This document shows, one piece after another, positions 1-51,117 of a DNA stretch of 51,117 nt (the stretch's first letter is position 1; every line of letters starts with the position of its first letter). The position numbers and the translations under genes were made by a program. Below the pieces are notes generated by a model. It made no database searches and was not told the origin of the DNA. It saw nothing but the letters and a program-made list of their open reading frames with translations. Location: assembly GCA_013178155.1 (NCBI GenBank), contig JABLXH010000027.1, forward strand, positions 1-51,117. Reading direction: 5' to 3'. This DNA comes from Armatimonadota bacterium (GTDB taxonomy: Bacteria > Armatimonadota > Zipacnadia > Zipacnadales > UBA11051).

Positions 1-51
1 CCGCCTCTACAGACAATCTGCTACGGCGGAAGTTCCCCCAACAGGTGAGCG

Positions 52-1374
52 ATGTCTCCTCGGATTGCCCTCTTGACAGTCGGTCATCCCGACTACCCGA
101 TGGAGGTCGGGGCACAGCTCGGCCATCACATGTGCGAGGCACTGGTTGCTGCCGGTGTTGACATCGTCTGGGATGGCGAGGCCGTGGTGGACTACCTGGG
201 GGCCGCCAAGGCAGCCCGCGAGGCCCTGCGGGCTGACCCAGAAGGCATCATCCTCTTCCTGGCCACCTGGATCGAGTGTTCCACGGCACTGGCCGCGATC
301 CGCGAGGTGGAGCATCTGCCACTCGCGCTGTGGGCCATACCGATGTTCGAGCAGGACGGCGTTCGACAGTCCACTGGCTCCTTTGTGGCAGCGTGTGCGC
401 TAAGGCCGGCCCTGATCCGCATGGGCTACCGCCCCAAGCTCTTAGTGGGCTTCCCTGACGACCCTCCTACTTCCGCTGCCGCCCGGTCGTTCTGCTATGC
501 TGCCCACTGCACAGAGCGCCTCAAGCGGACCCGTCTGGGGCTGGTGGGCTACTCTGCCATGTCCATCTATCCCGGCACCTTCGACCACGTGTTGCTCCGG
601 CGCCACATTGGCCCCGAGGTCGTCCATCTCGACACCTACACACTGGTCACTGCGGCGGAAAGGGTCAGTGGCGAGGCCATTGGCGAGGTGGAGGCCCTGC
701 TGAGGAGAACTTGTGGCATAGAGACGGAAGAGGAGCGGCTACGCAAGGCATGTCGGTTGGCGGTTGCTGCCTCTGACCTGGCAGCCCAACACCATCTGCA
801 CGCCCTGAACGTGAAGTGTCAGTACGAGCTCTCCCAGCAGTACGGCATGACCGCATGTGTACCCATGGCGGTACTGGCAGGACGTGGGATTGTCGCGAGC
901 TGTGAGGGCGACGTGATGGTAACCGTGAGCCAGGTCATGCTGCACTACCTCAGCAACCAGGTCACGACATACGGCGACATTCTCGATCTGCAGGGTCCGG
1001 AGATGCTCTTGTCGGCTTGCGGGTTCGCTCCGTTCTCGATGGCGGATCCCTCGCGGCCCCGGGCCATACGCGAGCTTGACTACCCAGGCTTTGATGGCAT
1101 CATCTGCTCATTCGCGCTGCAGCCAGGGCCAGTGACCTTTGCGCGGCTGGCGGAGGGGAAGGGAGACTACTACCTGGTTTACGGACTCGGCCAAGGAGTC
1201 CACACCGACCTGCGGCAGGGACGGTTCCCGGCACTGCGGGTTGTGCTCGAGGGGGAGCCTGACAGGCTCATGGAACACCTGCCGTCGCAACACCTCGCGC
1301 TCTGCTGCGGCCACCTCGCCGACGAGCTCGAGGACGCCTGCCGCATACTCGGGATCAGGGCTATCCGCATCTAG
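52..1374 (+). CDS. L-fucose/L-arabinose isomerase-like protein
   Basis: A 440-residue cytoplasmic protein that resembles the L-fucose isomerase-like fold. The region around residues 284-287 (Cys-Glu-Gly-Asp), the Gly-Asp-Ile-Leu-Asp stretch at 308-312 and a late His-rich segment (HLPSQH, near 413) correspond to the divalent-metal ligands Glu, Asp and His of fucose isomerase. Known members interconvert aldoses and ketoses, but many in this wider group have no assigned substrate, so I infer only an isomerase-type fold. The ATG is preceded by AGGTGA a few bases upstream. The creatininase-family gene starts 13 bp after its stop, so the two are probably co-transcribed. Upstream, one frame is open from the window edge to a TGA at 46-48 and may be the tail of another gene, but 16 codons are too few to call. 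Confidence 0.72.
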   Translation: MSPRIALLTVGHPDYPMEVGAQLGHHMCEALVAAGVDIVWDGEAVVDYLGAAKAAREALRADPEGIILFLATWIECSTALAAIREVEHLPLALWAIPMFEQDGVRQSTGSFVAACALRPALIRMGYRPKLLVGFPDDPPTSAAARSFCYAAHCTERLKRTRLGLVGYSAMSIYPGTFDHVLLRRHIGPEVVHLDTYTLVTAAERVSGEAIGEVEALLRRTCGIETEEERLRKACRLAVAASDLAAQHHLHALNVKCQYELSQQYGMTACVPMAVLAGRGIVASCEGDVMVTVSQVMLHYLSNQVTTYGDILDLQGPEMLLSACGFAPFSMADPSRPRAIRELDYPGFDGIICSFALQPGPVTFARLAEGKGDYYLVYGLGQGVHTDLRQGRFPALRVVLEGEPDRLMEHLPSQHLALCCGHLADELEDACRILGIRAIRI

Positions 1375-1387
1375 GCAGGAGGGCATC

Positions 1388-2176
1388 GTGTACCGTTTCG
1401 GACAACTCAGAAGCCCGCAGCTTGGCGACCTCATTGGTAAGAATCCCTTGGCCCTTATCCCCATCGGTCAACTGGAGGAGCATGGCCCCCACCTCCCCGT
1501 CAACACGGACTTCGTGATCGCCGAACGGCTGTCGGAGGCATGCGCTGAGCAACTGCAGGAGCTGCCGTGCCTCTTGCTTCCGGGCGTCTGGTCAGGCTAC
1601 TCGGGCAAAGAGCTTACCCACTGGCCGGGGACAATCCGTGTGCGCACGCGGGTCTTCGCCGACCTCATCTATGACATCGTGCACAGCCTCGTTGCAATGG
1701 GGTTCAGGAAGATAGCCACGGTCAACGGTCATGGCCATCATCCGGCGCTTCTCGAGATTGTTGCACGGGAGGTCGCCGACGCCGCGGGTGTCTACATCGC
1801 CTGCGTGGACGTAGCAAAGATGGCAGCTCCAGCAGTGGCTCGGTACCGCAAGTCGCCTCCAGGAGGCTGCATACACGGCGGTGAGTTTGAAACATCGCTT
1901 ATGCTCTATCTAACAGACGACGTGGACATGGCGGTCGCCACCGCCGAGGACGTCTTCCGCTACTCCTCCCCCAACGTGCCGGCTGACGGGTTCGCCGGGA
2001 GCAAGAAGGCTTTCTGGAGCACCTGGGGCATACAGCGAAGCAAGACAGGGGTCTACGGGGATCCCACGCTCGCTACTCGCGAGACCGGCGAGGCGATCTA
2101 CAGGGAGACGCTGGAGAACCTGGTCGGGTTTCTGCGCGAGTATCACGCCGCCGAGCCCGCGGATTGGAGCGACTGA
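1388..2176 (+). CDS. Creatininase-family amidohydrolase
   Basis: A 262-residue member of the creatininase/FAPy-deformylase family, metal-dependent enzymes that open cyclic amides or remove formyl groups. The metal-binding signature is clear: IPIGQLEEHGPHLPVNTD at about residues 25-41 (Glu-His and Asp ligands), NGHGHH at 113-118, and a GGEFETS segment near 165. The open frame extends far upstream into the isomerase gene, but AGGAGG at 1377-1382 sits 5 bases before a GTG at 1388, and family similarity begins there. The substrate cannot be named. Pairing with an isomerase-like gene suggests a small catabolic unit for a sugar- or amide-containing compound (inference). Confidence 0.85.
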   Translation: MYRFGQLRSPQLGDLIGKNPLALIPIGQLEEHGPHLPVNTDFVIAERLSEACAEQLQELPCLLLPGVWSGYSGKELTHWPGTIRVRTRVFADLIYDIVHSLVAMGFRKIATVNGHGHHPALLEIVAREVADAAGVYIACVDVAKMAAPAVARYRKSPPGGCIHGGEFETSLMLYLTDDVDMAVATAEDVFRYSSPNVPADGFAGSKKAFWSTWGIQRSKTGVYGDPTLATRETGEAIYRETLENLVGFLREYHAAEPADWSD

Positions 2177-2216
2177 CGCAGCCAGCCGAGAAGCTTTGGG
2201 CGGCAGCAGACCGACG

Positions 2217-2245
2217 CTGAACGGACGTCCCGGGAATCCGTTTCA
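2217..2245. terminator. Hairpin between convergent genes
   Basis: Inverted repeat CTGAACGGA / TCCGTTTCAG (one bulged base, 11-nt loop) in the 77-bp gap between the convergent creatininase-family and GNAT genes. Position suggests a bidirectional terminator. There is only a short T run, so strength is uncertain. Confidence 0.4.
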
Positions 2246-2253
2246 GACGAAGG

Positions 2254-3135
2254 TCAGCCTACCTCTGGCCCCAGGATGGCGTACTGCCACTCGGGCCGAC
2301 CCGGAGACGTATTGCGGCCGCGGTACATGCGGATGAACTCCCGCTGCTTTTCGAAGCCACTCGACTGCACCAGTTCGACGGCAGCGCGATTGGGCAGCAA
2401 GACGTCCACGAACGTGGGTAAGTCCCCCACAGTGCCTCTCCCCCACTCCCATAGAGCTGTGGCCACGTCAGCGTTCTCCGCGACCAGAGGCCCCAGGTAG
2501 GCGGCCTTCTGTCCCGGCCTTACCGCAACGTATCCGCTCAACTCACCCTCGTCCGTGCACCTTCCCGCCACTCGCACAGAGGGGTCCGTCAGCAGGAGGT
2601 TCAGGAGCCGGCCTCGGTCGGCGCCGAAAACAGCGGCATCCAAAGCCAGGATGGCACCCAGGTCATCAATAGTCAGTTGGCGCATGCCGGGCACACGCTT
2701 CACCGACGCCAGGCCTCTGCCCAGCCAACGCTCGAGCCCATACTCGTCCACGAACCCCATGGTGTCGTAGAGCGCCTTGCCCATCGGCGTGGCATCAAGC
2801 TTCACGGCGCTGACTCCCAGGCCCTCCAAGTGGTCTATGCCAGCATCAAGCAGTGCCCGCCCAATGCCCCGGCGCCGGTAGTCAGGGTGAACCAGGACCA
2901 TTCCGACCCAACCGAAAAGCCGCTCATAGGCTATCGTGGTGCACGTGCCCACACCAGTCCCGGCGACTTCGGCCACAAAGCACCCATCGGGTTCGGCAGC
3001 CAGCAGCCTCTCCCAGTCGCCACGCAACTGGTTCCAGCCGGCCATGTCCTTGAGCATCATGCCCAGGCCAACGTCACTTGCTGTCATCCTGCGTATGACA
3101 GTCTGGTTTTCCAACGCAGACCTCCGTTGCCTCAT
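2254..3135 (-). CDS. Two-domain GNAT N-acetyltransferase
   Basis: A 293-residue protein made of two GNAT-type halves. The first carries the acetyl-CoA pyrophosphate-binding motif RRRGIG (about residues 88-93) after a VLVHPDY strand. The second (about 150-285) resembles the C-terminal Acetyltransf_18-type domain, ending in SGFEKQREFIRMYRG. Such enzymes acetylate amines; the acceptor is unknown. The ATG at 3135 overlaps the polyferredoxin gene by 62 bp and has a poor ribosome-binding site. An in-frame ATG at 3087 would reduce the overlap to 14 bp and lies closer to the start of domain similarity, so the exact start is open. It is the last gene of the leftward group that begins with the MocA oxidoreductase. 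Confidence 0.85.
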   Translation of the reverse strand: MRQRRSALENQTVIRRMTASDVGLGMMLKDMAGWNQLRGDWERLLAAEPDGCFVAEVAGTGVGTCTTIAYERLFGWVGMVLVHPDYRRRGIGRALLDAGIDHLEGLGVSAVKLDATPMGKALYDTMGFVDEYGLERWLGRGLASVKRVPGMRQLTIDDLGAILALDAAVFGADRGRLLNLLLTDPSVRVAGRCTDEGELSGYVAVRPGQKAAYLGPLVAENADVATALWEWGRGTVGDLPTFVDVLLPNRAAVELVQSSGFEKQREFIRMYRGRNTSPGRPEWQYAILGPEVG

Positions 3136-4012
3136 GGCAGGTAATGCCGGAACGTCGCGCGGTTCCGGCTTCCTTCGCCAGGAGATCCCGCCAGATCGGC
3201 TGAGACTTTATCGCGTCGTACGGACACTTGGTGCACTCCAGACAACTGATGCAGGCATGGCTGTTGACGTCACGCCGCGGGTCGATCCCCTGTGGGCAGT
3301 TCCGGACGCACAGCTGGCAGTCAACGCACCGCCTATCATCGAATCGCGTCTGCCAGGCGCTGTACCTGACAAACAAGGAGAAGAAGGCGCCCAGAGGGCA
3401 GACGGCGCCACAGAAGGGGCGTCGCCAGACGTAAGCGGCAGCGATGGTGACGGCGAGGATCGCCAGCTTCAGATACCACATCATGCCGAGCTGGCTGCGC
3501 AGGTCCGGCTGCAAGAGCGGCTGGGGTATGGAGCCCTCGAGAGCTCCCATCGGGCAGAGCTTGGAGAACCACGCTTCTCCCGTGTAGTAGGGGATTACGA
3601 GGACAAGAACTACCAGTGAGACGTACCGCAGATAGGTGGTCCAGCCTGGTATCCGGAGCCGCTTGCCCCGGCGCCCGACGAGCTCCTGGAACCAGCCAAA
3701 GGGACACAGCCAGCCGCACATCAGGCGACCGAAAAGGGCCGAGAAAAGTACCAGGGTTCCCAGGACGTAGAAGGGGATGACCGAGGCCAGCGGGGCGCCG
3801 GCGCGGAGGGATAGACGAGCGGCAGCAGCGCTGTTCTGCAGGGCGCCGATTGGGCAGGCGAAGCTCGCCGTCGGGCACGACCAGCAGTTCAGTACAGGAT
3901 AGCAGAAACCCTTAAAGCCAGACAGGAAATACGAATTGGCGAAGAGGGTTGATACGAACTGCACCCAGCCACGCAATGGCAGCCATGCGACTATACGGCG
4001 CAGCAATCTCAT
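3074..4012 (-). CDS. NapH-like membrane polyferredoxin (4Fe-4S)
   Basis: A 312-residue integral membrane iron-sulfur protein of the NapH/NosR/YccM type. It has several hydrophobic segments (about 18-35, 75-98, 128-146, 180-198), the paired CxxxCP motifs CGWLCPFG (99-105) and CGAVCPLG (201-207), extra CP sites (C53, C103, C153), and two ferredoxin clusters at C229/C232/C235/C239 and C254/C257/C260/C263. The family passes electrons between membrane donors and periplasmic or cytoplasmic reductases; the partner here is not identified. An additional Cys-rich N-terminus (C37, C43, C46) and C-terminal Cys residues (C292, C299, C305) are notable. Its ATG lies one base after the stop of the 49-residue CXXC gene, which indicates translational coupling. 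Confidence 0.85.
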   Translation of the reverse strand: MRLLRRIVAWLPLRGWVQFVSTLFANSYFLSGFKGFCYPVLNCWSCPTASFACPIGALQNSAAAARLSLRAGAPLASVIPFYVLGTLVLFSALFGRLMCGWLCPFGWFQELVGRRGKRLRIPGWTTYLRYVSLVVLVLVIPYYTGEAWFSKLCPMGALEGSIPQPLLQPDLRSQLGMMWYLKLAILAVTIAAAYVWRRPFCGAVCPLGAFFSLFVRYSAWQTRFDDRRCVDCQLCVRNCPQGIDPRRDVNSHACISCLECTKCPYDAIKSQPIWRDLLAKEAGTARRSGITCHEATEVCVGKPDCHTQDDSK

Positions 4013-4013
4013 A

Positions 4014-4163
4014 TCAGCGTCCCAGCCCGATGCAGGACGTACACAGGGTCAAGGCCCAGGACTTGACCGTCTGATACTGCCCGTCATGCACACCGATCCA
4101 CATGGCGGCCACCGACGCGAGAGCAAGAGGGACCCACACGTATCGGCGCATCCACCTTCTCAT
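4014..4163 (-). CDS. 49-residue CXXC membrane peptide (CD1871A-like)
   Basis: A short gene read directly from the minus strand. It has a basic start (MRRWMRRY), one hydrophobic segment (about residues 8-24), a GxxDGQY stretch, and a C-terminal CTSCIGLG with the CXXC at 41-44. This is the layout of the small CD1871A-type CXXC family as I recall it: about 45 residues, one membrane anchor, terminal CXXC followed by a glycine-rich end. The stop (TGA) is separated by a single base from the ATG of the NapH-like polyferredoxin, so the pair is almost certainly co-translated. I infer that it is a redox partner or a cluster/thiol relay for that protein. In-frame GTG and TTG codons lie 6 and 2 codons upstream. 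The Shine-Dalgarno (AGGTGA) is distant from the ATG, so the GTG could be used. Confidence 0.65.
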   Translation of the reverse strand: MRRWMRRYVWVPLALASVAAMWIGVHDGQYQTVKSWALTLCTSCIGLGR

Positions 4164-4271
4164 GGGCAAACCGTCTCTCACCTGATGGCCGCACCAGTTC
4201 TCGCCCGACGGGCGCCGCGGGGAGTCGCGGGGGAGTGTTTGCGGCCCTACCCCGCCACAGGACTACCCGCC

Positions 4272-5066
4272 CTAGTCCAGCAGTGAGCGCAGGTAGAGCA
4301 GATCGCGACGCAGCGAGTCCTCTTTGTTCGGGCCTTCTTCTGCCGCAAACTCCACCGCAAAGTGGCCTGCGTAGCCCGCCCCGGTCAGACGCGAAATCAG
4401 GCGGCCATAGTCCACCACGCCTTCACCCAGGTGGACCCGCACCTCTCTGGTCGCGCCAGACGTATGGTCCAACCTGAAGTTCTGGCAATGAACGTGGACC
4501 ACGTAGGGCAGCACCGTCTCCAATCGGTCGTGCTGATCCTCCACACCGAGGTTACCAACCTGGAAGTTCAGACGGAAATTGGCCCTGCCCACTTCCTCGA
4601 CGAGACGCCGGGCGCTGGGGCCCGTGTCCGCCAGAGTGTCGTCGTGCATTTCCGCCGCAAACATCACGCTCATCTTGGCCGCTCGGTCGCACGCCTCCTG
4701 AATCTCGGCCACCGTGGCGTCCCAGACAGACTGCTTGGCATCCCTGGACCCCACATCCGAAGCCCAGACCCGCATGATCGGCGCCCGAAGTCCGTGAGCG
4801 GTGTGTAGGGCATCTGCCAGGGTGACGCTGTCATCGCGGCTCTGGGTGCGCCCAAAGACCAGATAGGAACCGAAAACAGGGAGCCTCAACCCGCGCTCCT
4901 CAACCATCTGCCGTACGCCCCGGACACGCGACTCGTCATAGGTCTCACTCACGTGTGGTTCCCTGCCCCACAGCTCCACGGCGCCAAAGCCGATGGCCCG
5001 GGCGGCGTCCAGCGCCACGTCAAGCAGCTTCTCTCGATAGCTGATGGTGCAGAGACAGATTCGCAT
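4272..5066 (-). CDS. Sugar phosphate isomerase/epimerase-like TIM barrel
   Basis: A 264-residue protein of the AP-endonuclease-2/xylose-isomerase-like superfamily. Metal-binding positions typical of the fold are visible: AVELWG in the first barrel strand (about 30-35), FAAEMHDD (about 136-143), VHVHCQNF (about 188-195) and FAVEFAAEEG near the C-terminus. Members isomerise or epimerise keto-sugars, inositol derivatives or hydroxypyruvate. It starts 2 bp after the MocA-family oxidoreductase gene. That pairing is typical of pathways in which a polyol or sugar is oxidised and then isomerised (established for inositol catabolism; inferred here). The specific substrate cannot be read from the sequence. 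Confidence 0.82.
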   Translation of the reverse strand: MRICLCTISYREKLLDVALDAARAIGFGAVELWGREPHVSETYDESRVRGVRQMVEERGLRLPVFGSYLVFGRTQSRDDSVTLADALHTAHGLRAPIMRVWASDVGSRDAKQSVWDATVAEIQEACDRAAKMSVMFAAEMHDDTLADTGPSARRLVEEVGRANFRLNFQVGNLGVEDQHDRLETVLPYVVHVHCQNFRLDHTSGATREVRVHLGEGVVDYGRLISRLTGAGYAGHFAVEFAAEEGPNKEDSLRRDLLYLRSLLD

Positions 5067-5068
5067 GG

Positions 5069-6124
5069 TCAGGGGAGATCCACCGGTTGTCCTGTCTCTG
5101 CCGACTCGATTGCGGCCAGCAGGACTCTGGTGTTCTGGAGGCCGTCGTCGGGCGTGATGAGTGGTGGCTTGCCACTAACGACGCACTCCGCAAAGTGCAG
5201 GATGCTTTCGACACCGAAACCTCTGGCTTTCCCGTAGATGTCCATCACAACATTTGTGTCGGGGAACATCACGCCGGGAGTCGCACCAAAGGGTCTCAAC
5301 GGATGTTCACTGTAGAACTCCACCGTGTCGCTCTTGATCGGGCTGAAAAGAGCCGTGCCCTGCGAGCCGACGAACTCGCATTTCAGGTCAGCCACCGTGG
5401 GATACGCGTCCGAAAGGATCCAGCAGTTCTCTATGTGAGCAACTCCCCCACCCCGGAGTTCGCAGATGGTGTGGAAGAAGTCAGGTGTGTCCAGGCCGCG
5501 TTGTTTCAGAACTCGCGACCGGCTCACGCAGTACACTCGCTGGACCTCATCACTGAAGAGCCACCGCACCAGGTCCACGGAGTGAGATCCCAAGAACCAC
5601 AACACACTGGACTTTCCACCCCAGCTCAGCATCCCCGTCGGCACATAGATGGTGTCATTCAGCCGCAGCGACATCATCTGCGGCTCGCCCATCAGCCCCG
5701 CCTCGATGGCCTGCTTGAGCGCCACGAAAGAGGGGTTGAAACGGTTGTGGAAGTCCACCATAAGTGTCACGCCGTTGTCCCGGGCGGCGGAGATGATGGC
5801 TTGGCAGTCTTCCAACGTGGTTGCCATCGGTTTCTCGATGAGGATGTGCTTGCCAGCCTGGGCTGCGGCGACCGCGATCTCGCGATGCAGGAAATCTGGC
5901 GTGACAATGGAAACCGCGGCCACGTCATCCCTCGCCAGCAGGTCCCTGTAGTCCGTGGTGTAGCTCTCGACTCCGTACGCTGCCGCCCGCTCCCGGGCCA
6001 GTTGCTCGTTGCTGTCACAGACGCAGGTGAGGCGTGCATGGGGCGAGGTGCGGTAAGCCTTCAGATGGGTTTCACCCCATACTCCTAGGCCGATGACGCC
6101 GAAACCAACCTGGTCACAGGACAT
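5069..6124 (-). CDS. Gfo/Idh/MocA-family NAD(P)-dependent oxidoreductase
   Basis: A 351-residue cytoplasmic dehydrogenase. The N-terminal Rossmann motif is VIGLGVWGETH, and the family signature EKPMATT marks the active-site lysine; the C-terminal half is the GFO/IDH beta-sheet domain with a SHSVDLVRW helix carrying the usual His. The family oxidises hydroxyl groups of sugars, inositols or glycosides using NAD(P). The frame allows an ATG at 6133, but GGAGG at 6134-6138 directly abuts that codon. The ATG at 6124 lies nine bases from it and is the better start, with a TTG just before it as an alternative. A consensus promoter lies upstream. The next gene is an isomerase-like TIM barrel 2 bp away. 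Confidence 0.88.
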   Translation of the reverse strand: MSCDQVGFGVIGLGVWGETHLKAYRTSPHARLTCVCDSNEQLARERAAAYGVESYTTDYRDLLARDDVAAVSIVTPDFLHREIAVAAAQAGKHILIEKPMATTLEDCQAIISAARDNGVTLMVDFHNRFNPSFVALKQAIEAGLMGEPQMMSLRLNDTIYVPTGMLSWGGKSSVLWFLGSHSVDLVRWLFSDEVQRVYCVSRSRVLKQRGLDTPDFFHTICELRGGGVAHIENCWILSDAYPTVADLKCEFVGSQGTALFSPIKSDTVEFYSEHPLRPFGATPGVMFPDTNVVMDIYGKARGFGVESILHFAECVVSGKPPLITPDDGLQNTRVLLAAIESAETGQPVDLP

Positions 6125-6173
6125 CAACTGCATCCTCCCGATCCGCCGAGTCTGGGTCTGGCGGGCAGTCAGG

Positions 6174-6203
6174 ATTATAGGCCACGGGAAGAGAGCCTGT
6201 CAA
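6174..6203 (-). promoter_or_regulatory. Consensus sigma70-type promoter for the MocA operon
   Basis: On the minus strand TTGACA (6198-6203) and TATAAT (6174-6179) are separated by 18 bases; both hexamers match the consensus exactly. Transcription would begin near 6167, giving a leader of about 43 bases before the oxidoreductase ATG at 6124. It also lies downstream of the ProRS-like gene and so separates that long run from the MocA group. Confidence 0.85.
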
Positions 6204-6319
6204 CGAAACGCCGTGCTAAGGTCTTGTTCCGGTGGTTCCACACGGCCCGAGGGGACACTGAAGAGTACGGGCAGCACCAGAGCCGCGTCAGTTGGCGGCC
6301 AGGGGCCAACGCGCGCACA

Positions 6320-8029
6320 TCAACCGGATAGGAACTCCGAGACTACAGAAACGACATCGCTCAGCGTGGCAGTAGCTTCAAGCCCGCCCGACCGTCGCCG
6401 GACCTCAACGACTCCATCCTGCGCCAGTCGCTTGCCGACGACGATGACCACAGGGTACCCGACCAGGTCCGCCTGGTAGAACTTGGTCCCTGGCCGAATG
6501 TCTCGGTCGTCCAGCAGGACGTCTCGGCCGGCCTCCCGCAGTTGCCCATAGAGGCCCTCGGCTGCACTGACCTGAGAGGGGGACTGCTTGTCCAGAAGCA
6601 GGATCGCCACCTCGAAGGGGGCAACCTGTCGCGGCCAGGCGATTCCCCCGCTGTCGTGGTGCTGCTCGACCACCGCGCAAATGCACCCCACGAGGTCAAC
6701 GCTGCACAGACCGAGCAGGACCGGTCTGCTCAGACCTTCAGTGTCGGCGTAATTCACATCCAGCGCTGTCGCCGTCGCAGGCGGGAACATCTCAGCCCTC
6801 GCCAGCTCGGCGGTCACCACAGCGTCCAGGGCACTCTCTGCACAGACCGGGCACAAGTCTCCCTCGCCAGCCAAGCGCAGGTCCATGACCTCGTCAGGCA
6901 CAAAGTCGCGCCCCACTGCTGCATGCACCAGGTGCATGTCGGTCCTGTTCGCCCCCAGGACGCAATCATGCATGCCAGCAACCTCGTGATCCGCTATCAC
7001 TGCCACGTCCTTGGGCAGGCCTAAGGGTCCACTGAACCCCACCTCAGCACCCGTCAGGTCCCGGATCTCGTCCGGCACGGCAAGACGAAGGCTAGCGGCT
7101 CCCAGAGCTCGGCGCAGCTTGGTCTCGCTGAGCTGACGATCACCCCGAACCAGGGCGGCCACGAAGGTATCGTCGCAGCGGTAGATCAGGGTCTTGACCA
7201 GTGTGTCAGGCGTCGTCGCCAGTTGCGCGCAGACGGCCTGAACCGTGCGGGCACCGGGTGTTTCAACCAGTTGTAGGGCGGGCTGAGCAGCACTCGCGGG
7301 CGGTGTCTCAGGGGCCCGCACCACGCAGTCATGCGGTGACGCGGTGTGGCCGCAGCGTGAACAGTGAAGCACGACTTGTCTGCCATCGGCTGACGGCGTA
7401 AGTATGCGCCTTTGGGTGGTCTCCTGTGCGCTCACCTCGGTGACGTAGAGCGATGCCGCGTCGAGGCCCAGTTTCACCAGAGCCCGGTGTATCCCGACGC
7501 AGACATCCGAGACAGACTGCTCCTGACCGCGGCGCGTCGCATCCATAGTGCAGACGTCGAGCCACGGAGACTCTCCACGGTGCACCCCTTCTGGCGCCGA
7601 GCCTCCGCCACTGGAGACCACTGGACCAACCCCAAAGAACCGCCTGGGCAAGTCGCGGTAGGAAGTGATGCCACAACCCACCACAACCGCCAGGAGAGAC
7701 CCATAGCGAGGATACACGACGAGGTCACGCTGACGAGAGTCACGAGCTACGACTTCACCGGGGCGATCGGCGATGGTCGCAGCGAATGCCTCCCAGGTCT
7801 CCAGGGGGACAAGACCAGGGAACACCACCTCCAGCGCCCCCGCGCTCACCATCTCAGCCCGAAAGATGCTCAGCATCCGGCAAAGAACGCGACAGCCCAG
7901 CGGCAACAGCATAGAGCCGCTTGCCAGGCGACCGAGGAAGCCCCCGCGAGTCAGGAGCTTCTCCACTTCACCCCGGGCCTCAGGGGGTGCATCCTTCGAG
8001 CTTGGCGCGTAGAAAGCAGTCGCTCGCAC
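6320..8029 (-). CDS. ProRS homologue lacking class II catalytic motifs
   Basis: A 569-residue protein collinear with bacterial-type prolyl-tRNA synthetase over its full length, in the usual proS position after ispG. Editing (INS) domain residues 252-382 keep LVKTL with Lys279, LVRGD (294-298) and the GLP/GAN loop. The anticodon-binding domain (468-569) keeps LLDDRD and RPGTKF. The aminoacylation centre does not survive: the GPTHEE loop is YPRYGS (106-111), the arginine-rich motif 2 region (134-160) is Gly/Ser/Val-rich, and the GCYGIGVTR motif 3 is GLCSVDLVG (440-448). The alignment stays in one frame, so this is substitution rather than a frameshift. GTG start with AGGAG 8 bases upstream. It probably cannot charge tRNA; a role in trans-editing of mischarged tRNA-Pro or in regulation is inference. 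Confidence 0.85.
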   Translation of the reverse strand: MRATAFYAPSSKDAPPEARGEVEKLLTRGGFLGRLASGSMLLPLGCRVLCRMLSIFRAEMVSAGALEVVFPGLVPLETWEAFAATIADRPGEVVARDSRQRDLVVYPRYGSLLAVVVGCGITSYRDLPRRFFGVGPVVSSGGGSAPEGVHRGESPWLDVCTMDATRRGQEQSVSDVCVGIHRALVKLGLDAASLYVTEVSAQETTQRRILTPSADGRQVVLHCSRCGHTASPHDCVVRAPETPPASAAQPALQLVETPGARTVQAVCAQLATTPDTLVKTLIYRCDDTFVAALVRGDRQLSETKLRRALGAASLRLAVPDEIRDLTGAEVGFSGPLGLPKDVAVIADHEVAGMHDCVLGANRTDMHLVHAAVGRDFVPDEVMDLRLAGEGDLCPVCAESALDAVVTAELARAEMFPPATATALDVNYADTEGLSRPVLLGLCSVDLVGCICAVVEQHHDSGGIAWPRQVAPFEVAILLLDKQSPSQVSAAEGLYGQLREAGRDVLLDDRDIRPGTKFYQADLVGYPVVIVVGKRLAQDGVVEVRRRSGGLEATATLSDVVSVVSEFLSG

Positions 8030-8088
8030 CGTAGCTTCTCCTGTCGGTGATGGGGTCTCCGAGAGGGCGTCTGGGGCCGCAAAGGCTG

Positions 8089-9204
8089 CTATCGCTCTTC
8101 GCTCACGCTGCGGACCTCGTCCATCAGCGCGCTCAAGGCCTCGTCAATGGGGATGGTTCGCAGCCGCTCGCCTCGGCGAAACAGCGTGGCCTGGCCACGA
8201 CCTGCCGCCAGGCCGACATCGGCTTCCCGGGCCTCGCCCGGACCGTTCACCTCGCAGCCCATGACCGCAACCACGATGGGCGCATCAACAGCCAACAGTT
8301 CCCGTTGGACGGCCTCTGCCAACGACCTCACATCGGCCTGACACCGCCCGCACGTCGGGCAGGAGACCAGTCGAGGACCGGCCAGCAGCCCCATGGCCAC
8401 CAGCAGGCTACGCCCCACGCGCACCTCACCGACGGGGTCGCCGGTGATGGAAACGCGCAAGGTGTCCCCCAGCCCCTCGGCCAGCAAGATGCCAGCCGCC
8501 GCTGACGAACTGGCAATGGCCGCCTCGCCCACGCCGGCCTCTGTGACACCGATGTGTAGGGGGTAATCGGTCTCACGAGCAAAGAGGCGATTGGCAAGCA
8601 CCGTGCGTCGGATGTCGGAGGCCTTTATCGAGACCACGATGTTCGAGAAGCCGAGGCGTTCCATGCGCGCGACGCTGTGCAGGGCACTCACCGCCGCTGC
8701 CTCCGCGGTCGGTCCACCGTACTTGTCCAGCAGGGTGCCCTCCAGCGACCCAGCGTTGACTCCCACTCTTATCGGGACCCCACGCTCGGCAGCAGCCTCG
8801 ACAACTGCGCCCAGGCGGTCATCACCGCCAATGTTGCCAGGGTTGATCCGGATCTTGTCAGCCCCTGCCTTCAGCGCCGCGATGGCCAGACGGTAATCGA
8901 AGTGGATGTCAGCTACCAGTGGCACGCCAACCTGTTGCCTTATCTCCGCGAAAGCAGCGGCCCCCCGCCGGTTGGGGACCGCCAACCTCACAATGTCTGC
9001 GCCGGCGGCAGTGACTGAACGGATCTGCGCCACCGTGCCGGGGACATCCAGGGGATCCGTCTTTGCCATCGTCTGCACGGTGATGGGAGCTCCGCCGCCG
9101 ATGGTAAGGCACCCTACCTGAACACGACGGGTGGGTCGTCGGGGCCATGGGACAGCCGGAAGCGGGCTGTCGGTCGGGATCGGCGCTGGCCGTTTGCCAC
9201 TCAT
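8089..9204 (-). CDS. ispG: 4-hydroxy-3-methylbut-2-enyl diphosphate synthase
   Basis: IspG (GcpE), 371 residues, the penultimate enzyme of the MEP isoprenoid pathway. It converts MEcPP to HMBPP using a [4Fe-4S] cluster. The N-terminal TIM barrel shows QTMAKTDPLDV, ADIHFD and KIRINPGNIG. The C-terminal cluster domain has SCPTCGRC and GCEVNGPGEA, which supply the three cluster cysteines and the Glu. An upstream in-frame ATG at 9231 overlaps rseP and has no ribosome-binding site, whereas GAGG lies 8 bases before the ATG at 9204. It sits between rseP and the ProRS-like gene, an arrangement found in many bacteria, with ispC two genes upstream. Confidence 0.95.
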   Translation of the reverse strand: MSGKRPAPIPTDSPLPAVPWPRRPTRRVQVGCLTIGGGAPITVQTMAKTDPLDVPGTVAQIRSVTAAGADIVRLAVPNRRGAAAFAEIRQQVGVPLVADIHFDYRLAIAALKAGADKIRINPGNIGGDDRLGAVVEAAAERGVPIRVGVNAGSLEGTLLDKYGGPTAEAAAVSALHSVARMERLGFSNIVVSIKASDIRRTVLANRLFARETDYPLHIGVTEAGVGEAAIASSSAAAGILLAEGLGDTLRVSITGDPVGEVRVGRSLLVAMGLLAGPRLVSCPTCGRCQADVRSLAEAVQRELLAVDAPIVVAVMGCEVNGPGEAREADVGLAAGRGQATLFRRGERLRTIPIDEALSALMDEVRSVSEER

Positions 9205-9217
9205 CTGTCGCGCCTCG

Positions 9218-10624
9218 TCAGGGCGTTCCATAGCGCAACAGGTTCGCTAGGTCCTTGGAAGTGAGCGCAACGAACATGACGAGAACCAGTACGAATCCAC
9301 CGATGCTCAGGGCCCATTCCAGTTTGGGGTAGACCCGTCTGCGTATGATTGCCTCACAACCCAGAAGGACCAGCCGAAAGCCATCGAAGGGGGGAATCGG
9401 AAACAGGTTCACCACCGCGAGGATCGCGCTGACCATTCCTCCCCAGTTTAGCACGGCGTCCCATCCGACCTTCGCCTTCTCGGCGCTGATGGCCATGATC
9501 GCCACCGGCCCCGCCAGCTCGGCCTCCACCTCGCGACGCAACATCAGTCGGACCGACTCTACGACGACCAAGGCGCTCTCCAGGGACCGCACCAGCCCAG
9601 CGGTCACGGCCTCACCCAGCCCCGCCGGTCTCATCGCCGGACGCAGAACGACGCCAATCCGCCCTGACGGCCGGATGCGTGAGTAGAGCGCCCCTGTCTC
9701 ATCACGCAGACCGACGCGTACGTTCACCGGTTTGGGCACCATCTCCAGCTCGATCCGTTGCCCCGCGCGAAGCAAAGATAGGCGGACCGGCTTGTTGGGG
9801 CGATTGCCCACATATCCCACCAGAGACGACTGCGTCAAGGGCTCGAAGGTGAGTCCGAGAGTCCGCTGCAAGGTCTCGGTGGCATTCCCTGCCGGTGCCC
9901 TGGAAAGCTCTGCGGGCGGACGCAGACTCACGATGCGCTGCTGTTTGCCGATGTCAGGTATGGAGTAGTCCACGGCGGCGACCTTCACATCGCCTGACTT
10001 GGCCCCGCGCAATGCCTGAAGCAGCTCCGAGGGCAGGTAGATCTCCTGGCCGCCAGCCCGCTCCAGTACTTCACCCTCCCTCAGCCCGGCCCTGTCAGCC
10101 GGAGACCCCGGTTTCACCTCGCGGATCTGCAACGAGTGGCTGATGCCGTCGACAGCCAGGACTCTGTCACCCGCCTGTATGCCGGCGGTTTCTGCGGGGC
10201 TTTGAGGGATGACCTTCGAGACGTAGATACCGCTGTCGGCCGGGTCGGGGAGGCCCGTCCACAAGGTGACGGCTGAGAAAAGTCCCACGGCCAGCAACAG
10301 GTTCGCAGCACTCCCACCCACGAGCACAAGCGCGCCCTGCCAGCGAGGCCGGGAGTGAAACCCTCTCTCGACCACAGGCCCTCCCGGCTCCATTCCCGCT
10401 ACCTTGACATAGGCGCCATAGGGAATCAGGTTCAGCCGGTACCGCGTCTCCCCACGCCCGAAAGACACCAGAGCCTTGCCAAATCCGAGGGCGAACTCCT
10501 CCACTCGCATCCCAAAGAGCTTGGCCAGGAGGAAGTGGCCGAACTCGTGCAACAGGAGGCAGAGCCCGAAGACAACGACTATCGCAGCTACGCTATTGGC
10601 AACCCCGCCAACACCTTCAAGCAT
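9218..10624 (-). CDS. rseP: RseP-family site-2 zinc metalloprotease
   Basis: A 468-residue M50 intramembrane protease. HEFGH (26-30) in the first transmembrane segment supplies the zinc-binding histidines and catalytic Glu. The third ligand motif is in NLFPIPPFDGFRL near the C-terminus (Asp in FDG; the more usual LDG is changed to FDG). Between them lies a periplasmic region with two PDZ-like stretches, around APAGIQAGDRV-type and SPADRAGLREGE sequences (about 130-190), longer than in the single-PDZ forms. The family cleaves membrane-bound anti-sigma factors or remnant signal peptides. AGGGG lies 7 bases before the ATG. It follows ispC by 30 bp, as in many bacteria. Confidence 0.93.
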   Translation of the reverse strand: MLEGVGGVANSVAAIVVVFGLCLLLHEFGHFLLAKLFGMRVEEFALGFGKALVSFGRGETRYRLNLIPYGAYVKVAGMEPGGPVVERGFHSRPRWQGALVLVGGSAANLLLAVGLFSAVTLWTGLPDPADSGIYVSKVIPQSPAETAGIQAGDRVLAVDGISHSLQIREVKPGSPADRAGLREGEVLERAGGQEIYLPSELLQALRGAKSGDVKVAAVDYSIPDIGKQQRIVSLRPPAELSRAPAGNATETLQRTLGLTFEPLTQSSLVGYVGNRPNKPVRLSLLRAGQRIELEMVPKPVNVRVGLRDETGALYSRIRPSGRIGVVLRPAMRPAGLGEAVTAGLVRSLESALVVVESVRLMLRREVEAELAGPVAIMAISAEKAKVGWDAVLNWGGMVSAILAVVNLFPIPPFDGFRLVLLGCEAIIRRRVYPKLEWALSIGGFVLVLVMFVALTSKDLANLLRYGTP

Positions 10625-10654
10625 ATGTGACCCCTATACTCAACACACTTGGCC

Positions 10655-11809
10655 TCAGTCCAGGCGAGCACTGGCCATGACAAACTCCCGGGCCCACTCA
10701 TTCACTGCCAGAAAGTCGTCAAGGCAGTCTGGCTGTGCACCATTGTATGCTTCGAGAGCTCGCTCGAGAAGCCTCGGAATGTCGGTGAACGCGATCTGTC
10801 CGTCGAGAAACAGCTGCACCGCTGCTTCGTCTGCGCCATTTAGCACCGCCGGATAGCCCCCTCCCGAGATGCCCGCCTGGCGGGCTAGCCGCAGGCATGG
10901 GAACCGGTCCAGGTCAGGCTCATCGAAAGTCAGCGGCGACCCAGCTACCAGGTCCAGACGTGGCAACTCATTGCGGGCGCGATCGGGATACAGCAGGGCA
11001 TACTGGATCGGGACACGCATGTCCGGACATCCCAACTGGGCAAGCACTGAGGAGTCCTGAAACTCGACCAGCGAATGGACGATGCTCTGCCGATGGATCA
11101 CCACGTCAATGCAGTTGAAATCCACTCCAAAGAGCCAGTGCGTCTCGAATATCTCGAACCCCTTGTTGGCCAGGGTGGCCGAGTCGACCGTGACTTTGGC
11201 ACCCATCCGCCAGGTCGGGTGGGCCAGGGCCTGCTGGGGCGTCACTGCGGCCAGCTCCTGGGCCGTCAGAGCATGGAAAGGGCCCCCCGACGCTGTGAGC
11301 ACAATCCTTGCCACCGCATCCCTTGGCTGTCCCTGCAAGCACTGGAAGATGGCTGAGAGTTCGCTGTCCACGGGCAACAGCTTGGCCCCGGAAGCACGAG
11401 CCGCCTCTGTAACCAGACCTCCGGCCACTACCAGCGGTTCCTTGTTGGCGAGGGCAACATCCTTCCCAGCCTGGAGCGCGTCCATCAGGGGAACCAGCCC
11501 CGCGCTGCCGGATATAGCTCCGAGAACCAGGTCAGCCGCGGTCTCAGCGAGGAGATGACGCAGACCAACGGCGCCGGCGAGCACATGCACCCCATCGAGG
11601 TGGCGCGCCGCCTGCGCCGCTGCGTCGTGGTCCACGAGACAGCAGGTCTTCACACCGTAACGCTCGCATTGCTCCACCACCGTCTGCCAGTCGCGATGGG
11701 CAGCGAGGCCCGTCACTCTCAGGCGCTCCGGGTGGGCAGCAACCACCTCCAGGGCCTGACGCCCTATGGAGCCGCTGGATCCGAGAACCACAAGGCGCTT
11801 TGCCGCCAT
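10655..11809 (-). CDS. ispC: 1-deoxy-D-xylulose-5-phosphate reductoisomerase
   Basis: IspC/Dxr, 384 residues, the committed step of the MEP pathway, converting DXP to MEP with NADPH and a divalent metal. The N-terminal nucleotide-binding motif is VLGSSGSIGRQAL. The metal and substrate region shows LLPVDSELSAIFQ (catalytic Asp and Glu) and the conserved KVTVDSATLANKGFEIFE and IHRQSIVHS segments are intact. Length is typical. With ispG two genes downstream, the window supplies two of the seven MEP steps. The start lies 5 bp after the stop of the preceding cupin gene, so they are probably in one transcript. Confidence 0.96.
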   Translation of the reverse strand: MAAKRLVVLGSSGSIGRQALEVVAAHPERLRVTGLAAHRDWQTVVEQCERYGVKTCCLVDHDAAAQAARHLDGVHVLAGAVGLRHLLAETAADLVLGAISGSAGLVPLMDALQAGKDVALANKEPLVVAGGLVTEAARASGAKLLPVDSELSAIFQCLQGQPRDAVARIVLTASGGPFHALTAQELAAVTPQQALAHPTWRMGAKVTVDSATLANKGFEIFETHWLFGVDFNCIDVVIHRQSIVHSLVEFQDSSVLAQLGCPDMRVPIQYALLYPDRARNELPRLDLVAGSPLTFDEPDLDRFPCLRLARQAGISGGGYPAVLNGADEAAVQLFLDGQIAFTDIPRLLERALEAYNGAQPDCLDDFLAVNEWAREFVMASARLD

Positions 11810-11814
11810 CTGTG

Positions 11815-12270
11815 TTACCAGCCCTCGCTGCGCCAGACGAAGGGAATGTCCGGATCGAACGGGTCTCGCCGAAGCTCGTCGGGGTTCTCATAGCAGTATA
11901 CTTCGGTGGGAATGTTCAGCACGATCGCCGGCTGTCCACCTATGGCCGTGAACCCATGCCAGACCTGCGGTGGGATGCACACCAGCATCGGGTTGAGGTC
12001 GCCGATGACCGCGGAGTGGGTCTGGCCCCGCGTAGGGCTGTCGGAACGGTCGTCATACAGCCCGACTTTCAGATTGCCGGAAACGCAGCAGAAATGGTCA
12101 AACTGCACCTGGTGGCAGTGCCAGGCCTTCACGATACCCGGGAAGCAGGCCGAGACGTAGGCCTGCCCGAACTTGCGGAAGGCCTCTTCGTCAGAGCGCA
12201 GGATCTCCATGAGATAGCCCCGCTCGTCAACGATCCGTCGGAGCGGCTTCAGTATGACCCCCTCGATCAT
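11815..12270 (-). CDS. RfbC-like dTDP-4-dehydrorhamnose epimerase cupin
   Basis: A 151-residue single-domain cupin resembling the dTDP-4-dehydro-6-deoxyglucose 3,5-epimerase (RfbC/RmlC) family. Visible features are the N-terminal RIVDERGYLMEILR stretch, the KAWHCHQVQFDHFCCVSG strand pair (with the active-site-type His) and IPPQVWHGFTAIG. It is shorter than classic RmlC (about 180 residues), like the FdtA/WxcM-type and other short homologues, so the exact reaction is uncertain; a role in deoxysugar or surface polysaccharide synthesis is likely. Its ATG overlaps the stop of the non-catalytic M16 gene by four bases (ATGA). Confidence 0.8.
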   Translation of the reverse strand: MIEGVILKPLRRIVDERGYLMEILRSDEEAFRKFGQAYVSACFPGIVKAWHCHQVQFDHFCCVSGNLKVGLYDDRSDSPTRGQTHSAVIGDLNPMLVCIPPQVWHGFTAIGGQPAIVLNIPTEVYCYENPDELRRDPFDPDIPFVWRSEGW

Positions 12271-13637
12271 TGTCCCTCCTCCTCGTCTGCACCGGCTGTC
12301 TCGTCAGGGCCGGGCAGCACGACGCCGACAGCATGTCTAGCGAAGTACTCACGTGCCATCGCCATGATCTCCTGAGCCCCCAGGGAAAGGACATCGCTCT
12401 GCACGCGCCACGCCGGCTCGAGTCCCACGCCATAGAGTTCGTAGAGATTCAGCGCCTTCGCCGCGTTGATGTGTCCGAGCTGGGCAAGTGCGGACCCGTT
12501 CACCAGCCGCTTCTTGGCCCGCGCCAACTCATCCGCAGAGGGTGGGCTCTCGGTGAAGGCCATGAAATGGGACAGTAAGAGCGCTCGGGCCGCCTCCAGT
12601 TGCCTGGGCTGAGCTACCACGTGGGCCGCCAGGAAGGGCTGTGGGCCGGCCATCGGTGGGAGCAGTGTCACGGGGCCACCCTCCTGCCGCCGTCCGGCTA
12701 CGCGGTTAAGCCCCAGGGTCTCCTCGATGCGTGGGTCCTCGGCAAGCCGACCATCCGGGCCCGAGAGCATCATGTACACCAACTGCGCTGCCAGGTAGCC
12801 GCGCCCACCGTACCCCGGAACCGGGACACCGACAATGATGGATGCGCCCCGCCAGCCCGCCAGGGTTGAAACCGAGACCTTGGAGCGGCCGACGGGATCC
12901 TGCACGGATGGTTCTATGGTCTGCACTGCCGGCTGGTACGAGCCAAGGGCCTCCCTGGCCATCTCTATCAGCGACGAGGCCTTACGGGGCCCAACGATAC
13001 ACAGACAGGCGTTGTTGGGGCCGACGCGTTGACTGGCAAAATCCGAGACTGCCCCAACGTTCACGTGCACCAGATCGTCATCGCTCCCCCACACCGGTCC
13101 CGCAAGAGACGAATCGCGGCCATAGAGGGCCTTCGTGAACTCATAGTAGGTGAGCTCGACAACGCGCTGTAGCGACGGACGGTTGGCTGCCAGAAGCGTT
13201 GCCTTCGCCTGCGCCAGATCAGGCTCCGTCGGCTCGTCTGAGCCGAACAGGGCCCGGCCAGCCAGGGCCAGGGCCCGGCCAATGTTGGCGTCCGTGGCTT
13301 GAGCGCGAGCCTCGAGGTAGTCGGGTTCGGCGTTCAGCACGAGAGCCGCACCGGCCTGCATCTCACCGTGCAGGAGAGCAGAATCCCCCTCGGCCAGCCA
13401 TCGTTCCGCCTTCGTCTGGTTGATTTGCTGAGCTAATGCGGCCAGCCCACGAGGGTAGGGGCTCGGTGTTCCCCACCCGAGCCGCACGCCGAGGTGAAAA
13501 GCTGCCACTGCCGAGGAGTGGTCCTCGACGGCGATAACCACCAGGCCATTCGGTAAGGTAATACGCTGGTGGGGGGGCGCCGCGTGGGCGGTCATGGCAG
13601 TCAGCAGAATCGCGCTTGCGGCGCAGAGGCGTCTCAC
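12267..13637 (-). CDS. M16 peptidase, non-catalytic partner
   Basis: A 456-residue insulinase-fold protein with an N-terminal signal peptide (hydrophobic core 5-19, AHA cleavage region). The zinc motif HxxEH expected near residue 55-60 is absent: the equivalent helix reads GLAALAQQINQ. The C-terminal half keeps the non-catalytic-subunit pattern (KRLVNGSALAQLGH, ALNLYELYGVG). In two-subunit M16B peptidases such proteins provide substrate-binding residues to a catalytic partner, here the gene immediately upstream. The GTG start overlaps the partner's TGA (GTGA), so expression is coupled. It is probably periplasmic or outside the cell. Confidence 0.85.
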   Translation of the reverse strand: MRRLCAASAILLTAMTAHAAPPHQRITLPNGLVVIAVEDHSSAVAAFHLGVRLGWGTPSPYPRGLAALAQQINQTKAERWLAEGDSALLHGEMQAGAALVLNAEPDYLEARAQATDANIGRALALAGRALFGSDEPTEPDLAQAKATLLAANRPSLQRVVELTYYEFTKALYGRDSSLAGPVWGSDDDLVHVNVGAVSDFASQRVGPNNACLCIVGPRKASSLIEMAREALGSYQPAVQTIEPSVQDPVGRSKVSVSTLAGWRGASIIVGVPVPGYGGRGYLAAQLVYMMLSGPDGRLAEDPRIEETLGLNRVAGRRQEGGPVTLLPPMAGPQPFLAAHVVAQPRQLEAARALLLSHFMAFTESPPSADELARAKKRLVNGSALAQLGHINAAKALNLYELYGVGLEPAWRVQSDVLSLGAQEIMAMAREYFARHAVGVVLPGPDETAGADEEEGQ

Positions 13638-14986
13638 AGCTCCACCCCCTGATCGGCTTCCCCCGGGCCACCGGCGGCCTGAAGCACAACCAGCGAATAG
13701 GCATCAGGACGGAGGTACTTGCGAGCCGTCTCGCGCACCTGGTCTGGCGTGATGGCCATTACGGCGCTCACATAGTCCAGAGCGAAGCGGTAGGTGTCGA
13801 TGCTCTCGTAGAAACCCATGGAGCCGACCTGTTCGTCGTATGACTCATTGGTGAACGCATAGTCCGCGTAGAGCAGACGTTTGGCCTGGTCCAGTTCAGC
13901 ATCAGAAGGGGGGGACTCCGTCAGCTTGCGGACCTCATCCAGGAGAAAGGCCTGGGCCTCCTGTTCTCGGCCCTTGGGCACGAGTGCCGTAACGATAAAC
14001 AGTCCAGGTTCCTTCTGGGTGAGGAACTGGGTATCAACCGAGAGAGCAACTCGCTTTTCATCAACGAGTGCGCGCCGCAGCCTGCCCGAAGCACTGGCAC
14101 CCAGAAGGGTGTAGATGAGGTCCATGGCGCAGACATCGCCCTTCTCGGCAATGCTTGGCGCGTGCCAGGCGACCCCGAGGAGCGACACGTCTCGCTCGAC
14201 CTGGGCGGTGAGGACCCGCGGCGTTGCGGGCGCTGTCTCCACAGGCGGCGCCGTCCATTCGCGGGTTCCCCCTTCATACTGCCTGGTGAGCTCGTTCAGG
14301 CGGGCCATGAGCCATTGACCGTCCACATCGCCGACGGCCACGATGGACATGTTCCCGGGCACATAGTGGGTGGAACGAAAGCTCTCAAGTACTTGCAGAG
14401 ACAGACGGCCAACATCCTCAGGCCTACCACCGATGGGACGGCCATAGGGATGTTCGCGGAAGGCCAGCCGCCACAGCATGTCGAGCAGATAGAGGTCCGC
14501 CCGCTCCTGTCTGTCGGCCATCTCCCTCTTGATGACCTCGATCTCGCGTTGCAGGACCTGTTCGTCGAGCTTGGCCTCGAAAACGGCTCGCACGATCAGC
14601 GGAAGTACGTCCTCCAGATAGCGGCTGGCGACGGTCACATTTAGCTGAACGAAGTCGCGCATCGTCGTGGCGGCAACCCGCCCCCCGATAGCTTCGATCT
14701 CTGGCGCCAGCTTGACGCCACCGTCACCGGTAGCCTCAAAGAGCAGATGCTCAACCAGGTGGGCTGCCCCCTCCTGCCCAGGCGCCTCGTGAAGGCTCCC
14801 GGCGCGGATGAACACGCCGACGGAGACGACCGGCCACTGCCGTTCCTCCTTGACTACGACCGAAAGGCCGTTAGCCAGTGTCCGTTGGCTGACTTGCCCC
14901 GAGCCCAGTGCCGGCAGTTGTGCGCCCGCATGGGTCTCAAGGACACACACAAGCAGTATTCCGTACAATGCCCCGCGTCTCAGCAT
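13634..14986 (-). CDS. M16B zinc peptidase, catalytic subunit
   Basis: A 450-residue secreted zinc peptidase of the pitrilysin/insulinase family. HLVEH at 76-80 gives the inverted zinc motif, with the downstream Glu-rich helix (about 150-160, IEVIKREM) supplying the third ligand. The signal peptide is MLRRGALYGILLVCVLETHAGA. I chose the ATG at 14986 because GGAGGA lies 8 bases upstream and it gives a normal signal peptide. A GTG at 15034 also has a GGAGGG and would add 16 residues to the n-region. It forms a coupled pair with the non-catalytic homologue downstream. Such pairs degrade peptides in the periplasm; the substrate is unknown. Confidence 0.9.
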   Translation of the reverse strand: MLRRGALYGILLVCVLETHAGAQLPALGSGQVSQRTLANGLSVVVKEERQWPVVSVGVFIRAGSLHEAPGQEGAAHLVEHLLFEATGDGGVKLAPEIEAIGGRVAATTMRDFVQLNVTVASRYLEDVLPLIVRAVFEAKLDEQVLQREIEVIKREMADRQERADLYLLDMLWRLAFREHPYGRPIGGRPEDVGRLSLQVLESFRSTHYVPGNMSIVAVGDVDGQWLMARLNELTRQYEGGTREWTAPPVETAPATPRVLTAQVERDVSLLGVAWHAPSIAEKGDVCAMDLIYTLLGASASGRLRRALVDEKRVALSVDTQFLTQKEPGLFIVTALVPKGREQEAQAFLLDEVRKLTESPPSDAELDQAKRLLYADYAFTNESYDEQVGSMGFYESIDTYRFALDYVSAVMAITPDQVRETARKYLRPDAYSLVVLQAAGGPGEADQGVEL

Positions 14987-15050
14987 CGGCCACGTCCTCC
15001 GTAGATACGCTCCAGACTGCCTGGTGGGGACCACCGCCCGTCCCTCCGGC

Positions 15051-17360
15051 TTAGCGCGCCTCGACCGCGCTGGCCAGGATCTTCTTGACCCCGACCTGGG
15101 GAAAGGCGATGGTCAGCACAACTTCCCCGTCATCACTCGCCGAGACTACGATCCCTTGGCCGAACTTCTTGTGTGTCACCTTGGTCCCAGCCCGAAAGCG
15201 CTTCTCTCCCGAGACAGACCCGGCCTTGCCTCCGTGGCCAGTCCTCTGCCCGTTCCCGGCTCGGCTGCCGGCAACTGCGCCTTCGGCAACCTGACGCTCT
15301 GCAGCGATTGACTGGTTCTCCTTCGCCCTCGCCAACAGGGCAGTAAGGTCGATGCGGGACCTTGGCGGGCCCCCGCGCAAGACTTCATCCTCGGTCTTGG
15401 GGCGGGGCGGTAGCAGCAGGTGCTCGAGGTCGCCGCGCCTTTCGATGTGTTCAGGCGACAGGTCTTTCAGAAAGCGTGAAGGTTGCTGACGTTGCCGACT
15501 CCCGAAGACGGTGCGCGAGTTGGCATACGAGAGGTAGAGCATCCTCTCCGCCCGCGTCATGCCAACGTAGCAGAGCCGCCGCTCTTCCTCCAACTCAAAC
15601 GGATCATCCATTGACCTGCGGTGAGGGAAGACCTCCTCCTCAAGGCCCACCATGAAGACGATAGGGAACTCGAGGCCTTTGGCACTGTGCAGGGTCAACA
15701 GCGAAACTCGGCTGTCGAGGTTCTCCGCCCGGTCAATGTCTGAGATGAGCGCGAGGTGCTCAAGGAAAGCGGATAGAGACGAGTCCTCGCGTCGCTCAGC
15801 GAACTTCGCCGCAACGGTGATCAGTTCGCCCAAGTCCTCGGCCTGGGACCTCTCGTCGCTCTTCTCCGAGTTGGTAAGCGCCGCCAGGTAGCCCGAGGAA
15901 TCAAGAACATCACGGACGAAGTGCGGGAGTGGTTTCTGGTCTACCTGGTCCGCCAGGCGGCGCATCAGGTGGTGGAAGTCGAGAGCCGCGGCCCTGGCCC
16001 TGTCGGTCAGGCCCTCAGCCTCCTGAGCGCGACCGCAAGCCTCGAGAAGCGTTATGTTCTCCCGGCGTGCTAACCGGTCCAGTGCCGCTAACGTCTTCGC
16101 GCCGATGCCGCGCGCCGGCCTGTTGATGATGCGGCGCAGGGAGAAGCCATCCGCCGGATTGCTGATAACCTTCAGGTATGCCAGCGCGTCGCGGATGACG
16201 GCGCGGTCGTAGAAGCGCAGTCCCCCGACGATCTCATAGGGCAGTCCCTTCTCCAACAGCTTGTCTTCGAACTGCCGGGACATGGCGTTCGTGCGATAGA
16301 GTATCGCGTAATCCCCGGGGCGAGCGTTACCACTGTTCACCTGGCCCCGGATGACCGATGTCACCCACTCCGCCTCTTCCTCCTCGTTGAGCGCCTGGTA
16401 GACAACGACCTTGTCCCCCTCGTGATTGTCGGTCCAGAGTCGCTTGTCGGCTCGGGCCGCGTTGCGGCGTATCACGTCGTGGGCACAGGCGAGGATGCGC
16501 TTGGTACTACGGTAGTTCTGCTCCAGCTTCACCACTTTGCAGTTGGGGTAATCGCTCTCAAAGGCAAGGATGATACCTACGTTCGCACCGCGCCAGCCAT
16601 AGATGCTCTGGTCATCGTCACCGACGACGCAGATGTTCCCGGATTTCCCGCCCAGCAACTGGATCAGCCGGTACTGCGCGTGGTTGATGTCCTGGTACTC
16701 ATCAACGAGAATGTACCGGAGACGGTCCTGGAGACGCTGAAGCACGGAACGCTTCGTTTCCAGTAGCTCGACGGTACGCATCAGGAGGTCGTCAAAGTCC
16801 AGGGCTGCGTTGGCTCTCAAACGCTGTTCGTAATACGCGTAGACCCGCTGAGCCATCTCGTCCATGGGACCCTTGCGCGTTCGTCGGTACCCCTGGACGT
16901 CTAGAAGCTCGTTCTTCGCGCGGCTTATACGGTTCAGTATCTCTGACGCGGAGTAGCTCTCATCGCTGTCGCCATCGAGCACGGAGAGCGCTTCCTTGAC
17001 TACGGCCGCCTGGTCTGCCTCGTCATAAATGGTGAAATTGGGGGGGATGCCAATGGCCTCGCCCTCCTGCCGGAGGATGCGAGCGCAGATGGAGTGGAAG
17101 GTGCCTACCCAGAGCTTCTTCGCCTCGTCACCGATCAGGCCCGCGATCCTCTCTTTCAGCTCCCCCGCTGCCTTGTTGGTGAACGTAACGGCGAGAATCT
17201 GCTCCACCGGGACGCCCTTCTCGCGCACCATGTGAGCGAGACGGTAGGTAAGAGTGCGCGTCTTTCCACTGCCGGCACCGGCGAAGATCAGCACGGGGCC
17301 CTCGGTAATCTCGGCGGCCACCCGCTGTTGTGGATTGAGTTGGTCGAGCAGTCCGGCCAC
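15051..17360 (-). CDS. pcrA: UvrD/PcrA-type superfamily I DNA helicase
   Basis: A 769-residue 3'-5' helicase for DNA repair and replication-fork maintenance. In order: Walker A GAGSGKT (28-34), TFTNKAA (motif Ia), DEYQDIN (motif II), GDDDQSIYGWRGA (motif III), LEQNYRS (motif IV), LTLHSAKGLEFPIVF (motif V) and VGMTRAERML (motif VI). The C-terminus (about 715-769) is a Tudor-like domain (GTKVTHKKFGQGIVV), which in PcrA/UvrD binds RNA polymerase. A basic Gly-rich linker precedes it. The GTG start has no strong Shine-Dalgarno. uvrD would be an equally valid name. Confidence 0.95.
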   Translation of the reverse strand: MAGLLDQLNPQQRVAAEITEGPVLIFAGAGSGKTRTLTYRLAHMVREKGVPVEQILAVTFTNKAAGELKERIAGLIGDEAKKLWVGTFHSICARILRQEGEAIGIPPNFTIYDEADQAAVVKEALSVLDGDSDESYSASEILNRISRAKNELLDVQGYRRTRKGPMDEMAQRVYAYYEQRLRANAALDFDDLLMRTVELLETKRSVLQRLQDRLRYILVDEYQDINHAQYRLIQLLGGKSGNICVVGDDDQSIYGWRGANVGIILAFESDYPNCKVVKLEQNYRSTKRILACAHDVIRRNAARADKRLWTDNHEGDKVVVYQALNEEEEAEWVTSVIRGQVNSGNARPGDYAILYRTNAMSRQFEDKLLEKGLPYEIVGGLRFYDRAVIRDALAYLKVISNPADGFSLRRIINRPARGIGAKTLAALDRLARRENITLLEACGRAQEAEGLTDRARAAALDFHHLMRRLADQVDQKPLPHFVRDVLDSSGYLAALTNSEKSDERSQAEDLGELITVAAKFAERREDSSLSAFLEHLALISDIDRAENLDSRVSLLTLHSAKGLEFPIVFMVGLEEEVFPHRRSMDDPFELEEERRLCYVGMTRAERMLYLSYANSRTVFGSRQRQQPSRFLKDLSPEHIERRGDLEHLLLPPRPKTEDEVLRGGPPRSRIDLTALLARAKENQSIAAERQVAEGAVAGSRAGNGQRTGHGGKAGSVSGEKRFRAGTKVTHKKFGQGIVVSASDDGEVVLTIAFPQVGVKKILASAVEAR

Positions 17361-17443
17361 GACAGTTCACCATTCAGTTGGGGTGCGTTTCGGAGCTACA
17401 GAACGATCACACGGATCGAGTGGCACCGGCGTCAGACTCACCA

Positions 17444-19087
<1,644 letters not shown>

Positions 19088-19124
19088 GTGACACCTACCA
19101 GGCTCTGGACTTTTCGCAGCGCAA

Positions 19125-19142
19125 GACCGGCTGCGGCCGGTC
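19125..19142 (-). terminator. Hairpin upstream of pyrG
   Basis: A perfect six-base inverted repeat GACCGG / CCGGTC with a six-base loop in the 82-bp gap between the coiled-coil gene and pyrG. It lacks a following T run. It may be a weak terminator or a leader hairpin for pyrG, whose expression is controlled by attenuation-like mechanisms in some bacteria. Confidence 0.3.
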
Positions 19143-19169
19143 GTTGTCGCCGGGAACCCTGCAGTGATA

Positions 19170-19706
19170 CTACTTTTCGGCCTCTTCGGCACCCGGCTCG
19201 TCATCGTCAACCGGCGCGCAACTGTCTGGAGCGGGCTCCTGCTCGGGCGGGACATAGTCGTCATCGGCCGCCTCACTCACCGCGACGGAGGCGACGACCG
19301 GCGCCACGGCGGCGGGCGTCACATCGCCCGTGGCGCTACCCTCGGCTGTCAATGCCGTGTCATCACTTATCTCGGGCAACTGCACACCTTGAGCGAGACT
19401 GGCGGTCCGGATGTCCTCGATCTGCCGACGCAACCTGTCGATCTCCTGGCCGATGGCGTCAAGACGCTCGCAGTCCACCAACACGTCCTGGTTCCGAACC
19501 TTGCCCTGGCCGTGCAAAGCATAGACCTTGGTGCCGATCTGGCTGAAAAGCTGTGCCCGCTCACGTTGGAGCTTGCGTATCTGGCCCACCAGGCGCTGGA
19601 TACTCGCCTGCTGCTCGAGGGCTTCGGCGGCGGCCTCGCCGCCCTGGCGAGCCTTCCGCCAAAGCAGGCCACCAAGCTCTCTCATCCTTGCCCCGAAGTC
19701 ACTCAT
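19170..19706 (-). CDS. Coiled-coil protein with acidic tail
   Basis: Not a family I recognise. It has 178 residues: an amphipathic N-terminus ([19 protein letters not shown]), then a long heptad-like charged helix region (about 15-105, [20 protein letters not shown] and [20 protein letters not shown]) broken by a short [13 protein letters not shown] strand segment. A low-complexity tail rich in Ala, Val, Asp, Glu and Pro follows (about 115-178). There is no signal peptide or membrane span. GGGAGG lies about 8 bases before the ATG at 19706, so this start is preferred over the longer frame that overlaps the radical SAM gene. A scaffold or regulatory partner is possible but not shown. Confidence 0.7.
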
Positions 19707-19726
19707 CCCGTACACCTCCCGCAAAA

Positions 19727-20641
19727 TCAGTTGTAGTTCGGAGAAAGGCACACCAGACCGAGCGCGCGGGCCGCTCTGATGGCGGCTGCACACTCCCCCG
19801 GGTTGGTGCGCCGCGCGATCTCTGGCTGCTCACCGGCTCTGTAGCACGGGCGGTACTGCCCCATCACATTCACCCGAGTGGCCGGACTGATGCTCGCCAG
19901 AAGCTGCATGACCTCCGCGGCCTCCTCCACGCCCCCGGGCATGACAAGGTGCCGCACCAGCAACCCGCGCCGTGCCAGGCCGTCCGACCCCACTACCAGG
20001 TCACCCACCTGCCGGTGCATCTCCCTCAGGGCCGGCGCGCACCGTTCCGGGTAGTCTGGCGCGTTGGCGTAGCGCTGGGCCGTCGCGCGACGAGCAAACT
20101 TCGCGTCCGGCATGTAGATGTCAATCACTCCGTCCAGCAGTGTCAGTGTCGCCAGTGCTTCGTACCCGCCGCAGTTGTAGACCAGTGGCAGCGCCAGGCC
20201 CTGCTGGGCCGCGATGGCCACGGCCTCCAGGATCTGCGGCACGAAATGGGTAGGAGTGACCAGATTCACATTGTGACAGCCCATCCGTTGCAGACGCAGC
20301 ATGCTCGCGGCCAGCTCGTCAGCGGTCACGTCCTGACCGTGCCCTTCACGGCTGATGTCGTAGTTCTGACAGAAGAGGCAACCCAGACTGCAGTGACTGA
20401 AGAACACAGTGCCTGATCCGCCAGTACCGGCGAGCACAGACTCCTCTCCGAAATGAGGCCCCGCCGTCGCTACCCGGGCCAGGGCGCCTGCCTCGCAGTA
20501 CCCTCGCTCTCCGCCGAGCCGGTCCACACCACATTCACGGGGGCAGAGGCGACACGCCCTCAGCATCTCCTTGGCCTGCTCGGACCGCCGGGACAGTCGT
20601 CCGTCTGCCACCAGCCCCAGGTAGGCTGGCCAGACATTCAC
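19727..20641 (-). CDS. PflA-like radical SAM protein (COG1313 type)
   Basis: A 304-residue radical SAM protein. The cluster motif is CxxxCxxC at C84, C88 and C91 (CSLGCLFC), followed by the SAM-binding GGYEAL and DIYMPDAKF strands of the barrel. An extra N-terminal cysteine group (C30, C33, C37, C49 within CRLCPRECG and GERGYC) is typical of the uncharacterised PflX/COG1313 group, which resembles pyruvate formate-lyase activating enzymes. The target is unknown; no glycyl radical enzyme gene is in view. The GTG start overlaps the surE stop (GTGA) with GAGG five bases upstream, so it is coupled to surE. Confidence 0.85.
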   Translation of the reverse strand: MNVWPAYLGLVADGRLSRRSEQAKEMLRACRLCPRECGVDRLGGERGYCEAGALARVATAGPHFGEESVLAGTGGSGTVFFSHCSLGCLFCQNYDISREGHGQDVTADELAASMLRLQRMGCHNVNLVTPTHFVPQILEAVAIAAQQGLALPLVYNCGGYEALATLTLLDGVIDIYMPDAKFARRATAQRYANAPDYPERCAPALREMHRQVGDLVVGSDGLARRGLLVRHLVMPGGVEEAAEVMQLLASISPATRVNVMGQYRPCYRAGEQPEIARRTNPGECAAAIRAARALGLVCLSPNYN

Positions 20642-21405
20642 CGGAACCTCAACCCCTCCACGAAACCCGGCAACCGCGCATCGGTCATGTCGCCCGTCAG
20701 GTCGAAGTGGATGGGCGTTACCGAGATGTGGCCGGTGCTGACGGCGGTAATGTCGGTACCCTCGCCGCCCTCTGATTCCACAGGCGCGCCACTGAACCAG
20801 TAGTAGGGCCGTCCCCGAGGGTCCAACCGCTTGCTTAGCACATTGGTGTACTTGCGTCGCCCCAGGCGTGTCAGCTTCGGCGGCAGCAACTGGTCCGCGG
20901 GCTTATTGGGCACGTTCACATTCAAGAATGTATCGGCTGGCAGGGGGCGCTCCAGATAGAGGCCCTCCACTAGGTGTCGAGCGAAGACTGCAGCCCCATC
21001 GTAGAGGACATCCGAATAGGCGGCCACGGATATGGCGATGCTCGGCAGACCCTGTAGCGCTGCCTCCATGGCGGCAGAGACCGTTCCCGAGTAAAGCACC
21101 TCTTCGCCCAGGTTCGCGCCCGCATTGATACCCGACACCACGATGTCAGGCTTGGGCAGGTCACTGACCGTCCCAAGGATCACACAGTCGGCCGGTGTGC
21201 CATTGCTGGCATAGGCCTCGATGGCGCCATCCAGGTCCACCCTCTCCATGCGGAGCGGTTTGTGGAGCGTTATCGCATGGCCGGTAGCGCTCTGCTGTCT
21301 TTCCGGCGCGATGACGATGACTCGCGCGATCTGCGACAAGCTCAGCGCTATCGCCCGAAGGCCCGCAGAGAAGATACCGTCATCGTTGGTCAGAAGAACA
21401 AGCAT
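20638..21405 (-). CDS. surE: 5'/3'-nucleotidase SurE
   Basis: A 255-residue SurE, a metal-dependent phosphatase of nucleoside monophosphates linked to stationary-phase survival. The metal site Asp-Asp is in LLTNDDGIFSAGL (residues 8-9), with APERQQSATGHAIT and GINAGANLGEEVLYSGTV providing the conserved Ser and Asn ligands. Length is normal for the family. It starts 36 bp after serA ends and its stop overlaps the radical SAM gene start. Confidence 0.95.
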   Translation of the reverse strand: MLVLLTNDDGIFSAGLRAIALSLSQIARVIVIAPERQQSATGHAITLHKPLRMERVDLDGAIEAYASNGTPADCVILGTVSDLPKPDIVVSGINAGANLGEEVLYSGTVSAAMEAALQGLPSIAISVAAYSDVLYDGAAVFARHLVEGLYLERPLPADTFLNVNVPNKPADQLLPPKLTRLGRRKYTNVLSKRLDPRGRPYYWFSGAPVESEGGEGTDITAVSTGHISVTPIHFDLTGDMTDARLPGFVEGLRFR

Positions 21406-21441
21406 CTGAGTGGGTCAACTCGCCATTCGCCGACAGCACTC

Positions 21442-23028
21442 CTAGCTGCCGAAATCAACCGTACAGGTACGCACCACACCGTGTTCCGCCGCGATCTGTC
21501 GGAGGACCTCCGCCGGGATCTCGCTGCGCACGGACAGAGCCATCAGCCCAACACCCGCATCCGCCCGCTGAGAAACCTGGATCGCCGTGATGCTTATGCC
21601 TGCGTCGCCCAGCAGGGACCCGACACGTCCCACGAATCCGGGCCGACCATGCCCCTCGCGCCACACCAGCAGCGTTAGCCCCACTGGCGGCAGATCCATC
21701 TCATATCCGTCCACGTTCACGATGCGCGGTCTGTCCCGGTCCAGCAGGGCCCCCCACACCGTGACCGCCTCGTCAGCTCCGACACGCAACTCCACAAGGT
21801 TCGTGTATCCCCGGTCTTCTGACGACCGGTCCTCACCCACCTCGACGTGGCGCTCTTCGGCCAGGACGCGGGCATTGACAACGTTCACCGGCTCCTCAGT
21901 CGTGCCCTCCAGTAGTGTTGCCAGGGCTACACCAGTCAGATACCGAAGATGATCGGATGTGAGCGTCTCAGAGCAGAGCATCTCCAGGGACCGCAGCGGC
22001 CCCTGAAGTAGACTGCGGCTCAGACGTCCCAGCGCCCGCACGAGAGGAACCATCGGGGCGAGGGTCTCCAGCGCTTCGCTCGGAAGGACCGGGGCGTTGA
22101 CCGGCCATCGTGGCGGACGCCCAGCCAGTACGTCAGCGACCTGCCGCGCCGCGTCAACCGCGACATTCACCTGGGCCTCTTCTGTCAGGGCGCCGACATG
22201 GGGCGTAGCGATCACGTTCGGCAGGCCCACCAGCTCCAAGTTCGGAGTGGGCTCCTCGGCGAAGACGTCCAATGCCGCTGCCGCCAGACGCCCTTCCCGT
22301 AGTGCGGACACCAGGGCCATCTCGTCAACAAGCGCTCCGCGGGCCGTGTTGACCAGAATCGCACCGGGACGGACCAGCGCCAGCTCCCGCTCGCCAATCA
22401 GGCCCTCGCTGGCGGCGGTTGCCACGGCGTGCAGACTGATGAAATGCCCCTGCGACAATACCTGGTCCAACGACACGAGCTCGACCCCGTCGGCCGCGGC
22501 TCTCTCCTCTGTCACATAGGGGTCATAGGCGACAACCCGCATGCCGAGAGCTTGGGCTCGCCTGGCGACAGCTCGTCCCACATTGCCAAAGCCGATCAGT
22601 CCAAGGGTCTTGCCCTCGATCTGGCGGCCCGCGAAGTTCTTGCGGTCCCACTCCCCCGCCTTCATGGATCGATCCGCTTGCGGCACATGTCGGGCAGCCG
22701 CTAACAGGAGCGCCACGGTGTGCTCGGCGGCCGCCAGGATGTTGCCGGCAGGCGAGTTAACCACCAGTATGCCGCGCCGCGTGGCGGCCGGTACGTCGAT
22801 GTTGTCCACGCCCACCCCGGCGCGAGCGACAACCTGGCACTCTCCCGCCGCTTCCAGAACCGGTGCGGTGATCTGCGTGCTGCTGCGGACGACGATCGCC
22901 GCCGCATGCTTGACCGCAGATGTCAACTCCGTTTCAGATAGCCCCGTCCTGACTTCAACTTGCCCCACCGAGCGCAGGATCTCGAGGCCCTCGTCGGCTA
23001 TGCTGTCACAAACCAATATCTTGTGCAT
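21442..23028 (-). CDS. serA: D-3-phosphoglycerate dehydrogenase
   Basis: A 528-residue SerA of the long form. It has a substrate-binding domain, an NAD domain with GLIGFGNVGRAVARRA (about 146-161) and the catalytic His in TPHVGALTEEA, an intervening ASB domain (about 320-445), and a C-terminal ACT domain (GRPGFVGRVGSLLGDAGIS) for feedback control, probably by serine. It catalyses the first step of the phosphorylated serine pathway. A GTG at 23037 is possible, but the ATG at 23028 with GGAG just upstream is better. The class V aminotransferase gene immediately upstream probably supplies the next transamination. Confidence 0.95.
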   Translation of the reverse strand: MHKILVCDSIADEGLEILRSVGQVEVRTGLSETELTSAVKHAAAIVVRSSTQITAPVLEAAGECQVVARAGVGVDNIDVPAATRRGILVVNSPAGNILAAAEHTVALLLAAARHVPQADRSMKAGEWDRKNFAGRQIEGKTLGLIGFGNVGRAVARRAQALGMRVVAYDPYVTEERAAADGVELVSLDQVLSQGHFISLHAVATAASEGLIGERELALVRPGAILVNTARGALVDEMALVSALREGRLAAAALDVFAEEPTPNLELVGLPNVIATPHVGALTEEAQVNVAVDAARQVADVLAGRPPRWPVNAPVLPSEALETLAPMVPLVRALGRLSRSLLQGPLRSLEMLCSETLTSDHLRYLTGVALATLLEGTTEEPVNVVNARVLAEERHVEVGEDRSSEDRGYTNLVELRVGADEAVTVWGALLDRDRPRIVNVDGYEMDLPPVGLTLLVWREGHGRPGFVGRVGSLLGDAGISITAIQVSQRADAGVGLMALSVRSEIPAEVLRQIAAEHGVVRTCTVDFGS

Positions 23029-23088
23029 AGTCTCCACGCCAGCACCGCATGAGCAGTAGGAATGACGGCTCCGCCAAAGTGGTTCCGG

Positions 23089-24234
23089 CTATTCCGCAGT
23101 CTGATATGCCGCCTCAGCCGCGGACACGCATTCATCGGGACTACACGGAGTACCCAGAGCACTCAGCTCCGTCGCAACTGCCTCCCAGGTGCGGAGCAGG
23201 TCACTGAGCTGGGCAGCCCCCATGTGCCCGATCCGGAAGATCCTGCCCTTGAGCTGATCCTGCCCCCCGGAGATGACGATGTCATGGTTGGCAGCTACCG
23301 CTTTGACCAACAGACTGGAGTCTATCCCTGCCGGCGATCTGATCGCCGTCACGACGTCACTCGCCTCGCTCTCGGCAGCTACCAGCAGATCCAGGCCTGC
23401 AGCCCGTGCCGCCGCCCGGCAAGCGCTGGCGAGCCGCCGATGCCTTTGCTGGAACGTGGCGAGACCTTCAGCGAAAATGAGTCGCAGGGCGGCCTGCAAC
23501 GCGAGAATGAGGCTCACGTTGGGGGTGTACGGCGTCTGTCCCTTCTCCTGCGCGGAGATTGCCTTAGGCAGGTCAAAGTAGAACCGGGGCATCTTCGCAC
23601 CGGCGGCGGCCGACAGGCCTTTCTCCCCCAGCACGACCACGGCCAGCCCCGGCGGCAACATGAGAGCCTTCTGCGATCCCCCTGCCGCCCCAGCCAGACC
23701 CCACTCATCCACGGCAACAGGCATACCCGCGACCGCGCTGACACAGTCCACCAGCGGCATGACGCCCCGATCAATCGCAACGCGAGCCAGTTCATGCACA
23801 GGCTGTTTCACGCCTGTAGAGGTCTCATTGTACACGAACAGCAAGGCAGTATACGGCTCCTGCCCCAGGGCCTTCTCGACCTGTTCCGGCTCGGCCGCTC
23901 GCCCCGGCTCCAGAGGCAAGGTGGTCACCGACGCCCCGTAGGCAGCGGCTATCCGCCCCATGCGATCCCCGAACTTGCCGCTGTCGACCGCCAGTACGCG
24001 GTCACCCGGCGAGAGCGTGTTGACGATCATCGCCTCGACCCCACCGGTGCCAGAACAAGTCAGTAGCACTGGCATCTTGGCCGTACCCAACAGCGACCGG
24101 AGACCCTCCACGCACTCCGCAAGCAACGCGGCAAACTCGCCGCCGCGATGGTATATCGATGGCTTGCCCAGCGCCTCGCGAACTTCCGGTGGCAGAATAG
24201 TGGGCCCCGGGATCATCATCAGCCTGTCAGTCAA
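23089..24234 (-). CDS. Class V aminotransferase (AGT/SPT-like)
   Basis: A 381-residue PLP enzyme of the alanine-glyoxylate/serine-pyruvate aminotransferase group. It starts with the typical MIPGPTILPPEV, has LTCSGTGGVEAM for the phosphate of PLP, VDCVSAVAG (Asp that pairs with the pyridine nitrogen) and GGSQKALMLP with the Schiff-base lysine. Because it sits directly before serA and no canonical serC is present, a role as phosphohydroxypyruvate aminotransferase is plausible. The SerA-adjacent class V enzymes are used this way in some archaea and bacteria; it is inferred here. The start is TTG with GAGGTGA about 8 bases upstream and overlaps the nucleotidyltransferase stop (TTGA). Confidence 0.88.
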   Translation of the reverse strand: MTDRLMMIPGPTILPPEVREALGKPSIYHRGGEFAALLAECVEGLRSLLGTAKMPVLLTCSGTGGVEAMIVNTLSPGDRVLAVDSGKFGDRMGRIAAAYGASVTTLPLEPGRAAEPEQVEKALGQEPYTALLFVYNETSTGVKQPVHELARVAIDRGVMPLVDCVSAVAGMPVAVDEWGLAGAAGGSQKALMLPPGLAVVVLGEKGLSAAAGAKMPRFYFDLPKAISAQEKGQTPYTPNVSLILALQAALRLIFAEGLATFQQRHRRLASACRAAARAAGLDLLVAAESEASDVVTAIRSPAGIDSSLLVKAVAANHDIVISGGQDQLKGRIFRIGHMGAAQLSDLLRTWEAVATELSALGTPCSPDECVSAAEAAYQTAE

Positions 24235-25229
24235 CCAACGATCACCTCGCTTGTAATCACTCGCCCTGCCGCGACGGTCGCACCGGCCACAATCGCATCG
24301 CTCACCCGGGCGTCAGGGCCAATCTCACTGCCCGGCCAGATAATGCTGTTGGTAACGCAGGCCCCTTCCGACACGACAGCACTCGCTCCGACAGCCACTC
24401 GGGGGCCGAGGCGAGCCCGCGGACCGATACGAGCGCCTCGGGCCACGCTAACGCTGGACGCCACCGCCGCTTCGGGAGCGATATCCCCGTCGCGTGGTGG
24501 CTGGTACCATCTGAGCACGCCGTCCAGGACGTCGCCACTGGCTTGCAGATAGCTGTCCAGCCGGCCAACGTCCGCCCAGTACCCCTGGTCCTGGGGCAGA
24601 TGGGCGAAGAGCCGACAGCCCGCCGAAAGCAGCGCCGGGAAGAGCTCTCGCTCACTGGAGTAAGGTTGATCCGCCGGAATGTGGTCGAGTATCTCTGGTG
24701 ACATCACGTAGAAACCAGAGTTGACCGTGTTGCGGCCCGTAGGATCGTGCCTCACTTTCTCGCTGAACTCATGGACCCGGCCATCATCGTGCCACTGGAT
24801 GAGCCCAAACTGCCCGATCTCGTCTGTCTGGCGCAGGCAGAAGGTGACCAGCGCCTTGCGCTCCACATGGTCCGCAGCCAAAGCGCCCAGGTCTACATCG
24901 TAGATGATGTCACCGTTGAGCACAAAGAAGGGGCCATCAATGCGTCCGCCCACGTTGCGGATGGCGCCGGCAGTGCCGAGTGGACTGGACTCCTCGACAT
25001 AGACGAACTCAGCACCCCACGCGCTGCCATCACCCAGCTCCCGTCGCAAGAGGTCGGCCTTGTAGCCCACAGCGAAGATGATCTGACCGACACCCGCCCG
25101 CACGAGAGGGATGATCTCGTACGCGATAAGCGGCAGATTGGCAACGGGGATCAGCGCCTTGGGCAGGAGGTATGTCAAAGGCCGTAGCCGCGTGCCATGT
25201 CCGCCAACCAATAGCACAGCCTGCTGCAC
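24231..25229 (-). CDS. Sugar-1-phosphate nucleotidyltransferase with LbH
   Basis: A 332-residue pyrophosphorylase that would couple a sugar 1-phosphate to a nucleotide. The nucleotide-binding signature is VGGHGTRLRPLTYLLPKAL, followed by VLNGDIIYDVDL (metal-binding Asp). A C-terminal left-handed beta-helix of hexapeptide repeats (about 255-332, including VARGARIGPRARLGPRVAVG) resembles GlmU/ManC-type proteins. Sugar specificity cannot be assigned. The frame is open to an ATG at 25343, but the 38 extra residues are Gly/Arg/Pro-rich and outside the family. The GTG at 25229 has AGGCGG upstream and directly precedes the first barrel strand. Confidence 0.88.
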   Translation of the reverse strand: MQQAVLLVGGHGTRLRPLTYLLPKALIPVANLPLIAYEIIPLVRAGVGQIIFAVGYKADLLRRELGDGSAWGAEFVYVEESSPLGTAGAIRNVGGRIDGPFFVLNGDIIYDVDLGALAADHVERKALVTFCLRQTDEIGQFGLIQWHDDGRVHEFSEKVRHDPTGRNTVNSGFYVMSPEILDHIPADQPYSSERELFPALLSAGCRLFAHLPQDQGYWADVGRLDSYLQASGDVLDGVLRWYQPPRDGDIAPEAAVASSVSVARGARIGPRARLGPRVAVGASAVVSEGACVTNSIIWPGSEIGPDARVSDAIVAGATVAAGRVITSEVIVG

Positions 25230-25348
25230 GGCCGTGCCGCCTGCGCTGCCCTCGCGACCGCGCCCATCGGGGGCAAAGCTCCGCGCCCCGGGTTCCCTCC
25301 CGGGTATCCGGTCGCTCGCCTGCCCGGGTGCGTGGTCGCCCATGGCAG

Positions 25349-27121
25349 TCAGTGCCCCGCCACGGATTGGCGCAACCCGGCCAGCCTGAGCTGCAGACCT
25401 ATGCTGCCATTGAACTCATTGAGCTCAGGAGCATGCGCCAGGTCCAACCGCATTCGCGGGCGCAGCCATTCGCCCTCTCTTCCCATGCCAAAGCCGATGG
25501 CATCGAAAGCATACTTGTCGCTCGCTACGGTGAGCTTGAGGTGGTCACCGTCGCGACCGACGCGTCGGACGCTAACCACCTCCACGCCCGCGGTCATGAA
25601 TGTCGGTGCGGGGTTGTCCTGTCCGCACGGTTCCATCCCGGCCAGAGCCCGAGCCAGCTCCGGCGTGATCTCCTCGGGCGCAATCTCACAATCCACTGGC
25701 AGTCTGCGCTCCAGCATCTGCGGCGACAGCCGCGACTCGGCCAGTTCGCAAAGACGCAGGCGCAGCGCAGGGATAAGGTCGCGCCGAACTGTCAGGCCCC
25801 CGGCCAGGGCATGCCCACCACAGCGCTCCAGCAGGTCCCCGCAGTCGCCGAGAGCCGCTGCGATATCGAACCCCTCAACGCTTCGCGCCGACCCGCGACA
25901 CAACCCATCCTCCTGGGCGATGACGATAGCCGGGCGACCGAAGTCCTCCACCAGTTTGGACGCCACGATCCCCACCACACCAAGATGCCACCCGTCAGCG
26001 GCCACTACCAGCACCGGATGGTCTCCAGCATCCAGGAGGTCTTCAGCGGCGCGTCGGGCCTCGGCGTAAGTCTTCTCCTGTTCCCGTTGCCGCTGACGGT
26101 TCAGCGCATCCAGGGTCAGGGCCAGTCGCAGCGCCTGCTCCTCGTCGTCAGTCAGCAGCAGCTCCAGGGCCTGGTGGGCATCTCCCATGCGGCCTACTGC
26201 GTTCAATCGAGGGGCGATGCGGAAGGCAACGTCCGACGCAGAAGTCCGACCATCCAACTGGCAGCTCTGCAGCAGTGCTCTCAACCCGGCCTTGCGTGTC
26301 CGGGGCAAGAGGCTAAGCCCCGCAGCGCATAGGACCCGGTTCTCCCCGACCAGCGGGGCCACGTCGGCGATGGTTCCCACTGTAACGAGGTCCAGGAAGG
26401 CCCGGGCCAGGTGCTCTTCCTTGATGCCCCGGAGCTGGCAAAGCGCGGCAGCCAGCTTGTAAGTCAGACCAACCGCGGTCAGCCCCTCGAAGGGGTACGT
26501 GGCGTCCTCTCGCTTCGGGTTCACTACAATGGCCCCATCGGGGAGGGACGCTCCAGGCTGATGGTGGTCCACAACAATGACGTCGGTCCCCGCGTCTCGC
26601 GCCGCAGCCACGGCGTCATGGTCACTGACACCGCAGTCAAGGCCTACCACCAGCCCGACGCCCTTGCGTGCAGCAGTACGCACGGCACGCTCGGACAGAC
26701 CATAGTGGTCGTGGAACCGATGGGGCACGAAATAGCGCACATTGCCGCCCAGGCGGGACAGCACGCGCACCAGCAGCGCCGCGCTGGTCACTCCGTCAGC
26801 GTCATAGTCACCGTGCACCAGAACCTGCTCACCGGCGTCGAGCGCTCGAACCAGTCGCTCGGCCGCCGGACCCATGTCGGGCAGCAGGAAGGGGTCGTGA
26901 AGCCCGCTGTCCAGGGAAGGGCTCAGGTAATCCTGTATAGCGGCAGGGGTCGTCAGTCCGCGGTTGCGCAGTACGGCTAGTAAGGGCTTCGGCAGGGCCA
27001 ACTTTGTGGCCAGATTGGCCTCAAACTCGGGATCTCGGGGGCCAACATCCCAGGTGATGCAGCGCGGTCCGCGGGCGATGGGAGGTGCACCTGCCTTCTG
27101 GAAGCAGTATACGGCAGGCAC
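25349..27121 (-). CDS. recJ: Single-stranded-DNA-specific exonuclease RecJ
   Basis: A 590-residue RecJ, the 5'-3' single-strand exonuclease of recombination and mismatch repair. DHH motifs are present: HGDYDADGVTSAALL (about 99-113), GLDCGVSDHDAV and VIVVDHHQPGA. The DHHA1 part shows GGHALAGGLTV, and an OB-fold follows (about 470-585). The start is uncertain: the only start codon before the conserved region is the GTG at 27121, but it has no Shine-Dalgarno, and a promoter-like element (27106-27134) overlaps it. Family similarity begins about 20 codons later (TWDVGPRD). Confidence 0.95.
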   Translation of the reverse strand: MPAVYCFQKAGAPPIARGPRCITWDVGPRDPEFEANLATKLALPKPLLAVLRNRGLTTPAAIQDYLSPSLDSGLHDPFLLPDMGPAAERLVRALDAGEQVLVHGDYDADGVTSAALLVRVLSRLGGNVRYFVPHRFHDHYGLSERAVRTAARKGVGLVVGLDCGVSDHDAVAAARDAGTDVIVVDHHQPGASLPDGAIVVNPKREDATYPFEGLTAVGLTYKLAAALCQLRGIKEEHLARAFLDLVTVGTIADVAPLVGENRVLCAAGLSLLPRTRKAGLRALLQSCQLDGRTSASDVAFRIAPRLNAVGRMGDAHQALELLLTDDEEQALRLALTLDALNRQRQREQEKTYAEARRAAEDLLDAGDHPVLVVAADGWHLGVVGIVASKLVEDFGRPAIVIAQEDGLCRGSARSVEGFDIAAALGDCGDLLERCGGHALAGGLTVRRDLIPALRLRLCELAESRLSPQMLERRLPVDCEIAPEEITPELARALAGMEPCGQDNPAPTFMTAGVEVVSVRRVGRDGDHLKLTVASDKYAFDAIGFGMGREGEWLRPRMRLDLAHAPELNEFNGSIGLQLRLAGLRQSVAGH

Positions 27122-27134
27122 GCTGACAAGTCAA
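27106..27134 (-). promoter_or_regulatory. Promoter-like element at the recJ start
   Basis: On the minus strand TTGACT (27129-27134) and TATACT (27106-27111) are 17 bases apart, each one mismatch from consensus. A transcript from here would begin near 27099, downstream of the GTG called as the recJ start. So either the element is not used for recJ or translation starts later. Confidence 0.45.
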
Positions 27135-27141
27135 CGCATCC

Positions 27142-27642
27142 CTACCCCGCGCCGCCCCTCCAGTGAGTCTCGCCAGCGAGGCCGTTGGCGGGTCGCGGTC
27201 GTTCCTCTGGCGCTCGTTCGGTCACCCGCTGCTGCCTCCTTAGTGCCGCCAGCCGCATCGTAGCCGCACCAGTGGCCAGCCACACCACCAGGCTGACGGG
27301 CGGCAGCACGGCGGCCGCCCCCGTGCCCGCGAGCGACGGAGGGCCCACCAGGGCGGCCACGAAGAACGCAACCAGCACCAGCAACAAGACATCACCCGTC
27401 GCCTGCAGAGCAGGATCGCGGCGCTGACATGCCGACGGCACCAGAGCCAGGGCGAAAAGCACCCCGAACACCAGTCCTATTGCCGCACCGGCATAGTCGA
27501 GCATGCTGACCAGCAGACTTTGGCCCAACCCCGCCAGTGCCGCCATCTCGGCCAGCGATCGGCCCGCCCACCGAAGTCCATAGCTTCCAAGCAGGGGGAA
27601 GCAGATGATAGCCAGAACGATTCGCGATAGGCATGCGACCAT
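27142..27642 (-). CDS. Small integral membrane protein
   Basis: A 166-residue protein not recognised as a known family. It has four or five hydrophobic segments (about 5-22, 44-70, 80-105, 110-135) with small residues, then an Arg-rich cytoplasmic-type tail (about 137-166: RRQQRVTERAPEERPRP). The layout resembles CvpA-type or other small multi-span proteins, but no diagnostic motif is visible. I chose the ATG at 27642 because a TATAAT element ends nine bases upstream; the extended frame from 27735 would run through the promoter and the hairpin. It precedes recJ by 20 bp. Confidence 0.65.
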   Translation of the reverse strand: MVACLSRIVLAIICFPLLGSYGLRWAGRSLAEMAALAGLGQSLLVSMLDYAGAAIGLVFGVLFALALVPSACQRRDPALQATGDVLLLVLVAFFVAALVGPPSLAGTGAAAVLPPVSLVVWLATGAATMRLAALRRQQRVTERAPEERPRPANGLAGETHWRGGAG

Positions 27643-27651
27643 GGCGGGCCG

Positions 27652-27680
27652 ATTATAGCCGATGCCCCAGCGGTGCGCAA
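27652..27680 (-). promoter_or_regulatory. Promoter close to the start of the membrane protein
   Basis: Perfect TATAAT (27652-27657) with TTGCGC (27675-27680) 17 bases upstream on the minus strand. Initiation about 7 bases after the -10 element would leave only about 3 bases before the ATG at 27642, so the transcript would be almost leaderless. It may be the principal promoter for the recJ-to-proS-position run. Confidence 0.6.
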
Positions 27681-27693
27681 AGCCAATGTTGCC

Positions 27694-27741
27694 GCCACAG
27701 CGCAGGGCCCGCCCTAGCGCGGGCCCTGGGGGCACTGTGGC
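27694..27741 (-). terminator. Two-step hairpin after the MocA gene
   Basis: A strong inverted repeat: inner stem CAGGGCCCGC / GCGGGCCCTG (27703-27712 with 27719-27728, loop six bases) and an outer stem GCCACAG / CTGTGGC (27694-27700 with 27735-27741). It lies just past the stop of the minus-strand oxidoreductase and before the next promoter, consistent with a terminator, though no T tract follows. Confidence 0.6.
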
Positions 27742-27755
27742 GATGATGAGGCCGG

Positions 27756-28751
27756 CTAGCGAACGACGGCTGCCGGAGCTCCCTCGGCCGCCGACCGCCA
27801 GGCTGCCTCCGATAGCTGGATAACCTTCAGCGCGTCCTCGGCCGTGGCCTGGGGTTTCTCTTTGCCACGAATGCTTTGGATGAAGTTCAGGTCGGGTGAG
27901 GAGCTATCACCCATCTCGGCCGCCGGTACGACCTCGTGGCCCTCCTTGGTCCAGCGCCACACCTCCGCTCCCCGGATTGCCAGAGTCAGGTCCTCGCACC
28001 AGATCGTGATGTCCTCAAGCCAGTTCACGGCGTGCCCGACTACCGAGAAGTTGGCCATCGCCCCCCCGTCGAAGCTGACGCTCATCGCCGTCAGAATGTC
28101 TACCTCCGACCCCAGGTTGTCCTGGTAAGCGAACACCTCCGCCGGCTGCAGTCCGCTCATCCATAGGACGATGTCCAGCAGATGGCTGCCCGAGTCGTTG
28201 AGTTGACCGCCTCCCGAAAGCGCTTTCTTTCCCCGCCACGCCCCGGTCAACACGCACCCGCGATACCAGTTCTGCGATTGTAGCGCCGTGACGAAGTTCA
28301 CTTTGCCGGCCTCACCGGAGCTGATAACCTGGCGACAGTAGCGGTAAGGGGCCTGCGTGTGCCGCTGGTAGGCAACCCCGAACACCAGCCCCGTCTCCTT
28401 GACCTTGGCGATGACCGCTTGCGCATGGGGCACCGTGCAAACCATGGGCTTCTCGCAGAGCACATGCCGACCGCGATCCAGAGAGGCCATGATCTGGTCG
28501 TAGTGCTGGGTGTGTGGTGTCGAGATCTCAACAGCATCGCACTCCACCTTCGCGAGCAGGTCGCGGTAGTCGGCATAGACCGGAACTCCCTTCAGGTCCG
28601 GCAGCGCCTTGAGGGTGGCCTCGATAGCTGTGTCTGCGGGGTCGCAAAGCCCCACGATCCTCACGCCGTCCATCTTGTGGAGCTGCGTCATATGGTGCCG
28701 AGCGTTGCCTCCACAACCGATCATAGCCACACGAATGAGGTCAGAAGCCAT
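27756..28751 (-). CDS. Gfo/Idh/MocA-family oxidoreductase
   Basis: A 331-residue NAD(P)-dependent dehydrogenase. The Rossmann motif is MIGCGGNARHH near the N-terminus (Gly-rich loop 9-13), with the active-site motif CEKPMVCT and SHLLDIVLW in the C-terminal domain. It is unlike the other two family members in this window (different Rossmann and EKP contexts), so it is not a recent local duplicate. The frame runs upstream to 28862 but the ATG at 28751 has GGAAGGGTGGG upstream and fits the family N-terminus. It is a single transcription unit bounded by a hairpin downstream and the gyrB control region upstream. Substrate unknown. Confidence 0.87.
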   Translation of the reverse strand: MASDLIRVAMIGCGGNARHHMTQLHKMDGVRIVGLCDPADTAIEATLKALPDLKGVPVYADYRDLLAKVECDAVEISTPHTQHYDQIMASLDRGRHVLCEKPMVCTVPHAQAVIAKVKETGLVFGVAYQRHTQAPYRYCRQVISSGEAGKVNFVTALQSQNWYRGCVLTGAWRGKKALSGGGQLNDSGSHLLDIVLWMSGLQPAEVFAYQDNLGSEVDILTAMSVSFDGGAMANFSVVGHAVNWLEDITIWCEDLTLAIRGAEVWRWTKEGHEVVPAAEMGDSSSPDLNFIQSIRGKEKPQATAEDALKVIQLSEAAWRSAAEGAPAAVVR

Positions 28752-29227
28752 GGATGTTGCCCACCCTTCCGGGAGATTTGACAGCGCGACCGGCGGGATT
28801 TCGCCACTTTGCGGCTGGAACCTTCGCGTGCTGTGGGACGCTCCGGCCTCGATACGAGGCACCGGTCACGAGGAAGCCACAGTGTTTCGGCTATGATGTC
28901 TGAAATTGTATAAGTATATGCGCCTTGACTTGTACCGGGACCGGTCTGGCGACCCCGCCTTCGCGGCCCGCTGCGTGCCTGTTTGCTTGACTTTGGATGG
29001 CTGCTGGTGGTACAATACCGAGGCAGCAGAAGGCGCCTTTTCGCCCCGTTGTAGTAGCAGCTTTCGGAGGCTCCTGGGCGGCTGCCAAGGCCTCCGTTGA
29101 TCACAGCAAAGCCCCTTCACCCGCGCGTCCAGGGGACACTACCACGATCGCTTTCCACGCCGTTTTGGGACTGGCGTGGAGACAGATGGCCTCCCTGTCC
29201 GGAGACCCGCCAAAGGAGCAGTCCTGA
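28752..29227. other. Divergent intergenic region before gyrB
   Basis: A 476-bp gap between the divergent MocA and gyrB genes, with no convincing small gene. It holds an A+T-rich spot (28898-28920) that is unusual for this GC-rich DNA and may contain the start signal for the minus-strand gene, although I could not match a -35 there. It also holds the gyrB promoter (28987-29016) and a leader of about 205 bases containing an eight-base hairpin TCCACGCC / GGCGTGGA (29154-29161 with 29173-29180) just before the coding region. Confidence 0.6.
28987..29016 (+). promoter_or_regulatory. Promoter of gyrB
   Basis: TTGACT (28987-28992) and TACAAT (29011-29016), 18 bases apart, each one mismatch from consensus. 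Initiation near 29023 gives a leader of about 205 bases before the gyrB ATG. Confidence 0.7.
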
Positions 29228-31180
<1,953 letters not shown>

Positions 31181-31241
31181 CGACGGCATGCCGCTGTGGT
31201 GCAGCTGGCGTCGGGGCGGCGTGAGCCAGAGGAGCAGACCC

Positions 31242-32207
31242 ATGCGCAGGCTGACTTTGGTGCTGCTGGTGGCGTGCCTTGCCGGGACGGCGTTCGCGGC
31301 CGCTTTTGAGACGATGCCGCCCGAGTTGAAGAGTAAGTGGCGCAGTTCTCTGTCGGCCACCAGCGGCTGGAACGAATGTGGCTACGACACGGCCGGCTGG
31401 GTGCCCGTGGTCTATGACCTGGCGACTGCTTACCCCAACTGGATGACCCCGGCGCAACAGGCCAGGCACCAGTTCATGTGGCATCCAGCGGGCAACAACA
31501 ACGGTCAACTCGTCTACTTTCGGCGGCAACTGTGGATTGACGGGCGCGTGGCCGACGCCCTTTTCCGCGTCTGCGCTGACGATCAGTTCCGCTTCTTTGT
31601 CAACGGGCGCCTCGTCGGGGGAGCACGCGAATCGGGTGCCACCCGCGTCTTTGCTGCTACCAGTGACCTCCGCCAGGGAGCCAACGTGCTGGCAGCCGAG
31701 GCCCGCGACACCATGGGGCAAGCCTATGGCCTGATGGTTATGGCCGAGGTGACCCAGGAATGGCCTTTTGTGCCCGAGGAGCATAGGTGGCGCTGCAGCA
31801 CCACGGCGGGAGATGGCTGGACCACGGTTGGCTACAACGACGACAAGTGGGGCCATGCCGTCCCCGACCGAGCCCCCGCCATCCTCGTGGACAGCCGCCG
31901 TTATAGCTGCTTCACCACGCCGCAGGACCTGCCAGACTTCGGTACCGCTCACTTCCGTCGCACTCTGGACCTTGACGGCGTGCCGGTCTCGGCCCAGGTG
32001 ACCATTCTGGGAGACGACAGCTATCAGCTCTACGTCAACGGCGAGCTGATGGCCCTCGAAGGCCGGGCCGACTACGCTTATCGCCCGAGGGTTGTTGACG
32101 TCGGTTCGGCCTTGCACCCGGGACGTAACATCCTGGCAGTAAAGATCACCAACACCTGGGGACCCGCGCGGCTGTACTGCGCCCCTGTGGTCAAGATGAT
32201 ACTCTGA
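31242..32207 (+). CDS. Secreted protein with two jelly-roll-like repeats
   Basis: A 321-residue secreted protein lying between gyrB and gyrA. It has a clear signal peptide (MRRLTLVLLVACLAGTAFA). The mature part has two tandem units of about 150 residues, each with an YFRRQLWID- or HFRRTLDLD-like strand, a DDQFRFFVNGRLV or DDSYQLYVNGELM strand, and an AEAR/AVKITN end. This is the layout of galactose-binding-like modules seen in rhamnosidases and beta-galactosidases. No catalytic domain is present. AGAGGAG lies before the ATG at 31242; the longer frame from 31188 lacks these features. Glycan binding is inferred. Confidence 0.78.
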   Translation: MRRLTLVLLVACLAGTAFAAAFETMPPELKSKWRSSLSATSGWNECGYDTAGWVPVVYDLATAYPNWMTPAQQARHQFMWHPAGNNNGQLVYFRRQLWIDGRVADALFRVCADDQFRFFVNGRLVGGARESGATRVFAATSDLRQGANVLAAEARDTMGQAYGLMVMAEVTQEWPFVPEEHRWRCSTTAGDGWTTVGYNDDKWGHAVPDRAPAILVDSRRYSCFTTPQDLPDFGTAHFRRTLDLDGVPVSAQVTILGDDSYQLYVNGELMALEGRADYAYRPRVVDVGSALHPGRNILAVKITNTWGPARLYCAPVVKMIL

Positions 32208-32280
32208 ACGTTGCTGGACGCGGCAGCGGGAACGGAAGCGTTCGCCCTGTCAGTCCTGCCATCCCCCACAAGGACCTAAC

Positions 32281-34818
32281 ATGGCAGACCAGTATCAAGC
32301 CGGAGCCATCGAGCCCATCGAGCTCGAGGCGGAGATGACTGACTCCTACACTCGCTACGCCATGAGTGTCATCATGGCGCGGGCCCTGCCTGACGTGCGC
32401 GACGGCCTGAAACCCTCCCAGCGCCGCGTACTGCAGGCCATGAACGACGAGAATCTGACTCCCGACCGCTCGCACGCCAAGTGCGCCAGCATCGTCGGGG
32501 AGACCATGAAGACCTATCACCCGCACGGCGACCAGTCCATCTATGACACACTGGTGCGCATGGGGCAGGACTTCGCCGCGCGCTACCCGCTGGTGGACCC
32601 GCAGGGCAACTTCGGGTCGGTGGACGGTGATCCCGCGGGAGCACCGCGTTATACCGAGGCTCGTCTCTCGCCAGTCGCCATGGCGATGCTGGCCGACCTG
32701 GACATGGACACGGTTGACTGGCAGCCCAACTATGATGAGTCGCGGGAAGAGGCCCAGGTACTGCCGGCCAAGTTCCCCAACCTCCTGTGTAACGGCGGCG
32801 CCGGCATCGCTGTCGCTTACGCCACGGAGATCCCTCCCCACAACCTCAACGAGGTGGTTGATGGCCTGATTGCCCTGCTGGACGATCCCGCCATTGACAC
32901 CCGGGGCCTGATGCGCCATATCCAGGGCCCGGATTTCCCCACCGGGGCGCTGATCCTGGGCACCAAGGGCATCCGTGACTACTTCGAGACCGGCCGCGGT
33001 ACGGTCACGATGCAGGGACGCGCCGTCATTGAGCCACTCGAACGGGGACGCTGGGCCATCATCATCACGGAGCTCCCTTACCAGATCGGCAAGGCAGCCT
33101 TGATGGTGCAGATTGCCAAGCTGGTCGAGGCCAAGAAACTCGAGGGCATCTCTGATCTTCGTGATGAGTCCGACCGCAAGGGGATGCGTGTGGTCATCGA
33201 GCTCAAGCGCGAGGCCAACCCCAACGTCGTCCTCAACCAGCTATACAAGCGTACGGCACTACGCACGAACTTCAGCGCCAACATGATGGCCCTGGTGCCG
33301 TCAGGCAAGGCACTCGTGCCGCGTCTGTGCTCCATGAAGGAGCTCATGCAAAGCTACCTTGACCACCGCCGCGAGGTGGTCACGCGTCGCACACGGTTCC
33401 TGCTACGGAAGGCTGAGGCCCGAGAGCACATTGTCCAGGGCCTGCTGAAGGCCATCAACGTCATTGACGAGGTCATCGCTCTGATCCGGGGCAGTGACAA
33501 CCGCACAGCCGCGCGGGATGGCCTGATGCAGACCTTCGAGTTCAGTGAGCGCCAGGCTGAGGCAATCCTCGCCATGCAGCTTGGGCAGCTAACGCGTCTC
33601 TCGCGCATCGACCTCGAACGCGAAGAAGCGCAGTTGCAGTCTGACATCGCCGAATACCAGTCGATCCTGGCCTCCGAGGAGAAGAAGTCGGAGGTGATCA
33701 AACAGGAGCTGCGCCAACTGCGCCGAGAGCTGGGTGATGATCGCCGCACCAAGATCGTCGCCAACGAGGCCGAGGAGCTCGAACCCGAGGACCTCATCGC
33801 CATGGAGGATATGGCCATCACGATCACTCGCGACGGCTATATCAAGCGCATGCCTCTTGATACCTATCGGGTGCAGAACCGTGGCGGCCGCGGCGTGGTG
33901 GCCCTGAGCAAGAAGGAGGAGGACACGGTCCGCGACATCTTTGTCGCTACGACTCACCACCTGCTTCTGTTCTTCACCAACCAGGGGCGCATCTACCGCC
34001 TGAAGGCCTACCAGGTGCCCATGGCCAACCGCACGGCCCGCGGCACCCCCATCATCAACCTGATCCCGCTTGAGAGTGGTGAACACGTCACCGCCTGGGT
34101 CTCGGTCCGTGATTTCAGCCAGGGCGGGTTCCTGGTTATGGTGACCAGGCAGGGGATGATCAAGAAGACGGCACTTGTCGAGTACGATACGGCGCTGAAG
34201 AACAAGGGCATCATCGCCATCAATCTCAAGCCTGATGACCGCCTCGAGTGGGTCATGTGGACTGACGGTCACAAGGATATCATGCTGGCGACGAAGCTGG
34301 GCAAGGCCTTGCGCTTCTCGGAGAGCTGCGTCAGGCCCATGGGACGCAGTGCCGCCGGCGTCAACGCCATCAAATTGGGCAAGCACGACGAGATCGTTGC
34401 GACGGAAGTGCTTGACCGGAAGGACACACGCGACATCCTGGTCGTGTCGCAGTTGGGCCTTGGAAAGCGGACGCCGGTGGAGGAATACCGCTGCCAGGGC
34501 CGCAACACGCAGGGCGTGATGACGCTTAAGATCACCGAACGCAACGGTCCGGTGGTTGGTGTCTGCGTGGTGGACGAAGACGATGAGGTCATGTGCATCA
34601 CCTCCGAGGGCGTCATGATCCGCGTGCCGGTCAAGAAGATCCGCCAGACGGGCCGCAATGCGCAGGGCGTGAAGATAGTCTCTCCTGACCCCGGTAGCGT
34701 GGTACGCGCCATCGCGAAGGTCGTCCGGGAAGCTCAGGAGAGCCCGGAAGGGCAGTTCCCCACTGAAGGGCTGCCCGACGAGTGTGAGACCGACGACAGT
34801 GGAGATGCCGAGGAGTAG
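32281..34818 (+). CDS. gyrA: DNA gyrase subunit A
   Basis: An 845-residue DNA breakage-reunion subunit. The catalytic tyrosine is Tyr124 (PRYTEARLS). The quinolone-determining segment reads YHPHGDQSIYD: the position equivalent to E. coli Ser83 is Gln85, while Asp87 is kept as Asp89. A long coiled coil follows (about 440-495), then the beta-pinwheel DNA-wrapping domain with the GyrA box QNRGGRG (about 534-540), which favours gyrase over topoisomerase IV. An acidic tail ends the protein. AAGGA is 6 bases before the ATG. gyrB lies two genes upstream in the same orientation. Confidence 0.95.
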   Translation: MADQYQAGAIEPIELEAEMTDSYTRYAMSVIMARALPDVRDGLKPSQRRVLQAMNDENLTPDRSHAKCASIVGETMKTYHPHGDQSIYDTLVRMGQDFAARYPLVDPQGNFGSVDGDPAGAPRYTEARLSPVAMAMLADLDMDTVDWQPNYDESREEAQVLPAKFPNLLCNGGAGIAVAYATEIPPHNLNEVVDGLIALLDDPAIDTRGLMRHIQGPDFPTGALILGTKGIRDYFETGRGTVTMQGRAVIEPLERGRWAIIITELPYQIGKAALMVQIAKLVEAKKLEGISDLRDESDRKGMRVVIELKREANPNVVLNQLYKRTALRTNFSANMMALVPSGKALVPRLCSMKELMQSYLDHRREVVTRRTRFLLRKAEAREHIVQGLLKAINVIDEVIALIRGSDNRTAARDGLMQTFEFSERQAEAILAMQLGQLTRLSRIDLEREEAQLQSDIAEYQSILASEEKKSEVIKQELRQLRRELGDDRRTKIVANEAEELEPEDLIAMEDMAITITRDGYIKRMPLDTYRVQNRGGRGVVALSKKEEDTVRDIFVATTHHLLLFFTNQGRIYRLKAYQVPMANRTARGTPIINLIPLESGEHVTAWVSVRDFSQGGFLVMVTRQGMIKKTALVEYDTALKNKGIIAINLKPDDRLEWVMWTDGHKDIMLATKLGKALRFSESCVRPMGRSAAGVNAIKLGKHDEIVATEVLDRKDTRDILVVSQLGLGKRTPVEEYRCQGRNTQGVMTLKITERNGPVVGVCVVDEDDEVMCITSEGVMIRVPVKKIRQTGRNAQGVKIVSPDPGSVVRAIAKVVREAQESPEGQFPTEGLPDECETDDSGDAEE

Positions 34819-34819
34819 C

Positions 34820-34848
34820 CCGGCGCTGGGCGGCTGAGCCGACGCCGG
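34820..34848 (+). terminator. Compound hairpin after gyrA
   Basis: CCGGCG / CGCCGG (34820-34825 with 34843-34848) enclosing CGGCT / AGCCG, immediately after the gyrA stop. Position suggests a terminator, but there is no T run. Confidence 0.45.
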
Positions 34849-34942
34849 CACCATCCCAGAAGGTGTTGCAGAGCTCTCGGTGAACTCCAGGGCAGGCCAG
34901 GGGCGAGGTCTTGCAGCGCAGATGGCTGGGCAGAGGCGAAGC

Positions 34943-34971
34943 TTGACGGGTCTGGCGAGGCGCGGTATAGT
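34943..34971 (+). promoter_or_regulatory. Promoter of nrdJ
   Basis: TTGACG (34943-34948) and TATAGT (34966-34971), 17 bases apart, each one base from consensus. Initiation near 34978 gives a leader of about 135 bases. Confidence 0.75.
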
Positions 34972-35016
34972 GAAGTTCCGCACAGGTTGGCCCGGGGAAA
35001 CTTGTACACAGTGCGA

Positions 35017-35047
35017 CCGCAGGCCAGCCCGACGGGCTGGCCTGCGG
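35017..35047 (+). promoter_or_regulatory. Perfect 14-bp hairpin in the nrdJ leader
   Basis: A fully paired 14-bp stem with a three-base loop (35017-35030 with 35034-35047), about 40 bases after the inferred start of transcription. No T run follows, so it is not a standard terminator. It may stabilise the leader or bind a regulator. A second weak hairpin (CGCC ACAA GGCG, 35093-35104) overlaps the ribosome-binding site AAGGCGG. Confidence 0.6.
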
Positions 35048-35112
35048 CGTCTCCACAAGGGATCTCCTTCGGCTGCATCAGCGTAGGCACCGCGCCACAA
35101 GGCGGTACGGAC

Positions 35113-37353
35113 ATGGCAAACATTACAGACGGTCTGCAGCTCACTGACAGTGCACGCAAAGTGCTGGAGCGACGCTACCTGAAGCGCGACACCGACGGCC
35201 GGGTCATCGAGACTCCGGCCGACATGTTCCGGCGCGTGGCCCACAACATTGCTCAGGCCGAGGCCCGCTACGGCGCCACGGCGGAGCAGGTAACGGCCAC
35301 AGAGCAAGAGTTCTACGAACTCATGGCCAACCTGGAGTTCCTGCCCAACTCGCCCACCCTGATGAACGCCGGGCGCGAGTTCCAGCAGCTCTCTGCCTGT
35401 TTCGTGCTCCCTATCGAAGACTCGATGGAGAGCATTTTTGAGGCCGTCAAGAACACTGCCATGATCCACAAGAGCGGGGGCGGCACCGGCTTCTCCTTCT
35501 CGCGGCTGCGCCCTGCTGACGACATCGTCAGTTCCACAAAGGGCGTGTCCAGCGGCCCGGTGTCGTTCATGGTGGTTTTTGACGCCGCCACCGAGGCGAT
35601 CAAACAGGGCGGCACACGGCGTGGGGCTAACATGGCGGTCCTGCGCGTTGACCACCCCGACATCCTGAGCTTCATCGAGGCCAAGCGCGACCTGACCCGG
35701 CTGCAGAACTTCAACATCTCGGTTGGCGTGACCGAGGAGTTCTTCCGGGCCGCCCAGGAGGGCCGTGACTATGACCTCATCAACCCTCGGACCGGCAAGC
35801 CCTCCGGCCGGCTCAACGCCAGGGAGGTGTTCGACCGCATCGTGCAGGCCGCCTGGGAGAGTGGCGACCCCGGTCTACTGTTTCTTGACCGCATGAACGC
35901 CGATAACCCCACCCCCCAGTTGGGCGAGATCGAGAGCACCAACCCCTGTGGGGAGCAGCCACTCCTTCCGTATGAGTCCTGCAACCTCGGGTCCATCAAC
36001 CTGGCCAAGATGGCGCGCGGACCGCTGCTGGAAGCAGAGATAGACTGGGAGAAACTGGCTCGGACCGTGCATCTCGCCGTTCGGTTCCTGGACGACGTCA
36101 TTGACATGAACCGCTTGCCCCTCCCCCAGATCGAGGAGATGACACGGGGCAACCGCAAGATCGGCCTGGGTGTCATGGGTTTTGCGGACCTGCTGATCAT
36201 GATGGGTATCCCTTATGACTCGCAGGAGGCAGCGGGAGTCGCGGAGACAACCATGGGGTTCATCCGGGAGGAGGCGCGCAAGGCCTCGCAGGCGCTGGCC
36301 CGCGAGCGCGGTGTCTTCCCGAACTGGAAAGGCAGCATCTACGACGACCCTGAGCACCCTCTGGAGCTACGCAACGCTACCCTCACTACCGTTGCGCCGA
36401 CAGGGACCATCAGCATCATCGCCGGCACATCCAGTGGCATCGAGCCGCTTTTTGCCATCGCGTTCACACGAACGGTCATGGAAGGCACTCAACTGGTCGA
36501 GGTCAACCCGCTCTTTGAGCAGGTGGCCCGCGCCGGTGGGTTCTATACCCCGGAGCTGGCCCGCGAGTTGGCTGCTCGCGGCAGCCTGCACGATGTTTCG
36601 GGCGTCCCTGAGAGCATCAAGCGGGTCTTCGCTACCGCCCATGACGTCGCTCCCGAGTGGCACGTGCGCATCCAGGCAGCTTTCCAGAAGTATACGGACA
36701 ATGCGGTCTCCAAGACGGTCAACTTCCCGCACGAGGCCACCGTAGAAGATGTGGCCTGGGTGTACGGCCTGGCCTACGACCTCGGCTGCAAGGGGATCAC
36801 GATCTACCGCGATGGCTGTCGGGACAACCAGGTGTTGACCACCGGCAAGACCTACCAGGCCAAACAGGAACCTACCGCCCTGCAACGCGAGCCTCGCGAG
36901 CGACCCCAAGAAGTCCATGGCGTCACCCGCGCCATGAACACGGGCTGCGGCAAGCTCTACATCACGATCAACCGCGACGATCGGGGACCGTTTGAGGTCT
37001 TCGGCAACATGGGCAAGGCCGGTGGCTGCGCCGCCTCGCAGACCGAGGCACTGGCCCGTCTCATCTCCCTGTGCTTCCGCACGGGGATTGGCGCAGAGCA
37101 CGTCATAAAGCAGCTCAAGGGCATTAGCTGCCATCTGCCCTCGTGGGAACCGGGAGGCGGGCGCATCCTCTCTTGCGCTGACGCCTTCGCACAGGCCATG
37201 GAGCACGCTTTGCTGTCCGACAAGGGCCAGCTCTCGATCGACTTCAATGGTTCCAGCTTCGGCCACGCGGGAGCGTGCCCGGAATGCGGCGGCCACCTGG
37301 TGGCCGAAGAGGGCTGCAAGAAGTGCCACAACTGCGGTTACTCCCAGTGCTGA
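35113..37353 (+). CDS. nrdJ: Adenosylcobalamin-dependent ribonucleotide reductase
   Basis: A 746-residue class II ribonucleotide reductase, which makes deoxyribonucleotides using coenzyme B12 rather than a tyrosyl radical. The radical-bearing Cys is Cys279 in NPCGE (277-281, with Glu281), the redox partner is Cys96 (LSACF), and KSGGGTGFSF and GTRRGANMAVL are conserved active-site loops. The C-terminus is a zinc ribbon (CPECGGH...CKKCHNCGYSQC) with the external redox cysteines. The frame extends to 34987, but the ATG at 35113 starts the conserved protein and the earlier codons lie in a hairpin. No B12 riboswitch consensus is obvious in the leader. Confidence 0.95.
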   Translation: MANITDGLQLTDSARKVLERRYLKRDTDGRVIETPADMFRRVAHNIAQAEARYGATAEQVTATEQEFYELMANLEFLPNSPTLMNAGREFQQLSACFVLPIEDSMESIFEAVKNTAMIHKSGGGTGFSFSRLRPADDIVSSTKGVSSGPVSFMVVFDAATEAIKQGGTRRGANMAVLRVDHPDILSFIEAKRDLTRLQNFNISVGVTEEFFRAAQEGRDYDLINPRTGKPSGRLNAREVFDRIVQAAWESGDPGLLFLDRMNADNPTPQLGEIESTNPCGEQPLLPYESCNLGSINLAKMARGPLLEAEIDWEKLARTVHLAVRFLDDVIDMNRLPLPQIEEMTRGNRKIGLGVMGFADLLIMMGIPYDSQEAAGVAETTMGFIREEARKASQALARERGVFPNWKGSIYDDPEHPLELRNATLTTVAPTGTISIIAGTSSGIEPLFAIAFTRTVMEGTQLVEVNPLFEQVARAGGFYTPELARELAARGSLHDVSGVPESIKRVFATAHDVAPEWHVRIQAAFQKYTDNAVSKTVNFPHEATVEDVAWVYGLAYDLGCKGITIYRDGCRDNQVLTTGKTYQAKQEPTALQREPRERPQEVHGVTRAMNTGCGKLYITINRDDRGPFEVFGNMGKAGGCAASQTEALARLISLCFRTGIGAEHVIKQLKGISCHLPSWEPGGGRILSCADAFAQAMEHALLSDKGQLSIDFNGSSFGHAGACPECGGHLVAEEGCKKCHNCGYSQC

Positions 37354-37380
37354 GCCCCGGCGTGAGGCAGGTACGGGGCT
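37353..37380 (+). terminator. Hairpin after nrdJ
   Basis: AGCCCCG / CGGGGCT (37353-37359 with 37374-37380), a perfect seven-base stem with a 14-base loop that begins at the last base of the stop codon. Probably a terminator or attenuator before the next gene; no T run follows. Confidence 0.4.
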
Positions 37381-37442
37381 GACCACCGCCGAACTGTCTC
37401 CTCTGGCTGCGTCGTGGGCGGTTGGCGCGGCCGGGAGTGGCC

Positions 37443-40400
37443 ATGTCTCTCACCGGTAAGCTTCTCCTCGTCCTCCTGTTTGCCTCGCCTCACCTCTGCC
37501 CAGCCCAGCCGATCACTGGACTGGGTATGTTGCAGCCTCCCGGCGACCCGCTGGACGGAGAGATCGCCGCCTTGGCCCTGGGGTGGTCCTTTGGCGCCCG
37601 GGAGGTGGCCGTGTCCGTCGGCGGCGGCCTTGCCGTGCCGGAGGATGTGGCGGCGCTGTGGTGGCACTGCGAACAAGCGCCGCTGCCGGCGGCCATGTTG
37701 CGCCCGGAGACCAAGCAGGCTCTGCTGGCGTGGCTCAGCTCAGGGCACGGGTTGCTCCTCTCCGGCACCGCTTTGGCCTATCTGGGGGCCCTCGGCATCG
37801 AACCCGCCAGCCCCCGCCTCATCGGCGGTGGCGGCGCGGACGCCATTGTGGCGGGTGTCAGTCCCGGAGCGTTCAGTCGTCACCCTATCTACGCAGGCTT
37901 TGACAGTACCGCGCCGATCCTGCTCGCCAGTGCCGGCTACCCGGGCTTCAGTGACTTCTGGAGCACCGGCGGCCCCTTCGCTGGCAACGTGATTGGGGAG
38001 GCTCACCCGAACTCCGGCGAGAATCCCCTGACGGAACATGCCCACGGCGGCGGACGCATCATCGCCATGGGCTGGCGCCTGCCCTATTACGGCCTCAGGA
38101 ATAACGCGCACCGGGCCAACCTTGAACGCCTCACCTGCAATATCCTCACCTATCTGACGAGGGGCCAGTGGTACGGCGTAGTCAAGGACGGCCGCAGCCG
38201 CCTGCTGTGGATGGCGTTGGAGCAGGTGAAACCGGAAGCCATGCGCCGAGCGGTTGAGGACCTCTCGCGAAGCTTCCCCGAGCGCTATACGCGGGGCGAG
38301 GAGTACCTACGCCTGCTGGAGCGCCTTCCCCGCGTCAAGGAAGCCCTGCAGCGTGAGGACGATACGGCTGTGCGAGAGGCGGAAAGCCTGCTCGGCCAAC
38401 TCCGCCAGGCCATGCTCGACAACCCGCTCCTCGACTTCGACCAGCTTCTCGTGGTGAAGCGCAGCGAGAGCAACTTGGGCCTCCCCCAGAACTGGCAGAG
38501 CAACTCGAGCCTGCCCCGCAACGGTTTCGATAACGAGATCGCCGTGCTGTCGCCAGTGCGTCCTGAGGGCGACCTTAAGACCCTGTACCGCCCTGACCGC
38601 GACGTCTTCGTCGGCGATATTGACCTCGACTTTGACGGCAAGCGCCTGCTTTTCTCAATGCCCGCCCCCAGTGGCCGCTGGCAGTTGTTCGAGATGGCGA
38701 CCGACGGCTCAGGGCTCCAACAGATTCGCACCATCGAGGAGCCGGACGTAGACAACTACGACGGCTGCTACCTGCCGGACGGTAACCTCCTGTTCACTTC
38801 CACCGCGCCCTTCATCGGCGTGCCGTGCGTGACGGGCGCCGATCACGTGTCCAACCTGTACCGTCTGGACCGCGACACCGGGGCCATCCGTCAACTGGGG
38901 TTTGAGCAGGATCACAACTGGTGCCCCACCGTTCTCCCCAACGGCCGGGTGCTGTACCTCCGCTGGGAGTACGCGGACATCCCCCACTACGTCTCCCGCA
39001 TCCTGTTCAGCATGAACCCCGATGGGACCAACCAGGCCGAGTTCTACGGCAGCAACTCCTACTGGCCGAACTCGCTTTTCTACGCCCGGCCGATCCCGGG
39101 CAGCCAAACGCGCTTCATCGGCGTGGTCGGGGGGCACCATGACAACCCCCGCATGGGCGAGCTTGTGTTATTCGACGCGGCCCGCGGACAGCGTGAGGCC
39201 AGCGGTGCGGTCCAGCGGATACCGGGCTATGGGCGGCCGGTGCAGTCCATCATTCTGGACGGCCTGACCGCAGGTAGCTGGCCGAAGTTCCTTCACCCGT
39301 ACCCGCTCAGTGACAAGTACTTCCTCACAGCGTGCAAGCCGACTCCTGGCTCGCGCTGGGGCATCTACCTGGCCGACGTCTTCGACAACCTGACGCTGAT
39401 CAAGGAAGTGGACGGCTACGCGCTCCTCGAGCCGATCCCGCTGCGCGCCACCGCGCGTCCGCCGGTTATCCCCAACAAGGTGGACCCAACGCGGCGAGAT
39501 GCCCTGGTCTATCTGGCGGACATCTACCGCGGGCCCGGGCTGGTCGGAGTTCCGCGCGGTACGGTGAAGGCATTGCGGCTGCTGACGTATCACTTCGCCT
39601 ATCACGGCATGGGCGGGCATGTGAATCGGGTAGGTCTGGACGGGCCGTGGGACGTCAGGCGTGTCGTCGGGACCGTGCCGGTGGAGCCCGACGGCTCGGC
39701 CTTTTTCCGGGTCCCCGCCAACACCCCTTTGTCCCTGCAACCACTCGACGACAAGGGGCAGGCCCTACAGCTCATGCGGACCTGGATGACTGCCATGCCG
39801 GGCGAGACACTGTCCTGCGTGGGCTGCCATGAACCGCAGGGGACTTCACCGCCCACGCGCCGGGCCCGGGCACTGAACCATCCGCCGCGCGACATCAAGC
39901 CCTGGTACGGCCCCACCCGCGGCTTCTCCTTCGTGCGCGAGGTGCAGCCGGTGCTGGACCGCCATTGCTTGCGCTGCCACGACGGCAGCCAGACGCCAGA
40001 CATGCCGGACTTCCGCGCCCTTCCCGCAGTGCACCCCCCGGGCCCCGAGGGTAGCTACCGTGATGGGTCGGTTTTCACCCCGTCGTACCTGGCGCTCAAG
40101 CGGTACGTGCGCAACGCGACTATCGAGAGCGATATGCACCTGCTCATGCCGGGTGAGTTCGCGGCCGACACTACGCGTCTGATCCAGATGCTGCGCCGCG
40201 GACACCACGGGGTAGTGCTTGATCCCGAGGCCTGGGACCGCCTGACCACCTGGATTGACCTCAACACCCCGGCCCACGGCACCTGGAGTGAGATCGTCGG
40301 TGCTGAACGCGTCGATCACTACCGCGACCGCAGGCGCGAGATGATGCGCCGCTACGCTGGACGCGATGAGGACCCGGAGGCCATCGTCGCCACGCGGTAT

Positions 40401-41291
40401 GAGCCCGCCCCGAGCCAAGCCCAGGGGGTCGAGATGGTCACAGCCGAGGTCGTGACCTGCCCCGGCTGGCCCTTCACGGCGTCGGAGGCCAGACATCGAC
40501 AGGACGCTACCGGCACGGTCACGCGCACGCTGGAACTCGGCAATGGCGTCCGACTGGAGCTGGTCCGCATCCCCGCCGGTGAGTTCGTCATGGGCGGTTC
40601 CGCCGACGAGGGGACCAGACGGGCGAGCATCACTGCCCCCCTCTGGATGGGCAGGGTGGAGGTGACGAACGAGCAGTTTGCCCGTTTCGACCCGGCTCAC
40701 GACAGTCGTTTCGAGGAAGGGGACTATCTGCAGTTCGGCATCGAGGAACGCGGGTACCCCGTCAACGCCCCCGACCAGCCAGTCTGCCGTGTCTCCTGGG
40801 AGCGCGCCATGGGCTTCTGCCGCTGGCTCTCCCAGCTATCGGGCCGACGCGTGACTCTGCCCACCGAAGTGCAGTGGGAGTGGGCCTGTCGCGCCGGAGC
40901 TGCGACACCCATGTGGTGGGGTGACCCGAGTGTTGACTTCGCCCCCCTCGCCAACCTCGCCGATGTCTCGCTGCAACGCGTAGACAACTTCGCCCCGTGG
41001 GGACTTCCCTATGGGGCCATCTACGAGTGGCGGCCCGCAATCTCCGGCGTCAACGACGGGCATCGCGTGTCTGCGCCCGTGGGCTCCTACCAGCCCAACC
41101 CCTGGGGTCTGTGCGACATGCATGGCAATGTGGCCGAATGGACCCTGGACAGCCTTGGCGATGAGAGGGTAGCCCGCGGCGGTTCGTGGTACGACCGTCC
41201 GGCGCAGGCGAGTGCAACGGCACGGCAGCTCTACCCCTACTACCGCGGCGTCTACGACGTGGGCTTCCGGGTCGTCGTCAGCGATCAGTAG
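37443..41291 (+). CDS. HzsA-like di-heme protein fused to SUMF1/FGE domain
   Basis: A 1282-residue secreted protein. Signal peptide MSLTGKLLLVLLFASP, then a ThuA-like region (to about 240) and a helical linker with the NPLLDFDQLLVVKR signature. A six- to seven-bladed propeller-like region resembling the alpha subunit of hydrazine synthase follows (about 340-900). It contains two c-type haem sites, CVGCH (792-796) and CLRCH (842-846). A C-terminal formylglycine-generating/SUMF1-type domain (about 1030-1280) carries LVRIPAGEFVMGG and CDMHGNVAEW. The sulfatase-activating Cys pair expected after RGGSW is missing (RGGSWYDRPAQAS), so it is not a true FGE. HzsB and HzsC partners are not encoded here, so anammox is not implied. 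The ATG at 37443 has GGGAG five bases upstream. Confidence 0.82.
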   Translation: MSLTGKLLLVLLFASPHLCPAQPITGLGMLQPPGDPLDGEIAALALGWSFGAREVAVSVGGGLAVPEDVAALWWHCEQAPLPAAMLRPETKQALLAWLSSGHGLLLSGTALAYLGALGIEPASPRLIGGGGADAIVAGVSPGAFSRHPIYAGFDSTAPILLASAGYPGFSDFWSTGGPFAGNVIGEAHPNSGENPLTEHAHGGGRIIAMGWRLPYYGLRNNAHRANLERLTCNILTYLTRGQWYGVVKDGRSRLLWMALEQVKPEAMRRAVEDLSRSFPERYTRGEEYLRLLERLPRVKEALQREDDTAVREAESLLGQLRQAMLDNPLLDFDQLLVVKRSESNLGLPQNWQSNSSLPRNGFDNEIAVLSPVRPEGDLKTLYRPDRDVFVGDIDLDFDGKRLLFSMPAPSGRWQLFEMATDGSGLQQIRTIEEPDVDNYDGCYLPDGNLLFTSTAPFIGVPCVTGADHVSNLYRLDRDTGAIRQLGFEQDHNWCPTVLPNGRVLYLRWEYADIPHYVSRILFSMNPDGTNQAEFYGSNSYWPNSLFYARPIPGSQTRFIGVVGGHHDNPRMGELVLFDAARGQREASGAVQRIPGYGRPVQSIILDGLTAGSWPKFLHPYPLSDKYFLTACKPTPGSRWGIYLADVFDNLTLIKEVDGYALLEPIPLRATARPPVIPNKVDPTRRDALVYLADIYRGPGLVGVPRGTVKALRLLTYHFAYHGMGGHVNRVGLDGPWDVRRVVGTVPVEPDGSAFFRVPANTPLSLQPLDDKGQALQLMRTWMTAMPGETLSCVGCHEPQGTSPPTRRARALNHPPRDIKPWYGPTRGFSFVREVQPVLDRHCLRCHDGSQTPDMPDFRALPAVHPPGPEGSYRDGSVFTPSYLALKRYVRNATIESDMHLLMPGEFAADTTRLIQMLRRGHHGVVLDPEAWDRLTTWIDLNTPAHGTWSEIVGAERVDHYRDRRREMMRRYAGRDEDPEAIVATRYEPAPSQAQGVEMVTAEVVTCPGWPFTASEARHRQDATGTVTRTLELGNGVRLELVRIPAGEFVMGGSADEGTRRASITAPLWMGRVEVTNEQFARFDPAHDSRFEEGDYLQFGIEERGYPVNAPDQPVCRVSWERAMGFCRWLSQLSGRRVTLPTEVQWEWACRAGAATPMWWGDPSVDFAPLANLADVSLQRVDNFAPWGLPYGAIYEWRPAISGVNDGHRVSAPVGSYQPNPWGLCDMHGNVAEWTLDSLGDERVARGGSWYDRPAQASATARQLYPYYRGVYDVGFRVVVSDQ

Positions 41292-41295
41292 GGTG

Positions 41296-42993
41296 TCAGG
41301 GCGTATACTGCCAGTCCCAGAACTCGGCCCGTCCCCCGCGGCAGAGAGCGCCGATGACGCCCTGGCGACGGTTGTTCGTGTCCGGGACATAGACCGCTGG
41401 GCACTCACTCAGCAGGGTCTGGCCATCAGCAGCGTAACAGCGCATGGCAACCCGGTCCGTCATGACCTCCCCTGTCAGGACAAACTCGCGCCCCGGCTCC
41501 GCTCTGACGCTTCTGTCCTGCCACATGACCCTGCCGTCCAGGCCCTCCAGCCGCAAGCCTTCGGGAGTGAGCAGTGCGGCAAAGCCTTCTCTGCCGTCCA
41601 GACTTGCCTGAAAGACGAGCCCCCCGCTGCTCCCCGTGTCAGGCCGATACCGGCATCGCCAGGTGCCGGCGATGCCCCTCGTCTCGTTGTGAAGCGCAAG
41701 TGCACGCTGCGGCGTGCCAGTCTGGCGCAGCCGCACGGCATCCTTGTCGGCCCATTCCCAGGCGCCGTCGCCCAGGGTGGTCCATCCCTGACCCAGGTCC
41801 GGTACCGCCGAAGCCGTCGTCACAACCGCGCCAGGCCCAGTGTCGCCCGTGAACCCCCAGAACTCCGCGGTACCCAACCAGGTCATGAACCCCAGGTGTC
41901 CCTCTCGGGTGGCCGCCTCACGACCAACGTTGACCCATCCGCTGTCCTGGATCACGGTTTGGCCGTCGGCCTGCAGCAGCTGGACCCTGGCCTCTCCCAC
42001 CTCGCCATTCAGGCGCGTCTCAGCCCTCAGGACGTACTCGGTGTCATAGTGCCAGTTGCCGCTTTCGCCGCCCCAGAGCGCATCCAACGGCAACCGGTAG
42101 AGCAGGAGAGTACCGTTGCCAAACTCGCCACCGAGCCAGGCCAGCAGCCCCTGCTCAGCTTTGTCGTCGCACTGAAAAAGCATCCCCGCTCCGCCGGCTC
42201 CAGGCCTCACCAGGACGCGACATTCCCACGACCGCAGCGCGCCCCGCGTCTCGCGCCAGATGGCCGACGAGCGTTCCACCGTGGCACGCTGACGCAGACG
42301 CTGGTGGTCAGTGCCTGTCCACGTCCAGCGCCCGGGGCCCACCACTGCCCACGGCGCGCCGGGCCCGGCCGCCAGACGCAGCTTGTTCGGGGCGTCCGGG
42401 ACGATCGGCGAGAGCGGCGCCTCCGCCAGCTCCCAGCCGAAGAAACGAGCGATGGCGTCGCGGGTATAGAGCGCCAGGGGACCCGGCCGGGCGGTGGCGG
42501 CCCGCGTCATAGCCAGCCAGGGGCTCTGCGAACTCAGGCTGCGCCCGTCGCTTTCAAACGCCTGCACACGGACGCGACCTGGTTCCACGACCACCTCCAG
42601 CAGATACGCCTGGTAGGGGTACCAGGGCATGCCCTCGTCGGACCAGACGGCCTTCCCGTCGGCGCGGCGCAGGGTCAGGCCCTCTGCGCCCAGGCCCAGT
42701 CTCAGACCACCGCTTCCTGCCTCATCAGCGAGGACCACGATCCCCGCCTCCGTACCGCCTATACCCGGCTCCACGTAACAGCGCCAGGCGCCCCTTGCCC
42801 CATGCAGGCGGGTGCACACGGCCAGCCCCTCGCCGGAAGCGCTGCCCTGCCGCGCGATCGGCAGGACTTCGCGCCTCCAGGTCCACTGGCCGTCGCGCAC
42901 CGTCAGCATGTCCGTGGGTGGTTCCACGGCCTCCGTTCCCGGAACGAAGCTCAGAGCCGGGAGCGCGATAAGAGCAACTACGACTCGTGTCAT
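41296..42993 (-). CDS. Secreted protein of three tandem beta-sandwich repeats
   Basis: A 565-residue secreted protein (signal peptide to about residue 23). The mature part has three units of about 170-180 residues, each starting with a GxWxW element (GQWTWRR, GRWTWTG, GAWEWAD), followed by RQ, a W-x-C-R strand (WRCYV, WECRV, WRCRY) and a final AxFWxW strand. This pattern fits LamG/3-keto-disaccharide-hydrolase-like (DUF1080) folds, but no catalytic residues are identifiable. GGAGG lies 5-6 bases before the ATG at 42993. It is the last gene of the leftward secreted cluster and ends four bases from the convergent di-heme gene. Confidence 0.7.
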   Translation of the reverse strand: MTRVVVALIALPALSFVPGTEAVEPPTDMLTVRDGQWTWRREVLPIARQGSASGEGLAVCTRLHGARGAWRCYVEPGIGGTEAGIVVLADEAGSGGLRLGLGAEGLTLRRADGKAVWSDEGMPWYPYQAYLLEVVVEPGRVRVQAFESDGRSLSSQSPWLAMTRAATARPGPLALYTRDAIARFFGWELAEAPLSPIVPDAPNKLRLAAGPGAPWAVVGPGRWTWTGTDHQRLRQRATVERSSAIWRETRGALRSWECRVLVRPGAGGAGMLFQCDDKAEQGLLAWLGGEFGNGTLLLYRLPLDALWGGESGNWHYDTEYVLRAETRLNGEVGEARVQLLQADGQTVIQDSGWVNVGREAATREGHLGFMTWLGTAEFWGFTGDTGPGAVVTTASAVPDLGQGWTTLGDGAWEWADKDAVRLRQTGTPQRALALHNETRGIAGTWRCRYRPDTGSSGGLVFQASLDGREGFAALLTPEGLRLEGLDGRVMWQDRSVRAEPGREFVLTGEVMTDRVAMRCYAADGQTLLSECPAVYVPDTNNRRQGVIGALCRGGRAEFWDWQYTP

Positions 42994-43010
42994 CGCTGCC
43001 TCCAGTGGGG

Positions 43011-44252
43011 TCACGCCGCATCGAAGTTGGGTATCGGGAGCTGCTCACCATCCCGCCGGGCCGACTCCATGGCCACGATGCCCGGCACCGTCATGGCCAG
43101 AGCTTCGTACAAGTCCACTGCCGGCGCCCGCTCCTCGACCAGAGCCGCAATGAACTCGTGGGTCAGGAAGGCGTGCGAGTCGCCGTGGCCGCTGGGTACC
43201 CGCATCGGCTCCGGCAGCAGATGAAGATAGCTCGGACAGACGGTCATGGGCGCCTGGCCCTCCGGCTGTACGATGAAGGGCTGACCACCGGACCCTGGCA
43301 TGTACATGGTCGCCTTGTTGCCGAACCACTGGGCCCGCTCTCCTCCCGCGTTGACCCGCCAGAAGACGTTGTTGCGACAGATTCGCCCGCCACTGGTGGT
43401 GCACAGCGAAACCATGTTCCAAAACGGGTTACGATAGGCGTTGTCCTTCAAGACGGGGTCGTCGTCACCCCATCCCACGCACGAGACCTTGGTCAGGCGT
43501 TCACCTGTAACCCCAACGTGGAAGCACGTCGAGTGGGTTGGATAGAGCATGGGCGGCAGGCCGTAGCGCCATGTGGGCTTGCCTTCGTAGAAGAACAGGG
43601 CCTCTCGCTCGGCCCCGACCGAGAGGTTGTGGTAGTACTCAACCTCGGAATAGAGGAACTCGCCGAAGAGCCGGTCCTCCCAGAGCTGACGGGCCAGGAT
43701 GCACTCGGGGCGGTAGTAGCTGGTCTCGGCCATCATGTAGGTCAGGCCGGTCCGCTCCTTGGTCTCCTTGAGAAGCTGTGCCTCTTCCAGTGTCATGCAG
43801 GCGGGAACGGCGCAGATGCAGTGTTTCCCATGATTGAGGACCTCCACCACGTGGCGGGCATGGTCAGGTGCACCGGTGAAGACAGCTACCGCGTCAATAT
43901 CCGGGTCCAGCACCAGCTTCTCCAGGGACTCGTAGGCCTTGTCGCAGCGGTACACCTGCTGCAGATACGCCCGTCGGTCGGGCCGCAGGTCGCTGACGGC
44001 CTGCACAATGCAGTTGGGGTCCAGGTGCCACTGGAAGGCCGCACCGAAGCCCCCGCCCACAACACCGACCCGCACCTTACGCCCCGGGTCCAACGGTGTC
44101 GCGGCGGCAGGCCCGGGGGGTTCCTGAGCTCGCACCGAGGTCCCGGCAAACCAGGCACTCAGGGTCGGGCCAACGGCAAGGGCGCTGACCATTGCCGATC
44201 CGGCCGTCCGCAGGAAGTCGCGACGGGTGATCCGGCTCTCCTCACTGGGCAT
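43011..44252 (-). CDS. Tat-exported Gfo/Idh/MocA oxidoreductase
   Basis: A 413-residue oxidoreductase with a twin-arginine signal (RITRRDFLRTAG, Arg10-Arg11), so it is exported folded. The Rossmann motif is VGVVGGGFGAAF, and the C-terminal domain has the family HSTCFHVGVTGERLT region. The active-site Lys-Pro motif is changed: the position of EKP reads AVPACMT, so the usual catalytic lysine is not evident. It may be a glycan-binding or non-redox relative, or act on an unusual substrate; exported members of this family such as glucose-fructose oxidoreductase retain bound NADP. AGGAGG lies 7 bases before the ATG. The start overlaps the PL10-like gene by 11 bp. Confidence 0.85.
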   Translation of the reverse strand: MPSEESRITRRDFLRTAGSAMVSALAVGPTLSAWFAGTSVRAQEPPGPAAATPLDPGRKVRVGVVGGGFGAAFQWHLDPNCIVQAVSDLRPDRRAYLQQVYRCDKAYESLEKLVLDPDIDAVAVFTGAPDHARHVVEVLNHGKHCICAVPACMTLEEAQLLKETKERTGLTYMMAETSYYRPECILARQLWEDRLFGEFLYSEVEYYHNLSVGAEREALFFYEGKPTWRYGLPPMLYPTHSTCFHVGVTGERLTKVSCVGWGDDDPVLKDNAYRNPFWNMVSLCTTSGGRICRNNVFWRVNAGGERAQWFGNKATMYMPGSGGQPFIVQPEGQAPMTVCPSYLHLLPEPMRVPSGHGDSHAFLTHEFIAALVEERAPAVDLYEALAMTVPGIVAMESARRDGEQLPIPNFDAA

Positions 44253-46902
44253 CGGTAGCCTCCTGAAGTGGCGTGGCATAGAAGTCGCGCGGGGGGTCCA
44301 TGTAGACCCAGTTGCGGGACCCGCCGCGAGCGTAGCGGGGAATGCGCTCCATGGGCATGTCACCCAGGGCGACGCGAGCCATCTCGATGTCGCCCAGCAG
44401 CGCCTCGCAGTAGCTGATGGCATTGCCGATCTCGAAGGTGCGGCCATAGTCCGCGCTGCCGCCAATGATCCCGGATAAGGGCCGACCCGCCGCCCAGGCC
44501 GCGAGCTGCTCACGCTGCGACTTGTAGTGGTCGGCCTGAAAGACGCTGAGCGCATGGTCCACGCCGGGCGCGTCGCCAAAGCTGGCCCGCGGCCGCAGAC
44601 CGCGAGCGTCCGGGTAGACCGGCCCTTGCTCCCGCGCCTGCAAAGCGTTTCGGATGGGCTCAGCCATCCAGGGGAACTTGGTTCCGTAGTGGGCGTCCAG
44701 CCGCGGGATGATGTCCCGGATGGCCTCCGGGTCGGTAACGGGCAGCATCTTGTTGTAGTAGGCCACAACCGGCACATTGGTGGCGGGGTCGTACCACAGC
44801 CAGCCCCTCTGATCCTCCGGCACGGTGTCCATCCACGTCAGCACCTTGCGCAGCGGCTCCAGGTACTTGTCGTCGCCTGTCAGGTCGTAGGCGAGAGTGA
44901 GACCGGAGAGCGCGGCGCTGATGGCCTGCATGGATACCGCTGGTGGCTCGAAGTTCCGCATCCAGATGAAGTTGTTCTGCTCGTCGTACTGGTCTGCCCA
45001 CCCGAAGGTCGGGGCGGGTGCCTGGCAATCTATGATCCACTGCGCCCCCTTGAGGATAGGGTCCAGATACTTTCGGTCGCCGGTGGCGCACCAGATGACG
45101 AAGAGATCACTCATGGCCTGAGGGGTAACCGCGTCATTCAGAGCCGGGTGTCCGTAAGGGCCCTGCTGGTCGAAGGGATAAGCCTCCCAACCCCAGGCTC
45201 CGCTTGGGAACTGGATCGAGACCATCCAGTCTCCGGATTTCCGGATCGCCTCGCCGTAACGCTCATAGCCCAGCAAACGGTACATCAAGCACAGGAAACG
45301 GATCTGGTTGCTCTGCATGGCCTGAGCGATGTAGGCGCTATGGGCAAACGGCTGAAAACGGCCGCGCGTGTAGGTGTAGTGGTAGGTCCAGCTTCCGTTG
45401 GGCATCTGCGTCTCGCAGAACATGTCGGCGGCCTCGATGGCGGCATCGAGGTAGCGGTCATCACCCCAAAGCAGCCACCCGCGCACCAGGGCCTGCGCAG
45501 CGAATGCTGAGTGTGAGAACCACATGTCCACACCGCGGCCCACCAGGCTCCACCCCGTCGGCGTGTAGGTGGGCCAGTTGTAGCCCGCACCCCAGCCTCC
45601 GTGAGACTGCAGAGCAATCAGCCTGTCCAGCATGGCCCTCGCCAGGTCCTCCTCCTGCATCAGCCGTGCCTGATCGAGCTCCGGCTCGGCGCCAGCCGCT
45701 GCGCCCTCCAGGCGCTGCTCGATGGTCACGTCCTGGACTCGCAGGTCGTCCAGATTGCAGTTCGAGGTGGCCACGTCGTCGCCAGGAAGGCCCCATAGCC
45801 CGCCGAAGACCACGAATATGCCGGGGTTGGGGGCAGGGCTCCCGGCGGGCAGTGCCGCAGTGGCAGTGACGCCAACACCATCCACCAGCAGCCACAGCGC
45901 CGCCTTGCCCCGCAGGTCCCAGGATATGGCGATATGGTGCCAGGCGTCGGGCGACAGGCTATCAGCAGGCACGCGCACAGACCAGCCCTTGGCGTCCCGC
46001 AACCCAACGCCCGCCGAGTAAGGCGCCAGACTCTGGTTGACCAGCCGCAGTTCCAGCTCGTTTTGCGGCGTCTTCCTCAGGGCCACAAAGTATGGCGACA
46101 TGCCATCCCGACCGGAGGTTCCCGCGCGCTCCGGATACAGCACCAGCAGCCAATGCTCCTTGTGGTCCTGCCACAGCGGTTCATTCCCCCGGGCCTGAGC
46201 CCAGAACTCCACCGTCCCCATCCGCGGGTTGTAGTTGTCCAGCCCCGGGTACATTACCGCCCCCGAGGCGCCCTCCACCGCCACCCCGTCGCCAAAGCGT
46301 CCCGGCGCTTGGGCGATACTGCCAACCCCGACCTCCCGAGGTTCAACCCGTGCATACTCGGCGTCGTTGCTGTCGGGGGCGTCGAAGCTGGCCAGCAGTG
46401 TCGTGTGCCGATCGCGCGTCAGAGGAGCGTCGGGGATCGCAGCGAGCCGGCACGGTGTTGGTGCCGGTTCACCCACACGCGACGGCACGGGCTTTCCGTT
46501 GTCGTCCAGGACGATCGCCCAACGGTACGTGCGTCCGTTGGTCCGGGGGTCGGAGTTGTCCGAGGTCGAGAAGTAAAGGGTGGCCTGGCCCTGGTACTCG
46601 TCCGGCCGACCGCCCCACCAGTGCGAAAAGAGGCCACCGCCGTTGTCGCGAATGGCCTGATGGACAGCGTGGGGGGGCCCCAGCTCTGTGTTGTCCTCGT
46701 AGAGCCGCAAATAGGAGGCCGTGGAGGCGGCTGCCGTGTCTGGAGGACACGGCGCGTTTACCCTGGCTGTGTAGCAATGCCCCTGCTCCGCGGAGATGTC
46801 GCCCGGTGCGATCACGCCCTCCTGGCGCGTCTCCGCTCCCCCTGGCCCCGCCAGAGCCAGAAACACGGTCACGAGGATCAGGTATCTTCCCGATAGCGGC
46901 AC
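44242..46902 (-). CDS. Secreted LamG + alpha/alpha-toroid (PL10-like) protein
   Basis: An 886-residue secreted protein. The signal peptide (MPLSGRYLILVTVFLALAGPGGA, starting from GTG) is followed by a beta-sandwich region (about 150-410) with a LamG-type ending (AWHHIAISWDLRGKAALWLLVDG). The C-terminal half (about 430-880) is a helical barrel with repeated IALQSHGGWG, CETQMPNGSW, GDWMVSIQFPSGAWGW and IIDCQAP elements, as in pectate lyase family 10 and related alpha/alpha-toroid lyases and hydrolases. The exact activity is uncertain. GAGGTGA lies 6 bases before the GTG at 46902; an ATG at 46926 is less well supported. It sits in a secreted carbohydrate-active operon. Confidence 0.78.
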   Translation of the reverse strand: MPLSGRYLILVTVFLALAGPGGAETRQEGVIAPGDISAEQGHCYTARVNAPCPPDTAAASTASYLRLYEDNTELGPPHAVHQAIRDNGGGLFSHWWGGRPDEYQGQATLYFSTSDNSDPRTNGRTYRWAIVLDDNGKPVPSRVGEPAPTPCRLAAIPDAPLTRDRHTTLLASFDAPDSNDAEYARVEPREVGVGSIAQAPGRFGDGVAVEGASGAVMYPGLDNYNPRMGTVEFWAQARGNEPLWQDHKEHWLLVLYPERAGTSGRDGMSPYFVALRKTPQNELELRLVNQSLAPYSAGVGLRDAKGWSVRVPADSLSPDAWHHIAISWDLRGKAALWLLVDGVGVTATAALPAGSPAPNPGIFVVFGGLWGLPGDDVATSNCNLDDLRVQDVTIEQRLEGAAAGAEPELDQARLMQEEDLARAMLDRLIALQSHGGWGAGYNWPTYTPTGWSLVGRGVDMWFSHSAFAAQALVRGWLLWGDDRYLDAAIEAADMFCETQMPNGSWTYHYTYTRGRFQPFAHSAYIAQAMQSNQIRFLCLMYRLLGYERYGEAIRKSGDWMVSIQFPSGAWGWEAYPFDQQGPYGHPALNDAVTPQAMSDLFVIWCATGDRKYLDPILKGAQWIIDCQAPAPTFGWADQYDEQNNFIWMRNFEPPAVSMQAISAALSGLTLAYDLTGDDKYLEPLRKVLTWMDTVPEDQRGWLWYDPATNVPVVAYYNKMLPVTDPEAIRDIIPRLDAHYGTKFPWMAEPIRNALQAREQGPVYPDARGLRPRASFGDAPGVDHALSVFQADHYKSQREQLAAWAAGRPLSGIIGGSADYGRTFEIGNAISYCEALLGDIEMARVALGDMPMERIPRYARGGSRNWVYMDPPRDFYATPLQEATDAQ

Positions 46903-46970
46903 TGCACTCACCTCGTCAGTGGGCATAGTCGCCCATCTCTGCGTCAGTTAGCCGGTTCCCACGGTGTCCG

Positions 46971-48203
46971 TCACGGGGCCTCCAGTCCAGCCGTGGCTGG
47001 CGCCCCATTGTCGGCTGAGCGTACCAGGTTGCCGTTGAGCTCGCAGTCCAGGCACGGAGCCGTGACCCGCAACCCGGCGGCCTGTGCTGTGAGGCCTGCG
47101 CCCTGCCCATACGCATCCACCACATTGCCGGTCAGTGACAGATAGCGGCAGCCCCCGACGCGGATGCCGTCGCTCGCCGACTCCGTGACGCTGTTCGCCG
47201 TGACGGAGGCCACCTCGCAACGCTCAATGATCAGGCCCGGCCCGCCCTGGGTATTGCGGATCACGTTGCCGGTGAGCGTCAGGTGACGGCAGTCCACAGC
47301 AGCGACCCCGTACTCGACCATGCCCTCGATCACGTTGCCGCTCGCGGTCACGTAGTCGCAACCCTCCAGCCGCAGGCCGAACTTCCGCCATGGTGAGGCG
47401 TCCCAGTTGACCTGCGAGCCTGTGATGGTCATTTGCGCGCAGTCACGGGCCTGCAGGAACGTACCGCTGCCCACGGCGCTGCAGTCGCTGACCTGCACGC
47501 CCCGGCACTTCTCCAGCGTGATCCCTGTCTGGTAGTTCTGGTAGCCGTAGCAGTCCAGCAGGCGCAGGTTGCCCGAGGCCCAGCTCAACTCTGGACACTT
47601 CACCACAATCCCGTGCTGGTTCAGCTCAAAGACGATGTTGCGCAGCCATGTGTCCGAGATACCATCCACGCGGATGCCGGTCTCCAGCGCCGAGACCCAG
47701 CAATCGCGGACCGTGACACCGTTGCAGCCCTCCAGCCAGATCCCCGTCGCTTGCCAGTTGCCCCCGATGGGCCCGCAGGTCCACAGGTCGCGGATCACGG
47801 TCATGGGACCGCCGACGCCCTTCGCATGAAGGATCGCGGGGATGGGCTTCTCAGTGAGCAGCATGGTGGCGTTGTAGCCTGCGCCCATGACGGTGGTCCC
47901 TGTCTGGATGCGCAGGGGCGCCGTTACCCGGTACTGTCCCGCCGGGATGTAGACCACTGCGCCCGCCCCCGCATCGAGAGCCGCCTGTAACGCTGTCGTG
48001 CTGTCGGGGTTGGTGTGGAAGTCCTCCACCTTCAGTCGGTCGGGCGAGCACGGCTGCAGACCGAAGTCGGCGGCGTTGATGAAAGGGGGCGTCGGTGTGT
48101 GCTGGGGCCAGGGCGCTCTGGGCGCCGGTTGGGCGTCCTCGGCGCTGGCGGCCAGGGCCACCGTCACCAGGAGCAGGACCCACAGGGGCGCTACCGTCGG
48201 CAC
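46971..48203 (-). CDS. Secreted right-handed parallel beta-helix protein
   Basis: A 410-residue secreted protein with a pectate-lyase/polygalacturonase-like fold. A pectate-type N-terminus (TTALQAALDAGAGAVVYIPA and TTVMGAGYNATML) is followed by about ten 20-residue coils with repeated LTGNVIRNT/GIWLEGCNGVTV patterns. Such helices bind or cleave polygalacturonate or other uronates, but the catalytic Asp/Arg set cannot be identified. The start is the GTG at 48203 with AGGAGGG six bases upstream. An overlapping ATG at 48218 is one base inside the preceding stop (TAATG) but has poor spacing. Signal peptide 1-20. Confidence 0.8.
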   Translation of the reverse strand: MPTVAPLWVLLLVTVALAASAEDAQPAPRAPWPQHTPTPPFINAADFGLQPCSPDRLKVEDFHTNPDSTTALQAALDAGAGAVVYIPAGQYRVTAPLRIQTGTTVMGAGYNATMLLTEKPIPAILHAKGVGGPMTVIRDLWTCGPIGGNWQATGIWLEGCNGVTVRDCWVSALETGIRVDGISDTWLRNIVFELNQHGIVVKCPELSWASGNLRLLDCYGYQNYQTGITLEKCRGVQVSDCSAVGSGTFLQARDCAQMTITGSQVNWDASPWRKFGLRLEGCDYVTASGNVIEGMVEYGVAAVDCRHLTLTGNVIRNTQGGPGLIIERCEVASVTANSVTESASDGIRVGGCRYLSLTGNVVDAYGQGAGLTAQAAGLRVTAPCLDCELNGNLVRSADNGAPATAGLEAP

Positions 48204-48217
48204 GCGATCCCTCCTCA

Positions 48218-49285
48218 TTACCCTCCGGGCACAAACAGCAGGCACACCGGGGCGGGCAAGGCGAAGGACTCTCCCACCCGCTCCAGGTGCGCGCCATTGT
48301 CACGCACCTGAAAGGCCACGATGTTGTCCGTATCCTGATTCCCTACCAGCACCCACCGGCCATCGGGCGAGATGCCGAAGTTGCGGGGGTGTTTCCCATA
48401 GGTGGGTACATGCCCCGCGGCGCGCAGGGCACCGCTATCGGGGTCAACCGCGAAGACTGCCAGGCTGTCATGGCCGCGATTGGTGCCGTACAGATACTGC
48501 CCCGACGGATGAATGTGAATGTCGGCGGTGTAGCTTGTCCCGGCGAACTCCGATGGGAGCGTGGAGATGGTCTGCTTCGCGGTCAGCAGTCCATCGGCGG
48601 CGTCCCAGTCGTATGTGACCACGGTGTTGTCGAGTTCGTTGATCGCATAGGCGTGCCGCGCCGGCCCATCGAAGGTGAAGTGTCGGGGGCCGGCGCCGGG
48701 CTGCAGCACAACTTCCTGGTGCAGGGAGAGCGTGCCGCTGGCGCGATCGAGGGCATAGACCATCAGGCGGTCGGTGCCGAGGTCGGCCGCGACCAGGAAA
48801 CGCCCAGTCGGGTCGAAGTTGACGGAGTGGGCGTGAGGCCCCTCCTGGCGGTCAGCGCGAGGGCCGCTACCACTGTGCTGCACGAAGTCGCTGGCTGCGC
48901 CGACACTGCCGTCAGCGGCCAGCGGATGCAAGCTGACACTCCCGCTGCCGTAGTTGGCGGTTGCCAGCCACTCCCCGAAGGGATCCACTGCCACGTGGCA
49001 GGGCCCTCTCCCCCGCGTGCTCTGCTGGTTCAGGGTGCGGCCCTCCGCGCCCGAGACCGCGATGGCGACAACGACGCCTTCGCCTTCGGCCTCACTGATC
49101 GCGTACAGCCAGGGGCCCCGGGGGTGCAGGGCCAGGAACGACGGGTTGCGCAGGTTGGCCACGACCCCCCGCACCGTCAGGGCCCCCGTATCGCCGTCGA
49201 AGTCGAGAGCGTAGATGCCCTCACTGCCCCGTAGCGAATAAGTGCCTACGTAGAGCAGCGACCTCTTACCGGTGGTCTCAGTCAT
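48218..49285 (-). CDS. Lactonase-family beta-propeller (Pgl/YbhE-like)
   Basis: A 355-residue protein of the 7-bladed lactonase family, with repeated blade elements such as GEWLATANYGSGSVSLH, GRFLVAADLGTDRLMVYAL and GQYLYGTNRGHDSLAVFAV. Characterised members hydrolyse 6-phosphogluconolactone or other sugar lactones. There is no signal peptide, so it is probably cytoplasmic and may act on an aldonolactone made from the sugars released outside. Its start overlaps the end of the glycosidase-like gene by 8 bp. Its neighbours are secreted carbohydrate proteins. Confidence 0.88.
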   Translation of the reverse strand: MTETTGKRSLLYVGTYSLRGSEGIYALDFDGDTGALTVRGVVANLRNPSFLALHPRGPWLYAISEAEGEGVVVAIAVSGAEGRTLNQQSTRGRGPCHVAVDPFGEWLATANYGSGSVSLHPLAADGSVGAASDFVQHSGSGPRADRQEGPHAHSVNFDPTGRFLVAADLGTDRLMVYALDRASGTLSLHQEVVLQPGAGPRHFTFDGPARHAYAINELDNTVVTYDWDAADGLLTAKQTISTLPSEFAGTSYTADIHIHPSGQYLYGTNRGHDSLAVFAVDPDSGALRAAGHVPTYGKHPRNFGISPDGRWVLVGNQDTDNIVAFQVRDNGAHLERVGESFALPAPVCLLFVPGG

Positions 49286-50963
49286 CTCGCAGTTCCCTGC
49301 CTCCCCACGCTTTCTGAGCCCATACGTCCATCGCCTCGTACTTGTCTTCCCATGTTGTGTACATCGCGCCGACGATGCCGGGGACGTCTTTCGTCGCCTC
49401 CAGCCACGCCGTGATCTGGGAGCCGTCTTCGTCCCCGTCGTAGTAGCCTGACAGGATCTGGCGCAGACCGAGGTCGGCGAAGAACTGGCAGTTCTTGCCC
49501 ATCAGCCCGCCATGCCAGTTGACGATGCCCACATCCTTGTCCAACCCCTCCCACGAGCCCTTCAGCGACCCGTTGACCGCGTAGTACTGGTCTACCGCGT
49601 TATGCATCGGATCGAACATGTCGCTCCATACCCAGATCTCGGCATCGGGCCGCACATCGCGGATGATCTGGGCGGCCTGGCGAACGTTCCAAGCCAGCAG
49701 TTGCCCCGGTGTCATGTTCTTGCTCTGGCAAAGCGCACACTGGTTCATGACCCGCAGTTCATCATGGGACATGAAGAAGGCGACCGGATGCAGGAGCGCT
49801 TCGGCCCGTTGCACCTCGGCACGCCAGTCCTCAAAGATCTTGGGCTCACTCAGGCAACTCGTGACGCGGTCTTCGTAGACGACGATCGGGTGGTAGTAGC
49901 TGACCCGGAGGCGCTGCCCATCTCGCAGGCGGGAGTTGTCGGTCAAGCGTATGGGAGGCTGTTCGTGGTAAGGGATCCAGGGGTGGAGGTTCGGGTCAAC
50001 GATCCGCTCAAAGTCCTGCCCCTCCTGGTACTCCGTACCGTCCTCACCTTTGACTGTGACTGGGCAGCCGGGCCGCCGGAGTACGTTCACCAGTCCGATC
50101 TCCTCGATGGCCACGTCGTCCCACCACAGCTTGCCATCCTTGCCGTACCAGGACCCCAGGTATAGTCTGCCCTCGGTCTGGTCCATGCTGTTGAAGACAA
50201 TGTGATACTGGGTCCAATCCTGCGTCGGCTGCGCCCGGAAGGTCTGGAAGCTGATGCTGCGGCCGGAGTCGGCAGTGAGCACCTTGACCTCCGGGTCGCA
50301 GGGCACCATGCCTTCGGTCTTGACCCAGACAGAGATGTGATACTGGCGGCGTGGCTGGAGCCGCAGCGGCTGTGAGATGCGACAGTGACGGTACTGGTTC
50401 TTGCCGATGCTCTCCATGCGCAACGAGGTTTTCCCCCCGTGGACCACCTCGTGGTCAGCGAAGGTGGTCACGCCCTCATCGTCCTGAAAGCCCCAGCCAT
50501 TGAAGTGATTGCCCGTCACATCCTCGAAGTCACCGTTGATGATCCGGGTCGGGTGGTCCTGGCGCAGTGTCGCTGTCTGCCCTTCAACCACGAACAATTG
50601 GTCCTGGCACAGCAAGCCTTCCATGTAGTTGCGGTCTCGCGCCCCCCCCATCACGATGGCGACCAGGTCCAGGCCGTTATCTGTCGCCGCCCGCCGCAGC
50701 TCTGCTGCCTTCGCCTCAGCCACATTATGCGAGAACACCACTGCGTTGTAACCCGCCGCCCGGGCCCTGGGAAAGCGAGCAATCATGCGGTCCACTTCCG
50801 CCGGGTCGCTCATGTCGCGCCAGACAAAGAGCCAGCGTTTCTCCAGCTTGTCCGCCTGCGAACCCGGTTGGGCGCAAGCCGGAGCCAACAGGCAGACACC
50901 AACCAGCGCCAACAGTCCCCTGAGTGCAGCATCTCGTCCAGACATGGCAGACCCACCCTTCAT
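49278..50963 (-). CDS. Secreted TIM-barrel glycosidase-like protein
   Basis: A 561-residue protein with a signal peptide (MSGRDAALRGLLALVGVCLL region). The N-terminal stretch (about 35-105) gives the first strands of a TIM barrel (WLFVWRDM, YNAVVFSHN). An inserted beta-sandwich (about 135-290; INGDFEDVTGNHFNGWGF) resembles a CBM4/9-type carbohydrate-binding module. The barrel then resumes with FFMSHDELRVMN (about 400-411), an adjacent Asp-Glu pair of the kind used in GH20-like retaining enzymes, and IWVWSDMFDP. The family is not certain. The ATG at 50963 has GGAGG 7 bases upstream; ATG 50945 is an alternative. It heads the visible part of the leftward operon. Confidence 0.72.
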   Translation of the reverse strand: MKGGSAMSGRDAALRGLLALVGVCLLAPACAQPGSQADKLEKRWLFVWRDMSDPAEVDRMIARFPRARAAGYNAVVFSHNVAEAKAAELRRAATDNGLDLVAIVMGGARDRNYMEGLLCQDQLFVVEGQTATLRQDHPTRIINGDFEDVTGNHFNGWGFQDDEGVTTFADHEVVHGGKTSLRMESIGKNQYRHCRISQPLRLQPRRQYHISVWVKTEGMVPCDPEVKVLTADSGRSISFQTFRAQPTQDWTQYHIVFNSMDQTEGRLYLGSWYGKDGKLWWDDVAIEEIGLVNVLRRPGCPVTVKGEDGTEYQEGQDFERIVDPNLHPWIPYHEQPPIRLTDNSRLRDGQRLRVSYYHPIVVYEDRVTSCLSEPKIFEDWRAEVQRAEALLHPVAFFMSHDELRVMNQCALCQSKNMTPGQLLAWNVRQAAQIIRDVRPDAEIWVWSDMFDPMHNAVDQYYAVNGSLKGSWEGLDKDVGIVNWHGGLMGKNCQFFADLGLRQILSGYYDGDEDGSQITAWLEATKDVPGIVGAMYTTWEDKYEAMDVWAQKAWGGRELRDD

Positions 50964-50988
50964 CTCCGGTCCTCCGTCACAAGACGGC

Positions 50989-51117
50989 TCACTCGACTAT
51001 CGGCTGGTAGACTTCGCACGCCCCCTCACGGAACATCAACGCGCAGCCTGCGGCTGCCAGTAGTCTCGCCCACCGAGGTTCATTCTCCACCAGTACCCAC
51101 CGCACGCCCTGCTGGCG
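50989..51117 (-). CDS. C-terminal fragment of a protein entering from the right
   Basis: The last 42 codons of a minus-strand gene cut by the window edge, ending in TGA at 50989-50991. The visible part (VRWVLVENEPRWARLL and REGACEVYQPIVE) looks like the soluble C-terminus of a larger protein, possibly a membrane glycosyltransferase-type one, but this cannot be settled from so little. It lies 25 bp before the glycosidase-like gene and is probably in the same operon. Confidence 0.5.
   Translation of the reverse strand, partial: RQQGVRWVLVENEPRWARLLAAAGCALMFREGACEVYQPIVE

Follow-up and report, generated by a model that had tools for sequence, protein, structure and literature searches.

What does a prolyl-tRNA synthetase (ProRS) do once the residues with which it would charge tRNA are gone? 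The question is raised by a gene in a window of 51,117 nucleotides (the whole stretch of DNA analysed here, from a draft genome of an Armatimonadota bacterium), which a sequence-only reading had described as a ProRS with an erased aminoacylation centre and a preserved editing domain. The gene starts with GTG and stays open for 569 codons on the minus strand with no internal stop, an event with a chance of 3e-7 in random sequence of the same composition, and its GC content by codon position is gene-like over the whole frame. The end-to-end alignment with bacterial ProRS that had been claimed was borne out by NCBIfam models, which match over the full length and far under their cut-offs (NF006625, 308 bits vs 558; TIGR00409, 223 bits vs 306.7). 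Pfam finds the tRNA_edit and anticodon domains only, with no DNA-binding or additional domain. The gene, its domains and its upstream neighbours, which we presume to be ispG, rseP and ispC, are arranged as follows.

6320..8029, minus strand: pseudo-ProRS, a full-length family II homologue of 569 aa without the aminoacylation site but with the editing and anticodon domains
7364..8029, minus strand: degenerate N-terminal catalytic part, residues 1-222
6824..7363, minus strand: INS editing domain and linkers, residues 223-402, intact (PF04073, 95.4 bits; pLDDT ~95)
6647..6823, minus strand: degenerate C-terminal catalytic part, residues 403-461
6323..6646, minus strand: anticodon-binding domain, residues 462-569, intact (PF03129, 63.3 bits; 16/16 invariants kept)
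8089-9231, minus strand: presumed ispG, from the ORF list
9218-10624, minus strand: presumed rseP, from the ORF list
10655-11809, minus strand: presumed ispC, from the ORF list

The gene order ispC-rseP-ispG-proS is thus as originally described, with a gap of ~60 bases between ispG and the pseudo-ProRS gene, and the neighbourhood is syntenic with three other loci from the phylum (L045, L072 and L075). Because a genome of the same family that encodes a normal ProRS (L045) shares the ispG-proS junction, we conclude that the pseudo-ProRS gene sits in the ancestral place. Its AlphaFold2 model (pLDDT 88) agrees over the full length with the bacterial ProRS structures 2j3l, 5znj and 8w8j (Foldseek TM 0.8-0.9), keeping fold and domain order, and a second model (pLDDT 92) likewise has the full-length ProRS fold. 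The window gene is known from a single draft genome of its genus (G000, 95.6% complete), which we count against our preferred explanation. No relatives closer than the same family were found; among genomes of named species the protein has a single distant relative, a normal ProRS from Nitrospinaceae, and its closer relatives came from our survey of the phylum.

Damage is concentrated where proline and ATP should bind. Across the N-terminal catalytic part the protein has a mean identity of 0.28 to normal ProRSs, compared with 0.57-0.74 among the normal enzymes. Residues are numbered as in E. coli ProRS, whose K279 and R144 agree with published numbering (PMC3973320 and PMC10164551).

7694..7711, minus strand: YPRYGS in place of the GPTHEE proline/ATP loop (residues 107-112, PRYGSL), from alignment to solved ProRSs
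7541..7624, minus strand: former motif 2 and the following KDAYS strand, residues 136-163; K138, F139, R140, D141, E142 and R144 all changed
6683..6715, minus strand: former motif 3, GCYGIGVTR now GLCSVDLVG; R450G

The proline/ATP (TXE) loop carries T109R, H110Y, E111G and E112S, motif 2 carries K138V, F139V, R140S, D141S, E142G and R144G, and in motif 3 the loss of G445 and G447 accompanies R450G. These replacements, which the first inspection had already reported as leaving the frame intact, are visible also against the sequences of solved ProRSs, and since that alignment has no gaps around the GPTHEE and motif 3 lesions, realignment does not restore the ATP- and proline-binding residues there. 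The motif 2 loop (140-151) is the sole longer stretch of the structural model at pLDDT <50.

The rest of the protein is conserved as in working enzymes. Measured against 112 residues invariant across 12 functional family II ProRSs, pseudo-ProRS keeps 27/71 in the catalytic parts, 20/25 in INS and 16/16 in the anticodon-binding domain, a difference between the catalytic parts and the other two domains (36/41) that is highly significant (Fisher p = 1.7e-7) and agrees with the earlier claim that both domains, including Lys279, were preserved. The tRNA_edit match far exceeds its cut-off of 25.5 bits, and the INS residues retained are T257, P258, K279, R299-G300-D301, G339-P340, D350, G362-A363-N364 and H369, with three of them at the following positions.

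7193..7195, minus strand: Lys279, the invariant INS lysine
6989..6991, minus strand: Asp347 (E. coli D350), INS site
6932..6934, minus strand: His366 (E. coli H369), INS site

Two CxxC pairs (window 7352-7363 and 6842-6853) lie on either side of the INS domain. Their four cysteines, absent from E. coli ProRS, do not vary across a 32-protein alignment that includes degenerate members, and they likely form a zinc site where INS joins the rest of the protein, at its base.

A cell with such a protein at its proS locus must charge tRNA-Pro with another enzyme, as had been predicted, and the same genome encodes a complete archaeal-type (family I) ProRS (G000:C112:105163-106647; 497.6 bits vs a cut-off of 437) with intact motifs RPTSET, FLRTTEF and SWGVSTR. 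It shares 79-81% identity with the family I enzymes of two genomes of the same order (G014 and G016), in which the phylum survey found no family II gene. The tRNA-Pro genes recovered from the genome (TGG and GGG) both have C1:G72 and A73, the bacterial identity elements. Several relatives with family I ProRS alone have no INS homologue whatever, so Ala editing can be dispensed with in this phylum and would be useful rather than universal, a point that we also count against our preferred explanation. The genome also encodes a freestanding tRNA_edit protein of ~152 aa with a GAEPPFG motif (G000:C24:7682-8044, minus strand; L002, L043). It probably differs from the known trans-editing factor ProXp-ala, because the solved structure nearest to it is the uncharacterised 3op6 and it matches 1vki only weakly.

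We consider it quite probable, on the evidence of sequence, that pseudo-ProRS is the organism's original bacterial ProRS, displaced and demoted to a free trans-editing factor for Ala-tRNA-Pro. Under this proposal, the genome would have acquired the family I ProRS, which lacks INS and would now charge tRNA-Pro; the old enzyme, freed from selection for aminoacylation, would have lost its ATP, proline and acceptor-end residues, and selection would have retained the INS domain to hydrolyse Ala-tRNA-Pro together with the anticodon-binding domain as the source of the tRNA-Pro specificity missing from INS. The catalytic fold would persist as a scaffold and probably also as a dimer interface. Hydrolysis of Ala-tRNA-Pro is predicted because the INS active site is retained; that alanine is the substrate, that the protein dimerises and that events took this order we infer.

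Published biochemistry anticipates this division of parts. The INS domain of E. coli has no intrinsic recognition of tRNA-Pro and relies on the anticodon-binding domain for it; changes in the acceptor stem have almost no effect on its editing (PMC3973320). Motif 2 R144 contacts G72 in charging (PMC10164551). On these grounds, a former ProRS that only edits would be expected to retain INS and the anticodon domain and could lose its acceptor-end and ATP contacts. The kept and lost parts of pseudo-ProRS match this prediction.

The same architecture would also suit trans-editing of tRNA-Pro carrying something other than alanine, such as Cys, Ser, 2-aminobutyrate or a non-protein proline analogue. 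Deacylases of the INS superfamily do differ in amino acid specificity (PMC11295145), and the residues compared here are general INS site residues only. However, the window INS domain stands at 0.47 to ordinary Ala-editing INS domains, which stand at 0.43-0.60 among themselves (a closeness judged within about 5-10 percentage points), and H369 is kept, so we regard a different substrate as unlikely.

A survey of 291 genomes of the phylum for both ProRS types recovered the homologues that had been called for, with a dead catalytic core, intact INS and anticodon domains, and different lesions. A degenerate ProRS is fixed in another genus (g27, family f13), where nine species encode full-length proteins of 526-584 aa scoring 211-239 bits to TIGR00409; in a tenth species (G236) both ProRSs are represented only by pieces at contig edges. 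The f13 proteins have lost the entire GPTHEE loop and have a scrambled motif 2, but they retain the motif 3 arginine, K279, D350, H369 and nearly all anticodon-domain invariants. The third lineage, a single genome (G260), carries T109A, H110Q, E112G, R140C, E142D and R450C and also encodes a family I ProRS. Family I ProRS is present in the genomes of 10 of the 11 complete degenerate genes, including a complete copy in 8 of the 9 f13 species with a full-length degenerate gene; none was found in the fragmented draft assembly (93% complete) of G233, an f13 genome with the degenerate gene, and this exception too counts against our explanation.

Several other candidates were set aside, among them two low-scoring genes that are not full-length degenerate cases. 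The G247 gene lacks its N-terminal part in frame and keeps motifs 2 and 3, and that of G077 has a broken frame and keeps motif 2; the latter (L058, G077:C104, about 6172-7827) contains several stops and frame breaks, reflecting decay or assembly error, and no family I ProRS was found in its genome. Five genomes (G042, G146, G148, G264 and G265) encode both types of ProRS with the charging motifs largely or wholly retained, and were left uncounted. The family II copies of G042 (L072), G264 (L075) and G265 (L076) keep their main charging motifs and show a raised rate of change in the catalytic part, and those of G264 and G265 show odd changes, such as GMTHEE and an altered GGxxxxEF strand; it is possible that these three copies are early stages of such a demotion.

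The surroundings of the f13 genes differ from those in the window. Neither the f13 nor the G260 degenerate genes still adjoin ispG. In most f13 genomes the gene (L042, L050, L052, L054, L056) lies near a conserved pair, one member of which we take to be a PfkB-like sugar kinase and the other a protein starting TLPKWQLQ. The f13 genus has a freestanding tRNA_edit protein similar to that of G000, with the motif GAMPPFG.

A decaying pseudogene, drifting after displacement by the family I enzyme with an editing part that merely appears better conserved, would account for some of these observations. Loss of the catalytic site is expected in a redundant enzyme, other family I lineages have no family II gene at all, and the G077 copy is frame-broken. 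But drift would not erase the catalytic core and leave INS and the anticodon domain conserved, nor is it expected to leave a frame of 569 codons intact. All 171 pairs of normal ProRSs are more alike in the catalytic part than in the INS and anticodon part. The opposite holds for the window protein (0.27 catalytic vs 0.46 editing part) and for f13 (about 0.30 vs 0.43-0.45), and to a slight degree for G260 (0.45 vs 0.48). With the topology fixed from the editing-part tree, the ratio of catalytic to editing branch lengths reaches 3.7 on the window branch, the maximum of the tree, and 3.0 on the f13 stem, compared with <1.2 on most branches of normal enzymes. G260 (1.4), G042 and G264/G265 (1.2-1.4), whose genomes all have a family I ProRS as well, end in long branches on which the ratio is moderately raised.

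Decay is also at odds with the f13 genes, which are still full length at protein identities to the G048 copy as low as 60-66%. The dN/dS calculation suggested in the sequence-only reading gave ~0.2-0.3 in every domain for the two closest f13 pairs; in more distant pairs dS is too high to be reliable. From the values of the close pairs we conclude that purifying selection acts on the f13 degenerate proteins, remnant catalytic scaffold included, and that they are not decaying. We consider a pseudogene in the window very unlikely.

Degeneration appears to have occurred more than once. In the editing-part tree the window protein falls within its own order (support 98/97) and f13 outside that order. 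Forcing the two together is disfavoured, with a p-AU of 0.055 that is short of formal rejection and that we count against our explanation; forcing G260 together with f13 is not rejected (p-AU 0.33). Separate origins are further favoured because both lesions and loci differ between the lineages, making two origins likely and three possible.

Of the functions first envisaged for this protein, trans-editing fared better than a role like that of HisZ, because the hydrolytic residues of INS are kept and not tRNA-binding surfaces alone. A tRNA-Pro-binding regulator or structural partner without hydrolysis, whether HisZ-like or a subunit assembling with the family I enzyme, would explain the fully conserved anticodon-binding domain, and ThrRS paralogues can hetero-oligomerise, with one giving editing in trans (PMC4787780). 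Such a protein would have no need for K279, D350, H369 and the conserved INS loops, which are kept in all 11 degenerate proteins, and Pfam shows no DNA-binding or extra domain in pseudo-ProRS; we consider this role very unlikely. That the protein is still a ProRS with an unusual active site is scarcely credible: the overall fold is kept and f13 retains the motif 3 arginine, but the window protein has substitutions at every ATP- and proline-binding signature residue, f13 lacks the GPTHEE loop, and there is a complete family I ProRS alongside.

A trans-editing pseudo-ProRS would differ from each known system that it resembles. It shares ancestry, length, domain order, INS, anticodon domain and the ispG neighbour with bacterial family II ProRS, but is without the aminoacylation residues of the TXE loop, motif 2 and motif 3, and a different ProRS would do the charging. 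With ProXp-ala it shares the proposed reaction, the INS fold, the conserved lysine and use beside an INS-less ProRS; however, ProXp-ala has just one domain and reads C1:G72 and A73, whereas pseudo-ProRS has three domains in 569 aa and should read the anticodon. The ThrRS-ed of some archaea combines an editing and an anticodon domain and serves a separate charging enzyme (PMC7373986, PMC11295145), so that it too acts in trans beside an editing-less synthetase, a likeness drawn from sequence comparison only. It belongs to another synthetase and has an unrelated DTD-like editing fold, whereas the editing domain of pseudo-ProRS is PF04073, its degenerate catalytic domain is kept and its partner is of foreign type. 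Pseudo-ProRS belongs with neither ProXp-ala nor ThrRS-ed, being a full-length ProRS whose catalytic domain is dead. HisZ and other pseudo-synthetases are likewise synthetase paralogues without aminoacylation, but HisZ serves histidine biosynthesis and has no editing domain, whereas pseudo-ProRS retains an editing site. In the Anabaena ThrRS pair T1/T2 one synthetase edits for the other, as proposed here, but T1 is an active synthetase when zinc is sufficient, and pseudo-ProRS would have lost charging for good.

To our knowledge, ProRS-related trans-editing factors have been described as single domains. Consistent with the earlier assertion that no full-length ProRS of this kind had been described, searches of open-access full texts found no inactive, pseudoenzyme or editing-only ProRS, which is not proof of absence. 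We lean toward a broader generalization, that displacement by an editing-less foreign synthetase repeatedly turns the resident enzyme into a full-length trans-editing factor, two to three independent times in this phylum, giving a class of multi-domain tRNA-Pro proofreaders that read the anticodon. If this is true, a displaced synthetase whose charging site is disabled can become a trans-editing factor, and the need for an anticodon-binding domain is explained where the editing domain cannot discriminate tRNAs. The case also offers a natural way to test whether INS takes its specificity from the anticodon-binding domain. Annotation pipelines likely label such genes 'proline--tRNA ligase', and some genomes counted as having two ProRSs may hold one synthetase and one proofreader.
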